Assembly: GCA_002868945.1 (NCBI GenBank)
Contig: PKTX01000050.1
Coordinates: 11,570-70,551 of the forward strand
DNA: 58,982 nucleotides
Reading direction: 5' to 3'
Origin: Desulfobulbaceae bacterium
GTDB taxonomy: Bacteria; Desulfobacterota; Desulfobulbia; Desulfobulbales; SURF-16
Shown here: one piece after another, positions 1 to 58,982 of the stretch
Numbering within the stretch: position 1 is the stretch's first letter
Layout: every line of letters begins with the position of its first letter
Translations under genes and position numbers: made by a program
Notes under the pieces: generated by a model
Seen by the model: only the letters and a program-made list of their open reading frames with translations
The model's database searches: none
Told to the model about the DNA's origin: nothing

Positions 1-252
1 CCCCCCCCCCCCCCGAAAAAACTCTTTCTCCCCTCCCTTCATTTTTATCAAAAAAAAACAGACCTCGGACGCTATTTGTCCTACCAGTGCCGCTATGATC
101 TGGGCTGAAGACGGCCTGGTTCTCCCTCCATGAAATAAAAAAAATCACCATTGGAATCCAGCCCTTGCCTTAGCAGTTGCCCATGATGCCTGGGTAAAGT
201 ATGGTGCAGGCATCCTGTCTAACTTTTAGAGTCTCCACGGAGAAAGCCTACA
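1..252. other. Window edge, no gene; starts with a C homopolymer
   Basis: The first 14 bases are all C, followed by AT-rich and C-rich low-complexity sequence. I see no convincing gene, tRNA or CRISPR repeat here. The homopolymer is more likely a contig-end artefact than biology. A weak GGAG lies just before the cas3 fragment start at 253. Confidence 0.5.
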
Positions 253-714
253 ATGAGCGAAGGGACGAGCTATTTCAGATACTGGGGAAAAACGACGCCG
301 GCAGGTGAGCCAGGGGTCTCGGTGTACGAGCACATGGTTAATGTCGGATGTGTGGCGCAATGTGTTGCAGCAATGTCACCTGACCTTCTGGAACGATTTC
401 ATTTGCAGGACAGAGAGGTAGGATTATTAGCAGCACTTCACGATCTCGGCAAAATATCTCCAGGTTTCCAACGGAAATGTGCGACCTGGCTTGAAAAAAA
501 CGGCTTAACAAAAATAGCCCGCAATAGTTGCTGGGACACCGCCATGGAATCTGACCATGGGAAAATTTCGCATTCAGCAGTCCAGAAGTTCCTTTCGCAG
601 AAAAAATTCTCAAGAAAAACAGCCAAGTTTCTTTCCGCCGTCCTGGGCGCCCATCATGGTCGATTGAACTTCCCAAGCGATCGTAAGGGACTAGGGTCAG
701 GTCTTGAAAAATAA
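253..714 (+). pseudogene. cas3: Truncated CRISPR Cas3, N-terminal HD nuclease domain only
   Basis: The 153 codons resemble the start of Cas3: a YWGKT-type opening, the HD dyad in LAALHDLGKISPGFQRK (about residues 57-73), and a second metal-ligand pair in LGAHHG near residue 131. In the family this HD domain degrades single-stranded DNA and is followed by a superfamily 2 helicase of some 600 residues. Here homology stops near 690, where a short repeat beginning GGGTCAGGTCTTG (694) supplies the last codons and the stop. No helicase, other cas gene or CRISPR array follows. It is read as the remnant of a type I CRISPR-Cas locus cut by a repeat insertion or deletion; the subtype cannot be assigned. 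Confidence 0.72.
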
Positions 715-722
715 GTTTTTTG
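694..722. repeat. RAYT-linked short repeat, copy 1
   Basis: The sequence GGGTCAGGTCTTGAAAAATAAG followed by a T run recurs almost unchanged at 1849-1869, where it lies directly before a RAYT transposase remnant. It marks the break in the cas3 fragment. No transposase accompanies this copy. Confidence 0.6.
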
Positions 723-749
723 AGTAAGGGCTCAGGTCCACTTTAGCTT

Positions 750-1065
750 CTTTGGCGAGGCAGGCATACGAAGAAGGGTGGGCAAGATTCACCACCATGC
801 GTGTGTATGGCTCGGATAGTGAATTTGGATGAGTACCCATGCTGTTTCTCCCCATTGCAGAGTTGAGTGAGCCGGGAGGCGTGAAAAGGAAACGAATTGC
901 AGCATGTCTGAACACCCGCAGGGTGTGAGTTTCTGCAATTCCCTTTTCACGGCGGAAGGCGAGCGCGCCGGAGGCCAACTTTGCCTGGGGTGCCGTTTCT
1001 TTTGGTTACTTTTCTTTGGGCAAGCAAAGAAAAGTAACGATGGGAGGGCGACTCCCACGCATAAA
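750..1065. repeat. Composite palindromic repeat A, copy 1
   Basis: This shares about 120 bp with 3161-3290 (a segment containing GATTCACCACCATGC and ending CCCCATTGCAGAGTTGAG) and its second half with 1994-2240 (CCCTTTTCACGGCGGAAGGCGAG, then GGAGGCCAACT). The end contains a 13-bp stem hairpin at 1005-1038 (GTTACTTTTCTTT and its complement). Short reading frames within it are by-products of the repeat and show no protein family signature. It is probably a degenerate non-coding mobile or REP-like element. Confidence 0.6.
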
Positions 1066-1155
1066 GTCAAGCACCTCTCGATCCACTTACTCTCAAAAAA
1101 CAAAACGGGGGCGGATTTATTTTTAACCAGGCGATAATGAAAATTACACCTTGCT

Positions 1156-1181
1156 ATAAGTTAACACGCGAGTTAACTTAT
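1156..1181. promoter_or_regulatory. Operator palindrome of the first toxin-antitoxin operon
   Basis: ATAAGTTAAC, a 6-base spacer and GTTAACTTAT form a perfect 10-bp inverted repeat ending 4 bp before the toxin start codon. A TATAAG-like -10 element at 1155-1160 overlaps the left arm. The position fits autorepression by the downstream HTH antitoxin, which is how HigBA-type operons are usually controlled. Confidence 0.7.
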
Positions 1182-1185
1182 TTGT

Positions 1186-1530
1186 ATGCCTGAAATTACC
1201 TTTTATAAAAAAGCGAATGGCAAAAGCCCAGTTGAGGAATTCCTTGATTCATTAACGGCAAAGCAGGCACAAAAAGTTGTTTGGACCTTACAAATAATTG
1301 AGGAGCTACCCAAAGTACCAACCACATACCTTAAAAAACTTGTTAACACGGATGATATTTGGGAGGTCAGAGTAAAATCGGGGAATGACACATTTCGCCT
1401 ATTAGGCTTTTTCGATGGCCCCAGACTGATAGTGCTCAATCATGCTTTTCAAAAGAAAACCCAGAAAACACCGAAGCAAGCCATAAAGCTGGCGGAAGAA
1501 AGGAAACGGGATTACTTCAAAAGGAGGTAA
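1186..1530 (+). CDS. higB: HigB/Gp49-like toxin, RelE superfamily
   Basis: This 114-residue basic protein resembles the phage-derived Gp49-like/HigB family. It opens with ITFYKKANGKSPVEEFLDSL, has a central EVRVKSGNDTFRLLGFF strand segment, and ends in the family's LNHAFQKKTQKTP motif and a Lys/Arg-rich helix. Family members are ribosome-dependent mRNA interferases. It is the first gene of a two-gene operon, 3 bp before an HTH antitoxin. Base composition is clearly more AT-rich than the core genes of the window, suggesting recent acquisition. Confidence 0.85.
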   Translation: MPEITFYKKANGKSPVEEFLDSLTAKQAQKVVWTLQIIEELPKVPTTYLKKLVNTDDIWEVRVKSGNDTFRLLGFFDGPRLIVLNHAFQKKTQKTPKQAIKLAEERKRDYFKRR

Positions 1531-1533
1531 AAC

Positions 1534-1809
1534 ATGAGTGATTTAAAGAAATACATAAAAAATCGCAAGGGCCGTGACCACGAATTCGCTAATGGCTATG
1601 ATTCCGGCTACGAACAATTTAAAATTGGAGTTATGCTCAAAATTGCCAGGGAAGAAGCAGGTCTCACCCAGGAGCAATTAGCACAAAAACTACAAACCAA
1701 AAAATCAGCCATTTCTCGTATTGAGAATCATGCAGAGGATATTAAATTATCCACCTTGGAGAAATTTGCCCAAGCGCTTGGCAAGAAACTACTTCTCAAG
1801 GTCGCATAG
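1534..1809 (+). CDS. higA: HigA-like antitoxin, XRE helix-turn-helix
   Basis: The 91 residues contain a C-terminal Cro/C1 helix-turn-helix ([20 protein letters not shown], then SAISRIENH) and an N-terminal segment likely to wrap the toxin. The start follows the toxin stop by 3 bp with an AAAGGAGG ribosome binding site inside the toxin end. In this family the antitoxin neutralises the toxin and represses the operon; the palindrome at 1156-1181 is the likely target. The gene shares the toxin's AT-rich composition. Confidence 0.87.
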
Positions 1810-1848
1810 TTTAAAGTTTTTCCTAACAATGCGCAGTGCCTGGGTCAG

Positions 1849-1869
1849 GTCTTGAGAAATAAGTTTTTT
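1849..1869. repeat. RAYT-linked short repeat, copy 2
   Basis: GGGTCAGGTCTTGAGAAATAAG precedes a RAYT remnant and matches the copy at 694. It is probably one end of the ancestral transposase-bearing element. Confidence 0.55.
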
Positions 1870-1887
1870 TGGTGCTATCGCTTCTGT

Positions 1888-1994
1888 ATGGCCCGTCCTC
1901 TCCGAGGTGCATATCCCGGCGCTCTGTATCACATCACGTCGCGCGGCAAAGCGCAGCAGGCGATTTTTTCACCGACCAGGACCGCTATTCCTTT
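1888..1994 (+). pseudogene. REP-associated tyrosine transposase (RAYT) remnant
   Basis: ATG at 1888 reads MARPLRGAYPGALYHITSRG, the hallmark N-terminus of Y1-type RAYT (TnpA_REP) proteins, including the ALYHITSRG strand of the fold. After about 25 residues the frame is lost in a T-rich stretch; shifting frame recovers FTDQDRYSF, which also fits the family. Homology then ends where repeat A copy 2 begins (about 1994). The HUH histidines and catalytic tyrosine are absent, so the gene is frameshifted, truncated and inactive. Confidence 0.72.
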
Positions 1995-2240
1995 GCTGTT
2001 TTCCCCATTGCAGAGTTGAGCGAGCAGGGTGCCATGCCCCTTCGACAGGCTCAGGGACCGGACTCTGAGCCTGTCGAAGAACAATTCCCTTTTCACGGCG
2101 GAAGGCGAGAGGGCCGGAGGCCAACTCTGCCGGGGTCCCATTTCTTTCGCCGCTTTGCTGCTTGTTACTTTTCTTTGGGCAAGCAGCCAGCGAAGTGGGC
2201 GAAGAAAAGTAACAGGGTACAGACGACTCCCAAGCATAAA
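1994..2240. repeat. Composite palindromic repeat A, copy 2
   Basis: This shares TTCCCCATTGCAGAGTTGAG with copies 1 and 3 and the CACGGCGGAAGGCGAG block with copy 1. It carries a 15-bp stem hairpin at 2040-2079 (CTTCGACAGGCTCAG and its complement), the same palindrome as in copy 3, and a GTTACTTTTCTTTGGGCAAGC stem with its complement near 2205-2214. MITE-like repeat N1 begins directly at its right edge. Confidence 0.6.
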
Positions 2241-2434
2241 GGCCATCTTGAATAATTGCTTTTTTGTCCGATTTTTTCGTCGCCACGAAAAATAAAAATC
2301 CTCACATATACCTGATATGCTGCACCCCAAGGGCACTTCTTTCAGGGCGCGCTTTTTATTTTCTATGCTTCTCAAACTCGAACAGGTAAGCGAGCTTGCG
2401 AGACTCCGAAATATCTAATAATTCAAGATACCCT
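2239..2434. mobile_element. MITE-like element, subtype 2, copy N1
   Basis: The element is about 195 bp with imperfect terminal inverted repeats: left AAGGCCATCTTGAATAATTG, right (complement) AGGGTATCTTGAATTATTAG. Its interior (CTGCACCCCAAGGGCACTTC; AGGTAAGCGAGCTTGCGAGA; CTCCGAAA) is almost identical to 5674-5868 and related to 29452-29669 and to the subtype 1 elements. It encodes no transposase, so any movement would need one supplied elsewhere. Confidence 0.75.
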
Positions 2435-2540
2435 AAAGTCGAGCAATGGCTTATGAGACAAGGCGTTGCTGTCGGGCAATTTTCCGCTGCGCTCCAATGA
2501 GCCGCAGAGCGCGGCGTTATGCAATCATTTCCAAAGCCAC

Positions 2541-2568
2541 TTGACACGCGTCACGTGACAGTATACAC
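2541..2568 (+). promoter_or_regulatory. Promoter and operator of the second HigBA operon
   Basis: TTGACA at 2541-2546 is followed by a 17-base spacer and TACACT (an alternative -10 is TATACA two bases earlier). The spacer contains the perfect palindrome GTCACGTGAC (2550-2559), well placed for repression by the HTH antitoxin. The start codon of the broken toxin is at 2577. Confidence 0.62.
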
Positions 2569-2576
2569 TTTCAGGC

Positions 2577-2763
2577 ATGATCAAATCCTTCGCTGACAAA
2601 CGCTCTCAAGAGCTGTACTCCAAAGGTAAGTCAAAGAAGTTTCCCGCGGATGTCGCGCCGCGAGCTGCCAGAAAACTTGAATACGTAAAATGATCAGTGG
2701 CGTATCTGTTTTCGATTTGAAGATGGCGATGCGTATGAGGTTGAAGTGTGTGACTACCACTGA
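2577..2763 (+). pseudogene. higB: Broken HigB toxin with internal deletion
   Basis: ATG 2577 reads MIKSFADKRSQELYSKGKSK and on to ARKLEYVK before a stop at 2691-2693, the N-terminal third of a RelE/HigB toxin. A second frame entered at that point reads NDQWRICFRFEDGDAYEVEV and CDYH with a stop at 2761, the canonical C-terminus of the same family. About 30 middle residues are missing and the junction shifts frame, so an internal deletion is the simplest explanation. The product cannot be functional, leaving the antitoxin at 2778 without its partner. Confidence 0.85.
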
Positions 2764-2777
2764 GGGAGGTGATGACT

Positions 2778-3092
2778 ATGGCTATTCCTAACACTAACGG
2801 CATGCAGCGCAAGCCGACTCATCCTGGTGAAATGTTGAGGGAGGACTTTTTGCCGGACTATGGCCTGACCGTTGCGGGGCTGGCTGAATCTCTGGGTGTC
2901 TCACGCCAGTCAGTTAATGAGTTATTGCGCGAGCGCCGTGCTGTCAGTCCTGAAATGGCGCTTCGGCTTGCCCGTTTGTTTGGTAACTCTCCGGAATTCT
3001 GGCTGAACGCGCAGCAATCGGTTGATCTGTGGGCGGCGGCTCAGTCGGTTAAGGAAGAGGTTGATCGGATCAAACCGTTACATGCTGCATAA
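2778..3092 (+). CDS. higA: HigA-type antitoxin, XRE family
   Basis: The 104-residue protein has the HigA signature RKPTHPGEMLREDFLP followed by a helix-turn-helix (GLTVAGLAESLGVSRQSVNE) and LALFGNSPEFW-like residues (LARLFGNSPEFWLNAQ). ATG 2778 is preferred because GGGAGG at 2764-2769 lies 8 bases upstream; an earlier ATG at 2772 is too close. In HigBA systems it neutralises HigB and represses the operon. Its partner here is a pseudogene, so it may persist as an orphan regulator or antidote. Confidence 0.87.
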   Translation: MAIPNTNGMQRKPTHPGEMLREDFLPDYGLTVAGLAESLGVSRQSVNELLRERRAVSPEMALRLARLFGNSPEFWLNAQQSVDLWAAAQSVKEEVDRIKPLHAA

Positions 3093-3160
3093 GCAAGCCA
3101 TGCAGCCGACCTCGCTGGCGTTTTAGTGAGGTCAGCGAGGGGCGGATTCGCTGTTAGTTT

Positions 3161-3340
3161 TTTTGGGCGAAGCCGGCACACGAAGAAGGGGAGGGCCAGA
3201 TTCACCACCATGCTTGTGCATAGCTCGAATGGTGAATCCGGATGAGTACCCATGCCGTTTATCCCCATCGCAGAATTGAGTGAGCAGGGAGCTGTGCCCC
3301 TTCGACAGACTCAGGGACCGGTCCCTGAGCCTGTCGAAGG
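3161..3340. repeat. Composite palindromic repeat A, copy 3
   Basis: It shares about 120 bp with copy 1 (CGAAGAAGG, GATTCACCACCATGC, GGATGAGTACCCATGC). Inside, GATTCACCA pairs with TGGTGAATC. The end is a 40-base near-perfect palindrome at 3300-3339 (CTTCGACAGACTCAGGGACC and its complement with one mismatch), the same structure as at 2040-2079. The copy lies between the orphan antitoxin and the exporter and may act as a transcription barrier. Confidence 0.6.
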
Positions 3341-3389
3341 GTGAAAGTCACTGTGACGCTCTGTGGTGCATCAAGGAAAAGGAGACCGT

Positions 3390-4268
3390 ATGAAAGGCGC
3401 CAGTGCAGCATGCGTGGCCCTGGCTGCCCTGGGCTGGGGAGTGTCCGGCGGCATCGGCGGTATGCTCATGGCCGCTGGCTGGGACCCTTTCGTGGTATCG
3501 CTCTACCGCGGTGCCATCGGTCTGCTCTTTGTCCTGGTTTGGCTGGCCGTGCGGCCGCGCCAGAGCGGCTTGTCAAATCGCCGCTTATGGTTCTGGTCAA
3601 TGATTGCCGGTATCGGTGTGGCCGGCAACTTTGCCTTCTATTTTGTCAGCATTGCAGAGGGCAGTGTGGCGGTGGCGGCAACGCTGATGTATTGCGCCCC
3701 GGTGTTCGTCTATCTCGTGTCGTTTGCGCTCAAACTTGAAAGCGCCACTGGGCTGAAGTGGGCCGCCATGGCTGTGGTGATGGTCGGCATTGTATTGCTT
3801 ACCCGCATTCACGACATGGGCAGCGGCGGCGTTACCTGGCTCGGCGTGGGCGCCGGTTTGCTGGCCGGGCTCTTTTACGCACTCTTTATTTTCGGTTTCA
3901 AGTATGCGGCGCCGCACGGCAGCCCGCAGGCCATTCTTCTGATAGCATTCGCGGCACTTGTTGCCCTGCTCATTTGGCCGAGCGATAGCCACCAGACCAT
4001 TGCGGTCCTGAGCACACCGGACTGGCCGCTCTTTGTGGCACTGGGGCTTTTTGGCGCGGGTTTGTCGTTTTTTCTTTATATTGTCGGTCTGCGGCATACC
4101 GCGCCGACCGTGGCCGCAATTGTTGCAATGGTCGAACCTGTTACCGCGACGCTCTTCGGCGTCGTGGTTTTAAGTGAAAGCTTGCTTGGCTCGCAAATTT
4201 TCGGCATGGCACTGATATTGGTCACCGTCACCGCACTCAGTGTTTATCCAGGGGCTCGGCACGGATAA
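3390..4268 (+). CDS. DMT superfamily (EamA) transporter
   Basis: The 292-residue protein has about ten hydrophobic helices in two EamA repeats (about 5-135 and 150-285). The first ends in YCAPVFVYLVSFALKLE and the second in AAIVAMVEPVTATLFGVVVLSE, both typical of drug/metabolite exporters of the inner membrane. ATG 3390 follows AAGGAG by 5 bases. Substrate cannot be told from sequence; family members export amino acids, metabolites or toxic compounds. It stands alone between a repeat-rich accessory patch and the PilZ-like gene. Confidence 0.85.
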   Translation: MKGASAACVALAALGWGVSGGIGGMLMAAGWDPFVVSLYRGAIGLLFVLVWLAVRPRQSGLSNRRLWFWSMIAGIGVAGNFAFYFVSIAEGSVAVAATLMYCAPVFVYLVSFALKLESATGLKWAAMAVVMVGIVLLTRIHDMGSGGVTWLGVGAGLLAGLFYALFIFGFKYAAPHGSPQAILLIAFAALVALLIWPSDSHQTIAVLSTPDWPLFVALGLFGAGLSFFLYIVGLRHTAPTVAAIVAMVEPVTATLFGVVVLSESLLGSQIFGMALILVTVTALSVYPGARHG

Positions 4269-4377
4269 CAGGCATGCCCAGGCATCCACGCCATCAAAAA
4301 AACAGCCATCTTCCCACCCTCATCTTTTTGCATTATCATAGGGCGCATCAACCTTCCCCATTGCGTCCCTCACCTCC

Positions 4378-5076
4378 ATGAAAGAAAAATGGCTGGCAAA
4401 TATCGAGCAGATCGTCCACGAGCTTGTTGCGGTGGTCAGTGACAGGCTGCACCTCTTTCTCTATACAGAGCAAGAACCGGACGGTCTCATCACCACGGCC
4501 AGCCGCGTCTGCAGCTACAACGGCGAGGCTTACCTGCTCCTGCAGAATGATGGCAGCCTCCGGGCCGGCCAGCAGGGTTTTGCCCTCTATCGCCGGCCCG
4601 GCAGGGAGTTGAGCCGCGGCTTTCACCTGGAGGTGCGGCGGTCCACCGCAAAACAGGTTGCCGTCAGCCTGCCCAGGCAGATCTTTAAGATTCAGCGCCG
4701 CCAACATCCGCGCATCATGGTGCCGGGAGACTCCCTGGTGGATTTCTTTATCAACGACAGCCCGATTGCCACCACCATGACCGTGGTGGATCTTGCCAAG
4801 GCAAGTGCCCGCTTTTCCGGCCTGCCCATGGCAGGCCTGGCGGCGGCCACCAGGCTGGAGAGGCTGAGCCTGCATCTGCGGCGCACCCTCTACCGGCATG
4901 ACAGCTTCACCATCGCCCTGGGCTCGGCCATGGTGAAAAGGGTGCAGCGCAGCCGCCGTACGGCGGGTGAGGTGGAGGTGGTGGTCTGCTTCCAACCAAC
5001 CCTGGTGGAGGAGGAACAGCTCACCCTCTACATCGAATCACAGCTCTGGCAAGCCAGCCTCTATGACAAGCGCTGA
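4378..5076 (+). CDS. PilZ/YcgR-like domain protein
   Basis: The 232-residue soluble protein has a C-terminal half resembling PilZ: an arginine-rich QRRQHPR segment near residue 107, followed about 30 residues later by VVDLAKASARFSG in place of the usual D/NxSxxG. PilZ domains bind cyclic di-GMP through these two elements; the second is degenerate here, so binding is uncertain. The N-terminal half may be a YcgR-N-like or flavin-split-barrel-like domain. A diguanylate cyclase is encoded at 47783-48976, but nothing links the two. It is followed by a terminator. Confidence 0.55.
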   Translation: MKEKWLANIEQIVHELVAVVSDRLHLFLYTEQEPDGLITTASRVCSYNGEAYLLLQNDGSLRAGQQGFALYRRPGRELSRGFHLEVRRSTAKQVAVSLPRQIFKIQRRQHPRIMVPGDSLVDFFINDSPIATTMTVVDLAKASARFSGLPMAGLAAATRLERLSLHLRRTLYRHDSFTIALGSAMVKRVQRSRRTAGEVEVVVCFQPTLVEEEQLTLYIESQLWQASLYDKR

Positions 5077-5216
5077 GGTGTGCTGAGGTGTAAGGTTCAA
5101 GGCGCAAGGATTTAGAGGGGCGGCGGGACAGGTGAGCGGGCTGAGGCAGCTGCTGTTTCCTGAATTCTCAATACCGACTTCTGCATTCTTGTGTTATTCC
5201 AGAAGGTCGAAGCCAT

Positions 5217-5253
5217 AAAAAAAAAGAGCCACCAGACGGTGACTCCTTTTTTT
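5217..5253. terminator. Bidirectional intrinsic terminator
   Basis: A run of A, the stem GAGCCACC/GGTGACTC with one mismatch and AGAC loop, then TTTTTTT. It can end the PilZ-like gene on the plus strand and minus-strand transcription from the rubredoxin side. Confidence 0.75.
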
Positions 5254-5493
5254 GTGCATTGTTTTCTTTTGAGCCGGCGGCGGGGGTGAGGAGCAGTGGA
5301 AGAGGTCAGGGCAATCAAGAAAACCGCCCAAGAAGGGCTTTTTTACTCCTCACTCCTAACGCCTCACCCTGCACCGGCATAACAAAGGTGCTGTGCTGCC
5401 CAAATCTATTGCGCTGTTACGGCAGGAGAAAACTCTGTCGGGGAGTTGGGGAGCAATTATTGAAGATGGCCTTTTTACGATTTTCCGGAGGCC
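5254..5493. other. Intergenic region with small terminator and a MITE end fragment
   Basis: No gene is visible. GCCC-AAGAA-GGGC-TTTTTT at 5325-5343 is a short terminator. CAATTATTGAAGATGGCCTTT at 5454-5474 is an inverted copy of the subtype 2 MITE end, directly downstream of the minus-strand rubredoxin stop, suggesting a decayed insertion. Confidence 0.5.
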
Positions 5494-5652
5494 TTAATCC
5501 GCCTTCCAGAAATCCGCCTTTTCGGCACCACACTTGGGACAGACCCAGTCGTTGGGGACATCTTCCCATTTGGTGCCCGGCTCCACGCCGTTTTCGTAGT
5601 CGCCTTCCGCCGGATCGTATATATAGCCGCAGGGGCATTCCCACTTGTCCAT
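5494..5652 (-). CDS. Rubredoxin with a shortened first metal knuckle (CxC)
   Basis: The 52-residue protein is a single rubredoxin domain: [18 protein letters not shown], then [13 protein letters not shown], then [11 protein letters not shown]. Rubredoxins carry one electron on an iron bound by four cysteines and serve as donors to peroxide- and superoxide-detoxifying enzymes in anaerobes. The usual first knuckle is CxxCG; here it is C6-P-C8-G, one residue short, while the second (C39xxC42) is normal. ATG 5652 is chosen because AAGGAG lies 6 bases upstream; another ATG two codons earlier abuts the site. A MITE separates it from the desulforedoxin-domain gene upstream. The gene is easily missed because of its size. 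Confidence 0.9.
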
Positions 5653-5673
5653 AGTCATCTCCTTTTAATGTTG

Positions 5674-5868
5674 AAGGCCATCTTGAATAATTGCTTTTTT
5701 GTCCGATTTTTTCGTCGCTACGAAAATAAAAATCCTCACATATGCCCGATATGCTGCACCCCAAGGGCACTTCTTTCAGGGCGCGCTTTTTATTTTCTAT
5801 GCTTCTCAAACTCGAACAGGTAAGCGAGCTTGCGAGACTCCGAAAAATCTAATAATTCAAGATACCCT
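5674..5868. mobile_element. MITE-like element, subtype 2, copy N2
   Basis: This copy is nearly identical to N1 over its full 195 bp, including both inverted ends (AAGGCCATCTTGAATAATTG; complement of right end AGGGTATCTTGAATTATTAG). It lies between the rubredoxin start and the desulforedoxin-domain protein stop and may have split a former redox operon. The high identity to N1 suggests recent spread. Confidence 0.78.
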
Positions 5869-5891
5869 GAATAGTGAAAAACTGGGGGGGA

Positions 5892-6218
5892 TTAGTCCAG
5901 GTTTTCCATGACCTTGCCACAACAGGTGGGGAGTCCCTCACCCTTGGCAACCTTCATGTACTTATTGCAGGTGGCGCAGTAGTAGGTGGCATCCATGGCC
6001 GCTGTTTCCTCCACCCGCTGGGTGACGCCGCCAGGCACGCCTTCAATGACAAAGCGGGCCTGGTCGCTCTTGCCGGGCAGAAACTCGCCGATGGGGGAGA
6101 GCCGCTTATTGTCATTCAAGCAGTCCACCGTTATGCGCCACAGGGTTTCAAGATCTTGGCTTTCTGCTGCGTTCTCCGGGACAAACTCGACCACATTCTT
6201 GTCAATTGAAATCTTCAT
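5892..6218 (-). CDS. Small redox protein with C-terminal desulforedoxin-type FeS4 domain
   Basis: In this 108-residue protein the last 30 residues (YYCATCNKYMKVAKGEGLPTCCGKVMENLD) match the desulforedoxin pattern: CxxC, about 14 residues, then CC, which binds one iron through four sulfurs. The first 75 residues (about six strands by eye, no cysteines) belong to no family I recognise and lack the superoxide reductase HxxxCH-type site, so it is not a plain desulfoferrodoxin. It probably transfers electrons in the cytoplasm. Upstream is the rhodanese-MBL fusion (97-bp gap), downstream a MITE and rubredoxin, which suggests a shared role in oxygen or reactive-sulfur defence. Confidence 0.72.
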   Translation of the reverse strand: MKISIDKNVVEFVPENAAESQDLETLWRITVDCLNDNKRLSPIGEFLPGKSDQARFVIEGVPGGVTQRVEETAAMDATYYCATCNKYMKVAKGEGLPTCCGKVMENLD

Positions 6219-6315
6219 ACCTTTCCTCGCTGGTTTATGTGTTTAGTTGGTAATAATAATAATTCCTAATTAAGAACGGGTCAATACAATTCTTGAAAAA
6301 ACAGCAGGGCTGGCT

Positions 6316-7503
6316 TCAGCCCTTCTGGCGCTCGGCCTCGGCGCTGACGCCCACTGCCCCGTAATGGCTGGCGCCGCACTCGTTCTTGCCGAGATCCATG
6401 ATGTTGCGTTGCTCGCTATCGACGCTGAGCCAGCCGGCATTGATGCGGCGTATTTCCTTGTAGACCTCGGGTTGCGGCCGCAGATTTTCGCGGATAAATT
6501 GGGCAAACCTGCCCTCATGGACAAAATGAAAGGCGACATTGCTTTTCTTGAGCTCTCCCAGGGGGGCGGCAAAGAGCAGGTCGTCACTGGCCTCCTGCCA
6601 GGAGGTGAAGTGGCCCGGCAGGATGAGGACTTCGTCGTCAATGTCGCGCAGGGTAACCATCAGGGTGAGGTAGAGGATGCGGGACCATTCCTCGCTCTTG
6701 CCGCCTAAGTCTGGTCGGCCGGCCGATTGGATAAAGATGGTGTCGCCGGTGAGCAGGTATTTGCCGTCAATGAAGTAGCTTGCGGAACCCAGGGTATGGC
6801 CCGGCGTATGGATAACCTTGATATCGGGGCCTTGGGCCAGGGAGATGGTCTGGCCGTTTTCCAGGGTGGTGAAGGGGAAATCCGCACCGATAAAATCAGG
6901 GGCCATGACCATGACCTCGGCACCGATCTCCTTCTGCAGGAGAATACTGCCGGCAATATAGTCGGCCTGACGATGGGTCTCAAAGGTCTTGCTGATGGTG
7001 GCACCGCGTTCCTTGGCAAAATCTTGATAGAACTGGATGTTGGCCGAGGGGTCAAAGACCAGGGCCTCGGATCCGGCAATGAGCATATAGCTGCAGGAGG
7101 CCTTGCCCGGCCGAATTATCTGGTAGAGCTCGTAGGGGGCCTCGGCACCGCTTATTTTCCGGGGGGCCAGCATGTTCCCCCAGGAGACAATGCCCTCCTT
7201 GAGGTAACCCACGTCCGTAAAGCCGTTGGCCAGGAGCTGCTCGCTGACAAATTTGGCCGAGGCCTCTTTGGCGCAGACCACCCGAATTTTTTCATTGGCC
7301 GGTATCTTGGCGATGCTCTCTTCAATATCCTCGATAAAGTCGTAATAGGGAATGTTTATGTAGGGGATAAAGGAGGGGCCCTCAACGGCAAAGTTGAGGA
7401 ATTCCTTTTCGTTGCGCACATCAAGGAGGACAAAATCGGCCTTGCCGGTGAGTCGGTCAAAGAGATCGTCCGCAGTGTAAACATAAGGTTCAGGGGCGGG
7501 CAT
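6316..7503 (-). CDS. Rhodanese-MBL fusion, ETHE1/persulfide dioxygenase-like
   Basis: This 395-residue cytoplasmic protein is a fusion. Residues about 5-115 form a rhodanese domain (FVLLDVRNEKEF; active loop VVCAKEAS with a cysteine). Residues about 120-330 form a metallo-beta-lactamase fold. Its HxHxDH motif reads THRQADY, so two histidines are lost, but the three residues that bind the single iron in ETHE1 (first His, HTPGHTLG His, TGD Asp) are all present. This favours a mono-iron persulfide dioxygenase-like enzyme over a zinc hydrolase. ETHE1 oxidises glutathione persulfide to sulfite, and rhodaneses carry sulfane sulfur. A roughly 60-residue C-terminal tail is unassigned. The promoter at 7577-7605 faces it. 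Confidence 0.8.
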   Translation of the reverse strand: MPAPEPYVYTADDLFDRLTGKADFVLLDVRNEKEFLNFAVEGPSFIPYINIPYYDFIEDIEESIAKIPANEKIRVVCAKEASAKFVSEQLLANGFTDVGYLKEGIVSWGNMLAPRKISGAEAPYELYQIIRPGKASCSYMLIAGSEALVFDPSANIQFYQDFAKERGATISKTFETHRQADYIAGSILLQKEIGAEVMVMAPDFIGADFPFTTLENGQTISLAQGPDIKVIHTPGHTLGSASYFIDGKYLLTGDTIFIQSAGRPDLGGKSEEWSRILYLTLMVTLRDIDDEVLILPGHFTSWQEASDDLLFAAPLGELKKSNVAFHFVHEGRFAQFIRENLRPQPEVYKEIRRINAGWLSVDSEQRNIMDLGKNECGASHYGAVGVSAEAERQKG

Positions 7504-7576
7504 GGGCTTCTCCGGAGTAAATGTTAATAGTAATCAGTATCGAATAATTATCTTTTTTACTAAAATTTCCCAAAAA

Positions 7577-7605
7577 ATGTAAGGGGGAAGTGTCATAAAA
7601 GTCAA
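7577..7605 (-). promoter_or_regulatory. Candidate sigma-70 promoter for the rhodanese-MBL gene
   Basis: On the minus strand TTGACT (7605-7600), a 17-base spacer and TTACAT (7582-7577) lie about 75 bases before the start codon at 7503. Confidence 0.5.
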
Positions 7606-7684
7606 CAAAAATGCCGGCCAGCCGTTCCTGGGCATGGGGAAAAGCTCTCTCTTGCGACGCTGTGAACAGGGTGATGAAAAAATG

Positions 7685-7713
7685 TTGACATGCCCCTCTC
7701 CATCGGCTTTAAT
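7685..7713 (+). promoter_or_regulatory. Sigma-70 promoter of tRNA-Ala
   Basis: TTGACA, a 17-base spacer and TTTAAT end 29 bases before the mature tRNA-Ala. This is the closest match to the sigma-70 consensus that I noted in the window. Confidence 0.8.
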
Positions 7714-7742
7714 GGCCCTCACCTTTTCGCAAGAACTTGAGT

Positions 7743-7818
<76 letters not shown>

Positions 7819-7859
7819 CTCCATACGTATCTTCTGTTGCGATCCAACAGAGAAAACCT

Positions 7860-7897
7860 GCCCCTTGGTGTGTTGATCCACGCAAGGGGCTTTTTTT
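7860..7897 (+). terminator. Terminator of tRNA-Ala
   Basis: GCCCCTTG pairs with CAAGGGGC across a 15-base loop, followed by seven T, 42 bases after the tRNA. Confidence 0.85.
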
Positions 7898-8252
7898 ATG
7901 CCCCTCGCTCCCATTCATTACCCGCCCAAGCACAAGGCGCTGCCGCACCGGACCGGCAGACCGTACCGGCACGACAGCACAACCGGCCAACCTGAGGCCG
8001 GCAGAGTATGGCCATGGTCGGTAAAAAAAAGTGGTTCAGGCCAGGTCTCTGTGTTATCAATTATCTTGAAGACGAACCGGGCCTCGCTTTGCAAGCGCAA
8101 GCGGCCCTGCTCGTCTTCCGTCTCAAGGATCTTTAATCGGGGAGGGCCCGTTAAGTTTTTCCCAATATTAAAGATAAGCCTCTGCTGGCAATGTTGAATT
8201 GGCCTTCTTCCTGCCTCAGAGGCTTTTTTTGTTTTTACGTGTGGAGCCGTCT
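7898..8252. other. Intergenic region, possible small ORF and a long-loop terminator
   Basis: No recognised gene. A 42-codon frame at 8008-8136 (opens MAMVGKKKWFRPGL) lacks a good ribosome binding site and family match. At 8176-8230 AAGCCTCTG pairs with CAGAGGCTT across a 32-base loop and is followed by a T run, a plausible terminator or attenuator just before the next gene. Confidence 0.4.
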
Positions 8253-8465
8253 ATGTCACAGCAAACCAAAAAGGAAGTTGCCGTTGCCAAGGGCTGCAAG
8301 CCTGTCACCGATGAGTTGATCATGAAAATCACCAAGGAGGTGGTAATCAAATTCATCGAGGTGGGGCGCCTGTCGCCGACAAAATTCGAAGAGACCTTCC
8401 AGGAGGTGCATCGGACGGTGAGCGGCGTGGCAAGAGGGGGAGCGCCTGACAGGGAGGAGGCATGA
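8253..8465 (+). CDS. Small conserved-looking protein upstream of mpl
   Basis: The 70-residue soluble protein has a central amphipathic region (KPVTDELIMKITKEVVIKFI, then EVGRLSPTKFEETFQEVHRT) and a polar Gly/Arg/Glu tail. I do not recognise the family. The stop overlaps the mpl start as ATGA, implying translational coupling. ATG 8253 is preferred because sequence further upstream lies in the terminator-like hairpin. Coupling suggests a role alongside cell wall recycling, but function is unknown. Confidence 0.7.
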   Translation: MSQQTKKEVAVAKGCKPVTDELIMKITKEVVIKFIEVGRLSPTKFEETFQEVHRTVSGVARGGAPDREEA

Positions 8466-9916
8466 ACCACGGCCCTTTCCACCAGTTGGACCCGGAGCGT
8501 AACTACTTTCCCGCCACTGCCCACCATATTCATCTTATGGGCATCTGCGGCACCGGCATGGGGGCCATGGCCGGTCTCTTAAAGAAGGCCGGTTATCGGA
8601 TCACCGGTTCCGACAATCAGGTCTATCCCCCCATGAGTGATTATCTGGCCGCAGCCGGCATCATCGTGCAAAACGGCTATGACCCCGAGAACCTGACGCC
8701 GCCACCCGATCTTGTTGTGGTGGGCAATGTTATTCGGCGCGATAATACCGAGGCCCTTGAGCTTGCCCGGCTCGCTCTTCCCTATGTCTCCTTTCCCCAA
8801 GCCCTGGCGCACAAATTCCTCAGCAATAAAAAATCACTGGTGGTTGCCGGCACCCACGGCAAGACAACCACAGCCTCGCTGCTGGCCACCATGCTGGCAG
8901 GCGCCGGCTATGATCCCGGCTTTATGATCGGTGGTATTGTCCAGGCCTTTCAGGCCAATTTTCGTCTGGGTGGCGGCGACTACTTTGTCGTGGAGGGCGA
9001 TGAGTATGACACGGCCTTTTTCGACAAGGGGCCCAAGTTTCTCCACTATCAACCGCAGATAGCCATCCTGACATCGGTGGAGTTCGATCATGCCGACATC
9101 TACGCCGATTTCCAGGCGGTGCAGGATGCCTTTGCCCGGTTGGTGGCCATTATGCCGGCTGACGGTGTCCTGGTCGCCTGTTTTGATGATCAGGTGGTGC
9201 GCAAGCTGGCGGCAGCCGCGCCCTGTCGGGTGGTTTCTTACGGCCGGGATCATGCCGCGGCCTGGTCCTTTGCGGAGATGCGCAGCAGCGAGGGGCAGAC
9301 CTCTTTTACCCTGTTGCGGCAGGGCCGCCCCTCCGGCAGGTTTACCGGGATCATGGCCGGCCGCCATAATGTTTTAAACAGCCTGGCCGTGCTGGCCGTG
9401 CTGGACGAAATCGGCGTGCCCGCCGAGGTCATGGCCCGCGAGCTTGCCGCCTTTCAGGGGGTGCGCCGTCGTCAGGAGGTACGCGGCGTCGTGGCGGGCG
9501 TCACCGTGATTGATGATTTTGCCCATCATCCCACTGCCGTGCACGAGACCCTGCAAGCCCTCAGGGAGGCCTATGCCGGCCAACGTCTGGTCGCGGTTTT
9601 TGAGCCGCGCACCAATTCCAGTCGACGCACCATCTTTCAGGAGCAGTATGCCCGGGCCTTTTCCGGGGCGGACGAGGTTGTCGTAAAGGAGCCGGAGCCG
9701 CTGCCGGGGGTGGCGCCGGAAGAGCATTTTTCGGCCGATCGATTGGCTGATGATCTGCAGGGGCAGGGGATCAGGGCGGCCGGCTTCACGAATACGCAGC
9801 AGATTCTCGCTTATCTGGGAGACACACTCCGTTCAGGTGATGTGGTTGCTATTCTTTCCAATGGCGGTTTTGACAACATTCACCAGCGACTTCTTGACAT
9901 TCTGCAGTCGCGTTAG
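8462..9916 (+). CDS. mpl: UDP-N-acetylmuramate:tripeptide ligase Mpl
   Basis: This 484-residue member of the Mur ligase family has an N-terminal UDP-binding motif HIHLMGICGTGMGAMAGLLK, the ATP P-loop GTHGKTTTASLLA near residue 130, EGDEYDTAFFDKGPKF, a characteristic Mpl segment, and a C-terminal domain with VIDDFAHHPTAV and FEPRTNSSRR. Mpl joins recovered L-Ala-gamma-D-Glu-meso-DAP to UDP-MurNAc, reusing peptidoglycan fragments in the cytoplasm. MurC is the alternative, but the EYD(T/S)AFFDKRxK-type segment and the length favour Mpl. It overlaps the small gene upstream by 4 bases. Confidence 0.92.
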   Translation: MNHGPFHQLDPERNYFPATAHHIHLMGICGTGMGAMAGLLKKAGYRITGSDNQVYPPMSDYLAAAGIIVQNGYDPENLTPPPDLVVVGNVIRRDNTEALELARLALPYVSFPQALAHKFLSNKKSLVVAGTHGKTTTASLLATMLAGAGYDPGFMIGGIVQAFQANFRLGGGDYFVVEGDEYDTAFFDKGPKFLHYQPQIAILTSVEFDHADIYADFQAVQDAFARLVAIMPADGVLVACFDDQVVRKLAAAAPCRVVSYGRDHAAAWSFAEMRSSEGQTSFTLLRQGRPSGRFTGIMAGRHNVLNSLAVLAVLDEIGVPAEVMARELAAFQGVRRRQEVRGVVAGVTVIDDFAHHPTAVHETLQALREAYAGQRLVAVFEPRTNSSRRTIFQEQYARAFSGADEVVVKEPEPLPGVAPEEHFSADRLADDLQGQGIRAAGFTNTQQILAYLGDTLRSGDVVAILSNGGFDNIHQRLLDILQSR

Positions 9917-10033
9917 GGTGCGATGGTTTTGTTAAGTAATTACGTAAAAACAATATGTTGTATGTCGGATGTCGGGCTTGTTGTAAAATGAATGGCCATT
10001 CAGCATTTTGTGAATAGGTATTCATTTTTTTAG

Positions 10034-10062
10034 TTGACACAGGTAGGTGATTCGACTAGAAG
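10034..10062 (+). promoter_or_regulatory. Candidate promoter of the complex I operon
   Basis: TTGACA at 10034-10039, a 17-base spacer and TAGAAG at 10057-10062. It lies in the AT-rich gap between mpl and nuoA, about 130 bases before nuoA. The -35 is perfect and the -10 weak. Confidence 0.5.
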
Positions 10063-10188
10063 TGTTCTCTAATTGAGCAGAATTACGGATGCTCAACAGC
10101 GTGAATTTGTCGCGTGGTCGATTCCTCTCGGGCTCGGCCTGAAATGGGAGTTTCAGCGGCAAATACATATTTACAAGGAGTGAAAGTC

Positions 10189-10605
10189 GTGGATATGTCA
10201 GCAGCTTCTCTTGGCGATCTTTTCTATGTCGCCGCCTTCTTTCTCGGAGGCCTTGGTTTCGCCATAGGCCCGTTCATTCTTGTTTATTTCATCAGTCCCC
10301 GACAAACAAGAAATGTTGCCAACAAGACCGAACAGTTCATTGAGTGCGGCATGGAGCCCATCGGCTCCGCCTGGATCCGTTATGGCGTGGTCTTTTATCT
10401 CTACGCCCTGATGTTCCTTGCCTTTGATGTGGATGTTCTTTTTCTCTTTCCCGTGGCCGTGGCCTACAACTCCGGTCAGTTTGCCGGCGGCATGCGGGAT
10501 TTTGTTGAGGTCGTTATATTTGTAGGAATTCTGTCACTGGCACTCGTTTATGCCTGGAAAAAGGGAGTCTTCAAGTGGGATCGGAAAGTATACCCTCGTC
10601 AATAG
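10189..10605 (+). CDS. nuoA: NADH-quinone oxidoreductase subunit A
   Basis: This 138-residue membrane subunit has three helices. [29 protein letters not shown] is the conserved loop that carries the quinone-channel region, and [18 protein letters not shown] is the second helix with its acidic residues. GTG 10189 is chosen because AAGGAG ends 8 bases upstream; an ATG two codons later is possible, and upstream codons extend the frame but lack a binding site. It is the first gene of the operon and overlaps nuoB. Confidence 0.92.
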
Positions 10606-11084
10606 TTCAGCTGTCCACGGTCGACAAGGTTCTTGAACTCGGTCGGGCAAATTCATTGTGGCCCATGACCTTTGGTCTGGCCTGCTGTGCCATTGAGATG
10701 ATGGCGGCCGGCGCCAGCCGCTTTGACCTCTCCCGCTTCGGGGCCGAGGTCTTCCGGCCGTCACCGCGCCAGTGTGATGTGATGATTGTGGCCGGCACCA
10801 TCTCCAAGAAGATGTATCCAGCCGTAAAAACCCTCTACGACCAGATGCCGGAACCCAAGTGGGTTATTGCCATGGGCAATTGCGCCATATCCGGGGGGCC
10901 TTTCAAGTTTGAAGGTCAATACGGCATCATTGAAGGGGCGGACACCTTCCTGCCGGTGGATGTCTATATTCCAGGCTGTCCTCCTCGGCCCGAGGCCTTG
11001 ATTGAGGGTATTCTGGAACTTGAAGAAAAGATTACCGGCAACCGCAGGTGGCCGAGAGTCGAATCCGGATTGAGTCAGCCATGA
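10575..11084 (+). CDS. nuoB: NADH-quinone oxidoreductase subunit B (cluster N2)
   Basis: This 169-residue peripheral-arm subunit ligates the terminal 4Fe-4S cluster N2 through tandem cysteines in [10 protein letters not shown], a cysteine in [10 protein letters not shown] and one in [14 protein letters not shown], all present. The cluster hands electrons to quinone. The start is GTG 10575, overlapping nuoA by 31 bases with AAGGGAG 7 bases upstream; the overlap suggests tight coupling. Confidence 0.95.
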
Positions 11085-11635
11085 ATAAAGCAAACGTCAT
11101 TCAGGAATTAAAGGCCCTGGCTTCCGAAGGTATGCCTGAAGAGCCGGAAGTGGCAGCCGTTGCCGAAGAGGCAGCTCCCGAGGCTGAGGAAGGAGGCAAG
11201 GCCAAGAAGGCTGCGCCGCCCGAGCCCCGCAAAAACGGCCTGCTTGAGGTTGATTATGCCCGCAGGGGCGTGCATGTCGATGTCCAGGTGGCCGCCGACC
11301 AGGTGGTACGGGCCGCCGAGATTGTCGACGCCGCCGGCATGACCCTGGAGGCGGTCACCGGGGTTGATTGGATCAACGATAAAGAATTGGAAGTGGTTTA
11401 CGACTACGCCTATACCGGAGGCGAATGCTTTCGTGTCGTGGTTCGGGCCCGCATCCCCAGGGATGAAGCCAATATTCCCACCATCACCGAGGTTTTTGCC
11501 GGTGCCAACTGGCATGAGCGTGAAACCTTTGACTTCTTCGGCATCAACTTTGAAGGCCACCCGCAGCTGGAGTACCTGCTGCTGCCGGAGGATTGTGATT
11601 TCCATCCCTTGCTCAAAGATTTCAAAGGATGTTAA
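11081..11635 (+). CDS. nuoC: NADH-quinone oxidoreductase subunit C
   Basis: This 184-residue 30-kDa-type subunit has the family signature [24 protein letters not shown] near the C-terminus. Residues about 15-55 form an Ala/Glu/Pro-rich low-complexity extension ([20 protein letters not shown]) that I do not associate with short NuoC proteins. ATG 11081 overlaps the nuoB stop as ATGA. NuoC and NuoD together form the base of the quinone module. It is separate from nuoD here, unlike in E. coli. Confidence 0.94.
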
Positions 11636-11638
11636 GCC

Positions 11639-12757
11639 ATGAGTAGCCAAGCACTCAGCCAAAACAATGAACGTTTCGAGGTCAATCTGGGTCCTCAACA
11701 TCCAGCTACCCATGGTGTGCTCCGGGTCAAGCTGCTGATGGACGGCGAGTACATCGTCGATGCCGAGCCGGTTCTCGGTTATATCCACCGCATGCATGAA
11801 CTCATGGGCGAGAATCGCACCTGGGCCCAATTCCTGCCCAACATGGGACGCCTCGACTACCTCTCTGCCCTGTCATACAACCTTGGCTATGTGGAGCTTG
11901 TGGAGAAGATGGCCGGTATCGAGGTGCCGGAGCGGGCCGAGTATATTCGCGTCATTACCACGGAGATGAATCGCATCTCCAGCCACCTTCTCTGGTTCGG
12001 CGCCTTTGTCCTTGATCTCGGCGGTTTTACGCCCCTGCTCTATGCCTTTACCGATCGTGAGGAGATTCTTGACCTCCTGGAGTCGGTTACCGGCGCCCGT
12101 CTCACCTATTGCTACTATCGTTTCGGCGGCTGTTACAACGACGTCGAGGACGAATTCCTGAGTGGCTGCCTGGCCTTTATCAAGCGCCTACGGGCCAGGA
12201 TGCCCATGTATCACAATCTTGTCACGAAAAACGTTATCCTCAGGCAACGTCTTGAGAGGGTGGGTCCGGTTTCGGCCGAGATGTGCCGCAAGTACGGCGC
12301 CACCGGCCCGGTGCTGCGCGGCTCCGGTGTCAACTACGACGTGCGTAAAAACGAACCCTACTCTATATACCCTGAGCTTGACTTTGACGTGCCGGTTTAC
12401 CACGAGGGTGATTCCATGGCCCGCTACATGGTGCGCATGGATGAGATTGAGCAATGCATGCGCATTATCGAGCAGGCCATTGCCAAGATTCCGAGCGGAC
12501 CGGTCATGGCCGAAAAGGTGCCGAAAATGATTAAGCCTGAACCGGGTGATTACTATCACGCCGTGGAAGCGGCCCGGGGCACCTTTTCCATCAGGGCCGT
12601 CAGTGACGGCAAGAATCAGGCCTATCGTATGAAGTTGCGGTCGCCGACATTCTCCAACCTCAGCCTCTTTCAGGAGGCAAGTAAAGGCATGTTGCTGGCA
12701 GATGCCCTGGCGCTCATGGGCAGCCTTGACCTGGTCATCCCAGAGATTGATCGCTAA
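11639..12757 (+). CDS. nuoD: NADH-quinone oxidoreductase subunit D
   Basis: This 372-residue 49-kDa-type subunit, related to the large subunit of NiFe hydrogenases, has GPQHPATHGVLR with the quinone-binding histidine and RLDYLSALSYN with the quinone-binding tyrosine. The nickel-binding cysteines of hydrogenases are absent, as expected in a true complex I. It follows nuoC by 3 bases. Confidence 0.95.
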   Translation: MSSQALSQNNERFEVNLGPQHPATHGVLRVKLLMDGEYIVDAEPVLGYIHRMHELMGENRTWAQFLPNMGRLDYLSALSYNLGYVELVEKMAGIEVPERAEYIRVITTEMNRISSHLLWFGAFVLDLGGFTPLLYAFTDREEILDLLESVTGARLTYCYYRFGGCYNDVEDEFLSGCLAFIKRLRARMPMYHNLVTKNVILRQRLERVGPVSAEMCRKYGATGPVLRGSGVNYDVRKNEPYSIYPELDFDVPVYHEGDSMARYMVRMDEIEQCMRIIEQAIAKIPSGPVMAEKVPKMIKPEPGDYYHAVEAARGTFSIRAVSDGKNQAYRMKLRSPTFSNLSLFQEASKGMLLADALALMGSLDLVIPEIDR

Positions 12758-12769
12758 GGAGAGATAATA

Positions 12770-13783
12770 ATGGATCTTGGTATCAATGTAATTGAAATGC
12801 TGCTCTACCTGGTGGCGATTATTGGCTTTGCCGCCATTAATGCCGCTTACCTGGTGTGGGTGGAGCGTAAGGGCGCCGGCCATATTCAGCGCCGGACCGG
12901 ACCAAAAGAGGTGGGTCCCTACGGACTCCTGCAGCCCTTGGCCGACGGCGCCAAGCTCATGAGTAAACAGCTCATTATCCCTGCCGGCGTCGACAAGCCT
13001 CTCTTTATGGTGGCGCCGCTCCTGGCCATGGTGCCGGCCGTGATGATCTTTGTCACCATTCCCTTTTCCGAAAACCTGGTGGCCCGCGACATTAATATCG
13101 GCCTGCTGGTTATCTTTGCCTTTGCCTCCGTCAATGTCCTCTCCCTGCTCATGGGCGGCTGGGCCTCACGCAACAAGTATGCTGTGATCTCGGCAGCCCG
13201 TGCGGTGTCACAGAATGTCGCCTACGAGATTCCCCTGCTGGTTATGACCATTACCATTGTCCTGGTCTCAGGCAGCCTCAATCTGCGGGAGATCGTCTTC
13301 AGTCAGGCCGGCGCCTTCTGGCATTGGAACTGGCTGCCCACCAACGGTAATTTTCTGGGGCCCATCACCTTTATCATGTTCTTCATCTGTTACCTGGCAG
13401 AGACGAACCGCGCCCCCTTTGATCTCGGCGAGGCCGAATCAGAGCTTATTGCCGGTTTTCATACCGAGTACGGCTCCATGGGCTTCGGCCTCTTCTTCAT
13501 GGGGGAGTATGCCAATATCGTTATCGGCTCCGCCCTTATCGTTATCCTCTTTCTGGGAGGGTGGTACAGCCCCTTTCCTGAAGTGGTTCCCTTTCTGGGC
13601 AGTGCCGGGGTCTGGTGGTTTCTCCTGAAGATGTACCTGTTGATCTGGTTAGTGGTGTTGATTCGCTGGACCTTTCCGCGTGTAACGCTCTGGTCGCTGC
13701 TCAACCTTTCCTGGAAAATTTTGATTCCTTTCTCTCTCTTCAACCTGCTGGCCAGTGCCGGACTTGTCAAGTTCCTGGGCTAG
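12770..13783 (+). CDS. nuoH: NADH-quinone oxidoreductase subunit H
   Basis: This 337-residue membrane subunit has about eight helices joining the peripheral arm to the membrane arm. Motifs: YLVWVERKGAGHIQRRTGPKEVGPYGLLQPLADGAKL and FICYLAETNRAPFDLGEAESELIAGFHTEYGSMGFGLFFMGEYAN, the acidic loop at the quinone chamber. AGGAG precedes the start. Length and motifs are typical. Confidence 0.96.
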   Translation: MDLGINVIEMLLYLVAIIGFAAINAAYLVWVERKGAGHIQRRTGPKEVGPYGLLQPLADGAKLMSKQLIIPAGVDKPLFMVAPLLAMVPAVMIFVTIPFSENLVARDINIGLLVIFAFASVNVLSLLMGGWASRNKYAVISAARAVSQNVAYEIPLLVMTITIVLVSGSLNLREIVFSQAGAFWHWNWLPTNGNFLGPITFIMFFICYLAETNRAPFDLGEAESELIAGFHTEYGSMGFGLFFMGEYANIVIGSALIVILFLGGWYSPFPEVVPFLGSAGVWWFLLKMYLLIWLVVLIRWTFPRVTLWSLLNLSWKILIPFSLFNLLASAGLVKFLG

Positions 13784-13841
13784 GTGTGAGAGGCTGATCG
13801 AGATATCTTTACAAAGCTGAACAAGGACAAGAGGCCGTCTT

Positions 13842-14282
13842 ATGGCTGGATATTTCACCAACATACTGAGTGGTACCAAGAGTCTTCTTGTGGGGCTCTC
13901 CATCACGCAAAAAGAGTTTTTCAAAAAACCGGTTACCCTGCAATATCCCTGGGAATCCCTGGAGATGACGCCGCGCTATCGGGGCCATATCCAGCTCATC
14001 AAGGATCCTGAAACCGGCAGCCACAAGTGCATCTCCTGCGGCATGTGTCAGCGTGGCTGTCCCTCCAACTGTATAACCATTCACAGTGAAAAACAGGAGG
14101 GGGTGAAGGGCAAGGTGCTGGTCAAGTATGAGCTTGATTTTACCAAGTGCAGTCTCTGCGGTCAGTGCATCGAAAATTGTAAGCCGAGTGCCATCGAGTT
14201 TTCCAAGGAGTACAACCTGGCAAGTACCCGTAAGGAAGATTTTCACTACGACTTGTTGAAAAGACTGAAGGAGCAGAAGTAA
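13842..14282 (+). CDS. nuoI: NADH-quinone oxidoreductase subunit I (two 4Fe-4S clusters)
   Basis: The 146-residue ferredoxin-like subunit has two complete cluster motifs, CISCGMCQRGCPSNC and CSLCGQCIENCKPSA, for N6a and N6b. These normally take electrons from NuoG and pass them to NuoB. With no NuoEFG in the operon, NuoI is the likely entry point for a soluble donor such as reduced ferredoxin (inference). The stop overlaps the nuoJ start. Confidence 0.95.
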   Translation: MAGYFTNILSGTKSLLVGLSITQKEFFKKPVTLQYPWESLEMTPRYRGHIQLIKDPETGSHKCISCGMCQRGCPSNCITIHSEKQEGVKGKVLVKYELDFTKCSLCGQCIENCKPSAIEFSKEYNLASTRKEDFHYDLLKRLKEQK

Positions 14283-14824
14283 TGAATCTTTCTATTTCAC
14301 CCGAGGCGGTCCCGCTGATCAGGGAAGGGATATTCGTCGGGTTGATCATTGTCACAGTTTTTGGTGCCTTGCTCGCCACCCTGGCAAAGCGAATGACCCG
14401 CGCCGTCCTCGGGCTGGTTGTCTGCTTCCTCGGCATTGCCGGCATCTATTATTTTCTGAACAGCCCCTTTGTCGCCCTGATGCAGCTCCTCATCTACGTG
14501 GGGGCGGTGGCCGTCACCATCTGTTTTGCCATTATGCTTGCCGAACCGGATGAGAGGAAGCTGGCCGCCAAGACGCCGGGCATGGCCGGCCCCCTTGCCG
14601 TACTGCTTGGCGCCACCGTGACCTGGGTACTGGCCGGCACCGCCATCAAGGCGGAGTGGATGGCACCGGCCGTCAAGATTAATGAAGGATCGGTAAAGGA
14701 CGTTGGTGTGTCGCTGTTGACCACCTACAGCATGGTTTTTGAGCTGGTCTCCATAGTTCTTCTCATAGCCATTCTCGGTTCGCTGGTCATCGCCAGATCT
14801 GGGAGGGATAAAGCAGAATGTTAA
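14282..14824 (+). CDS. nuoJ: NADH-quinone oxidoreductase subunit J
   Basis: The 180-residue protein has five predicted helices. VVCFLGIAGIYYFLNSPFVALMQLLIYVGAVAVTICFAIMLAEPDE contains the conserved helix 3 region with its pi-bulge tyrosine/glycine pattern. It sits in the membrane arm between NuoH and NuoK. Both ends overlap neighbours by a few bases. Confidence 0.94.
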   Translation: MNLSISPEAVPLIREGIFVGLIIVTVFGALLATLAKRMTRAVLGLVVCFLGIAGIYYFLNSPFVALMQLLIYVGAVAVTICFAIMLAEPDERKLAAKTPGMAGPLAVLLGATVTWVLAGTAIKAEWMAPAVKINEGSVKDVGVSLLTTYSMVFELVSIVLLIAILGSLVIARSGRDKAEC

Positions 14825-15138
14825 TGTTAAGCACGCAACTCAACACGTACCTTTTTATCGGCGCCATGCTCTTTGGCTTCGGCATTTTCGGTCTGGTGAG
14901 ACGCCCCAGCCTTATCGGCATGCTGATCTCGGCTGAGCTGGTCCTGTGCGGCGCCTCGGTCAACTTCATGGCCTTTAACAATTTTCTGGCCCCCGACCCC
15001 ACCGTCGGCCAGATCTTCACCCTGTTTATCATGGCTATCGCCGCTGCCGAGGCTGCCATTGCCATGAGTATTGTCGTTGCCGTGTATCGAAACTATAAGT
15101 CCATCGAAACCGAGGACTTGGTAGATCTCCAAGGTTAA
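14818..15138 (+). CDS. nuoK: NADH-quinone oxidoreductase subunit K
   Basis: The 106-residue protein has three helices, with SAELVLCGASVNFMAF (conserved glutamate in helix 2) and AIAAAEAAIAMSIVVAVYRN (second conserved glutamate region). These carboxylates lie on the central hydrophilic axis for proton transfer. It overlaps nuoJ by 7 bases. Confidence 0.95.
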   Translation: MLMLSTQLNTYLFIGAMLFGFGIFGLVRRPSLIGMLISAELVLCGASVNFMAFNNFLAPDPTVGQIFTLFIMAIAAAEAAIAMSIVVAVYRNYKSIETEDLVDLQG

Positions 15139-15153
15139 TAGAAGGTTAGGGAT

Positions 15154-16647
15154 ATGGAAATTACCGCGCCAACCATAATCAACTCATCAATACTGCTCTG
15201 GGCATTATTGATCCCCCTTGTCGGAGCGTTAGGTGTCTTCAGCTTTGGCAAGGACAGCCCTAACTTTCGGGAGGGCAGTTCGATCATCGCCGCAGTTGGT
15301 CTTTTTCTGACCATCTTCTCCATGAAAGAGACGGTGCTGGCCGGCAATATGTACCAGTGGCAGATGTTTGATATCCTGCCCGGTCTGTCCCTCACCCTGC
15401 GGGCCGATGCCTTTTCCATGATCTTTGCCCTGATCGCCTCGGGGCTGTGGATTGCCGCGGCCTTTTATTCCATGGGCTACATGCGCGGCCTGCACGAGCA
15501 TGCCCAGACCAGGTTCAATACCTGTTTTGCCCTGGCCATCTTCGGTGCCATTGGCGTCGCCTTTTCCGACAACCTCTTTACCATGTATCTCTTTTATGAG
15601 TTTGTCTCCATAAGCACCTACCCCCTCGTTGCCCACCACCAGGATGAGGAGGCCTATGAAGGGGCCAAGAAGTATATCGTCTACCTGACCACCACGGCCA
15701 AGGGCCTGCTGCTGCCGGCCATGATCCTCATCTATGTGATCACCGGCACCCTGGACTTTCCCACCAATATCTACGAGGGCATGCTGGGCGCCGATGTGGA
15801 GAGCTGGCTGGTTATCATGCTCTTTATCTTCTGCCTCTTCGGTTTTGCCAAGAACGGTGTCATGCCGTTCCATCACTGGCTGCCGGGTGCCATGGTCGCC
15901 CCCACCCCTGTTTCCGCCCTGCTGCATGCCGTGGCCGTTGTTAAGGTTGGTGTCTTCTGTACCTCGCGGGCCTTCCTCTACATCTTCGGCGTTGATTTGA
16001 TGACCAAACTCAACCTCGGCATTCCCACCGCCTACTTTGTCGGCTTTACCATTGTCATGGCCTCGGTGATCGCCCTGACCAAGGATAATCTCAAGGCCCG
16101 GTTGGCCTACTCAACGGTCAGTCAGCTCTCCTACATTATTCTCGGTGTCTGCCTGTTGACTCCGAACGGTATGGCAGGCGGCCTCATTCACATCGCCAAT
16201 CATGCCTTTTCCAAGATTACCCTGTTCTTCTGCGCCGGCGCCATCTACGTGGCCACCCACAAGAAGTACATCTCCGAGATGAGCGGTCTCGGCCGCACCA
16301 TGCCATGGACCTTCGGCGCCTTTGCCGTGGCCTCCCTGAGCATGATCGGCGCACCGCCGGTGGCCGGTTTTGTCACCAAGTGGAAACTGCTGGTGGGCAC
16401 CATAGAGTCGGGGGCCCTGGGGATTATCTTTATTCTGCTGGCCAGTACCCTGCTTAATGTCGGTTATTTCGCACCGGTTACCTATAAGGCCTTCTTCGGC
16501 AAGCGTCCGGAGGGGGAGGTGGATGCCGGTGTTAAAGAGGCACCCTTGAGCATGGTTATTCCGCTCTGCGTGGCCTGCGCCATTTCGGTTTATATCGGTA
16601 TTCAACCAGACTTTTTCATGGATTTTGTTAAGGCGGTGATAGGATGA
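15154..16647 (+). CDS. MrpD-like antiporter subunit, extra complex I pump module
   Basis: This 497-residue membrane protein of about 14 helices is short for NuoL, lacks a long C-terminal lateral helix, and reads like MrpD-type antiporter subunits. Proton-channel residues are present: Glu in FYEFVS (helix 5), Lys in FAKNGVMPFHHWLPG (helix 7), Lys in HAVAVVKVGV (helix 8) and Lys in FVTKWKLL (helix 12). It occupies the nuoL position of the operon. Together with the 596-residue paralogue, NuoM and NuoN, the operon encodes four antiporter-like subunits rather than three. Ion specificity, H+ or Na+, cannot be read from the sequence. Confidence 0.85.
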   Translation: MEITAPTIINSSILLWALLIPLVGALGVFSFGKDSPNFREGSSIIAAVGLFLTIFSMKETVLAGNMYQWQMFDILPGLSLTLRADAFSMIFALIASGLWIAAAFYSMGYMRGLHEHAQTRFNTCFALAIFGAIGVAFSDNLFTMYLFYEFVSISTYPLVAHHQDEEAYEGAKKYIVYLTTTAKGLLLPAMILIYVITGTLDFPTNIYEGMLGADVESWLVIMLFIFCLFGFAKNGVMPFHHWLPGAMVAPTPVSALLHAVAVVKVGVFCTSRAFLYIFGVDLMTKLNLGIPTAYFVGFTIVMASVIALTKDNLKARLAYSTVSQLSYIILGVCLLTPNGMAGGLIHIANHAFSKITLFFCAGAIYVATHKKYISEMSGLGRTMPWTFGAFAVASLSMIGAPPVAGFVTKWKLLVGTIESGALGIIFILLASTLLNVGYFAPVTYKAFFGKRPEGEVDAGVKEAPLSMVIPLCVACAISVYIGIQPDFFMDFVKAVIG

Positions 16648-16901
16648 TACTTGTCCAATTAATCGATTACCTGCGAGAGCGGCTCAAATATGTGAACCGC
16701 ATCTGCTATGTGATCCTGGCCGGCATCGCTGTCTGGGGATCCCGGGTGGCCTATACCAGCCATCATGCCCATACGGCCATGGAGAAATGGCCCTTTTTCT
16801 GGTCTGTTTTCGGCTTCCTGGCCTGCGTTATTATAATTGTGTTCTCCAAGTGGTATGGCCACTCTGGTGTCATGACTCGGGAGGATTACTACGATGATTG
16901 A
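16644..16901 (+). CDS. Small two-helix membrane protein in the complex I operon
   Basis: The 85-residue protein has two predicted membrane helices (about 20-37 and 50-68) and a short acidic C-terminus (REDYYDD). I do not recognise it as a canonical Nuo or Mrp subunit. It overlaps the genes on both sides (4 and 8 bases), so it is translated with the two MrpD-like subunits and may hold them together or take the place of a small Mrp subunit. Confidence 0.78.
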   Translation: MILVQLIDYLRERLKYVNRICYVILAGIAVWGSRVAYTSHHAHTAMEKWPFFWSVFGFLACVIIIVFSKWYGHSGVMTREDYYDD

Positions 16902-18684
16902 TTTCTGGATGCACCCGTCAGCTATTCTGATTGTAGGTGCCTTACTCTTGCCGTTTATGCAGAATCCGGTGGTGCGCCGTCCCTTTCTGCTCATCGTACC
17001 TGCCCTGACCTTTCTGCAGGTGATCATTGTCAACAGTGCCCCGGGCACCTATGGCGTGGTCAACTGGATGGATTGGTACCTCACCTTCGGACGAGTCGAT
17101 AATCTCAGTATCATCTTCGGCTTTATCATGAGCCTGATGTGCTGCATCGGTACCATCTACGGTCTGCATGTCAAGAATCCCTATGAACACATGGCCGCCT
17201 GGATTTATGTGGCCGGTTCCCTGGGGGCCATCTACTGTGGCGACTATCTGGTGCTCTTCCTCTTCTGGGAGCTGATGGCCTTTTCCTCGGTCTTTCTGAT
17301 CTGGTTCAGGAAGCGGCAGCAGTCACAGAAGATCGGTTATCGCTACCTGTTGGTCCATACGGCCGGCGGCCTCTTTCTGCTGGCCGGTTTTGTCCTGCGC
17401 TACTACGCCACGGGCGGCGACTACTCCTTTGGCCAGCTTGATGTCGATCATCCCACCCTCTATACCTATCTGATCGGTATTGGCTTGATTTTGAATGCTG
17501 CGGTGCCGCCTTTCCACTCCTGGCTGCCCGATGCCTATGGCGAGGCCACGGTAACCGGCTCGGTCTTCATGTGCGCCTTTACCACCAAGACGGCCATCTA
17601 TGCCATGGCCCGCTCCCTGGCCGGCTTTGACATTCTCATCCCCATGGGTGTGATCATGGCACTCTATGGTGTTGTCTACGCCGTGTTGGAAAATGACTCA
17701 CGCCGGCTGCTGGCCTGGCATATTATCTCCCAGGTCGGCTACATGGTCACCGGTGTCGGCATCGGCACGGCTTTGGCCATTAACGGTACGGCAGCCCATG
17801 CCTTTGCCCATATCCTTTATAAGGGGCTGCTCTTCATGGGCACCGGTTCCGTCCTCTATATGACTGGCAAGTCCAAGTTTACCGAACTGGGCGGCCTTTA
17901 CAAAAAGATGCCGTGGACCTTTGTCTTTACCATGATCGGCGGCCTGTCGATCTCGGCCTGGCCCCTCTTTTCCGGCTTTGTCTCCAAATCGATGATTGTT
18001 GCCGCCGCCTTTCAGGATCATATTCTTTGGGCCGCTTTTCTCCTTACCCTGGCCTCGGCCGGTACCTTTCTGCATACCGGACTCAAGGTGCCGTACTATA
18101 TCTGGTTCGGCAAGAACAACTGCTCCGAGGAGACCTGGGAGAAGGCCCAGGATCCGCCACTCAACATGATGGTGGCCATGGGCATTGCCTCCTTTCTCTG
18201 TCTGTTGATCGGTGTCTATCTGCCCTTCATGTATGACATGCTGCCCTATCAGTGGGCCGAGTATCAGCCTTATACCGCCTATCATCTGGCGGAAACCCTG
18301 CAGATCCTCTGTTTTACCGCCCTGGGCTTCTTCCTGATGCTTTCCAAGCTGACACCCGAGGCCAAGATATCCATTGATCTTGACTGGTTCTACCGCAAGG
18401 GCGGAGGCCTCTTCATGTGGGTTGACCGGGTGGTCTTCCAGACCGTTGATAACTGGGTGGGCCGTGTCTGGGACAAGCTGGGCATCCTGCCGCTCATGAC
18501 CGTTTCCAGGTTCTGGTCATGGTTTGACTGGCATGGCATTGACGGCGTTGTCGATGGTGTCGCCCGTGGTGTCCGGGGTATTGGCGGCCAGGTCCGCCGC
18601 CTGCAGTTCGGCCAGATCCAATACAATATTTATTTTGCGGCAACGGTTGTGGTTGTTGCTATTATCGCCTACGTCTTTGCGTAA
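16894..18684 (+). CDS. MrpD/NuoL-like antiporter subunit with C-terminal extension
   Basis: This 596-residue membrane protein has about 14 core helices followed by a roughly 110-residue extension with amphipathic segments (FYRKGGGLFMWVDRVVFQ) and a final helix after RRLQFGQIQYN, resembling the lateral helix end of NuoL. Helix 5 Glu (LFWELMAF), helix 8 Lys (FTTKTAIYA) and helix 12 Lys (FVSKSM) are present. The helix 7 position, Lys in most pumps, reads LILNAAVPPFHSWLPDAY, with Asn. This may be a subfamily trait rather than a loss of function. It is probably the distal subunit of the membrane arm. Confidence 0.85.
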   Translation: MIDFWMHPSAILIVGALLLPFMQNPVVRRPFLLIVPALTFLQVIIVNSAPGTYGVVNWMDWYLTFGRVDNLSIIFGFIMSLMCCIGTIYGLHVKNPYEHMAAWIYVAGSLGAIYCGDYLVLFLFWELMAFSSVFLIWFRKRQQSQKIGYRYLLVHTAGGLFLLAGFVLRYYATGGDYSFGQLDVDHPTLYTYLIGIGLILNAAVPPFHSWLPDAYGEATVTGSVFMCAFTTKTAIYAMARSLAGFDILIPMGVIMALYGVVYAVLENDSRRLLAWHIISQVGYMVTGVGIGTALAINGTAAHAFAHILYKGLLFMGTGSVLYMTGKSKFTELGGLYKKMPWTFVFTMIGGLSISAWPLFSGFVSKSMIVAAAFQDHILWAAFLLTLASAGTFLHTGLKVPYYIWFGKNNCSEETWEKAQDPPLNMMVAMGIASFLCLLIGVYLPFMYDMLPYQWAEYQPYTAYHLAETLQILCFTALGFFLMLSKLTPEAKISIDLDWFYRKGGGLFMWVDRVVFQTVDNWVGRVWDKLGILPLMTVSRFWSWFDWHGIDGVVDGVARGVRGIGGQVRRLQFGQIQYNIYFAATVVVVAIIAYVFA

Positions 18685-18706
18685 CGTGAACAAGAGGTTT
18701 TAAGGA

Positions 18707-20206
18707 ATGGAACTGATATTAAGTAGCAGCCACCTCCTCAGCTGGCTTATCTTCATACCTCTCATTGGTGCAGCCCTGATGTTTATCACTCCAGGGGAGG
18801 AAAACCAGAGACGTCTGGCCTTTGTGGTCACCACCTTTAATGCGCTCTTATCCTTGAAGCTGTGGAACGGCTTTGACGCCTCCACTGCCGCCCTGCAGTT
18901 TGGTGAGCGGTTCAGCTGGATACCTTCCCTGAACATCGAGTATGCCCTGGGTGTGGATGGTATCAGCCTCCTTCTGGTCATGCTGACCACCTTTATCATG
19001 CCTCTCTGTGTGCTGGGGTCATGGACCTATATCACCAAGCGGGTCAAGGAGTTCATGATCTGTCTGCTGGTCATGGAAACCGCCATGGTCGGCGTCTTCT
19101 GCGCCCTTGATTTTGTCCTCTTTTACGTACTGTGGGAGATGATGCTCATCCCCATGTATCTGCTCATCGGTGTCTGGGGCGGGCCTCGCAAGAAATACGC
19201 ATCCATAAAGTTCTTTCTCTACACCCTGGCCGGTTCCGTCATGCTTCTGGTGGCCATCATCGCCCTCTACCTGTGGAATGGCCAGCATACCTGGTATATC
19301 CCCGACCTGATGAGCCAGCCCTACAGCATGACCTTCCAGGTCTGGGTCTTTATGGCCTTTTTCCTGGCCTTTGCCATCAAGGTACCCATGTTCCCCTTCC
19401 ACACATGGTTGCCTGCCGCGCATGTTGAGGCGCCTGGTGCCGGTTCCGTCATCCTGGCCTCCGTGCTGCTGAAGATGGGTACCTACGGTTTTCTGCGCTT
19501 CTGCCTGCCCATTACGCCGGACGCCACCCTGGCCATTGGCCCGTATATGCTGTGGCTCTCCATTGCCGGCATCTTGTATGGTGGTTTCACCGCCCTGGCC
19601 CAGTCGGATATGAAGAAGCTTATCGCCTACTCATCGGTGGGACATATGGGCTTTGTCACCCTGGGTATCTTTGTCCTGAACCAGAGCGGTATCGAAGGCG
19701 CCATCATTCAGATGGTCAACCATGGTATCACCACCGGCGCCCTCTTTCTGATGATTGGTATGATCTATGAGCGTACCCATAGCCGTGAGATCAAGGATCA
19801 TTCCGGCCTGGCCTATAACCTGCCCATCTTTGTCACCTTTATAACCATCTTTTCGCTCAGCTCCCTGGCATTCCCTGCCACCAACAGCTTTATCGGCGAG
19901 TTCCTTATTCTGGCCGGCGGTTTCAGCCATAACAAGATTATTGCCGGGGCTGCAATTCCCGGTGCCATTCTGGCGGCAGCCTATATGCTGCGCCTCCTGC
20001 AGTATGTCCTCTTTAAGGGGGAGGGGCGGCCCGATATCAGCGATTTGAATTTCCGCGAGACCATGACCCTGGTGCCCTTATTGATCTTTGTCTTCTGGAT
20101 CGGTCTTTCGCCGGAGCCTTTTATGAATGTGATGCACACCAGTGTAGAGTTTCTCCTGGCCCAGGTGAACAGCTCACAGGCTGTTGCCGCACTTGCCTTA
20201 CCATAA
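18707..20206 (+). CDS. nuoM: NADH-quinone oxidoreductase subunit M
   Basis: The 499-residue protein has about 14 helices. NuoM features: LEYALGVDGISLLLV, FYVLWEMMLIPMYLLIG (helix 5 Glu), FAIKVPMFPFHTWLPAAHVEAPGAGSVILASVLLKMGTYGF (helix 7 and 8 Lys) and SFIGEFLIL with Glu in helix 12. It pumps protons in the membrane arm. AAGGA precedes the start. Confidence 0.95.
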   Translation: MELILSSSHLLSWLIFIPLIGAALMFITPGEENQRRLAFVVTTFNALLSLKLWNGFDASTAALQFGERFSWIPSLNIEYALGVDGISLLLVMLTTFIMPLCVLGSWTYITKRVKEFMICLLVMETAMVGVFCALDFVLFYVLWEMMLIPMYLLIGVWGGPRKKYASIKFFLYTLAGSVMLLVAIIALYLWNGQHTWYIPDLMSQPYSMTFQVWVFMAFFLAFAIKVPMFPFHTWLPAAHVEAPGAGSVILASVLLKMGTYGFLRFCLPITPDATLAIGPYMLWLSIAGILYGGFTALAQSDMKKLIAYSSVGHMGFVTLGIFVLNQSGIEGAIIQMVNHGITTGALFLMIGMIYERTHSREIKDHSGLAYNLPIFVTFITIFSLSSLAFPATNSFIGEFLILAGGFSHNKIIAGAAIPGAILAAAYMLRLLQYVLFKGEGRPDISDLNFRETMTLVPLLIFVFWIGLSPEPFMNVMHTSVEFLLAQVNSSQAVAALALP

Positions 20207-20312
20207 GAATGGATTGATCGATCTGTTGGTCGAAAACTGCTGGCGTCCTGGCCTGCGACTGGACAGGGTGCATTTAAACATCAGGTTGATAATTAAACAT
20301 TAGGAATAGACC

Positions 20313-21728
20313 ATGTTGTTCTTACCAGAATTGTTCCTCCTCGGCGGCAGCCTCATACTCTTCTTTATCACCCTCGGAGAGAATAAGGGTACTCTGGCCA
20401 AAAACGTCACCATTGCCATCGGCCTGCTCTTCAGTATTCTCTGCGTGGTGGGAATAAACAAGAGCGGCTCGCTGTTTTTCGGCGCCTATGGAATAGATTT
20501 CTACTCGCAGTTCTTTAAGCTGATTATCGGGCTGGCCATGACCTTTGTGGTCTTCCTGGCGCCCGAGACCAAGGGCATAAACAGGAGCACCAGGCCGGAA
20601 TATTACCTCTTCATGATGCTCTCCGTGCTGGGGCTGGTTATGCTGATGTCAAGCGCCGAGCTTCTGACCCTCTTTGTCGCCCTGGAATTGTCCTCCTATG
20701 CCCTCTATCTCATGGTGCCCATGCGTGATGACACCACAGGTGAGAGGCGACAGATGGAGGCCGCCATCAAGTACGTCATGTTCGGAGTGATTTCCACCGG
20801 TGTCATGCTCTTTGGCATGTCATACCTCTTCGGTCTCACCGGCACCACCTATCTGGACGAGTTGGTGCCGCAGATTCGCAACATGACCGACAATCCCGTC
20901 GCCCTCCTTGCCGTACTTATGGTGCTGGCCGGCTTTTTTTACAAGCTTGCCATCTTTCCCTTTCATCTCTGGGTGCCGGATGTCTATCAGGGTGCCGCCA
21001 ACCCCACCACCGCTTTTATCGCCACAGTGCCGAAGATCGGTGCGGTGGCCATTATGATCCGCATTGTTACCCTTGCCAACCCGGCATCCTCCGAATGGCT
21101 CGTACTCTTTCTGATGATTGCGGCTGTGGCCTCCATGTTTTACGGCAATCTGGCCGCCCTGGTGCAGACTGATGTCAAACGGATGCTCGGTTTTTCCGGT
21201 ATCGCCCATGCCGGTTTTGTTCTCCTCGGTCTGTTGACCATGGATCAGATGGGCTATACCCGGGCCACCTTTTATATTATCGGGTATCTGTTGATGAACC
21301 TGGCCTGTTTCCTGGTTATCTGCAACGTCTCGGTGCAGGGGGAGAATGTCAGTCGTGACGACCTGAAGGGACTCTACAAGCGGTCCCCCTTCCTGGCTCT
21401 GGTCCTGCTGGTGGGCATGTTTGCCCTGGCAGGGATTCCTCCCTTTGTCGGCTTTATCGGTAAATTCATGCTGCTGGCCGGCGCCCTGCAGGCCGATCAT
21501 CTGACCCTGGTTATTCTGGCGGCCTTGAATACGGCCATTGCTATCTTCTACTACTTGTCGGTGGTGCGGGTTGCCTTTACCTCTGATCCGGAAGATCGCC
21601 CGGATGTGCAGGTGGGTGCCTCCACCTGGGCCGTGGGTATGATTCTCATGGTGCTTATCGTCTATATGGGTGTTGCCCCCAACAAGATCCTCGGCGTTGC
21701 CAGCCAGGCCATGCAGGTTTTGATGTAA
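20313..21728 (+). CDS. nuoN: NADH-quinone oxidoreductase subunit N
   Basis: This 471-residue antiporter-like subunit has FVALELSSYALYLMV (helix 5 Glu), YKLAIFPFHLWVPDVYQGA (helix 7 Lys), ATVPKIGAVAIMIRI (helix 8 Lys) and FVGFIGKFMLL (helix 12 Lys). It follows nuoM after a 106-base gap and ends the operon at a strong terminator. The gap shows no clear promoter. Confidence 0.95.
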   Translation: MLFLPELFLLGGSLILFFITLGENKGTLAKNVTIAIGLLFSILCVVGINKSGSLFFGAYGIDFYSQFFKLIIGLAMTFVVFLAPETKGINRSTRPEYYLFMMLSVLGLVMLMSSAELLTLFVALELSSYALYLMVPMRDDTTGERRQMEAAIKYVMFGVISTGVMLFGMSYLFGLTGTTYLDELVPQIRNMTDNPVALLAVLMVLAGFFYKLAIFPFHLWVPDVYQGAANPTTAFIATVPKIGAVAIMIRIVTLANPASSEWLVLFLMIAAVASMFYGNLAALVQTDVKRMLGFSGIAHAGFVLLGLLTMDQMGYTRATFYIIGYLLMNLACFLVICNVSVQGENVSRDDLKGLYKRSPFLALVLLVGMFALAGIPPFVGFIGKFMLLAGALQADHLTLVILAALNTAIAIFYYLSVVRVAFTSDPEDRPDVQVGASTWAVGMILMVLIVYMGVAPNKILGVASQAMQVLM

Positions 21729-21756
21729 GGATTCCAGGGCGCTATCCGTACGCCAG

Positions 21757-21788
21757 AGGGCCGCTGATGAGCAATCAGCGGCCCTTTC
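21757..21788 (+). terminator. Terminator of the complex I operon
   Basis: AGGGCCGCTGAT pairs perfectly with ATCAGCGGCCCT across a 5-base loop and is followed by a short T run, 29 bases after nuoN. Confidence 0.88.
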
Positions 21789-21826
21789 TATTGGTAGCCC
21801 AGCAGGAGAGTGCTATTATTGAGAGC

Positions 21827-21855
21827 TTGACAAAGTGCGAATAGTTGTTTAGATA
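21827..21855 (+). promoter_or_regulatory. Candidate promoter of tRNA-Gly and rimP-nusA
   Basis: TTGACA at 21827-21832, a 17-base spacer and TAGATA. The -35 is perfect and the -10 weak. It lies about 80 bases before tRNA-Gly. Confidence 0.42.
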
Positions 21856-21935
21856 AATAAAATTATCTCACTGACGCCAGTGTGTCGGTGGGTATGAGAG
21901 GTGTGCGACATTCCCTCTGCTTGTTTGGTGATTGA

Positions 21936-22011
21936 GCGGACATAGCTCAGTTGGTAGAGTACAAGCTTCCCAAGCTTGGTGTCGCGGGTTCGACCCCCGT
22001 TGTCCGCTCCA
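21936..22011 (+). tRNA. tRNA-Gly (anticodon CCC)
   Basis: The 76-nt cloverleaf has a perfect acceptor stem GCGGACA/TGTCCGC, anticodon stem CAAGC/GCTTG around TTCCCAA, T arm CGGGTTCGACCCCCG and encoded CCA. CCC reads the GGG glycine codon. Confidence 0.96.
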
Positions 22012-22084
22012 GCCTCCAGCCGTTTTTTCTACGGCCTGTTCTCTCTTCGTGGTAGGACAGAAAGAAAGAAGATGTACCTGCAAA

Positions 22085-22108
22085 GTGGGCTCTGCCCGCT
22101 TTTTTTTA
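22085..22108 (+). terminator. Terminator after tRNA-Gly
   Basis: GTGGGC-TCT-GCCCGC (one G-T pair) followed by eight T, about 75 bases after the tRNA and 80 before rimP. It may only partly stop transcription into rimP. Confidence 0.75.
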
Positions 22109-22185
22109 TTGTATCAACGGCAAGTAGCCCCTCCTGTGTCCAGGGAGGATCCGCCCTCCACCACAGCAGAGATTGTTTTATTAGA

Positions 22186-22632
22186 ATGCTTGTAGATCGG
22201 CTGTATGACATTATTGAACCCATAACCAGGCAGCACGGTTTGGAGCTTGTGGAGGTTCAATATCGCCAGGAGCAGCATGGCTGGATATTGCGGATCATCA
22301 TCCACAAGGATGAGGGTGTCTCGGTTGATGATTGTGCCCGAGTCAGTCGTGAAGTAGGCCACATCCTGGATGTCGAGGATGTCATCCCCTATCGCTATCA
22401 GCTTGAGGTCTCCTCTCCCGGTCTGGATCGGCCCCTGACCGTTCCCCGTGACTTTGAGAGAAATCTCGGCAAAAAAATAAAGGTATCCCTTCTTGATGAT
22501 CAGACGGTTGTGGTCAGAGAAGGGACAATCCACGCAGTAGACGGTAATGAAATTACCTTAAAGTCCGCCGATGAACCCCTGAAATTTTCCTGCGACCAGG
22601 TAAAAAAGGCCAGATTGGTCATCGAGTTTTAA
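22186..22632 (+). CDS. rimP: Ribosome maturation factor RimP
   Basis: This 148-residue protein assists 30S subunit assembly. The N-terminal alpha/beta domain has GLELVEVQYRQEQHGWILRIIIHKDEGVSVDDCARVSREVG and the middle has YQLEVSSPGLDRPL, the most conserved RimP segment. A C-terminal SH3-like domain follows. ATG 22186 gives the standard length; a longer frame upstream runs into the tRNA terminator. It leads the nusA-infB cluster, the usual bacterial order. Confidence 0.93.
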   Translation: MLVDRLYDIIEPITRQHGLELVEVQYRQEQHGWILRIIIHKDEGVSVDDCARVSREVGHILDVEDVIPYRYQLEVSSPGLDRPLTVPRDFERNLGKKIKVSLLDDQTVVVREGTIHAVDGNEITLKSADEPLKFSCDQVKKARLVIEF

Positions 22633-22684
22633 AGGCGTGTCTCGGTAATTTAGGAAATATCTTTACTCCACCTGGAGAAGTCTG

Positions 22685-24127
22685 ATGATAACAGAACTTA
22701 AAAGAATAATAGACCAGATCAGCCGTGATAAGGGCTTTGATCGTGCCATCCTTGTCGAAGCCATTGAGGCTGCTGTTCTGTCTGCCGCCCATAAGAAGTT
22801 CGGTCAGCGGCGAGACCTTGATGTCCGTTTCAACGAGGAGTTGGGCGAGGTGGAGCTCTTTCAGTTCCGTACCGTGGTGGAGGAGGTAGAGGACGAGCAG
22901 ACCGAGGTTGGCCTGGATGAGGCCCTCTCCCTTGATCCCGAGGTGGAACTTGGTGATGAGCTGGGCTCCAAGATGGATGATGTCGGAGACCTGGGCCGTA
23001 TTGCCGCCCAGTCCGCCAAGCAGGTAATTATTCAGAAGATGCGCGATGCGGAACGGGATGTCATCTATGACCTGTACAAGGATCGCGAGGGTGATATCGT
23101 CAACGGCATTGTTCAGCGGTTTGAACGGGGCAACATGGTCGTCAATCTGGGGCGCACCGATGCCCTGCTGCCCAAGAATGAGATGATGCCGCGCCGTTCC
23201 TATCGGCAGGGTGATCGCATTCGCGCCCTGCTCCTTGAGGTTCGCGATTCCGCCCGGGATCATCAATTGGTTTTGTCACGGATCAGTAACGACTTCCTGG
23301 TCAAGCTCTTCACCCTTGAGGTCCCGGAGATCAGCGAAGGTATCGTCAAGATCGTCAATGCCGTCCGCGAACCGGGTATGCGGGCCAAGATCGGTGTGGT
23401 TTCCTCTGAAACCGATGTTGATCCGGTGGGGGCCTGCGTGGGCATGAAGGGGTCCAGGGTCCAGAATGTCGTGCAGGAGCTGCAGGGTGAAAAGATAGAC
23501 ATTGTGCCCTGGAGTCCTGATCCGGCCAAGTATGTCTCCAATGCCCTGTCACCGGCCCAGGTCTCCATGGTCTCCGTGGATGAGGATAATAAGGCCCTCT
23601 TGGTGATTGTGCCGGATGATCAGCTCTCCCTGGCCATTGGCCGTGGTGGCCAGAACGTCAGGCTTGCCTCCATGCTCCTGGGCTGGAAGATTGATGTGAA
23701 GAGCGAATCGCGCTATGCCAAGATGGAGGAGCAGGGCTTCCAGAGCTTGATGCGTGTTGCCGGCATGACGGAAAAGAATGCCGAGATATTGTTTGATAAC
23801 GGCGTTGATCACATTGAGGAGCTTCTCAAGACGGATGCGGCAACCATTGCCGAATTGCTGAAGTGTGACGAGGAGCAGGCCGGCCTCATTCTGGAGGCGG
23901 CCGCCACGGTCGATTTCTCCGATCTGGCGGAGAGCCGCGATGATGGGCAGGCAGAGGAAGAGGCAACGCCTGAGGCAGAAGCGCTAGAATCGGTAGAAAC
24001 CGCGGAACCGGCAGAAGCGGCAGAATCCGCAGAACCCACCGAGGTTCCGGCAGATGGTGCGGCTGGGGAGACTGTCGAAGAGGAAGGGGATGACACAAGA
24101 AGTGACGACCAGGAAATCAGCCAATAG
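22685..24127 (+). CDS. nusA: Transcription factor NusA
   Basis: This 480-residue RNA polymerase-binding factor controls pausing, termination and antitermination. In order: N-terminal domain (about 1-130), S1 domain (DIVNGIVQRFERGNMVVNLGR and following, about 135-200), two KH domains (GVVSSETDVDPVGACVGMKGSRV; LSLAIGRGGQNVRLAS), a helix-hairpin-helix segment (MTEKNAEILFDNGVDHIEEL) and a roughly 60-residue acidic Ala/Glu/Pro tail. The end overlaps ylxR by 38 bases. Confidence 0.95.
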   Translation: MITELKRIIDQISRDKGFDRAILVEAIEAAVLSAAHKKFGQRRDLDVRFNEELGEVELFQFRTVVEEVEDEQTEVGLDEALSLDPEVELGDELGSKMDDVGDLGRIAAQSAKQVIIQKMRDAERDVIYDLYKDREGDIVNGIVQRFERGNMVVNLGRTDALLPKNEMMPRRSYRQGDRIRALLLEVRDSARDHQLVLSRISNDFLVKLFTLEVPEISEGIVKIVNAVREPGMRAKIGVVSSETDVDPVGACVGMKGSRVQNVVQELQGEKIDIVPWSPDPAKYVSNALSPAQVSMVSVDEDNKALLVIVPDDQLSLAIGRGGQNVRLASMLLGWKIDVKSESRYAKMEEQGFQSLMRVAGMTEKNAEILFDNGVDHIEELLKTDAATIAELLKCDEEQAGLILEAAATVDFSDLAESRDDGQAEEEATPEAEALESVETAEPAEAAESAEPTEVPADGAAGETVEEEGDDTRSDDQEISQ

Positions 24128-24374
24128 GGTCAAGTTTCCCCACGGCCCCATACGCACCTGTGTCATCTGCCGGAAAAAGGCGCCCAAGCGAGAGCTGCGG
24201 AGCTTTTCGCTGCCAAGGCAGAGGGCTGCCGGGCTAAAAACGGGCCGCAGCGCCTACGTCTGTCTGGAACATGAGGCCGGGCAGATCGAAAAAAATAAAA
24301 AAAAATTAGCCAAGGCCTTACGTTGTGACGCCCAGGCAATGCATATTCATTTGAACGGCGAGATCAGGAGCTGA
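24090..24374 (+). CDS. ylxR: YlxR family RNA-binding protein (DUF448)
   Basis: The 94-residue basic protein has the family signature RTCVICRKKAPKRELRSF followed by GRSAYVCLEHE. YlxR proteins are nucleic-acid binding and nucleoid-associated in some bacteria. ATG 24090 is used because GAGGAAGGGG lies just upstream, within the nusA tail. The order nusA-ylxR-infB is widely conserved. Confidence 0.92.
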   Translation: MTQEVTTRKSANRVKFPHGPIRTCVICRKKAPKRELRSFSLPRQRAAGLKTGRSAYVCLEHEAGQIEKNKKKLAKALRCDAQAMHIHLNGEIRS

Positions 24375-24377
24375 GTA

Positions 24378-27074
24378 ATGAGAAAAATCAGAGTTTACGA
24401 GTTGGCAAAAGAAGCTGGCATGGACAGCAAGGATTTGACCGCCAAACTCATTGAAATGGGCTATAGCGTCAAGGCCTATAATTCGACTCTTGATGAAGAG
24501 ACTGCCGCGGACGTACGCCAGAAGCTCGGGTTTGTAAAGGTCGATGTCAAGGAGACCAGGATTCAGACAAAGGGCAAAACCACCATTATCAGGAGGCGCT
24601 CCAAGGTCGTTCCTGAACCGGCTGCCAAGCCGGAGCCGGTGGCCGAGGAGGAGGCGCCGCAGGAGGATGTTGCGGCGCCTGCCGACGCTGCGGCCGAGGC
24701 CGTCAACGAGGCGGTCGAGACGGCTGAGTCCGAGGGTGCACCGGAAGAGACGGTGTCTGCCGAGGCGCCGCAGGCCGAGGAGTCGAAGGAGGCCGAGGAA
24801 GCCGTTGCCCCGGTTGAAGAGACACAACCGCACGAGGCAGAGGCCCGCACCGAGGTACCGGAAGAGGAAGAAAAGCCGGTGCAGTCCGAATCCGAGGCAA
24901 CACAGGAGACGGTCAAAAAAGAGCCTGCCAAACCCAAGAAGAGCGGCTATGCCAAGATTGTCGGCCAGGCTGTCCTGCCCATCCAGGATGAGGCCCCGAC
25001 GCGTCGCCCCAAGAAGAAGGACAAGAAGAAGGCCCGCACCGATGAAGGCTTTGTCCAGCCGCGCCAGCCCGTGGCCCCTGATGCGGCAGATGCCGGTCGT
25101 AAGGGGAAAAAAGGCAAGCGCATCGTCAAGTTTACCACTGACAACGATCATGTCCGGAAGGGTGGTATTCGTCGTAAGAATCAAGGCGATGTTGAGGCAG
25201 CCGATCTTGACGGCTTCGGCGGCCGTCTCTCCACCAAGGTCAAGGTGGGTCGCGGACCGCGCGGCGGCAAGAGAGGCAAGCAGCGTGCTGTTGAGTCATC
25301 CACCATTGAGATGAAGGCCAGCAAGAAAAAAATTGCCATGTTCGAGGCGATCAGTGTCGGTGATCTGGCCCATAAGATGGGTGTTAAGGCCAATGAAGTC
25401 ATTGGTCAGCTCATGGGCATGGGTATGATGGCCACGGTGAATCAGGCCATTGACTTTGACACCGCCAGTCTGGTGGCCGGCGAGTTTGGCTATGAGGTGG
25501 AGCAGAAATTCACCGAAGAGCAGTCAATCCTAGACCTCCAGGAGCAGCAGGGCGGCGGCAAAGAGGTTCCCAGACCTCCGGTTGTCACGGTGATGGGTCA
25601 TGTTGACCATGGCAAGACCTCTATCCTGGATGCCATCAGAAAAACGGATGTGGCCGCCGGTGAAGCGGGCGGTATCACCCAGCATATCGGTGCCCATTAC
25701 GTGCGCTCGGCCCAGGGTGACCTGGTCTTTCTTGATACGCCGGGACATGCCGCCTTTACAGAGATGCGTTCCCGTGGCGCCCAGGTCACCGACGTGGTTG
25801 TCCTGGTGGTGGCCGCGGATGACGGTGTCATGGATCAGACCCGTGAGGCCATTAATCATGCCAAGGCCGCCGGAGTCCCCATTCTGGTGGCAGTGAATAA
25901 GATTGATAAGGATAATGCCGATCCCATGCGTGTCATGAGCGAGCTTGCCGATTATGAGCTGATCCCGGAAGAGTGGGGCGGCGACACCATTTTCTGTAAG
26001 ACCTCGGCCGAGACGGGTGAGGGAATTGAGGAGCTGGTGGAGAGTATCCTGCTGCAGACCGAGGTTCTTGAACTGAAGGCGGATCCCAAACGCAAGGCGG
26101 CTGGTCATGTCATTGAAGCCCAGCTCCATAAGGGGCGTGGGCCGCTGGCCACCATTCTGGTACAGCAGGGCACCCTGCATCAGGGCGATTGCTTTGTTGT
26201 GGGCGACTTTTACGGCAAGGTCCGTTCCATGCACGATGACAAGGGCAAGATCATCGACGAGGCCGGCCCCGCAACTCCGGTGGAAGTGCAGGGCCTGGCC
26301 GGTGTGCCCATGGCCGGTGATGAGTTTGTCGTGGTGAATGACGAAAAGATGGCCAAGAACGTTGCCCAGCAGCGCCAGATGAAGAAGCGCGAGATCGATC
26401 TGGCCGCCGGTACCAAGATTTCCCTGGACAATCTTTTTGAGAAGCTGCAGGAAGGCGACATGAAGGAGTTGTGCATCCTGCTGCGTTCCGATGTCCAGGG
26501 TACCCTGGAGGCCTTTTCCAAGGCGGTGGAGAAGCTTTCCACCGATGAGATCAAGGTCAAGATCCTCCACGCCGGTACCGGCACCATCACCACCAGCGAT
26601 GTCCTGCTGGCGGCGGCATCGGATGCCCTGATCATTGCCTTCAACGTCCGGCCCACCTCGCAGGTCACGGAGCTTGCCAAGAGCGAATCCGTGGATCTGC
26701 GCACCTATGATGTTATTTATCATGCCCTGGAGGACATTGAGGCCGCCATGGTCGGCATGCTTGAACCGACCTATGAAGAGGAGGTTATTGGTTCCGCGGA
26801 GGTTCGCGAGGTCTTTTCCGTGCCCAAGGTCGGCAATATCGCCGGTTGTATGGTGGTGAGCGGGCGGGTTGAACGCAACGCCGGTGTCCGGCTGGTTCGA
26901 GACGGCGTGGTGGTATACACCGGCAAGATCTCCTCCTTACGTCGGGTTAAGGATGACGTCAAAGAGGTCCAGAACGGCTATGAGTGTGGTATTGGCCTGG
27001 AAAACTTTAATGACGTCAAGCGTGGCGACATGATCGAGGCCTATATTATGAACGAGGTGGCCCGAACCTTGTAA
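24378..27074 (+). CDS. infB: Translation initiation factor IF-2
   Basis: The 898-residue GTPase delivers fMet-tRNA to the 30S subunit. The N-terminal helical domain ([20 protein letters not shown]) is followed by an Ala/Glu/Pro-rich linker (about 75-190) and a basic region (about 190-310), then a second IF2-N domain. The G domain starts near residue 405: [30 protein letters not shown]. Domains II-IV follow to the end. It starts 4 bases after ylxR. Confidence 0.96.
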
Positions 27075-27348
27075 AAAGGTCGCCAAGGCACTTTTTTAAT
27101 CGTCGACGGCAAGGCGCATGGAGAGGTTTTTTCTTCCTGCGCTTTGTTTGTTTGCCGGTATTATTTGCCGTGTCATCCATCGTGCGCTGACCGGGTCGCC
27201 GCCCGGCGCCGCTCCATGCTTCGCCGTCTGATCGCAGCGCAGCATGGAGCATGGCCGAAACAGATACGCTTTGGCGGCTTTCGTCACTTCCGGCACCTGG
27301 CTGGCTAGTCACCTTTGTCGCAAATAATCAAATCCGCATCCCTATATT
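27075..27348. other. Gap between infB and rbfA, no gene seen
   Basis: Many bacteria have ylxP (DUF503) here, but I see no such frame. The gap contains GC-rich hairpins (CCGGG/CCCGG near 27191-27205; CTCCATGC at 27212 pairing with GCATGGAG at 27242). These may be regulatory or remnants. Confidence 0.45.
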
Positions 27349-27750
27349 ATGACTCGTAAAAAATCACGATATACCCTGCCCGAGGAGTTGGCCGCACGTC
27401 CCAAGCGACGACCGGCCAGGGTGGCTGATATGATCCGCAATGAGGTGGCCTCCCTGCTGCTCTTCAGCACCAAGGACCCGCGTCTGCAGAGTATTACCGT
27501 GGTCCGGGCCCGGGTCACCGACGATCTGCGTACCGCCCGTATTTTTTTCACCTGCCCCACGGAGCAGGTTGAGGAGGCCAAGGCCGGCTTGGCTTCGGCC
27601 CGTGGCTTTATTCGCAGTCATCTGGCCAAGGAAATAAAAATGCGCTATGTTCCGGAGCTTATATTCGAGTATGATACTGGTCAGGATGAGAGTGATCGCT
27701 TAAATTCCATCTTTGCGGAGATCAAAAAAGAACATGAGTCAACCTCCTGA
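27349..27750 (+). CDS. rbfA: Ribosome-binding factor A
   Basis: This 133-residue KH-like protein helps 16S rRNA 5' end maturation and cold adaptation. Signatures: RVADMIRNEVASLLLFSTKDPRLQSITVVRARVTDDLRTARIFF and LAKEIKMRYVPELIFEYD. The end overlaps nrnA by 17 bases. Confidence 0.93.
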   Translation: MTRKKSRYTLPEELAARPKRRPARVADMIRNEVASLLLFSTKDPRLQSITVVRARVTDDLRTARIFFTCPTEQVEEAKAGLASARGFIRSHLAKEIKMRYVPELIFEYDTGQDESDRLNSIFAEIKKEHESTS

Positions 27751-28699
27751 GGAGATTCTGCAGATCCTGCGTCAGGCAGAGCGGGTGCTCATTGCCGCCC
27801 ATGTCTTTCCTGATGGCGATGCCCTGGGGTCCCAACTCGCCCTGGGCAATGCCCTGGAGTCTGCCGGCAAGGAAGTATACCTCTATAGCGAAGAGCCGGT
27901 GAGCTATATCCTTGAGTTCATGCCGGGCTCGGAGCGTCTCATCAGCCGGCTGCCGGCCGATAACGACTTTGATTGTGCCGTCTCCCTTGATTGCGGCGAC
28001 AAGAGGCGTCTGGGCATCGGTGCTGATGATCTGTTGCGCCATAAACCCTTTATTGCCATCGACCATCATACCGGTCATCAATTCTTTGCCGACCATACCT
28101 GGGTTGATGCGCAGCGCTCCTCCACCGGCGAGATGATCTACGATCTGCTGCGGTGTCTTGATTACGAGATCAGCAAGGACACGGCCTACTGTCTCTACAC
28201 CGCCATCCTGACGGATACGGGCTCCTTTAAATATGAGTCCACCACCTCCCACACCATGCGGGTTGCTGCGGACCTGCTCGATTACGGCATTAAGCCGGCA
28301 GAGATCTGTGAACAGATCTTTGATAATTACTCGACAAATCGCCTCCACCTCCTGCAGGCCGTCTTGGGCACTCTCTCCATGCATGCCGATGATCAAATAG
28401 CCTTTATCTCCGTGACACGTCAGATGCTGGAGGCCACCGACACCGTGCCGGCCGATACAGAGCTTTTTATCAACTTCCCCAGGTCGCTGCGCACCGTAAA
28501 GGCCGCTGTCTTTCTGAAGGAAACCGGCAATGATCTGGTCGGCGTCTCCATGCGGGCCAAGGGCGAGGTGGACGTGGCCGAGGTGGCGCGTTCCTTCGGC
28601 GGCGGCGGTCACCGTAATGCCGCGGGTTTCAAGGTGCCGGCCATCTCCCTGGCCACCCTTCGACAGCAGCTTCTTGACAGACTCCTTCCCCTTGTCTAA
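27734..28699 (+). CDS. nrnA: DHH family phosphoesterase, NrnA-like
   Basis: This 321-residue DHH/DHHA1 enzyme has metal-site motifs HVFPDGDALGSQL, SLDCGDKRR, IDHH and TDTGSFKYES, with the C-terminal GGGGHRNAAG motif. NrnA-type proteins degrade short oligoribonucleotides and dephosphorylate pAp. ATG 27734 overlaps the rbfA end; a slightly earlier start is less likely. The location between rbfA and truB is common for this family. Confidence 0.9.
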   Translation: MSQPPEEILQILRQAERVLIAAHVFPDGDALGSQLALGNALESAGKEVYLYSEEPVSYILEFMPGSERLISRLPADNDFDCAVSLDCGDKRRLGIGADDLLRHKPFIAIDHHTGHQFFADHTWVDAQRSSTGEMIYDLLRCLDYEISKDTAYCLYTAILTDTGSFKYESTTSHTMRVAADLLDYGIKPAEICEQIFDNYSTNRLHLLQAVLGTLSMHADDQIAFISVTRQMLEATDTVPADTELFINFPRSLRTVKAAVFLKETGNDLVGVSMRAKGEVDVAEVARSFGGGGHRNAAGFKVPAISLATLRQQLLDRLLPLV

Positions 28700-28708
28700 G
28701 CAACGATC

Positions 28709-29452
28709 GTGAGTGATGTAATCCAGCCGGCAGGCGTTATTCTGGTGGACAAGCCGGTGGGCCCCACCTCCTTTCGCATGGTGCAGCAGGTGCGCCGCGC
28801 CCTGGCCATAAAAAAGGTGGGCCATGCCGGCACCCTCGACCCCTTTGCCTCCGGCCTGCTGGTAATCTGTGTGGGGCGCTCGGCCACGCGCATGATTTCG
28901 CAGCTCATGGAGGGTGATAAGGAATATCTCGGCATCCTGCGCCTGGGGCAGGAAACCGATACCCTGGACCGCCAGGGCGCCCTTGTGGCCGAGCACGAGG
29001 TGCCTGGGCTGGATGATGAACAGATAGAGCGTTGTCTGGCCCGCTTTCGCGGCACCCAGCTCCAGCAGCCGCCGCAGTTTTCCGCCCTGAAGCACAAGGG
29101 CAAGCCCCTCTATCATTATGCCCGAAAGGGCATTGTTGTGGAGAAGGAACCGCGCCGCATAACTATTTTTTCGCTGGAATGTCTAAAATATTGTCAAGAG
29201 TATTTGCATATCCGCGTGGTATGCAGTAAAGGGACCTATGTCAGAAGTCTTGCCGCTGATATCGGCACGGCCCTGGGCTGCGGTGCCCACCTCCACGAGC
29301 TGAGGCGCACCCGGTCCGGCTCGTTTCATGTCGCTGACGCTCTTGATGGAGCCCTGCTGGCTGATCAGGAGAGGGCCCGACAACTGCTGACTGACAGGAT
29401 GCTCTCCGTGGAAGAGGCGATGGCCTTGGTGCGGGAGTTGACTGACAAATAA
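28709..29452 (+). CDS. truB: tRNA pseudouridine-55 synthase
   Basis: This 247-residue enzyme converts U55 of the T loop to pseudouridine. KVGHAGTLDPFASGLLVICVGRSATR holds the catalytic aspartate; YLGILRLGQETDTLDRQG and CSKGTYVRSLAADIG are also typical. It begins with GTG 9 bases after nrnA. Its TAA stop overlaps the first bases of MITE-like copy N3, so the insertion lies exactly at the gene end. Confidence 0.94.
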   Translation: MSDVIQPAGVILVDKPVGPTSFRMVQQVRRALAIKKVGHAGTLDPFASGLLVICVGRSATRMISQLMEGDKEYLGILRLGQETDTLDRQGALVAEHEVPGLDDEQIERCLARFRGTQLQQPPQFSALKHKGKPLYHYARKGIVVEKEPRRITIFSLECLKYCQEYLHIRVVCSKGTYVRSLAADIGTALGCGAHLHELRRTRSGSFHVADALDGALLADQERARQLLTDRMLSVEEAMALVRELTDK

Positions 29453-29669
29453 AGGCCATCTTGAATACGTGCTCTTTGGCCCCGGTTTGTTCGTCGCTAC
29501 GAAAATAAAAATACTCACATATATTTGATATGCTGCGTACCGCAGGAGCTGAGAGAGCCTGCGACACTCCGAATAGCCTTGGGGTGCTTTTTATTTTCCA
29601 TGCTTCTCAAATTCGAAGAGTAAGCGAGCCTGCGAGACTCCGAAATGTCTCATTGTATCAAGATACCCT
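29452..29669. mobile_element. MITE-like element, subtype 2, copy N3
   Basis: This diverged 218-bp copy has ends AAGGCCATCTTGAATA and (complement) AGGGTATCTTGATACAATG. The interior retains CGTCGCTACGAAAATAAAAA, GATATGCTGC and AGGTAAGCGAG-like sequence (here AGAGTAAGCGAGCCTGCGAG), with an extra internal duplication of the CGACACTCCGAA block. It separates truB from rpsO. Confidence 0.72.
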
Positions 29670-29759
29670 GAAGAATATGGCCGCGTCCTGTGGAAGGGCG
29701 TCGGCTCTTTGTAACGTGTACCGATAAATCTAAACACGCTGCCGGATGATGGAATAATC

Positions 29760-29779
29760 ACCAGGCGGCCTGGTTTTTT
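29760..29779 (+). terminator. Terminator upstream of rpsO
   Basis: ACCAGG-CGG-CCTGGT followed by five T. It ends transcription from the truB side, so rpsO probably has its own promoter or relies on read-through. Confidence 0.65.
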
Positions 29780-29857
29780 GGTATGGGGCATTTTTTATTG
29801 CTCCAGCCCTTATGCCATGCCCCGGTGTTCATGTTCGGCGGCATAAGGGAGGTCGTT

Positions 29858-30127
29858 ATGACCCTGGAAACAAATCAGAAACAGGAAATTATTGCCAAAT
29901 ACGGCAAAACACCCACCGATACCGGTTCTCCTGCTGTACAGGTCGCCCTGCTTACAGCCCGCATTATCTATCTTACCGAGCATTTTAAGACTCATAAGAA
30001 GGATCATCATTCCCGGCGTGGTCTTCTCAAGCTTGTTGGCCAGCGCCGTCGTCTTTTGCACTATATCAGACAGAAGGACGTAACCCAGTATCGCGAGCTG
30101 ATTGCCGATCTCGGTATCAGGAAATAG
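29858..30127 (+). CDS. rpsO: 30S ribosomal protein S15
   Basis: The 89 residues are the standard length. Signatures: [47 protein letters not shown] and [13 protein letters not shown]15 binds the 16S central domain early in assembly. ATG 29858 follows GGGAGG by 5 bases; longer frames run into the terminator. In many bacteria it is paired with pnp, as here. Confidence 0.96.
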
Positions 30128-30135
30128 ATTGTTCC

Positions 30136-30170
30136 GCTGGGCCGGCCATGGGGTCGGCCCAGCTTTTTTT
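30136..30170 (+). terminator. Terminator after rpsO
   Basis: GCTGGGCCG pairs with CGGCCCAGC across a 10-base loop, followed by seven T, 9 bases after rpsO. Confidence 0.9.
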
Positions 30171-30210
30171 AAAGGTGTTGCAGAAATAGAGATCACGGTG
30201 GTGCGAAACT

Positions 30211-30278
30211 CCACGGAGATCACAAAGGTCACGAAGCCGCCGCCTGCGGCGGTGTCGCGCCCTTTGTGAGCTTCGTGG
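30211..30278. repeat. Intergenic inverted repeat between rpsO and pnp
   Basis: CCACGGAGATCACAAAGG (30211-30228) is inverted at 30261-30278 (CCTTTGTGAGCTTCGTGG; 16 of 18 matches) around a CCGCCGC/GCGGCGG hairpin. It resembles the widespread CACAGAG/CTCTGTG-type intergenic palindromes of bacteria. Confidence 0.65.
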
Positions 30279-30295
30279 AAAAACATAACACCGCG

Positions 30296-30351
30296 CCACA
30301 GAATCCAGGGCACGCCATGCCGAAGGGCATGGCGTGCCCTGGGGTCTGTGG
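30296..30351 (+). promoter_or_regulatory. Long leader hairpin before pnp, candidate RNase III site
   Basis: CCAGGGCACGCCATGCC pairs perfectly with its complement across a GAAG tetraloop; after a 2x2 internal loop, CCACAGA/TCTGTGG adds 7 pairs, 24 bp in all. It ends 38 bases before pnp and lacks a T run, so it is not a terminator. E. coli pnp is autoregulated through an RNase III-cleaved leader stem at the same place; the analogy is an inference. Confidence 0.65.
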
Positions 30352-30389
30352 CTTGTATTTATCTCTGCGCCATAAATACAGGAGATTCC

Positions 30390-32474
30390 ATGTATAAAAA
30401 AGTTGAAGTTGATGTCGGCGGTCGTATCCTGACCATTGAAACCGGAAAAATGGCTAAACAGGCCAGCGGCGCAGCCCTGGTCACCTACGGTGAAACCGTT
30501 GTGCTGGTCACAGCGGTCGGCGCCAAGGAACCCAAGCCTGATGCCAGTTTCCTGCCCCTCACCGTTGAGTACCAGGAGCGTTTTTACGCCGTGGGTCGGA
30601 TTCCGGGAAGTTTTTTCCGGCGTGAGATCGGCCGCCCCACTGAAAAGGAGACCCTGACCTGTCGCTTTATTGACCGGCCCCTGCGGCCCCTCTTTGCTGA
30701 CGGCTATTCCTGCGAGACCCAGGTCATCGCCACGGTCATGTCGGCCGACAAGGAGAATGATGCTGATCTGCTGGCCATGATCGGCGCCTCCGCGGCCCTG
30801 TCCATCTCCCATATTCCCTTCAACGGCCCCATTGCCGGTGTACGGGTCGGTATGCTTGATGGTGAGTATGTGATCAATCCCACCACCACCCAGCAGTTGG
30901 ATTCCAGCCTGGATCTTATTGTGGCCGGCACCAAGAATGCCGTGGTCATGGTTGAGGGCGGCGCGGATATGCTCAGCGAGGATGTTGTCCTGGATGGCAT
31001 TTATGCCGGTCACGAGGCCCTGAAGGCCATTATTGCCGCCCAGGAGGAGATGCAGGCTGCCGTTGGTGTCACCAAGATGGAAGTGACACCGCCCCAGGTG
31101 GATGTTGAACTGCAGCAACAGGTGGCCGAGATTGCCGCCGCTCCCATGGAGAAGGTGATCACCACTGCCGACAAGATGGAGCGTTACGCCGCCTTTGATG
31201 CCCTGAAGAGCGAGGTGGTGGCAAAGTTTGAGGAGGATCCCGACTTCTGCCGTCAGGGCGAGGTCAAGGCCCTGCTCAAGGATCTGCAGAAGAGCATGAT
31301 GCGGGACCGCATTGTCCAAAAGGGCGAACGCATCGGCGGCCGCAAGTTTGACGAGGTACGTGACATCGCCACTGAGGTGAGTGTCTTGCCCCGGGCCCAC
31401 GGCTCCTCCCTCTTTACCCGCGGTGAGACCCAGGCCATGGTGACCACCACCCTGGGCTCCGGTGCCGATGAGCAGCGGATCGAGACCCTGGAGGGTATGA
31501 ATTTCCGGAATTTCATGCTCCATTACAACTTCCCGCCCTTTTGTGTGGGGGAGGCCCGTTTCATGCGCGGTCCCAGCCGCCGTGATATCGGTCATGGCGC
31601 CCTGGCCACCCGGGCCCTGGAAAAGGTCCTGCCCGGCGTTGATGAATTCCCCTATACCATTCGTATTGTCTCCGATATCCTCGAGTCCAACGGTTCCTCA
31701 TCCATGGCCTCGGTCTGTGGCGGCTCCCTCTCCCTGATGGATGCCGGTGTACCGATCAAGGCGCCGGTCTCCGGCGTGGCAATGGGGCTGATCAAGGATG
31801 ACGATAAGGTGGTTGTGCTCACCGATATTCTCGGCGACGAAGATCATCTGGGCGACATGGATTTCAAGGTGACCGGTACTGCCGAAGGTATCACCGCCCT
31901 GCAGATGGATATCAAGATCGAAGGCGTTACCCGCGAAATCATGACCACTGCCCTGGCCCAGGCCAAGGATGGTCGTCTTCATATCTTAAATGAGATGGCC
32001 AAATCCTTGTCCGCCTCCCGTGAAGAGATGTCGGCCTATGCCCCCAAGATTATCACCATGCAGATTAACCCGGACAAGATCCGCGATCTCATCGGCCCCG
32101 GTGGTAAGATTATCCGCGGTATTCAGGCAGAGCTCGATGTCAAGATCGATGTTGATGACTCCGGTGAGGTGAAGATCTTCGCCTCCGGCGAGGAGCTGGC
32201 CAAAAAGGCCATGGATATGGTGGGCGAGGTTACCGCCGAGGCAGAGGTGGGCAAGGTCTATAACGGCGTGGTCAAGACCATTGTCGATTTTGGCGCCTTT
32301 GTTGAAATCCTGCCCGGCACCGACGGCCTGGTCCACATCTCCGAGCTGGAAAATCGTCGGGTCGACAAGGTCACCGACATTCTCAAGGAGGGTGACGAGG
32401 TTCAGGTCAAGGTGCTGGCAGTGGATCAGCGCGGCAAAATACGTCTGAGTCGTAAGGCCTGTCTCGAAGAGTAA
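30390..32474 (+). CDS. pnp: Polyribonucleotide nucleotidyltransferase (PNPase)
   Basis: The 694-residue exoribonuclease degrades RNA with phosphate. Two RNase PH domains (about 1-140 and 310-540; [74 protein letters not shown]), then KH ([20 protein letters not shown]) and S1 ([33 protein letters not shown]). ATG 30390 follows AGGAG. It stands alone after the leader hairpin. Confidence 0.96.
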
Positions 32475-32627
32475 AGGCCAGGACATTGTGTTGTCTGTTG
32501 CTGTCTGTTTCTGCAACTTCCTTGTTGAGGTTTGCGATCAGGGAGTGCAAAATAAATAGGCTCCGGCTTGTTTTTCTGAGTACGGCGGAAGGTCGGATCT
32601 CAGGTCCATTGCCGGATAGACATCGTT

Positions 32628-32666
32628 AAAAAAAGGGTAGGGGCATATGTTCCCCTGCCCTTTTTT
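32628..32666 (+). terminator. Terminator after pnp
   Basis: A run of A, then GGGTAGGGG pairing with CCCCTGCCC across a short loop (one G-T pair), then TTTTTT. It lies about 155 bases downstream of pnp. Confidence 0.82.
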
Positions 32667-32771
32667 ATTGTTTTGAAACAGTAGAATTTTTTTGGCCACA
32701 GGGCTCGCGGTTTTTGCAGCTTCTCCCAGGGAGGAAATGCGGGGTGATTCTTGGTGGCGGATAGGGGTTGC

Positions 32772-34025
32772 ATGCATAACAAGACAGTTTTTCGTAACGG
32801 TCTGCGGGTGGTGAGTGAAAGGGTGGCAGGCGCCCACACCGTTGCCCTGGGGATTTGGGTGGATGTCGGCAGCCGTGATGAGACGGCGGACGTCAACGGC
32901 ACCTCACACTTTGTCGAGCACATGTTCTTCAAGGGCACGGCGCGTCGTTCCGCCCATCAGATTTCCAGGCAACTCGACAGCTTCGGAGGTATGGCAAACG
33001 CCTTTACCTCCAAGGACACCACCTGTCTTCATGCCACGGTTCTGGTGGATAAACTGCCGGAGCTTATTGACCTGTTTGCCGACATGTTTCATCATTCACG
33101 CTTTGCCGATGATGAGGTGGAGCGAGAGCGGCAGGTTATCCTGCAGGAGATCTCCATGGTCGAGGATATTCCCGAGGACCAGGTCCATGATCTGTTTGAG
33201 GCGTTGTTCTGGGGAGAGCATGCCCTGGCCCGTCCGGTCCTGGGTGATCCGCAGGTGGTGAGTGGCATGACGGGCAAGCGGCTGCACGACTATGTGGGGG
33301 AGATGTATGATCCGGGCAGAATTGTCATCAGTTGCGCCGGCAAGGTGGACCATGGAGAACTGTGCACACTTCTGGAACCGCTCTTTGGCGAATTTTCCGG
33401 CCCCCCTGGCGGGCCCGGCAGATCGGCGCCGGCTGCCGAGCGGCCTCTGCGCCGCCGGGCAGTGACCAAGGAGATTGAACAGGTGCAGCTGATGATGGGG
33501 GTCAAGGCCCTGGAAATCACCGCGCCGGAGCGTTATGCCCTGGTGCTGCTTAACACCATTCTGGGGGGTAATATGAGCTCCCGACTCTTCCAGGAGATCC
33601 GCGAGAAAAGAGGCCTGGCCTATTCCATTACCTCCTTTATCGAGTCATACATAGATTGCGGTTATCTCGGCATTTCCTGCGGGGTTGGCCCCCGGGCGGT
33701 AAACGACACCATGGCCCTTATCAACGAACAGCTGCAGCAGGTGACCCTGGAGAAAAATCTGCTGGCCGACGAGATGCGCCATGCCTTGGACTATGCCCAC
33801 GGCAGCCTCTATCTGGCCGCGGAAAGCCTGGACTCACGCATGGCCAGAAATGCCAGGAATGAGCTCTACTTCGGCAGGGATATCCCCTTGAACGAGGTGG
33901 TGGATCAGTTCAGTAAGGTGAGGGCCGCCGATATTGCCGATCTGGCGGCCCGGCTCTTTAGTGGACCGCTCTGCATCGTGGCCATGGGCCCGCTGACTGA
34001 GATCGAGGTGGTCTGGCCCTCATAA
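32772..34025 (+). CDS. M16 family zinc peptidase
   Basis: This 417-residue processing-peptidase-like protein has the inverted zinc motif HFVEH in NGTSHFVEHMFFKGT (catalytic Glu, two His ligands) and a downstream ligand Glu region ERERQVILQEISMVED. The second M16 half has GGNMSSRLFQEIREKRGLAYS. Soluble M16 peptidases of this length are common downstream of pnp and upstream of dut. ATG 32772 is used; the binding site is weak and a start 21 bases earlier is possible. Confidence 0.88.
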   Translation: MHNKTVFRNGLRVVSERVAGAHTVALGIWVDVGSRDETADVNGTSHFVEHMFFKGTARRSAHQISRQLDSFGGMANAFTSKDTTCLHATVLVDKLPELIDLFADMFHHSRFADDEVERERQVILQEISMVEDIPEDQVHDLFEALFWGEHALARPVLGDPQVVSGMTGKRLHDYVGEMYDPGRIVISCAGKVDHGELCTLLEPLFGEFSGPPGGPGRSAPAAERPLRRRAVTKEIEQVQLMMGVKALEITAPERYALVLLNTILGGNMSSRLFQEIREKRGLAYSITSFIESYIDCGYLGISCGVGPRAVNDTMALINEQLQQVTLEKNLLADEMRHALDYAHGSLYLAAESLDSRMARNARNELYFGRDIPLNEVVDQFSKVRAADIADLAARLFSGPLCIVAMGPLTEIEVVWPS

Positions 34026-34165
34026 ATCGGATAAGGGTGATAGTTCAACCTTTTGCCTGACCGGCACGAGGGCGGGGCGCCGTACTCCGGAATGCCCCAT
34101 CGGCACCAACCGTGTCTGCCCGACAGGCGCCATGTCTCTTGCGCTGCATATATTTCTGAAGGCAA

Positions 34166-34205
34166 TAAAAAAAGGCCGGGACTGTTACGGTCCCGGCCTT
34201 TTTTT
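34166..34205. terminator. Bidirectional terminator
   Basis: AAAGGCCGGGAC pairs with GTCCCGGCCTTT across a 7-base loop, with A and T runs on either side. It serves the M16 gene and the convergent membrane-protein pair. Confidence 0.9.
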
Positions 34206-34239
34206 ATGGAGGCATCAAAGAGGAAGGCGGCCTGCCTTG

Positions 34240-34551
34240 TCAGGCCTTGACGCCGGTTTTCTTGTCAGACTTGTCGATATATTTGAAGAATATCGGGAAG
34301 GCGATAAAGAAGGCACCTGCCATCAGATATTCAACGCCCTTGATGTGGGTGTAGAAATCGACCAAGGTCTCATACTCGCCAAGATTACCGGTGGCAACCA
34401 GAAATTGCCGCATCATCTCGCCAACCTGGAAGTTGACGGAAGACAATCCTGTCATAAAGGCCATCATGGCCCAGATGCCGAAGGCCCCTGCCAATCCAGC
34501 CATAATCCCCAAGAATGCGCCTGATCCTTTGTTTTCGTTCCTGTCAGTCAT
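34240..34551 (-). CDS. Small membrane protein, two helices
   Basis: The 103-residue protein has two predicted helices (about 12-34, GAFLGIMAGLAGAFGIWAMM; and about 73-90, EYLMAGAFFIAFPIFF) with a polar loop between and charged ends (TDRNENK; DKSDKKTG). I do not recognise the family. AAGGAG lies 7 bases before the start. It is the second gene of a two-gene minus-strand operon behind a candidate sigma-54 promoter. Confidence 0.75.
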   Translation of the reverse strand: MTDRNENKGSGAFLGIMAGLAGAFGIWAMMAFMTGLSSVNFQVGEMMRQFLVATGNLGEYETLVDFYTHIKGVEYLMAGAFFIAFPIFFKYIDKSDKKTGVKA

Positions 34552-34624
34552 GATCGTGCTCCTTTGTAGTTTTTCGCAGTGTGGCCGCTGGCTCGAATCT
34601 GCTTTTATTTTTTTGTGAAACTTA

Positions 34625-34837
34625 CTAGATACCGGTGATGGCGGTCATAAATCCTTTGACCACACCGCCGATGCCTGCCGTGCTCAGGGCACCTGCCAGA
34701 CATGCGACGCTCCAGGCGCCGATAAGTCCGGCCAGCGCGACAACGATTCCCAAACCGATTTTGCTGGCCTGGTTAATGTCTGCATTGGTGTCATGGGTGT
34801 CCTGGGTTACCAATCTTGTTTTTGTGTTCTCTTTCAT
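34625..34837 (-). CDS. Small Gly/Ala-rich membrane protein
   Basis: The 70-residue protein has a polar N-terminus (about 1-25), a long hydrophobic helix (GLGIVVALAGLIGAWSVACL) and a Gly-rich end (AGALSTAGIGGVVKGFMTAI). It shares the LAGxxGxW motif style with its neighbour (LAGLIGAW; LAGAFGIW), so the two may pack together. Family unknown to me. AAGGAG lies 7 bases before the start. It is the first gene of the pair. Confidence 0.75.
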   Translation of the reverse strand: MKENTKTRLVTQDTHDTNADINQASKIGLGIVVALAGLIGAWSVACLAGALSTAGIGGVVKGFMTAITGI

Positions 34838-34899
34838 GGCCGTTCTCCTTGTCGTTGTTCTTTATTGCCGTTTTTTTCTCTGCTGTTGGCTAGTGTAAG

Positions 34900-34915
34900 A
34901 GCATGGGCCATGCCA
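34900..34915 (-). promoter_or_regulatory. Candidate sigma-54 promoter
   Basis: On the minus strand TGGCATGGCCCATGCT has GG and GC exactly 12 bases apart and matches the TGGCACG-N4-TTGC consensus at 9 of 11 fixed positions. It lies 63 bases before the first gene of the membrane-protein pair. Confidence 0.65.
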
Positions 34916-35087
34916 CAAAGAGGCGGTAGTGTTGGTTAAAAATGCAAAAGCGCGATTTTTCAACGAGATAAAACTGTCTATGCCACATTAGTGTGCTGCC
35001 TGTCTCAAAAAGGCGGACAGGCCGATGCCACAAAATATGTAGCAAAGGGTGTGCGACAGAAGTGTTGATGCAACAGTTTTTGCCACA
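34911..35087. promoter_or_regulatory. Cluster of six TGCNACA motifs, possible enhancer sites
   Basis: TGCCACA at 34911, 34981, 35026 and 35081, TGCGACA at 35052 and TGCAACA at 35069 all point the same way. The site at 35026-35044 is a true palindrome (TGCCACA-N5-TGTAGCA). Five lie 65-185 bases upstream of the sigma-54 promoter, the usual distance for activator-binding sites. The region 34838-35230 holds no gene. Confidence 0.55.
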
Positions 35088-35230
35088 GGTGATGGGGCGG
35101 GAAATTGCCGGACAAGATGGCTGCAGTGCAAAAAATGAAGATGGGAATCAGTTGTCTTCGACGTTGGTTTTGGTACAACTGATCAGGCTGAGAAAGAGAG
35201 GTGCGGAGACGCCGGTGAAAGGAGGAAAGT

Positions 35231-35689
35231 ATGACTGAAGAGGTGTGTGTACAGGTAAAATGGCTTGATCATGATAATAGGGCAGGGCTGCGGCTGCCGG
35301 CCTATCATTCCGATCTGGCTGCCGGTATGGATATTCAGGCCGCCATCGAGGCGGACGTCATTTTGGCACCGGGTGAGAGGGTTCTGCTGCCCACCAATGT
35401 GGCCATGGCCATAGCTCCGGGCTACGAGATCCAGGTGCGACCGCGCAGTGGTCTGGCCATCAAGCACGGCGTTACGGTGGTTAACAGTCCCGGAACCATT
35501 GATGCCGACTATCGCGGTGAAATAAAGGTGGGGCTGATTAATCTGGGCGACAAGGACTTTGCCATATCGAGGGGGGATCGGATTGCGCAACTGGTGCTGG
35601 CGCCGGTCTGTCGGGCCTCTTTGTTGCAGGTCGAGGAGTTGCCGGAGACCGGCCGCGGCGTCGGCGGTTTTGGTCATACAGGTTTGTGA
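35231..35689 (+). CDS. dut: dUTP pyrophosphatase
   Basis: The 152-residue trimeric enzyme hydrolyses dUTP to dUMP. All five motifs are present: [52 protein letters not shown] and the C-terminal [11 protein letters not shown] arm. AAAGGAGG lies 5 bases before the start. It is not in an evident operon. Confidence 0.95.
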
Positions 35690-35926
35690 CGACTGACGCG
35701 GTGGGCGCCGGGGTGATGGTAAACAGCTGGGCCGCCACACTCAGACAGGTCAGGCTCATTACTTTCATGGTTTTTCTCCTTGTGGGGGTGAATAAACTAT
35801 GCTTTTATTCCTTTCAACGCACCAGGCACGGATCGGTTGACATGTTTTTGTTTTTTCTGGAGAGGCTGGTGGCGAATCGGCAGCTCTCAAAAAGTTTACA
35901 CGGCAAGAAGCCGGATTGTTATTGAT

Positions 35927-36715
35927 ATGAAATTCTGTGTGTTGGGCAGTGGCAGCAAGGGGAATGCCACCTATGTGGAGGCCGGCGGCCGGGCCCTGCT
36001 CATCGATGCCGGTTTTTCCGGTCGGGAAATCTCTCAGCGACTGGAGAGGGTCGGTGCCTCCATGGCCCGGGTTGAGGGGATCCTGCTCACCCACGAACAT
36101 AACGACCATATCCAGGGGGCCGGTGTTCTCAGCCGTAAGTATAAAACCGCACTTTTGGCCAACCAAGCCACCTTTCAGGCCGCTGGCCCACGCCTGGGCA
36201 AGGTTGCCATGTTTCAGCCCTTTCAGACCGGTGAAAAATTCACCTTTGCCGGTTTTTCCATCCACCCCTTTGCCACCAGCCACGATACCGCCGAGCCCGT
36301 GGGCTTTGTCATCGAACATCAGGGGCTGACACTGGGGTTCTGCACGGATACCGGCATGGTCAGCCGTCTCCTGCAGCAGCGCCTGGCCGGCTGCCACGGC
36401 CTGGTTCTGGAGTGTAACCATGATCTGCAGATGCTGGCCGCCGGTCCCTATCCCCTCCATCTTCAGCAGCGTGTTCGTTCCCGGCAGGGTCATCTGGCCA
36501 ATAATGACGCGGCCCGTTTCCTGGGCGATCTGCTCCATGCCCACCTGCAGCATGTGGTGCTGGCCCATCTCAGTGAGACCAATAATCAGCCTGAGTTGGC
36601 GCTGGAGGCGGTTACCGGTTTCCTGGCCACTACAAAAAACGGTTTTCCCCTGCCGGAGATTTCCCTCTCCTGGCAGAAAAGCCCCGGGGTGATGGTACAG
36701 CTATGCCCCTCCTAG
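35927..36715 (+). CDS. YycJ/WalJ-like metallo-beta-lactamase-fold hydrolase
   Basis: This 262-residue cytoplasmic protein has an N-terminal KFCVLGSGSKGNATYVE, metal motif LLTHEHNDHIQG, FATSHDTAEPVGF, FCTDTGMV and LECNHDLQML, then HLSETNNQPELAL near the end, the pattern of YycJ-type proteins (5'-3' DNA exonuclease activity is reported for the family). ATG 35927 is preferred over an upstream in-frame start because the family begins with K-(F/V)-x-V-L-(G/A)-S-G. The stop overlaps the CbiR-like gene by 13 bases. Confidence 0.85.
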   Translation: MKFCVLGSGSKGNATYVEAGGRALLIDAGFSGREISQRLERVGASMARVEGILLTHEHNDHIQGAGVLSRKYKTALLANQATFQAAGPRLGKVAMFQPFQTGEKFTFAGFSIHPFATSHDTAEPVGFVIEHQGLTLGFCTDTGMVSRLLQQRLAGCHGLVLECNHDLQMLAAGPYPLHLQQRVRSRQGHLANNDAARFLGDLLHAHLQHVVLAHLSETNNQPELALEAVTGFLATTKNGFPLPEISLSWQKSPGVMVQLCPS

Positions 36716-37500
36716 ATCTGCCTGAGGCGCCATCCTATCCCTGGCTGCTCGGTACCACCTCCTTTGTACTGCCTGCCGGTGTCGAGGAGAACGTCCGAGT
36801 CCTGGCCGGCCAGGTGGATGCGGTGCAGCTTCTTTTTTTTGAGTCAAGGGTCAACAGCCACCTTGCGCATCAGGTGGATGTCAATCTGTTGGCTCGACTG
36901 GCCGACGATCATGCCCTGGCTTATACGGTTCATCTACCCCTTGACCTGGAGCTGGGCAGTCACGACAAGGTCGTGCGTCGCCAGGGCGTTGATGAGGTAT
37001 GCCGGTTGCTGGAAGAGCTTGCGCCCCTTTCACCGCGCGCCTTTGACCTGCATCTGCGGCCCGCCCCTGATGTTGAACGGGTGGCCTGGCAGGCCAATCT
37101 GGCCGAATCTTTGCAGAGCCTGGCGACCCGCTGCAGTGAATGGCGCTCGAAAATCGGTATTGAAAATATCGGCTATGACTTTGCCCTGGTGGAAGAGGTG
37201 GTCAGGGAGAGCGGCTTTGGTATTTGTGTCGATTTCGGCCATCGGCTCCGTTATAATCAGCGCACCGATTTTTGGGCGTTGCCCCATTGGCGCCATATCC
37301 ACCTGCATGGCGCAGAGCCGGGTCGGGACCATCTCCCTTTTCAAGACAAGGATATTGATTTTCTGCACAACCTTGGCCATGCCTTGCAGAGGGAGGAGTA
37401 TCGGGGCGTGGTGACGTTGGAACTCTATGATGCAACGCAGGTGCGCGACTCGCTTGCCACGCTCCATCAAGCCTGGCAACCATTTCAACAAGGAGCATGA
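36703..37500 (+). CDS. cbiR: CbiR-like cobamide remodelling phosphodiesterase
   Basis: The 265-residue protein looks like a xylose isomerase/AP endonuclease-type TIM barrel: it opens with WLLGTTSFVLPAGVEENVR and VQLLFFESR, has IGIENIGYDF (metal-ligand Glu), ICVDFGH, HIHLHGAE and a final VVTLELYD. CbiR removes the lower part of cobamides so it can be replaced by the cell's preferred base. The cobT and cobS genes just downstream support this role. The family assignment comes from memory of the motif pattern. Confidence 0.75.
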   Translation: MPLLDLPEAPSYPWLLGTTSFVLPAGVEENVRVLAGQVDAVQLLFFESRVNSHLAHQVDVNLLARLADDHALAYTVHLPLDLELGSHDKVVRRQGVDEVCRLLEELAPLSPRAFDLHLRPAPDVERVAWQANLAESLQSLATRCSEWRSKIGIENIGYDFALVEEVVRESGFGICVDFGHRLRYNQRTDFWALPHWRHIHLHGAEPGRDHLPFQDKDIDFLHNLGHALQREEYRGVVTLELYDATQVRDSLATLHQAWQPFQQGA

Positions 37501-37502
37501 TT

Positions 37503-38006
37503 ATGCTGAGAAGAGTACTCCTCCTGTTTCTGTTCGCTTTTGTCAGCCCGGCCATGGCCGGGGAGAGCGCTTCCCCCGGCCTCTTGCCGCCGCCTCCGCC
37601 GCCGTTGCCCGGCATGGACACGGACAGGGTCAGGGACCAGCAGCGGCACATCATTGAGCGCTATTACAGGAGCGGTGAGCGAGATCACCGTTATGACGAT
37701 AAGGATGACGGCTCCGCATATGCAGGCAAGGGCAAAAGGGGGCGACACAAAAGGCAGCTGCCCCCCGGCCTTCAAAAAAAAGAGGCGCGCGGCAAGGAGC
37801 TTCCCCCCGGCTGGCGTATGAAGATTGCCCGTGGCGCAGTGTTGCCCCGGGATCTGCGGCCCCATATCAGGGACCTGCCCCATGACCTGGAGCGCGACCT
37901 GCCCCGGCCCCCTCGGGGCACCAGGTTTTATCAGCTGGAGGATAAGATAATCCGGGTGGTGGAGGCCACCTTTGAAATTGTTGATGTCTTTAACATCGGC
38001 AGATAA
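37503..38006 (+). CDS. Secreted RcnB/CigR-like protein
   Basis: The 167-residue exported protein has a signal peptide (RRVLLLFLFAFVSPAMAGE), a proline run, a basic linker, then repeated LPPG(L/W)xxK elements (LPPGLQKK, LPPGWRMK) and a conserved end (YQLEDKIIRVVEATFEIVDV). This resembles the RcnB/CigR family, some members of which act in periplasmic nickel/cobalt homeostasis. ATG 37503 has AAGGAG 7 bases upstream; the ATG at 37497 is too close. Placement inside a cobamide gene group fits a cobalt link, which is an inference. Confidence 0.68.
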   Translation: MLRRVLLLFLFAFVSPAMAGESASPGLLPPPPPPLPGMDTDRVRDQQRHIIERYYRSGERDHRYDDKDDGSAYAGKGKRGRHKRQLPPGLQKKEARGKELPPGWRMKIARGAVLPRDLRPHIRDLPHDLERDLPRPPRGTRFYQLEDKIIRVVEATFEIVDVFNIGR

Positions 38007-38017
38007 ACGGGAGTGGT

Positions 38018-39106
38018 ATGTCTTTTCAGAAGAATGATTTAGAGGAATTAGTGGCCGCCATCAGCCCGGTTGATCGGCAGGCCATGGCCCAGGCCCAGGA
38101 GCGCCTGGATAGTCTGACCAAGCCCCTGGGTGCCCTCGGGCTGCTGGAGGAAATGGCCAAACGGCTCTGCGGTATCCAGGGCAGCCTGGAACCGGCTGTG
38201 ACCCGGAAGACCATTCTCACCTTTGCCGGTGATCATGGCGTGGTGGTGGAGGGGGTCAGTGCGGTGCCGGCCGAGGTCACCCAGCAGATGGTGGCCAACT
38301 TCCTGGCCGGCGGGGCCGGTGTTAATGTCCTGGCCAACCACGTCGGCGCCGAGGTACGGGTGATTGATGTGGGGGTGGCCGTGCCCATGAGCGCTGCCGG
38401 TCTTATTGAGGCCAAGGTCAGACCGGGTACCGCCAATATCCGTCTGGGGCCGGCCATGAGCGAGGCCGAGGCCCTGGCAGCCCTGGGTGTTGGAGTGCGG
38501 GTGGCCGCTGATGCCATTGCTGACGGTGCCCAGATCCTGGGTACCGGTGAGATGGGCATCGGCAACACCACGTCGGCCGCTGCCCTGTTTGCCGCCTTTC
38601 TGGGGCTGCCGGCCGGGCAGATTACCGGCCGGGGTACCGGTATTTCCGAGCAGGCCCTCAGCCACAAGATCAGGGTGGTGGAGGATGCCGTGGTCGTTAA
38701 TCGAGAACGTTGCCGAACGCCGCTCTCCACCCTGGCCGCCCTGGGGGGGCTGGAAATTGCCGCCATCACCGGTATGGTTCTGGAGGCCTGCCGGCAGCGG
38801 CGGCCGGTGGTGGTGGACGGTTTTATCTCCAGTGCCGCCGCCCTTACTGCCATCGAAATGGAGCCCATGGTGCGCGACTACTGTTTTTTCAGCCACATGT
38901 CGGCTGAACAGGGGCATCGACTCTTCTTTGAGAAGCTCGGCATTACCCCCATCCTTCATCTCGGTCTGCGTCTGGGTGAGGGGACCGGGGCGGCCCTGGC
39001 CATGAACCTTATTGATGCCGGGGCCAAGATTCTCACCCAGATGGCCACCTTTGCCGAGGCCGGCGTCAGTTCCGGCGAGATCCTTGACTGCCACGGCAAG
39101 GCCTAG
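38018..39106 (+). CDS. cobT: Nicotinate-nucleotide:DMB phosphoribosyltransferase
   Basis: The 362-residue enzyme activates the lower cobamide base with NaMN. Motifs: FAGDHGVVVEGVSAVPAEVTQQMV, GEMGIGNTTSAAALFAAFLG, ITGRGTGI, VVVDGFISSAAALTA, FSHMSAEQGH and LHLGLRLGEGTGAALAMNLI, containing the catalytic glutamate. Length matches the family. It follows the secreted protein by 11 bases and precedes cobS. Confidence 0.95.
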   Translation: MSFQKNDLEELVAAISPVDRQAMAQAQERLDSLTKPLGALGLLEEMAKRLCGIQGSLEPAVTRKTILTFAGDHGVVVEGVSAVPAEVTQQMVANFLAGGAGVNVLANHVGAEVRVIDVGVAVPMSAAGLIEAKVRPGTANIRLGPAMSEAEALAALGVGVRVAADAIADGAQILGTGEMGIGNTTSAAALFAAFLGLPAGQITGRGTGISEQALSHKIRVVEDAVVVNRERCRTPLSTLAALGGLEIAAITGMVLEACRQRRPVVVDGFISSAAALTAIEMEPMVRDYCFFSHMSAEQGHRLFFEKLGITPILHLGLRLGEGTGAALAMNLIDAGAKILTQMATFAEAGVSSGEILDCHGKA

Positions 39107-39129
39107 GCCTGCACCCTTCTGGTAAAACA

Positions 39130-39882
39130 ATGTTGACCCCTCTGCGAACAGCTCTCGCCTTTCTCACCATCATGCCGGTGGCTGCAGCCACGGTCAGTGA
39201 TGATGATATGGCAAGGAGCATGACCTTTTTTCCGGCCGCCGGTCTTCTTGTCGGCGCCCTTCTTGCGGCCCTGGCCTGGGGCGGTCTGTGCCTCGGTATA
39301 CCGAGGCTGGGCCTGGCCGTGCTGCTGGTTGCGGCCTCGGCCTGGCTCAGTCGCGCTCTCCACCTTGATGGTGTTGCCGATCTGTGCGACGGCCTGGGCG
39401 GCGCTTTTGAAGTGGAGCGGCGTCTGCAGATCATGAAGGATTCCCATATCGGCGCCTTTGGCGTGGTGGGGCTGGTCCTGCTTTTACTGCTCAAGGTCGC
39501 CGGACTGCACGCCCTGCTGGCCGGCGGCACGGCCGGTCTTGGCCTTCTGGCCATGGTGCCGGCCACGGCTCGCCTTGTCATGCTGGTGACGGCTTACCGG
39601 GCGTGTTATCCGCGCCAGGCAGGTACCGGCCACTTTGTGGTGGGGAAAATTTCGGGTGGTCGCCTCCTGGCCGGCGGCCTCTTTCTTCTGCCCCTGGCCT
39701 GGTATGGCTGGTCCGGTCTGTTGCTGGTTTCGGCCTGTCTGCTGCCTGGCCTCTGGTTGCGCCTCAAGGCGCAGACCGCCCTGGGCGGGGTGACCGGCGA
39801 TGTGCTGGGCGCGGTTATTGAGTGGAGTGAGGCGGCCGGGTGGCTCGTTGCCGCGCTTCTGCTTGCCGGAGGTGGTGGATGA
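39130..39882 (+). CDS. cobS: Adenosylcobinamide-GDP ribazoletransferase (cobalamin synthase)
   Basis: This 250-residue integral membrane enzyme joins the activated base to adenosylcobinamide-GDP. Motifs: [25 protein letters not shown] with the acidic metal-binding residues, [21 protein letters not shown], several hydrophobic helices and [13 protein letters not shown]. The stop overlaps the DnaJ-like start as ATGA. No cobU/cobC gene is present in the window. Confidence 0.93.
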
Positions 39883-40682
39883 AGGACTACTATAAGATTC
39901 TGGGGCTTACTCCCGGGGCCGGCGACGACCAGATTCGCCAGAGCTATCGCCGCCTGGCCATGCAGTATCACCCTGATCGCAATCCCGATAATCCACAGGC
40001 CGAGGAACAGTTCAAGGAGATTGCCGAGGCCTATGGTGTGCTTACCGATCCGGTTAAGCGTCGCCGGTATGAGGCGGCCCGCCGCAGTGGTAAGCAGCAT
40101 GGCGCAGGAGGTCGGGACAGCGGCTTTCATTATAGCCAGGAGGATATCCTGCGTGATCTTTTTCAGGATCCGCGCTTCCATCTGGTCCTGCAGGGAGTGC
40201 TCCGGCAGTTTCAGCGCTCCGGATTCCGGGCCGGGCCCACTTTTTTGCGACGTACCTTTTTTGGCGGGCGGGCCGGTTTTCTGGTGGGCGGCCTTTTTTT
40301 CGTCGGCAGCCTGGTGGGGCCTGCTGTCCTGGGTACGTTAAAGAGTCAGGGAAAAGCGGCAGGGCAGGGTGGCGGTCTGGTGGGCGGCTTGGCCCGGGGC
40401 TTCGGCTCTCTGCTGTCCGGCCGCTCCACGGCGCCGGCCTCGGCCAGGCATGACGATCTTCATATTGTTTATCATATCCCGGTGTCGGCCAGAGAGCTGC
40501 AGGATGGCAAATGGGTACAGGTTGCCGTGGTCAATGAGCGGCAGGAGCAGGAACTCTTAAAGGTGAAGATCCCGCCGGGCAGCTGCCATGGCCGGAAGCT
40601 GCGGCTCAAGGGCAAGGGCCGCATGGTCGGCAGCGCCAGGCGCGGCGATCTTTTTCTGATACTTGATAAACCTGCGGATTGA
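39879..40682 (+). CDS. DnaJ-like protein with hydrophobic middle segment
   Basis: The 267-residue protein has a J domain (residues 1-66; [23 protein letters not shown] in MQYHPDRNP), a region of about 60 residues with unknown fold, a Gly-rich hydrophobic segment near residues 129-151 ([20 protein letters not shown]), then a DnaJ C-terminal-like domain ([20 protein letters not shown], then VKIPPG and LRLKGKG). There is no cysteine-rich zinc domain. It would recruit DnaK, perhaps at the membrane. It is coupled to cobS by a 4-base overlap and ends at a terminator. Confidence 0.82.
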
Positions 40683-40687
40683 TGTAA

Positions 40688-40728
40688 CCCCGGTGGGCGG
40701 CAGAGCTGCCCGCCGGGGTGGCTTTTTT
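40688..40728 (+). terminator. Terminator after the cob/dnaJ-like group
   Basis: CCCCGGTGGGC pairs with GCCCGCCGGGG (one G-T pair) and is followed by TTTTTT, directly before MITE-like copy M1. Confidence 0.88.
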
Positions 40729-40729
40729 C

Positions 40730-40970
40730 GCGGTCTGTCCGGAAATGAGCCTCTCGGAGTCTCGTAAAATCCCTTGCCGGGCTGATCTCCCGCAATCTCT
40801 GGACTCGCTTACCTCGTCATGCTCAAAAAATAATACCTGCAATATCATATGTATGTCTGCACCCCACGGCTACTTCTTGTAGGGCGTGCTTGTTTTTCTC
40901 GTACTCCTTGCCCGCAAACAGGTAAGCGAGGCGGCGCGACTCCGAAATGGCCTATTTGGGGACAGACAGT
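40730..40970. mobile_element. MITE-like element, subtype 1, copy M1
   Basis: The ends are TCTGTCCGGAAATGAGCC (left) and, complemented, ACTGTCTGTCCCCAAATAGG (right), about 240 bp apart. The interior has CTCGCTTACCTCGTCATGCT, CAAAAAATAAT and GTCTGCACCCCACGGC. The right end overlaps the last codons of the minus-strand YeeE gene and supplies its stop. Confidence 0.75.
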
Positions 40971-41530
40971 TTCGAGTCTTTGTTGTCCGGCAGGAAAAAG
41001 GCCACGGCCATGAAGGCCATGGCAAGGGCCAGGGCCACCACCAGGCCGGGGATGGAGCCGAGCAGGGCCGGGTAGTGCGTGGGGGTTGCCGCCAAGGTGC
41101 TTTTGCCGCCGGCAATGGCGTGCAGCAGCCGGCCTCCTTCCAGGTTGGCGTAGACCAGCATATAGATGAAGGCACCCAGCAGGCCGCCGGCGGTAAAAAA
41201 CACGGCATCCTTCCTGCCGTCACCCAGGGCCACCAGGCCGGTGCCCGGACAGTAGCCGGCAATAGCCCAGCCGGCGCCAAGCAGCATGCCGCCCACCAGA
41301 ACGCCCCAGTAACTCTCCTTAATACTGATATGGCCGGGATTGATAAGTCCCAGTGTCAGGCCGATGAAGAGAACGGCGCTGGCAATGCCGATGGCCAGCA
41401 GGATGGTCTTCATCAGGTGGAGATCCTTGAGGCGCAGCATGTTGATGATGTTCTCCGGGTTGGAGGCCCCTACCCGGTGCAGGACAAAGCCGAAAAGGGT
41501 GCCGAGCACAAGGGCCAGAAAAATTTCCAT
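40952..41530 (-). CDS. YeeE/YedE family sulfur transporter, half 2
   Basis: This 192-residue inner membrane protein has about five helices. Its signature AGYCPGTGLVALGDGRKDA contains the cysteine that in YeeE/YedE proteins relays thiosulfate or other sulfur species. The last codons (reading LSVPK and TAG) lie in the inverted repeat of MITE M1, so the original C-terminus may have differed. AGGAGG precedes the start. It pairs with the gene 12 bases upstream. Confidence 0.85.
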   Translation of the reverse strand: MEIFLALVLGTLFGFVLHRVGASNPENIINMLRLKDLHLMKTILLAIGIASAVLFIGLTLGLINPGHISIKESYWGVLVGGMLLGAGWAIAGYCPGTGLVALGDGRKDAVFFTAGGLLGAFIYMLVYANLEGGRLLHAIAGGKSTLAATPTHYPALLGSIPGLVVALALAMAFMAVAFFLPDNKDSKLSVPK

Positions 41531-41542
41531 GTCACGTTCCTC

Positions 41543-42109
41543 CTATTTCCTGCCGTAGATAATGATTGCCAGAGGGATTCCGGCCATAAAGGCGCCCAAG
41601 GCAAAGAGGTAACAGCTCACCGAGGTCTGCATCATACCGCTCATCATATGGCCGCTGGTGCAGCCGCCGGCCAGTCTGGCGCCGATCAGCACCAGGACAC
41701 CGCCGACAAAGGCCAGGGCGTAGCGTCTGCCGCTCTTGTCGCCGAATCGTCGGCGCCAGGAGGCTGGCGCCACCCTGTCCCGGGCAGAGGGCGTAGGCCC
41801 GGCCAGCAATCTGGAGAGGATGCCGCCCAAGATCATGCTCAGGGCAAAGATGAAGCTGTAGTTGGCCGGATTTTTGATGTTTGCGGCATACTTGCCGCCG
41901 CTTTTGTCAAGATAGGCATTGCTGCTGGCATAGCCGGATTTGGCCGTGGAATCGGGCCGGATCAGCTCCTTGGAGAAGGTGTTCCAGATCAGGCCGTCCA
42001 GAATGACAAACTGCGTTGACACTCCGATGGGCTTGACCAGGATAACGGCCAGCAGAAAGGTGAGACCCAGGGCAATCCCGCCCTTGAGCCAGTCAAGTTG
42101 TCCTGTCAT
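41543..42109 (-). CDS. YeeE/YedE family sulfur transporter, half 1
   Basis: The 188-residue membrane protein has the paralogous signature GARLAGGCTSGHMMSGMMQ. In one-gene YeeE transporters both signatures occur in one chain; here, as in PmpA/PmpB-type pairs, they are split over two genes. An internal segment (STAKSGYASSNAYLDKSGGKYAA) forms a loop outside the membrane. AAGGAG precedes the start. It is divergent from the cupin gene. Confidence 0.85.
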   Translation of the reverse strand: MTGQLDWLKGGIALGLTFLLAVILVKPIGVSTQFVILDGLIWNTFSKELIRPDSTAKSGYASSNAYLDKSGGKYAANIKNPANYSFIFALSMILGGILSRLLAGPTPSARDRVAPASWRRRFGDKSGRRYALAFVGGVLVLIGARLAGGCTSGHMMSGMMQTSVSCYLFALGAFMAGIPLAIIIYGRK

Positions 42110-42237
42110 CTTCTGTCTCCTTTTTTTTGCGGAAATTGAAAAAAAATGATGTGACTTGTAGCCAGGTCAAGGATTTCCTACTCTGGTCATGGTAGCTTTT
42201 TTTCATATCAACCATTCCCCCATTCAAGGAGCAGAGC

Positions 42238-42555
42238 ATGAAAAAAATCAGCCTGGCAGAAAGTAGAGAGTTCAAAGATAGCGGATTTGCCCGGTTCCTG
42301 TTGCATGATTCGCCCTATTTCCGGGTACTGAATTTCAACTTGGCAGCCGGTCAGATCTTTCCGGTCCATTCCCATCCGGCCGAGGGGCAGCTCACCATCC
42401 ATGTTGTGGAAGGGGAGGGCGAATTCCTGGCCGACAATGACGAGAGTATGCCGGCTGTCACCGGTGATATCCTGGTGAGCGACATCAGTGAGCCGCATGG
42501 TGTGCAGGCCGGAACCGATATGCGCATAGTGGTGACCATTGCGCCGCCGTTCTAG
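42238..42555 (+). CDS. Small cupin-domain protein
   Basis: This 105-residue single-domain cupin has motif 1 as FPVHSHPAEGQLTIHVVEGEGEF (two His, one Glu) and motif 2 near DISEPHGVQAG (one His), so a full metal site is likely. Function is not set by sequence. CAAGGAG lies 7 bases before the start. It is divergent from the YeeE/YedE pair and convergent with the ferredoxin; a shared regulatory gap of 128 bp might link it to sulfur transport. Confidence 0.83.
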   Translation: MKKISLAESREFKDSGFARFLLHDSPYFRVLNFNLAAGQIFPVHSHPAEGQLTIHVVEGEGEFLADNDESMPAVTGDILVSDISEPHGVQAGTDMRIVVTIAPPF

Positions 42556-42580
42556 GGCGGTGCAATGGCAAGAGACGTGA

Positions 42581-42769
42581 TCAGTCAATCTCCGTGACCA
42601 GACAGGCGCCGGTGGGGCAGACCTCCATGCAGGTTCCACAGCCGATGCACTCGTCGGCGTTTGTCGGCACAGCCTTGCCCTCCACCATCTCATATACGCT
42701 GGTGGGGCAGTTTTCAACGCACAGCTCCGCCCCTGTACATTTATCGGCATCCACGACAACTTCCCACAT
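42581..42769 (-). CDS. Ferredoxin with one 4Fe-4S and one atypical 3-Cys site
   Basis: In this 62-residue dicluster ferredoxin the second motif is complete (CIGCGTCMEVCP). The first reads CTGAELCVENCP: the usual second cysteine is alanine, leaving three cysteines, the pattern of a 3Fe-4S site. It would carry electrons in the cytoplasm. ATG 42769 follows AAGGAGG by 6 bases; a longer frame upstream is MITE sequence and is not used. Single-gene unit. Confidence 0.88.
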   Translation of the reverse strand: MWEVVVDADKCTGAELCVENCPTSVYEMVEGKAVPTNADECIGCGTCMEVCPTGACLVTEID

Positions 42770-42799
42770 AACAGACCTCCTTGTTGGATATTCTTGGTT

Positions 42800-42977
42800 A
42801 CTGCCTGTCCGGAAATGGCCCTCTCGGGGTCTTGTAAGCTCGCTTACCTCGTCATGCTCAAAAAATAATGCCCGGCATGTGGCATTTATGCCTGCGCTTT
42901 CTTTCCGTACATCCTTGATGTCGAATAGGTAAGCGGGTCTGCGGGACTCCGAAATGAGCTGTTTCTGGATGGACACT
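42800..42977. mobile_element. MITE-like element, subtype 1, copy M2
   Basis: The 178-bp element has ends ACTGCCTGTCCGGAAATGG and, complemented, AGTGTCCATCCAGAAACAG. It is flanked by the direct repeat GGTT (42796-42799 and 42978-42981). The inner arms, GTAAGCTCGCTTACCTCGTC and its inverted counterpart at 42926-42941, extend the inverted repeat to about 50 bp. Confidence 0.8.
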
Positions 42978-43054
42978 GGTTAGGCAAACCTTTGACATTA
43001 TGCTCACAAGAGCCTGATCTCTGTCAAATGGAAAAGAGCTGTGCGGCATATAAG

Positions 43055-43068
43055 TTAGGTTGTCCTAA
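43055..43068. promoter_or_regulatory. Candidate DtxR-family iron operator
   Basis: TTAGGTTGTCCTAA, a perfect 5-bp inverted repeat, resembles half of the IdeR/DtxR consensus (TTAGGTTAGGCTAACCTAA). It lies about 100 bases before the feo operon, next to a TATAAG sequence. I saw no Fur box. Confidence 0.45.
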
Positions 43069-43171
43069 TAAATAACGGCACCTCCAAAAAAAGTGTTGCG
43101 TTTTGTCGCAGGCGTCGTTATTTTCTCAGGCTCAAGCACGTTGTAAGAATACAAGACGCAGGAGGTGTGTC

Positions 43172-43354
43172 ATGACCATTGATACTTTGCTGACCGGCGC
43201 CGTGGTGCTGGTGGCCCTCATCTTTGTGGTGCGCCGTTTCATGAAGCCGAGCTGTTCATGTTGCGCGAACAAGGGGGGCGGTTGCCGGGAGAGTGACGGC
43301 TCCTGTCCTCCCCCGGCCACGGATGACAAGGAAAATCAGGAGAGGCAGGATTAA
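43172..43354 (+). CDS. FeoB-associated Cys-rich membrane protein
   Basis: The 60-residue protein has one N-terminal membrane helix (LLTGAVVLVALIFVVRRFM) followed by a cysteine cluster (SCSCCANKGGGCRESDGSCPP), matching the small Cys-rich proteins found in feo operons. Role unknown; iron sensing or FeoC-like support has been suggested for such proteins. AGGAGG precedes ATG 43172. feoA starts 3 bases downstream. Confidence 0.83.
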   Translation: MTIDTLLTGAVVLVALIFVVRRFMKPSCSCCANKGGGCRESDGSCPPPATDDKENQERQD

Positions 43355-43357
43355 GAA

Positions 43358-43597
43358 ATGGCAAGAATATTATTGCGAAAGATGGCAAAGAACCAGACCG
43401 GCACCATTGCCGCGGTAAAGGTGGGTGGTGAGCTGGGTCAGCGTATTCGTGACATGGGCCTGGTGCCCGGCACGGATATATCCATACAGGGCAGGGCCCC
43501 CCTCAACGACCCGGTGGCCCTGCGTGTCATGGGCGGCACCCTGAGCCTGCGCAACAATGAGGCGGATTTTATAGAGGTGGAAGTTGACGATGAGTAA
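43358..43597 (+). CDS. feoA: Ferrous iron transport protein A
   Basis: The 79-residue SH3-like protein has the family motif RIRDMGLVPGTDISIQGRAPLNDPVALRVMGGTLSLRNNEA. FeoA assists FeoB in ferrous iron uptake from the cytoplasmic side. It overlaps feoB by 8 bases. Confidence 0.93.
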   Translation: MARILLRKMAKNQTGTIAAVKVGGELGQRIRDMGLVPGTDISIQGRAPLNDPVALRVMGGTLSLRNNEADFIEVEVDDE

Positions 43598-45797
43598 CGA
43601 CATAACAATTGCCCTGGCTGGTAACCCCAATGCCGGCAAAACAACCCTGTTCAATGCCCTGACCGGATCCCGCCAGCATGTCGGCAATTATCCGGGTGTC
43701 ACCGTGGAGACCAAGGAGGGCTTTTACGCCAAAGATGGCCGACGCTGTCGTCTGGTTGATCTGCCCGGGATCTATTCGCTGTCGCCCTACTCGGAGGAAG
43801 AGGTGGTTGCCCGTGACTACCTGGTCAATGAGCGACCCGGGGTCATCATTAATATAGTGGACGCCTCCAACCTGGAGCGCAACCTCTACCTCTCCTGCCA
43901 GTTCATGGAAATGGGGGTGCCCATGGTGATTGCCCTCAATATGGTTGATGTCGCCAAAAAGCGGGGCATTGTCATTGACCATGAGCGGCTCAGCGAGTTG
44001 ATCGGCCAGCCGGTCTGCCCCATTGTCGCCCGTTCCGGCCAGGGCATTGAACAGCTCATGGCCACGGCCATGGCCCATGCCATGGAGCATGGCAAGTGGC
44101 GGCCCGCCAAGATCTCCTATGGGGATGATCTTGATGCGGTAATGATTGACCTTACGAAAATTATTGAAGATAAGCACTTTTTGACAAAGGACTATCCGGC
44201 CCGCTGGACCGCCTTGAAATACCTGGAAAAGGATGACCGTCATCTCAGTATCGGTGATGCCGCTGATGTGGAGGTATCCAGACAGCTCGTCGAAAAGGTG
44301 GAAGAGGTGGCCAAACACCTTGAGCAGACCATGGGCACGGAGCCGGATGCCATGATCGCCGACCATCGCTATGGTTTTATTAAATCGATTGCCAAGCAGA
44401 ATGTTGTTCAGCGTTCCGTGGATCAGGATCGGCTCTACACCTCGGACCGGATCGACAGGGTGCTCACCAATCGCTTTGCCGGGCCGCTCATCATGCTGCT
44501 CATCCTTTGGGGCCTCTATGATTTCACCTTCACTTACTCCGCCCTGCCGGTGGCCTGGGGAGAGGCCTTTTTTTCCTGGCTGGGCAATCTGGCCGAGCTC
44601 TATGTGCCGGATGGTTATTTCAAGTCCATGCTCATCTCCGGAGTGATAGACGGCATAGGCGGTGTCCTGGGTTTTGTGCCGATTATCATGTTTATGTTCT
44701 TCGGTATCGCCCTGCTGGAGGATAGCGGCTATCTGGCCCGGGTGGCCTTTATGATGGACCGTATCTTCCGGATATTCGGCCTGCATGGCAGTTCGGTGAT
44801 GGCCTATATCATCTCCGGCGGCATTGCCGGCGGCTGTGCCGTGCCCGGCGTGATGGCCACCCGGACCCTGCGCTCTCCCAAGGAGCGCATGGCCACCATG
44901 CTCACCGTGCCCTTCATGAACTGCGGTGCCAAGCTGCCGGTGCTGGCCCTCCTGGTGGGCGCCTTTTTCACCAAAAACCAGGCGCGCTACATGTTTCTCT
45001 TCACCCTGTTGGCCTGGCTCACCGCCTTGGTGGCGGCCAAGATCCTCAGAATGACGGTGTTGCGGGGCGAACCAACCCCCTTTGTCCTGGAGCTGCCGCC
45101 CTATCGTTTCCCCACCTTTCAAGGCTTGCTTATCCATACCTGGGAAAAGACCTGGCAGTATATCAAGAAGGCGGGCACTGTTATCCTCGGGATCTCCATC
45201 CTCCTCTGGGCCATGATGACCTTTCCGGTGCTGCCCGCCGGGGAACGGCAGCACTTTGAGGAGCAACGTCAACAGCTCATGGCGCAAAGCGCCCCGGCAC
45301 TGGTGGCGGAGTTGCAGCAGGAGGATGCCTTAAGCCCGGCCGCCCTGCGGCTGCGCCAGGAGCTGCTGACCCTGGATGGGGCGGAGGCTGAGGCGGGGCT
45401 ACGCCACTCACTGGCCGGTCGCATCGGTATGGGCCTGGAAAAGCTGAGCTGGTTACCCGGTTTTGATTGGCAGACCAATATTGCCCTGGTGGGCGGTTTT
45501 GCCGCCAAAGAGGTGATTATCTCCACCCTGGGTACCTCCTATTCCCTGGGGGCGGTGGATCCTGAAGAAAGTGATTCCCTGGGGGCGGTGCTGGCCAAAG
45601 ATCCGCGCTGGGACAGGGTCAAGGCCATGTCCGTCATTATCTTTGTCATGTTCTATGCGCCCTGTTTCGTGACAGTGGCCTGTATTATCAAGGAGTCGGG
45701 CAGCTGGAAGTGGGGCGTTTTCTCCATGGCCTTTAATACCAGCTTTGCCTTTCTCCTCTCCACTTTGGTCTACCAGCTCGGCAGCCGTCTGCTCTAG
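43590..45797 (+). CDS. feoB: Ferrous iron transporter FeoB
   Basis: The 735-residue protein has an N-terminal G domain (ALAGNPNAGKTTLFNALTG, NYPGVTVETKEG, DLPGIYSLSPYSEEE, NMVD) and a helical spacer, then about ten membrane helices with two Gate motifs (SGGIAGGCAVPGVMATRTL; VGGFAAKEVIISTLGTSYS). It imports Fe2+. ATG 43590 has GAGGTGG 9 bases upstream. It is the last gene of the feo operon. Confidence 0.95.
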   Translation: MSNDITIALAGNPNAGKTTLFNALTGSRQHVGNYPGVTVETKEGFYAKDGRRCRLVDLPGIYSLSPYSEEEVVARDYLVNERPGVIINIVDASNLERNLYLSCQFMEMGVPMVIALNMVDVAKKRGIVIDHERLSELIGQPVCPIVARSGQGIEQLMATAMAHAMEHGKWRPAKISYGDDLDAVMIDLTKIIEDKHFLTKDYPARWTALKYLEKDDRHLSIGDAADVEVSRQLVEKVEEVAKHLEQTMGTEPDAMIADHRYGFIKSIAKQNVVQRSVDQDRLYTSDRIDRVLTNRFAGPLIMLLILWGLYDFTFTYSALPVAWGEAFFSWLGNLAELYVPDGYFKSMLISGVIDGIGGVLGFVPIIMFMFFGIALLEDSGYLARVAFMMDRIFRIFGLHGSSVMAYIISGGIAGGCAVPGVMATRTLRSPKERMATMLTVPFMNCGAKLPVLALLVGAFFTKNQARYMFLFTLLAWLTALVAAKILRMTVLRGEPTPFVLELPPYRFPTFQGLLIHTWEKTWQYIKKAGTVILGISILLWAMMTFPVLPAGERQHFEEQRQQLMAQSAPALVAELQQEDALSPAALRLRQELLTLDGAEAEAGLRHSLAGRIGMGLEKLSWLPGFDWQTNIALVGGFAAKEVIISTLGTSYSLGAVDPEESDSLGAVLAKDPRWDRVKAMSVIIFVMFYAPCFVTVACIIKESGSWKWGVFSMAFNTSFAFLLSTLVYQLGSRLL

Positions 45798-46152
45798 CCC
45801 CATTTCGACAGTAAACGGGCGAAAAGCCGTTGCGGACGTATGATGTTGCGAGAATTCAGGAGTCAGGACAGAGCAGAACAGCTTACAAAGCCGTTGTTCC
45901 GACTCCTGAAGTGCGGCATGTTGCAGAAAACGTCGCCATATCACAGGTAATCTGCCTTGTGTCAAGAAGATAGCACAAGTGGAAAAGTTGAGTCTGTGGG
46001 AAATGCGGGCCAGGGCTGTCACGAGACAGCCACCTTGTCCGGGCGGGGTTGGTGGCCCGGCTCTTTACTGCCCGAGGAGAAGGGGTGGCAGCACGCCTGG
46101 GCAGGGGGGTGAGTGGTGCAGCACAGGCGCCGCAGTTTTTTCGGGCGGGCTG
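45798..46152. other. Gap after feoB, no gene seen
   Basis: CAGGAGTC at 45858 pairs with GACTCCTG at 45901 across a long loop. No frame with family similarity is present; the sequence from 46010 to 46140 is GC-rich with G runs. It lies between convergent feoB and pldA. Confidence 0.4.
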
Positions 46153-47187
46153 TTAGAGCCAGTCGGCCAGCATCAGACCGATGCCGATCCGCTCCACCGA
46201 GGCGTCATAGTCGATCAGCGATTCACCGTAGCCGTTAAAGTAGTGCAGGTAGCCCTTGAGATTGTCACTTTTAATAAAGGGGATCTTAAAGGACCAGCCC
46301 AGCTGTATGGCGCCCTTGTTATCGTGATACCGGAGATTATTGCGCAGCATGAAGCTGAGGGTGTTGCTGTTGATCTTGAGTGCACCGCTTACTTCGCCAT
46401 AGCCGAGATAATCGGAAATGTCGGGATTGTCGTCCCCCTCGGAGATGCCCAGGGAATTGTTGTGTTTCTCCGGAATTCGGTACCACGGCTTGATGCTTAT
46501 CTTGAAGTTTTCCCCCTCCAGCACGAGATTGACATAGAGGCGGTTCCAGCTCCGCGACAGCGGCTCGCTGCGGCCGTTGGACTGGTGAACAAGACCGCCC
46601 GTCAGCGAGATTCGCTCCAGACCGGGGATTTGCGAATCCATGGGATAGACAACAAAGAGTTCCGGTTCGTTATTGGTTTCGCGAAAGGGGCTGGAGAGGG
46701 TCTTGTTGTAGGCCTGCCAGAATGACGTAGCCGTGTAGGCCGCCATCAGGTAGGTGTCGGTGTCGCCCAGTTGAAAGGAGAGCACCGGAAACTTGAGGCT
46801 GACCTGGAAGGTGACTTCATCGTGGTCGATGCGGTCATTGCCCGGATAGGGAGTGTTGTTGGGGTTCGTGTTGTGGCTGTAGAGCAGGATATAATTCTGT
46901 CTATGGGGTGTTACGGAAAAATCATCGGCATAGGTGGTGGGGACCGCTTCCTCCTGCTCCTCCTCAGGGGCACCGCTGCTTTCTCTGTCGGCGGTGCGGT
47001 CGGCGCCAGCCCTCTGCTCGGCCCGGCAGGCCGCCTTGACCTCGCCGAGGGTAAGAGTATCCTGTCCTGCGGCAATGGCATGCAGCAGGCACTCCTCATA
47101 AGTTGTCGCTGCCAGCGGCGCCTCAGCCGGACCCAAGAGGAGTACCGCCAGGAGCAGGCCGACAAGGGGTCGGGTGAATAACGACAT
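46153..47187 (-). CDS. pldA: Outer membrane phospholipase A
   Basis: The 344-residue outer membrane beta-barrel enzyme has a signal peptide (LFTRPLVGLLLAVLLLGPAE), a short Cys-containing Glu/Arg-rich region, then the barrel. The catalytic motif HQSNGRSEPLSRSWNRLYVN matches E. coli OMPLA around His142, Ser144 and Asn156 almost residue by residue. It hydrolyses phospholipids that reach the outer leaflet. ATG 47187 lies 7 bases after the yqeY stop; upstream codons fall inside yqeY and are not used. Confidence 0.92.
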   Translation of the reverse strand: MSLFTRPLVGLLLAVLLLGPAEAPLAATTYEECLLHAIAAGQDTLTLGEVKAACRAEQRAGADRTADRESSGAPEEEQEEAVPTTYADDFSVTPHRQNYILLYSHNTNPNNTPYPGNDRIDHDEVTFQVSLKFPVLSFQLGDTDTYLMAAYTATSFWQAYNKTLSSPFRETNNEPELFVVYPMDSQIPGLERISLTGGLVHQSNGRSEPLSRSWNRLYVNLVLEGENFKISIKPWYRIPEKHNNSLGISEGDDNPDISDYLGYGEVSGALKINSNTLSFMLRNNLRYHDNKGAIQLGWSFKIPFIKSDNLKGYLHYFNGYGESLIDYDASVERIGIGLMLADWL

Positions 47188-47194
47188 GGAGGGC

Positions 47195-47596
47195 CTAGAT
47201 ATCCTGAAGAATTTCCTTGACCAGATTGCCGTCCGCCCGCCCGGCAAAGTGGCTCATGATCGGTTTCATGGCCTGCATCTTGTTGGCAAAGGCGGCAAAG
47301 TCGATATTGGCCTCAATCCATGCGCCGATCTCCTCTTTGGTGGCCTGTCGGGGCAGGTACGACTCAAGAATGGTTATATAGTCGGATTGATCGGCCGACT
47401 CGTGGCCGGCGGCCAGCAGTTCCGTCTCCGACTTGATCAGCTTTCTGATTATGGCAATCACCTCGGCATCGCTCAGCTCCTTTTTGGGCTGGCGCTGAAA
47501 TTCACCGATAATAATGCGGATTGCCGCTGTCTTGGCCTGGTTTTTGGCCTTCATGGAGTCTTTAAGCTCCGACCTGATCTGTTCTTGGAGAGACAT
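47195..47596 (-). CDS. yqeY: GatB/YqeY domain protein
   Basis: The 133-residue helical protein has signatures LKDSMKAKNQAKTAAIRIII, YLPRQATKEEI and a C-terminal MSHFAGRADGNLVKEIL, which match the GatB tail-like fold. YqeY is thought to bind tRNA; its exact role is not settled. It is directly upstream of pldA with a 7-base gap. Confidence 0.93.
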   Translation of the reverse strand: MSLQEQIRSELKDSMKAKNQAKTAAIRIIIGEFQRQPKKELSDAEVIAIIRKLIKSETELLAAGHESADQSDYITILESYLPRQATKEEIGAWIEANIDFAAFANKMQAMKPIMSHFAGRADGNLVKEILQDI

Positions 47597-47782
47597 GCAT
47601 ACTCCTCATGCTGTTTGATGGAGAGAACTGGATTTGGTAAAAAGCAGGATCAATGATACGCCTTTTGCCGCACAGGTCAAGAAATAGCGGCAAGGGCGGC
47701 TAAAATTGCGGCCAGGGCGAGGCCGACCACATGAGAGCGGCCGTGTCCAGACAAATGCTGGTCCGGGACATGGGACTCTGTC

Positions 47783-48976
47783 TCAGTTGTTTTCGGCTGT
47801 TTTCGGGTAGACGCAGATCCGGTTTTTACCCTGCTCCTTGGCAAGATAGAGGGCCTCGTCCGCCGACTCCGCGATTTTACAGGTCAGCTTATAGTGCGGT
47901 TCACTGTTGTCGGGGTTGCAGATCAGCGAGGCGCCGATGAGCTTGTGGGCGGCAACATCCTTCCAGCCATAATCAAGTTCGCTGACACCTATGCTGACCG
48001 TGATGGCAAAAGAGATGTCGCGGTCGCGACCGGAGTCATCCTGGCGGCTGAAGAGAATCTCCTTTGCGGCGATCTGCTCCCTGATCGCTTGGGCCTTGTG
48101 CGCGGCAAGCTTTTGGTCGGCGCCGATCAGGAAAAGGGCGAATTCATCACCTCCCAGGCGGATGGGTGAATCGATGCCGGCCCGGCAATTTTTCTGGAGT
48201 ATTTCAGCGACACGCTGCAGGGCGTAATCACCGACAAAATGGCCGTACCGGTCATTAATCTCTTTGAAGTTGTCAATGTCAAGGGCAAGCATTGAAAAGG
48301 GTTTCAGACCTTTTTGGGCCAGGAAGGTGTGGACGATTTTGGGGAGCTCCTGGTCATAAAAGCGGCGGTTGAAAATGCTGCACAGCGGATCGATAAGGGC
48401 CTTTGATTCCAGATCAAGCATGGAATCAAGGGAGTCCTTGATGGCCGTCATGTTGTGTTTGACTGCCTCGCCCACCTTGTCAAAAGCGTCTTCGACTATG
48501 GCCAGAATCGAGGCCTTGTCCACGGCGTCCTGCATGGCGGCAAGTGTCTGCTCCTTAAAGGCGTTGACCGCCTGCGTGGAGTTATGGTTGCGCAGGTCCG
48601 TGTATAATCTGTGCAGATTCTTGTTGACGGTCATCAGGAGTTCGGCGGCAAACTCTTTTTCCTCTTGCAGGTGAGAGTGGATGCGGGCCTGTTGAATAGC
48701 CCTGATTTCGTTCAACAGGTGCAGGCCCTGTTTCCGTATGGTGTGAGGGGCGTGGAGATTTTTGACGATCTCCAGATACTCGTGGCAGAGATCGGTGATG
48801 GCCTGCCGTTCCTGGTCGGTGAGGTTGGGGTCGGCGTCGAGGTTGTGGACAAGGTGGTTGATGTAAAGCCAGACCGAGTTGTGCGGCAGTCCTTTATCCT
48901 TGATGGCCTTGCATATCTTGTTGCAGGCGATGTTGGAGCTTACCAGGAGGATTTCTGATTTTTTAGGCATGGGCAT
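47783..48976 (-). CDS. Diguanylate cyclase (GGDEF)
   Basis: In this 397-residue soluble protein the first about 215 residues are helical with no known sensor domain. The GGDEF domain (about 220-390) starts DPLCSIFNRRFYDQEL and has LALDIDNFKEINDRYGHFVGD and the intact active site RLGGDEFAL, so it should make cyclic di-GMP. The inhibitory RxxD site is not canonical (RAGID before the motif). The start codon is weakly supported; ATG 48970 is an alternative. Confidence 0.88.
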   Translation of the reverse strand: MPMPKKSEILLVSSNIACNKICKAIKDKGLPHNSVWLYINHLVHNLDADPNLTDQERQAITDLCHEYLEIVKNLHAPHTIRKQGLHLLNEIRAIQQARIHSHLQEEKEFAAELLMTVNKNLHRLYTDLRNHNSTQAVNAFKEQTLAAMQDAVDKASILAIVEDAFDKVGEAVKHNMTAIKDSLDSMLDLESKALIDPLCSIFNRRFYDQELPKIVHTFLAQKGLKPFSMLALDIDNFKEINDRYGHFVGDYALQRVAEILQKNCRAGIDSPIRLGGDEFALFLIGADQKLAAHKAQAIREQIAAKEILFSRQDDSGRDRDISFAITVSIGVSELDYGWKDVAAHKLIGASLICNPDNSEPHYKLTCKIAESADEALYLAKEQGKNRICVYPKTAENN

Positions 48977-48993
48977 GCAGAGCAGCGGTTAAG

Positions 48994-49362
48994 GTGTACC
49001 TGGCCGGTCATGGCCCTTTCGGAGTCTGGCAGGCTTGCTTGTCTGCTTAATCTCGGCGTCAGGTTTGAAAAAAATAATGCTCGGATATATGCCTACACTC
49101 GAGGGCACTTCTAGCAGGGCGTCTTCTCTTGCCCCCTTGATCTCCAATTTCAACGAGCCCTTTGTCAGAGACAGGTGCTCAGGTGTTTGGCCGGAAGCGA
49201 TCATACGATTTGAGGGTATCCTACCATTCTCCTTGGTTGCCGCCAACACTATTTGCGCCGCAGCGAGTATGACGTTTCGGCCATGATGGCGCGACAAGGT
49301 TTAGTGCCGTTCTTTATGGCAATTCTTCCACGCCTCAAATGGCCTGTTTCGGGAGAGAGACT
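48994..49362. mobile_element. MITE-like element, subtype 1, degenerate copy M4
   Basis: The left end (GTACCTGGCCGGTCATGGCC) and right end (complement AGTCTCTCTCCCGAAACAGG) are recognisable but diverged. The interior keeps GAAAAAAATAATGCTCGG, TATGCCTACACTCGAGGGC and ACTTCTAGCAGGGCG and is longer than in other copies, about 369 bp. The last bases form part of the stop codon of the minus-strand gene at 49361. Confidence 0.6.
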
Positions 49363-49711
49363 AATGAATCTTCTGGGTCTCGTCATCGCTGAACAGGTGG
49401 CGGGTCTGGCCGTTCACCTCTTTGCTGCGCAGCCTGTCGGAGAGCGTCTCTGGGGAGGTTTGCAGGGCTTCGGCCAGGGATTCTATGTCGTAGAGTGGGC
49501 TGCCGTCCGGGCTGTAGCCGGCCGGCTTGAGTTCGGGGAAATAGCGGCTGGTGGCCATGGAAGAGGCCTTGTTGAGCATCTCCTTGATATGGTCCGGTCC
49601 ATGGAGCATGAGCCACTCCACCGCCTCGGCCCATAGTTTGCTGTCCACGCTTTTGCTGGCCAAAACAGTCATGGCCATTTCTTCATCCCACTGTTCTTTG
49701 AAGTCGGTCAT
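49361..49711 (-). CDS. Uncharacterised small soluble protein
   Basis: The 116-residue acidic protein has no membrane segment. An internal part (YSPDGSPLYDIESLAEALQT, then SPETLSDRLRSKEV) looks like a helix-turn-helix-like or MerR-type DNA-reading segment, but I do not recognise the family. GAGAGGAA precedes the start. Its TAG stop is partly formed by the end of MITE M4, so the native C-terminus may have been changed. Confidence 0.65.
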   Translation of the reverse strand: MTDFKEQWDEEMAMTVLASKSVDSKLWAEAVEWLMLHGPDHIKEMLNKASSMATSRYFPELKPAGYSPDGSPLYDIESLAEALQTSPETLSDRLRSKEVNGQTRHLFSDDETQKIH

Positions 49712-50155
49712 GGTTCCTCTCTCTTTGTTGTTCCATTTTCTGGTATGTCGCCTGCGGGCGGAATTGATGATGCCCGGCGGGCCTCTTCTCTTCGACGATT
49801 AGCAGCCCGTTGAAAAACGTAGCGAGCGCAGCTGAGGCAAGGAAAAATAGGGCGAAAAAATGCGCGCCCGGAGGAGGTAAGGGAGCCTGCGACACTCCGA
49901 GTACCCTTGGGGTGCGGTTTACATCGAGTAGATGGGCATTTTAAGCCGAATTTTGACGCCGCATCTAGAGTACTATAAGAAGAAATAACGTCAAGGCAAG
50001 CCGCTGGTGGTCGCCTATCCGATCTAAGGACTGGTTGGTTTTTTGCAAAAATGTTTTTTTGTCTATTTCCGTTCTGGACTGCTATACTGTTTTTTTAGCA
50101 TTTCTCGCTGCTTTTACCTGAAAGTGGTGTCCCCCCTGCTCAGCAAGTAACCTGT
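49712..50155. repeat. Gene-free gap with repeat fragments
   Basis: TAGCAGCCCGTTGAAAAACG at 49799 resembles a common inverted-repeat end of transposable elements. GAGCCTGCGACACTCCGAGT at 49886, with CCTTGGGGTGC following, is a fragment of the subtype 2 MITE interior (compare 29555-29590). TATACT at 50083-50088 may be the cheB -10. No gene is seen. Confidence 0.45.
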
Positions 50156-50187
50156 ATGGCCACAGAAAAAAAATAATCAAGGTCCTG

Positions 50188-51234
50188 GTGGTGGATGACT
50201 CCTCCCTGGTGCGCCAGATTTTGAGCGAAGGTCTGGCAGCTGATCCGGGCATTGAGGTGGTGGGGGCCGCTCCGGATCCCTTTGCGGCCCGCGACATGAT
50301 CGTTCGTCTGCAGCCCGATGTCCTGACCCTGGACGTGGAGATGCCGCGTATGGATGGCGTGGAATTTCTGCGGCGGCTCATGCCGCAGTACCCCCTGCCG
50401 GTGATCATGGTCTCCTCCCTGACCCAGAAAGGCAAACAGGTCACCATGGACGCCCTGGATGCCGGTGCCGTTGATTTTGTCGCCAAGCCGGGCACTGGTC
50501 TGGCCCAGGGGCTCAAGGACATGATGATGGAGCTGCGTACCAAGGTGAAGATTGCCGCCTCGGCCAATGTCAGCCACTGGAAGCATAAACGCCGCAGCCT
50601 GTTGCCTTCGGAGCGACAACGCCTGGCCGATACCGCCCTGGCCGAGACCACCGACAAGGTCATTGCCATCGGTGCCTCCACCGGTGGCACCGAGGCCATC
50701 CGCCAGGTCGTTACCTGTTTTCCCGCCGCCATGCCCGGCGTCATCATTGTCCAGCACATGCCGCCCGGTTTTACGGCCATGTTTGCCGAACGGCTCAACT
50801 CCCTCTGCGCCATGGAGGTTCGGGAGGCACGGGATGGCGACCGGGTGCGGTCCGGCCTTATTTTAATCGGTGAAGGGGGCAAGCATCTCAGCCTCAACAG
50901 ATCGGGCGGCATCTACAAAGTCCAGTGCGCGGCCGGGGAGAATGTCTGCGGCCACTGCCCCTCGGTGGAGGTGCTGATGCAGTCGGTGGCCCGGGTGGCC
51001 GGCGCCAATGCCATCGGCGTCATGCTTACCGGCATGGGCCGCGACGGCGCCGACGGCATGGTGGCCATGCGCCGGGCCGGGGCCCGCACCCTGGCCCAGG
51101 ATGAAAAGAGTTCGGTGGTTTTCGGCATGCCCAAGGAGGCCTGGCTCCGGGGCGGCGCCGAACGGCTCGTGCCCCTCCCTGATATCGGCAAGGAGGTGAT
51201 CGGCCTTGTGGAAGAGATGGGGCGGCAGACATAA
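50188..51234 (+). CDS. cheB: Chemotaxis methylesterase CheB (start disrupted by A run)
   Basis: The enzyme removes methyl groups from or deamidates chemoreceptors. Receiver domain (VVDDSSLVRQ, LTLDVEMPRMDG), linker, and methylesterase domain with GASTGGTEAIRQ (catalytic Ser), QHMPPGFTAMFAERL and GMGRDGADGM (catalytic Asp). The only in-frame standard start, GTG 50188, removes the first receiver strand. ATG 50156 followed by an 8-A run is out of frame by one; a ninth A would give MATEKKIIKVLVVDDS, a perfect CheB start. A sequence error, a real frameshift or transcript slippage are all possible. Confidence 0.88.
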   Translation: MVDDSSLVRQILSEGLAADPGIEVVGAAPDPFAARDMIVRLQPDVLTLDVEMPRMDGVEFLRRLMPQYPLPVIMVSSLTQKGKQVTMDALDAGAVDFVAKPGTGLAQGLKDMMMELRTKVKIAASANVSHWKHKRRSLLPSERQRLADTALAETTDKVIAIGASTGGTEAIRQVVTCFPAAMPGVIIVQHMPPGFTAMFAERLNSLCAMEVREARDGDRVRSGLILIGEGGKHLSLNRSGGIYKVQCAAGENVCGHCPSVEVLMQSVARVAGANAIGVMLTGMGRDGADGMVAMRRAGARTLAQDEKSSVVFGMPKEAWLRGGAERLVPLPDIGKEVIGLVEEMGRQT

Positions 51235-51256
51235 CGGTAAGGGGGGGTGAGACAGC

Positions 51257-54200
51257 ATGATGCAATATCCGGCCAGTCTTGAACAGCGACCAGCCTTGTT
51301 GGCTCTGACGGTAACCGCCTGTTATCTCGCTATTGCCGTGACAGCCATGTATGTCACGGATTTCGTCCTGTGGCTTTACTCACCAGGGCAATCACTATCC
51401 CTTCTCGGCCATACCGGCCATGAATCCTTCTTCATCATTATCACGGCGATCTTCTTCTTTTTTTTGGCCTTTTTTCTGATCAGGAGGCTCCATCTGTCCC
51501 ACCAGGTCACACTGGCCAGTGAAGAGCGTTTTCGCACCCTCTTTGCCCAGCTCAACGTTGGTGCTGCTATCTACCGGCCTCTGGCCGGCTGTGAAGATTT
51601 TCAGATTGTCGATTTTAACGACAAGGCCGCCGAGATTGAGGCTGTCAGGCGCCAAGAGGTGATTGGCCGCCTGGTCACCGGTGTCTTCCCCGGCATAGGC
51701 GATTTCGGGCTTCTCGACGTTCTCCGGGAGGTGTGCCGCACCGGGGAGGCCAGAGAGCACCCGGTCTCCTTCTACGAGGATGGCCGTTTGCAGGGCTATC
51801 GCGAAAATTATGTCTTCAGGCTGCCTAGCGGCGACCTGGTCACCATCTATAACGACGCCACTGGAAAAATGGCCAACCTGCAGGCCTTAGAGCAATCACG
51901 CCGTGATCTGGAGATTGACCGGCGGATCAGCAGTGTCTTTCTCACCGTGCCCGATGAGCAGGTCTATGACAAGATCCTGGCCGAGATCCAGGATATTCTG
52001 GAGAGTCCCTTTGGCTTTCTCGGCTATATCAATAGCGAGGGTTCCCTTGTCTGCCCAACCTTCAGCCGTGATATCTGGCCGCGCTGTCGGGTGGAAGAGA
52101 AAACAAACGTCTTTCCGGCGGAGAGCTGGGCCGGCCTGTGGGGCAAGTCCCTGCTTTTAAAGAAGACCATGTGGCGCAATGAAGACCTGACGACACCGGC
52201 CGGTCACGTGCCGCTGGCGGCCTGTCTGGCCGTGCCTCTCCTCCACAAGAACAGACTCATCGGCCAGGTCTGTCTGGCCAACAGGGAAGGCGGCTATGGC
52301 CATGGGGAAGCACGCATGCTGGAGAGGATCTGCGCCTATCTGGCGCCCTTGCTGGAGGCGCGCCTGACCGCCCTGGAAAGTGCCCGGCAGCAGGAAGCCA
52401 CCCTGGCCGGTTTGCGGCGCGGCAAGGCCCGTCTCAAGGAGGCGGAGGAGCTGGCCATCATGGGCAGCTGGCATTTTGCTATCAAGAGCGGCATCAGCCG
52501 TTGGTCGGATGGCCTCTATCATCTGCTGGGGCTTTCTGTCGGTGAAGTGGAGGCGGATTATCGTAATTTTCTGGACAAGGTCCATCCGGCGGACCGGGCT
52601 GTGGCTGCGGAAGGGTATCAGGAGGCCCTGGCCGGCAGGCATGAGGGTGATTATATCTTCCGTCTGTTGCCGGAGGGCGGTGCCTGTCGTTTCGTCAACG
52701 CCCGTTTTCGCACCATCAAGGCGGATGACGGCAGCCCGGTCACCCTCTTCGGCACCATTATTGACATAAGTCAGCGGATGGCGGTGGAAGAAGAGTTGCG
52801 CCAGGAGAAACTCTTCTCCGATACCATCATAAACAGTCTGCCCGGACTCTTTTATGTCTATGATGAGGATTTCCGCCTTATCCGCTGGAACGGCAAACAC
52901 GAGACACGACTGGGATATGACGGCCGGCAACTCCTGCACAAGGCAGGGGTCGATTTTGTCGGGTCCGCGGACAGAAGAAGGGTGATGGAGGCGGTGCAAC
53001 GGGTCATGCTGGGTGAGGAGATGCATATGGAGGTGGATCTGGTGGCCCGGGACGGCAGCACCGCCCCCTACCTCTGCACCGGTACTCGCGTGGAGATAAA
53101 GGGCAAGAAATATATGCTGGGCATGGCCATGGATGTCAGTGATCGCAAGCGTTTGGAGGGGGAGCTGCGCCAGGCCCAGAAGATGGAGGCCATCGGCACC
53201 CTGGCCGGCGGCATTGCCCATGATTTCAACAATATTCTGGCCGCCATTCTCGGCTATGGCGAGATGGCCTTGGAAGAGCTGTCCAGCGACAGTGTGGCCC
53301 GCCAGGATCTTGAACATGTCATTGATGCGGGTCGCCGGGCCTCGGCCCTGGTCCAGCAGATTCTGGCCTTCAGCCGGCAGGGTGAGGTGGAGTTTATCCC
53401 GGTCCAGATACAGCATATTATCAAAGAGGCCTTGAAGATGTTACGTGCCTCGCTGCCCTCCTCCATTGACATCACCACCCATATCGACAATCAGTGTCCC
53501 CTGTTACATGCCGATCCCACCCAGATCCATCAGATCCTCATGAATCTCTGCACCAATGCCAAGCAGGCCATGGGCCATGGCGGCGGCCTGCTGACCGTCT
53601 CCCTGCGCCAGGTAAACCTGCCCCTTGCCGATCAGCCCGAGCTCAGCCTGGCGCCTGGGCCCTGTCTTGAGCTGATGGTTGCCGATAGCGGCTGCGGCAT
53701 GGATGAGGCGGTGCAGGCCCGTATATTTGACCCTTTTTTTTCCACCAAGACGGTGGGGGAGGGAACAGGCCTGGGGCTCTCGGTGGTGCACGGCATTGTC
53801 AGCAATCATGGCGGCCAGATTATCGTGGAGAGCAGGCCGGGGCAGGGCACCTCCTTTTTGATTTACCTGCCCGTCTCCGATCAGGATGCGGCGCAACCGC
53901 CGGCGGTGCAGTCGGAACTGCCCAGGGGCAGTGAAAGGATCATGGTGATTGATGACGAGGAGTGGCTTGCCCAGATCATGCAGCGTTCTCTGACCAAGCT
54001 CGGCTATCAGGTGACAAAGTTTGTTGACAGTCGCGAGGCCCTCGGGGCCTGGCAGCAGCAGCCCGAATTCTATGACCTGGTGATCACCGATATGACCATG
54101 CCACATATGTCGGGTGCTGATCTGGCCCGAAAGATGTTGGCGCAGAGGCCGCAAACCGCGTTGATCATCTGTACCGGTTTCAGCGAGGTGATTGATGAAG

Positions 54201-54298
54201 AACAGGCCAAGGCCCTGGGGGTGCGGGAGTACCTTCTGAAACCGGTGGTGACCGGTGACTTGGCGGAAATCGTTCGAAAGGTGCTAGATCATGGCTAA
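51257..54298 (+). CDS. Hybrid sensor histidine kinase, PAS-GAF-PAS-PAS-HK-REC
   Basis: The 1013-residue membrane sensor has two N-terminal helices (about 14-37 and 56-79), a PAS domain (about 90-215), a GAF domain (about 225-375), two PAS domains (about 395-505 and 515-630), HisKA with His655 in [18 protein letters not shown], an ATPase domain ([34 protein letters not shown]) and a receiver with Asp near 945 ([11 protein letters not shown]). The stop overlaps the sigma-54 response regulator by 8 bases, so they are likely partners. The signal is unknown. Confidence 0.93.
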
Positions 54299-55682
54299 CG
54301 TCTTAGTGGTGGATGATGACCAAAATTTGAGCCGTATGCTCGGCGAACAGAGCCGGCGTATGGGCCATGTCGCTGCCACGGCCGCCACCCTGCGCCAGGG
54401 TCTGGAACATGCCCGCCAGGGTGACTTTGATCTGGTCCTTCTGGATGTGCAGATGCCGGATGGTAATGGCCTGGAGTTTCTCTCCGGCTTCAAGGAGGTG
54501 GCCTCCGCCCCGGAGGTGATCATCATCACCGGCAAGGGTGATCAGGACGGCGCCTCCAAGGCCATCAAAAGCGGGGCCTGGGGCTATATTGAGAAACCGC
54601 ATGTCATCAAGGATCTCAACCTGCATATGATGCGCGCCCTGCAGTACCGCTCCGAAAAGCGGCGGGCGGCCAGGGTGCCGGTGGTCTTGCAGCGCCAGGA
54701 TATTATCGGCGCCAGCGCCGCCCTCAATCATTGCCTTGATGAGCTGGCCCAGGCAACCATGAGTGATGTTGCCGTGCTTATCAGCGGCGAGACCGGTACC
54801 GGCAAGGAGCTTTTTGCGCGGGCCATCCATGCCAACAGCAGCCGCGCGGTGAAAAACTTCGTGGTGGTGGACTGCGCCGCCCTGCCGGAAAATCTCATCG
54901 AATCAACCCTGTTCGGTTACGAGAAGGGCGCCTTTACCGGCGCCGACAAAGGCATGAGCGGCCTGGTCAAGCAGGCCGATGGCGGTACCCTGTTTTTAGA
55001 CGAGGTGGGCGAGATGCCCCCCCAGACCCAGAAGGCCTTTTTGCGGGTCTTGCAGGAGCACAGCTATCGGCCGGTGGGCGGCAGCGCCGAGATAACGAGT
55101 GATTTCCGTCTGGTGGCGGCCACCAATCGTGACCTGGAACAAATGGTTGGCCAGGGCTCCTTTCGCACCGATCTTCTCTTTCGGCTGCAGGGCTCTGTTA
55201 TCCATCTGCCGCCCCTGCGCGAGCGCCTCGACGATCTGCGGCCCTTGGCCGATTATTTCATCGGTAAACTCTGTGAACGGTACGGCCAGGAGGACAAGGC
55301 CTTTGGGGCCGATTTTGTCGCCGGCCTGGCCGCCTACCACTGGCCCGGCAATGTCCGTGAGCTGGCCCAGACCCTGGAGCATGCCTTTACCGCTGCCTTT
55401 CATTCTCCCACCCTCTATGCCAATCACCTGCCCGAGCATATTCGCATCCTCCTGGCCCAGAGTTCGGTACGGCGGACACAAAAGAGACAAGCGGCGGCAG
55501 GGGAGCAGGATGGGCAGACGGCCACCATGCTCCCCTGGCGTCAATTTCGGGACCACTGTGAAAAGGAGTATCTCCGCAACCTGCTGGCCGCCAGTCACGG
55601 CAACATCTCCGCGGCAAGCCGGGTTGCCGACCTGTCGCGTACCCATCTCTATCAACTGCTGGCCAAGCATGGCCTGCAGTAA
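54291..55682 (+). CDS. Sigma-54-dependent response regulator (NtrC family)
   Basis: The 463-residue activator has a receiver with Asp52 (LVLLDVQMPDG), an AAA+ domain with Walker A GETGTGKELFARAIH, the sigma-54 contact loop GAFTGAD, Walker B GGTLFLDEVGEM and the arginine finger region, and a Fis-type helix-turn-helix at the end (LAASHGNISAASRVADLSRT and HLYQLLAKHG). It is the cognate regulator of the hybrid kinase by overlap. Targets are unknown; the candidate sigma-54 promoter at 34900 shows that such promoters exist nearby but is not shown to be a target. Confidence 0.94.
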   Translation: MANVLVVDDDQNLSRMLGEQSRRMGHVAATAATLRQGLEHARQGDFDLVLLDVQMPDGNGLEFLSGFKEVASAPEVIIITGKGDQDGASKAIKSGAWGYIEKPHVIKDLNLHMMRALQYRSEKRRAARVPVVLQRQDIIGASAALNHCLDELAQATMSDVAVLISGETGTGKELFARAIHANSSRAVKNFVVVDCAALPENLIESTLFGYEKGAFTGADKGMSGLVKQADGGTLFLDEVGEMPPQTQKAFLRVLQEHSYRPVGGSAEITSDFRLVAATNRDLEQMVGQGSFRTDLLFRLQGSVIHLPPLRERLDDLRPLADYFIGKLCERYGQEDKAFGADFVAGLAAYHWPGNVRELAQTLEHAFTAAFHSPTLYANHLPEHIRILLAQSSVRRTQKRQAAAGEQDGQTATMLPWRQFRDHCEKEYLRNLLAASHGNISAASRVADLSRTHLYQLLAKHGLQ

Positions 55683-55799
55683 GCGCCGCCTTGCGCCAGC
55701 CTGTCTTATTTTTCTGACGCTGTAATCTTTTCTTTACAGTTTGCGGCAGGCGTGGCCGCAGCAACGCACTCCTCTGTTCTTGCCTGTCTCTGGCTAACT

Positions 55800-55942
55800 A
55801 GTGCCTGTCCGGAAATGGCCCTTTCGCCCGATCTCGGCGTCATGCTCAAAAAATAATGCTCGGAATATCAAATATATGCCTGCGCTTATTTTTCTCGCAG
55901 TCCTTGATCTCGTACGAAATGACCTATTTCTGGACAGACACT
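55800..55942. mobile_element. MITE-like element, subtype 1, copy M3
   Basis: This is the shortest complete copy (143 bp). Ends are AGTGCCTGTCCGGAAATGG and, complemented, AGTGTCTGTCCAGAAATAG, with flanking direct repeats AACT (55796-55799 and 55943-55946). The interior keeps GTCATGCTCAAAAAATAATG and ATATGCCTGCGC. It is the clearest evidence that the family inserts with a 4-bp target duplication. Confidence 0.85.
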
Positions 55943-56034
55943 AACTATCTATTTTTTTAAAGTTTTTTGTTTTTCAGAGGCCATTTCGGCCTGCGGTATG
56001 CTTGTTGCTCTCCTTGTTGGTTGAGGAGGCAATG

Positions 56035-56565
56035 ATGGCCATATTCATCACCCCGTGTCAGGGCCGGGAATCAGAGAGTTTGCTCAGGCTGGTGGCTGAT
56101 CTGGCCCCGGGCCAACAGGTCATCTGCTGTGCAGGTCTCGGCCAACTGAGCGCCCGCCTGGTCGGCAGCCTGCAGGACCATGATATTGTCATTGTCCGGG
56201 CGGATCGCAGCCTACTGGCAGAATTGCTGGCCTGCCGCACTATCCTGGAGAGGGGGCGGCTCATTCTCATTCTCACTGATGTTGATGAAGAAACCATTGC
56301 CATGGCTCACCGGCTCGGGCCCCGCTTCCTCACCGGTGCCGGCGCCGAGCATGCCAGGGTCGGCGCCGTGCTGGTCAAGATGCTTGCCGGGGCAAGAGGT
56401 AAGGTTCAAGGTTCAAGGTCCAAGGTGCAAGGGGTGAGAGGTGAGGAGGGGGTGCCGTGCCGTGAGCCCGGCGAAAGGCAGGGTGGAATCAAGAGCAGGC
56501 AAGGCAGGTGCCACAGCCGGGTGGCCTGCCCACCTCCGCCTTGGACCTTGCACCTTGAACCTTGA
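56035..56565 (+). CDS. Uncharacterised protein with repeat-altered C-terminus
   Basis: The first about 122 residues form a plausible alpha/beta domain (MAIFITPCQGRESESLLRLV; HDIVIVRADRSLLAELLACR; RLILILTDVDEETIAMAHRL), which vaguely recalls a degenerate receiver or STAS-like fold; I cannot name a family. From about residue 123 the frame runs through an inverted-repeat element (56402-56569), giving low-quality sequence (SRSKVQGVRGEE). The native end was probably replaced. ATG 56035 follows GAGGAGG by 5 bases. It lies upstream of cheW. Confidence 0.6.
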   Translation: MAIFITPCQGRESESLLRLVADLAPGQQVICCAGLGQLSARLVGSLQDHDIVIVRADRSLLAELLACRTILERGRLILILTDVDEETIAMAHRLGPRFLTGAGAEHARVGAVLVKMLAGARGKVQGSRSKVQGVRGEEGVPCREPGERQGGIKSRQGRCHSRVACPPPPWTLHLEP

Positions 56566-56569
56566 ACCT
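56402..56569. repeat. Inverted-repeat element of the TTCAAGG type
   Basis: AGGTTCAAGGTTCAAGGTCC (56402 on) is inverted at 56539-56569 (about 27 of 31 positions match), enclosing some 106 bp. A half copy of the arm (AAGGTTCAAGGCGCAAGG) occurs at 5092-5109 after the PilZ-like gene. Such arms are common in intergenic repeats; here the element lies inside a reading frame. Confidence 0.7.
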
Positions 56570-56684
56570 GTTTGCCGGCGGCAGGTGCGGTGTACATTTT
56601 TTCTGACAGGTGGTGCGGGCATGGTTTGTGGTCTGAATTGGTCAAGGCCTCGGCTTTATAAAGAAAAGAGTGAAGGAGACGAAC

Positions 56685-57215
56685 ATGGCTGAGCAGACAC
56701 GACAGCGGGATGATGACGATCTCTATGATGATGAGGATACCCAGAAGGATAAGTATCTGACCTTTCATCTGGCCGGCGAGGATTACGGTATTGATATCGC
56801 CTATGTCACCGAGATCATCGGTATCCAGAAGATCACCGAGGTCCCTGATATGCCGGAATTTATCAGAGGTGTCATTAATCTGCGCGGCAAGGTGATTCCG
56901 GTGATGGACGTCCGCCTCCGTTTTGCCATGGCGGAGCGCGACTATGACGAACGGACCTGCATCATTGTCGTGGACATCAACGGTACGGCCGTGGGCCTGG
57001 TGGTGGATGAGGTGCGCGAGGTGGCGGATATCCCCGAGGATCAGGTGGAGCCGCCGCCAGAGACCGGCAAGGGCAAGAGCAGCCGTTACCTGAAGGGTAT
57101 GGGCAAGATGGATGATGAGGTAAAGATCCTCCTGAATGTGGAAAAAATGCTCTACGACGACGCCTTGGCCGCCCAGGGCAGCCTGGCCGGGGCGTCGCCA
57201 AACCAGGACAGGTAA
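56685..57215 (+). CDS. cheW: Chemotaxis coupling protein CheW
   Basis: The 176-residue adaptor links receptors to CheA. After an acidic N-terminal tail (DDDDLYDDEDTQKD) comes the CheW domain: YLTFHLAGEDYGIDIAYVTEII, FIRGVINLRGKVIPVMDVR, IIVVDINGTAVGLVVDEVREV. ATG 56685 follows AAGGAG by 6 bases. It is directly upstream of a chemoreceptor, with cheB nearby. Confidence 0.94.
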   Translation: MAEQTRQRDDDDLYDDEDTQKDKYLTFHLAGEDYGIDIAYVTEIIGIQKITEVPDMPEFIRGVINLRGKVIPVMDVRLRFAMAERDYDERTCIIVVDINGTAVGLVVDEVREVADIPEDQVEPPPETGKGKSSRYLKGMGKMDDEVKILLNVEKMLYDDALAAQGSLAGASPNQDR

Positions 57216-57381
57216 AGGAAGGGCGAATTTTTAAAGGCGGAGATAGTTGGATAACAGCGGTCCCAAGGGTTTTGCCTGGAAAGTGAATGGCCCGACCGAG
57301 CGCTCGTTCGACAAAGAGTACCCTCTGCTCGGGGCAGCAGTCATGCCGCCCAGAAAATTGCAGTTTGCAAGGAGCATGAAG

Positions 57382-58982
57382 ATGAGCCTGAAAAAACGAT
57401 TCGACGTGAGCCTGAAGCAAAAGATGATGATACCCCTGCTGGCCTCGGTGTTGGTTTCCGCCCTGCTGGCCATGCCCCTGGTGCAATGGGAGTTGGAGGA
57501 GCTGCGCAGTGGCTTTATAGCCACCAACGTCCGGGACAAACAGGGGGAGATTGAACGCTCCATTGAGCGGGCTGCCCAGGAGGCCCTGGAAAAAGCAGCT
57601 GTTTTCACGCGGTTGCCGGTAGTGCGGAACGCCTATGATATTGCCCACCAGGGTGACATGGATGCCGAGGCCGATCCGTATGCCCAACAGGCCCGCGACC
57701 TGTTACGCCAAGAGTTGGATGCTGCGACGCAAGGCTTTGCCGATGCGGCCGGACAACCGATGAAGCTGCATTTTCACCTGCCGAACGGTCGCAGCCTGGT
57801 TCGTCTGTGGCGGGACCGCCAGGTCCAGCGCAATGGGGCCTGGGTGGATATCTCCGATGACATCTCCGGCTTTCGGCCAACCGTGCTTGATGTCAACCGA
57901 ACCGGTCAGCCGGTGCGGGGGATTGAGGTGGGCCGGGGTGGCTTTGTGGTGCGCGGTGTTGCCCCCATTAAATCAGAGACCGGTCGCCAGCTTGGTTCAG
58001 TGGAGATGCTGGCCGATTTCGAACAGCTCTTTCAGGCCGCGGCCGGCACCGGCCAGCAGCTCCTGCTCTATATCAACGCCGACCTGCTGCAGGTGGCAAA
58101 CAGGCTGCAAGATCCGCAAAAATATCCGGTGCTCGATAACCGCTATGTTCTGGTTTCCGGTACCAGCGCCGGCCAGGTGGAAAAGATGGTCAGCCTCGAC
58201 CTCCTTGAAAAGGGCAGCCTGGGCCGGGAGATTCGCCAGGCCGAAGGAGCCCTGGCCCTGGCCGCCTTTCCGGTCAACGATTATCGGGGCAACCAGATAG
58301 GAGTGACGGTTCTCGCCACTGACACGAGCGGTGTCAACGCCGGTATTCGCGGCGTTTTCACTGTTCTGGGCGCCATTACCGCACTGATCATGCTGTTGAT
58401 CGTGGGCATCAACTACTTCACCACCCGCGCCATCACCGGGCCCATTGAAAAAACCGTGGCCATGATCAGGGCAATGGGCCGTGGCCGCCTGGACTCCCGT
58501 CTGCACATGGAGAGCAGCGATGAGATAGGCCAGATGGCCAAGACCATGGATCAGTTTGCCGACAACCTGCAGAACCAGGTGGTGGTTGCCCTCCAGAGCC
58601 TGGCCCAAGGAGACCTGACCTATGAGGCCAAGCCCTTTGACGATGAGGATCTCATCGGCAATGCCCTGCTCAAGACCCGTGAAGATTTGAATCGTATTGT
58701 CGGCGATATCCTGGCCGCCACCGAGCAGATTGCCGCCGGTTCCGGCCAGGTGTCAAGCTCCAGCCAGTCCCTGTCCCAGGGCGCCACCGAATCGGCCGCC
58801 TCGCTGGAACAGATCACCAGCTCCATGACCGAGATGGCCTCGCAGACCAAGACCAATGCCGAGAATGCCGGCCAGGCCAACATCCTGGCCGGGCAGACCA
58901 AGGAGGTGGCCCTGCGCGGCAATGAGCAGATGCAGGATATGGTGACGGCCATGGCCGAGATCACGGAATCGGGCCAGAATAT
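57382..58982 (+). CDS. Methyl-accepting chemotaxis protein, cut by window end
   Basis: The first 533 codons are present. Helix 1 (MMIPLLASVLVSALLAMPLV), a periplasmic sensor of about 290 residues resembling double-Cache domain 3 (PMKLHFHLPNGRSLVRLWRD, IEVGRGGFVVRGVAPI), helix 2 (VFTVLGAITALIMLLIVGIN), HAMP (TRAITGPIEKTVAMIRAMGR), a second HAMP-like region, and the start of the signalling domain (GATESAASLEQITSSMTEMA). ATG 57382 has AAGGAG 7 bases upstream; ATG 57376 is too close. The ligand is unknown. Confidence 0.92.
   Translation, partial: MSLKKRFDVSLKQKMMIPLLASVLVSALLAMPLVQWELEELRSGFIATNVRDKQGEIERSIERAAQEALEKAAVFTRLPVVRNAYDIAHQGDMDAEADPYAQQARDLLRQELDAATQGFADAAGQPMKLHFHLPNGRSLVRLWRDRQVQRNGAWVDISDDISGFRPTVLDVNRTGQPVRGIEVGRGGFVVRGVAPIKSETGRQLGSVEMLADFEQLFQAAAGTGQQLLLYINADLLQVANRLQDPQKYPVLDNRYVLVSGTSAGQVEKMVSLDLLEKGSLGREIRQAEGALALAAFPVNDYRGNQIGVTVLATDTSGVNAGIRGVFTVLGAITALIMLLIVGINYFTTRAITGPIEKTVAMIRAMGRGRLDSRLHMESSDEIGQMAKTMDQFADNLQNQVVVALQSLAQGDLTYEAKPFDDEDLIGNALLKTREDLNRIVGDILAATEQIAAGSGQVSSSSQSLSQGATESAASLEQITSSMTEMASQTKTNAENAGQANILAGQTKEVALRGNEQMQDMVTAMAEITESGQN

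Follow-up and report, generated by a model that had tools for sequence, protein, structure and literature searches.

Genes and features at the locus

The region considered here, positions 34838 to 35230 of the window (the whole stretch of 58,982 nucleotides from a sulfur-cycling Desulfobulbaceae bacterium that was analysed), lies upstream of two small minus-strand genes, A and B, whose coordinates are collected in Table 1 with those of the predicted control elements and of a likely terminator. Both open reading frames are genuine, since they are conserved as a pair. The glycine richness of their products, noted in the preliminary description, stands (13-14% Gly), but the view of both as unrecognised does not, as the C-terminal half of B is HmcD-like and both proteins are tied to an Hmc-like locus. 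Pfam, PHROGs, plasmid and PDB searches with A and B gave nothing useful, and AlphaFold single-protein models of the two were of such low quality (pLDDT 66 and 59) that they could not serve for a fold search. The inverted repeat that follows B was not listed by a consensus scan, and Rfam matches near 34166, all below gathering scores, were set aside as reflecting only the hairpin. The divergent gene on the other side of the region (35231-35689, plus strand) is dUTPase-like by sequence motifs, so that the boxes described below lie between it and A. Farther off, two adjacent open reading frames (40952-42109, minus strand) resemble, by eye, the halves of a YeeE/YedE-type transporter.

Table 1. Genes and predicted control features of the A-B locus (window coordinates).
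Feature	Position	Strand	Basis
Likely bidirectional terminator following B, a GC-rich inverted repeat flanked by A/T tails	34166..34206	-	sequence
Gene B, 103 aa, two predicted transmembrane (TM) helices, C-terminal half HmcD-like	34240..34551	-	profile match and homologues
Gene A, encoding a small membrane protein of 70 aa with a single predicted TM helix (residues 29-47)	34625..34837	-	conserved pair with B
Predicted sigma-54 promoter TGGCATGGCCCATGC, -24 TGGCATG / -12 ATGC	34901..34915	-	sequence and conservation
TGTGGCA box overlapping the -24 element	34911..34917	-	similar box 2 bp from the -24 start in 6 promoters
Putative activator box TGTGGCA	34981..34987	-	motif match
Palindromic putative activator site TGCTACATATTTTGTGGCA, two boxes 12 bp apart	35026..35044	-	motif match
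Putative activator box TGTCGCA	35052..35058	-	motif match
Direct-repeat pair TGTGGCAAAAACTGTTGCA, two boxes 12 bp apart	35069..35087	-	motif match

Predicted sigma-54 promoter and upstream boxes

Read on the minus strand from 34915 to 34901, the promoter candidate has the exact GG-N10-GC spacing claimed for it at the outset, with the -24 GG and the -12 GC set 10 bp apart as in the sigma-54 consensus TGGCAYG-N4-nTGC. Taken alone this single match is weak, the 75 matches to the -24/-12 pattern found across the whole window with up to two mismatches being what chance predicts, and its significance derives from conservation: [TC]GGCAYN6TGC is present in all 37 homologous A-B upstream regions, which are related and not fully independent sequences covering many families of the order, taken to be Desulfobulbales, against a mean of 0.28 and a maximum of 2 in shuffled sequences, and altered -24/-12 spacings, used as controls on the same regions, gave 0-1 matches. 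The transcription start predicted from the element, at about 34889-34890, is consistent with sigma-54 spacing. An IHF-like site between boxes and promoter was considered and dropped, with one weak match in nine regions.

Upstream of this element clusters the motif TGTNGCA, or TGCNACA on the opposite strand. Six copies had been described; six do lie upstream of the -24 element, and with a further copy that overlaps it the total between 34911 and 35087 is seven (starting at 34911, 34981, 35026, 35038, 35052, 35069 and 35081, that at 35038 in reverse orientation). The overlapping copy is in part a by-product of the -24 sequence itself. The full palindrome reported earlier is indeed present, as TGCCACA-N5-TGTAGCA, at 35026-35044. 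Across the order, the 37 A-B promoter regions hold 109 boxes, compared with 11 in shuffled sequences and 2 matches to a reversed control motif; the exact box is absent from four of them. The commonest box-to-box spacing is 12 bp, and most boxes stand 69-190 bp upstream of -24, within the span of about 70-200 bp expected of sigma-54 activator sites.

Could the boxes be there by chance, or serve the divergent dUTPase gene, with an incidental -24/-12 match? Over the full window the 7-mer shows no enrichment (24 copies seen against 30.6 expected, 7 of the 24 falling within 177 bp), and by itself the -24/-12 score there is no better than chance. Yet seven boxes never arose when the 400 bp upstream were shuffled 5000 times by dinucleotides (mean 0.44, maximum 4), and the arrangement is conserved in 37 homologous promoters, mostly elsewhere in their genomes; an origin by chance or for the dUTPase gene is barely credible and is, in the main, already refuted. 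The reading of positions 34838-35230 as an enhancer with a sigma-54 promoter, serving the two-gene operon A-B, and of this switch as real and activator-dependent, is well supported.

Recurrence of the switch in the genome and in the order

When the whole 3.7-Mb genome was searched for the palindrome, it was found in three places, one in the window and two on contig C39. There, two perfect palindromes accompany a paralogous A-B operon (B 79% identical) with its own -24/-12 element, CGGCACACCACATGC, so that the search for further palindromes near other -24/-12 promoters, proposed in the preliminary description as a check, had a positive outcome. With a relaxed pattern the palindrome occurs in nine places, compared with two for a reversed control pattern, and six of the nine fall in three clusters, in the window, on C39 and on contig C69; the motif is thus not equally common in unrelated regions. 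The matches on C6, C21 and C32, which have neither clustered boxes nor a convincing sigma-54 site, and one at C68:34742, inside an open frame, were judged to be due to chance.

An order-wide search placed B in 123 of 258 genomes, with A upstream of it in nearly every locus fetched (the exception begins at a contig end). Ten operons taken from the window's genome and close relatives all have the sigma-54 element and upstream boxes. A-B often occurs in tandem or in extra copies, as in CSMAG_701 (L065), L038, L039 and L058, mostly each with its own promoter.

A candidate activator

In the relative CSMAG_701, genes for a histidine kinase and a sigma-54 response regulator are followed directly downstream by B and A-B, and then by ftsH. 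The window's genome has the orthologous kinase-regulator-ftsH cluster on contig C69, and the gene order in many relatives is kinase, enhancer-binding protein (EBP), A, B, ftsH, cytochrome, HmcB and HmcC, with a second kinase next in gene maps from other families. It is from this conserved order that the likely activator can be named. The C69 protein (3761-5527 of the locus sequence) has the composition of an NtrC-type response-regulator EBP, with REC (PF00072), PAS (PF08448), AAA+ sigma-54 interaction (PF00158) and Fis helix-turn-helix (HTH, PF02954) domains, and carries the motif GSFTGA, an accepted variant of GAFTGA in EBPs (PMC4641369). Across the order the HTH core, GNKAxAARxLGIDRSTLYRK, hardly varies, and in this it resembles the box. 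The associated kinase (2097-3758) has no predicted TM helix, and several cysteines in its PAS domains could sense redox state. Several kb away from the ftsH that belongs to this cluster (5695-7464), a second FtsH-like gene (49% identical) starts at 13242.

Of the 48 best activator orthologues, 22 have gene B on their own strand no more than 4 kb downstream, and in raw counts that ignore kinship 104 genomes have both B and the EBP, 19 B only, 50 the EBP only and 85 neither. B is missing from 9 of the 48 strong activator genomes, and the 19 genomes with B alone gave no EBP match; incomplete genomes or divergence may account for the missing partners. The gene for an EBP, which had been expected to show autoregulatory copies of the motif, was found, but the kinase-EBP operon has 0-1 boxes, so autoregulation is not supported. 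The layout of an activator-dependent promoter, as first described, is now backed by phylogenetic footprinting, a second genomic copy and this linked EBP gene. DVU0539 of Desulfovibrio vulgaris, near hmc by locus number, was considered as a precedent and rejected, its reported targets being lactate and transport genes.

Neither A-B operon of the window's genome adjoins the activator gene. The boxes might bind some other sigma-54 activator, the C69 protein being linked to them through genome history only. EBP paralogues are many (a first look with a PAS-AAA query gave 28 candidate regions in this genome), EBP matches lose strength, and often number more than one, in the order's more remote families, and binding of the boxes by the C69 protein is itself something that we infer. 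We nevertheless regard another activator as very unlikely: the C69 protein alone has one clear orthologue in each of five genomes, its gene stands directly upstream of A-B in many families, and boxes also precede the hmc-like operon in its own locus. The most likely activator is the C69 regulator, which would be phosphorylated and bind the boxes in trans.

Relation to an Hmc-like locus

Immediately past ftsH on C69 comes the third box cluster, in which twelve boxes are packed into about 210 bp. It is followed by genes for a pentahaem cytochrome c (five CxxCH motifs), an HmcB-like FeS protein that has a Tat signal and a single TM helix at its C-terminal end, and an HmcC-like protein with 10 TM helices. 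Their NCBIfam scores, 391.6 bits for HmcB (cut-off 420) and 351.9 bits for HmcC (cut-off 550), are both under the equivalog cut-offs. The gap between ftsH and the cytochrome gene holds at least two boxes in 14 of 17 loci and no control motif in any, and most of these gaps also contain a -24/-12 element. At 7647-7717 in the C69 gap, and recurrently in relatives, boxes also form head-to-head pairs 7 bp apart, besides the 12-bp pairs.

Gene B provides a further connection. Against the NCBIfam HmcD model (NF045712) it scores 21 bits (E 2.4e-4), below the equivalog cut-off of 34 bits, for which reason it is called HmcD-like and not HmcD; the scores of its relatives, 17.6-24.5 bits, are likewise sub-threshold, and short stand-alone proteins score similarly. 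A resembles the N-terminal part of B, and B may combine an A-like module with an HmcD-like peptide; the match to the profile is modest. Outside the order, nearly all matches are to the C-terminal half of B only, a single genome (G412) having a full-length A-B pair; where the frame was read, in four loci, the stand-alone proteins have 53-58 aa.

It is conceivable that the promoter, the boxes and control from C69 are all real and that A and B are not subunits of the complex but small membrane proteins acting in some other response, perhaps as substrates of FtsH or as membrane-quality factors. The presence of ftsH in the conserved locus, between B and the cytochrome gene, would fit such a role, as would the lack of an HmcD-like part in A and the departure of A-B from the hmc-like genes, with duplication, in the window's genus. 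Against it stand the HmcD-like scores of B and its relatives, the position of A-B beside HmcBC in L105, L109 and L112, and the organisation outside the order, where the short homologue of the C-terminal half of B is followed by hmcB in all five loci examined (L119-L123), with a multihaem cytochrome gene between the two in L121, and where ftsH was not detected in the 3-kb loci. We consider a separate response unlikely. A and B are most likely small membrane subunits or assembly partners of the Hmc-like complex, of which they would be physical members. In many genomes A-B is in the hmc-like locus or beside HmcBC; in the window's own genome it is not adjacent, A-B having in this genus moved off the locus and been duplicated, with the switch retained.

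Proposed mechanism and significance

The promoter, the boxes and their conservation, together with synteny, co-occurrence and family relationships, make a well-supported case for a dispersed regulon that is under EBP control and serves an Hmc-like menaquinone/cytochrome c complex, to which we add, by inference, an inducing signal and a biochemical role for the proteins. On the reading that we hold to be probable, such a signal would lead the soluble PAS histidine kinase to phosphorylate its partner, the REC-PAS-AAA+-Fis response regulator, which would bind paired TGTNGCA half-sites 70-175 bp upstream of -24, oligomerise, touch sigma-54 RNA polymerase through its GSFTGA motif across a DNA loop, and open the promoter by ATP hydrolysis. 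The same regulator would thereby switch on the two unlinked A-B operons, in the window and on C39, and the cytochrome-HmcB-HmcC operon on C69. A and B would then serve the Hmc-like complex, with B contributing an HmcD-like segment. By analogy with HmcC and QrcD, the complex would join the menaquinone pool and periplasmic cytochromes, with a presumed direction of flow; for Hmc itself, function and direction of electron transfer are uncertain (PMC6303296).

A bolder and quite improbable extension is that A and B form a composite small-protein system, in which B arose by fusion of an A-like membrane module and an HmcD-like peptide, and whose several unlinked, separately promoted copies would let the activator set the amount of a small oligomeric component per Hmc-like complex. 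If true, composite A-B would represent a novel type of subunit in electron-transfer complexes, both regulated and swappable.

Our literature search, which covered few subscription journals, returned no account of the regulon, the locus or the gene pair. A two-gene family that is otherwise unannotated, and present in about half of the 258 genomes of its order, hence gains a predicted regulator with its DNA site, as well as a likely partner complex, and the dedicated two-component switch and conserved box make the question of an Hmc-type electron route testable.

Comparison with known systems

The closest counterpart is the Hmc complex of D. vulgaris Hildenborough, composed of HmcABCDEF (PMC10924467). 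Shared with it are a multihaem cytochrome c, a Tat-exported, tail-anchored HmcB-like FeS protein, an HmcC-like protein with 10 TM helices and a small hydrophobic protein that is HmcD-like. Unlike Hmc, whose HmcA has 16 haems, the locus described here encodes a cytochrome with five haem motifs; the genes mapped beyond HmcC in the locus showed neither HmcE nor HmcF; the HmcD-like part has an additional TM module fused to it and is partnered by A; A-B is dispersed in several copies; and a sigma-54 response regulator is predicted to be in control. In D. vulgaris, regulators are associated with hmc in the form of downstream genes that we take to be Rrf1 and Rrf2. Two downstream genes there affect hmc expression, according to Keon 1997 as cited in PMC9338935. 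HmcC belongs with QrcD to the 10-TM NrfD/QrcD group, suggested to be electrogenic (PMC6303296); QrcD and HybB, of the QrcABCD and HybAB modules, match the C69 HmcC-like protein far worse than HmcC does.

Cable bacteria and some Desulfobulbales have a TMH1-dsrOhPh-tetrahaem locus, for which a quinone-to-periplasm role has been proposed in a text that leaves Hmc, sigma-54 and FtsH unmentioned (PMC13047784). It resembles the present locus in combining a small TM protein, an FeS protein, an NrfD-family protein and a multihaem cytochrome; it is DsrOP-like and has four haems, whereas here the best matches are HmcB and HmcC, the haem motifs are five, and an EBP and ftsH are present. In regulation, the nearest parallel is found in Desulfovibrionales, where the EBP DVU3142 and sigma-54 control the Ohc complex (PMC4641369). 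Both cases involve an electron-transfer membrane complex, a dedicated EBP, upstream sites and sigma-54 promoters, and both were discovered by comparative genomics; they differ in complex and lineage, and in that the activator proposed here belongs to a two-component system, being a REC-PAS EBP accompanied by a kinase and an ftsH of its own.
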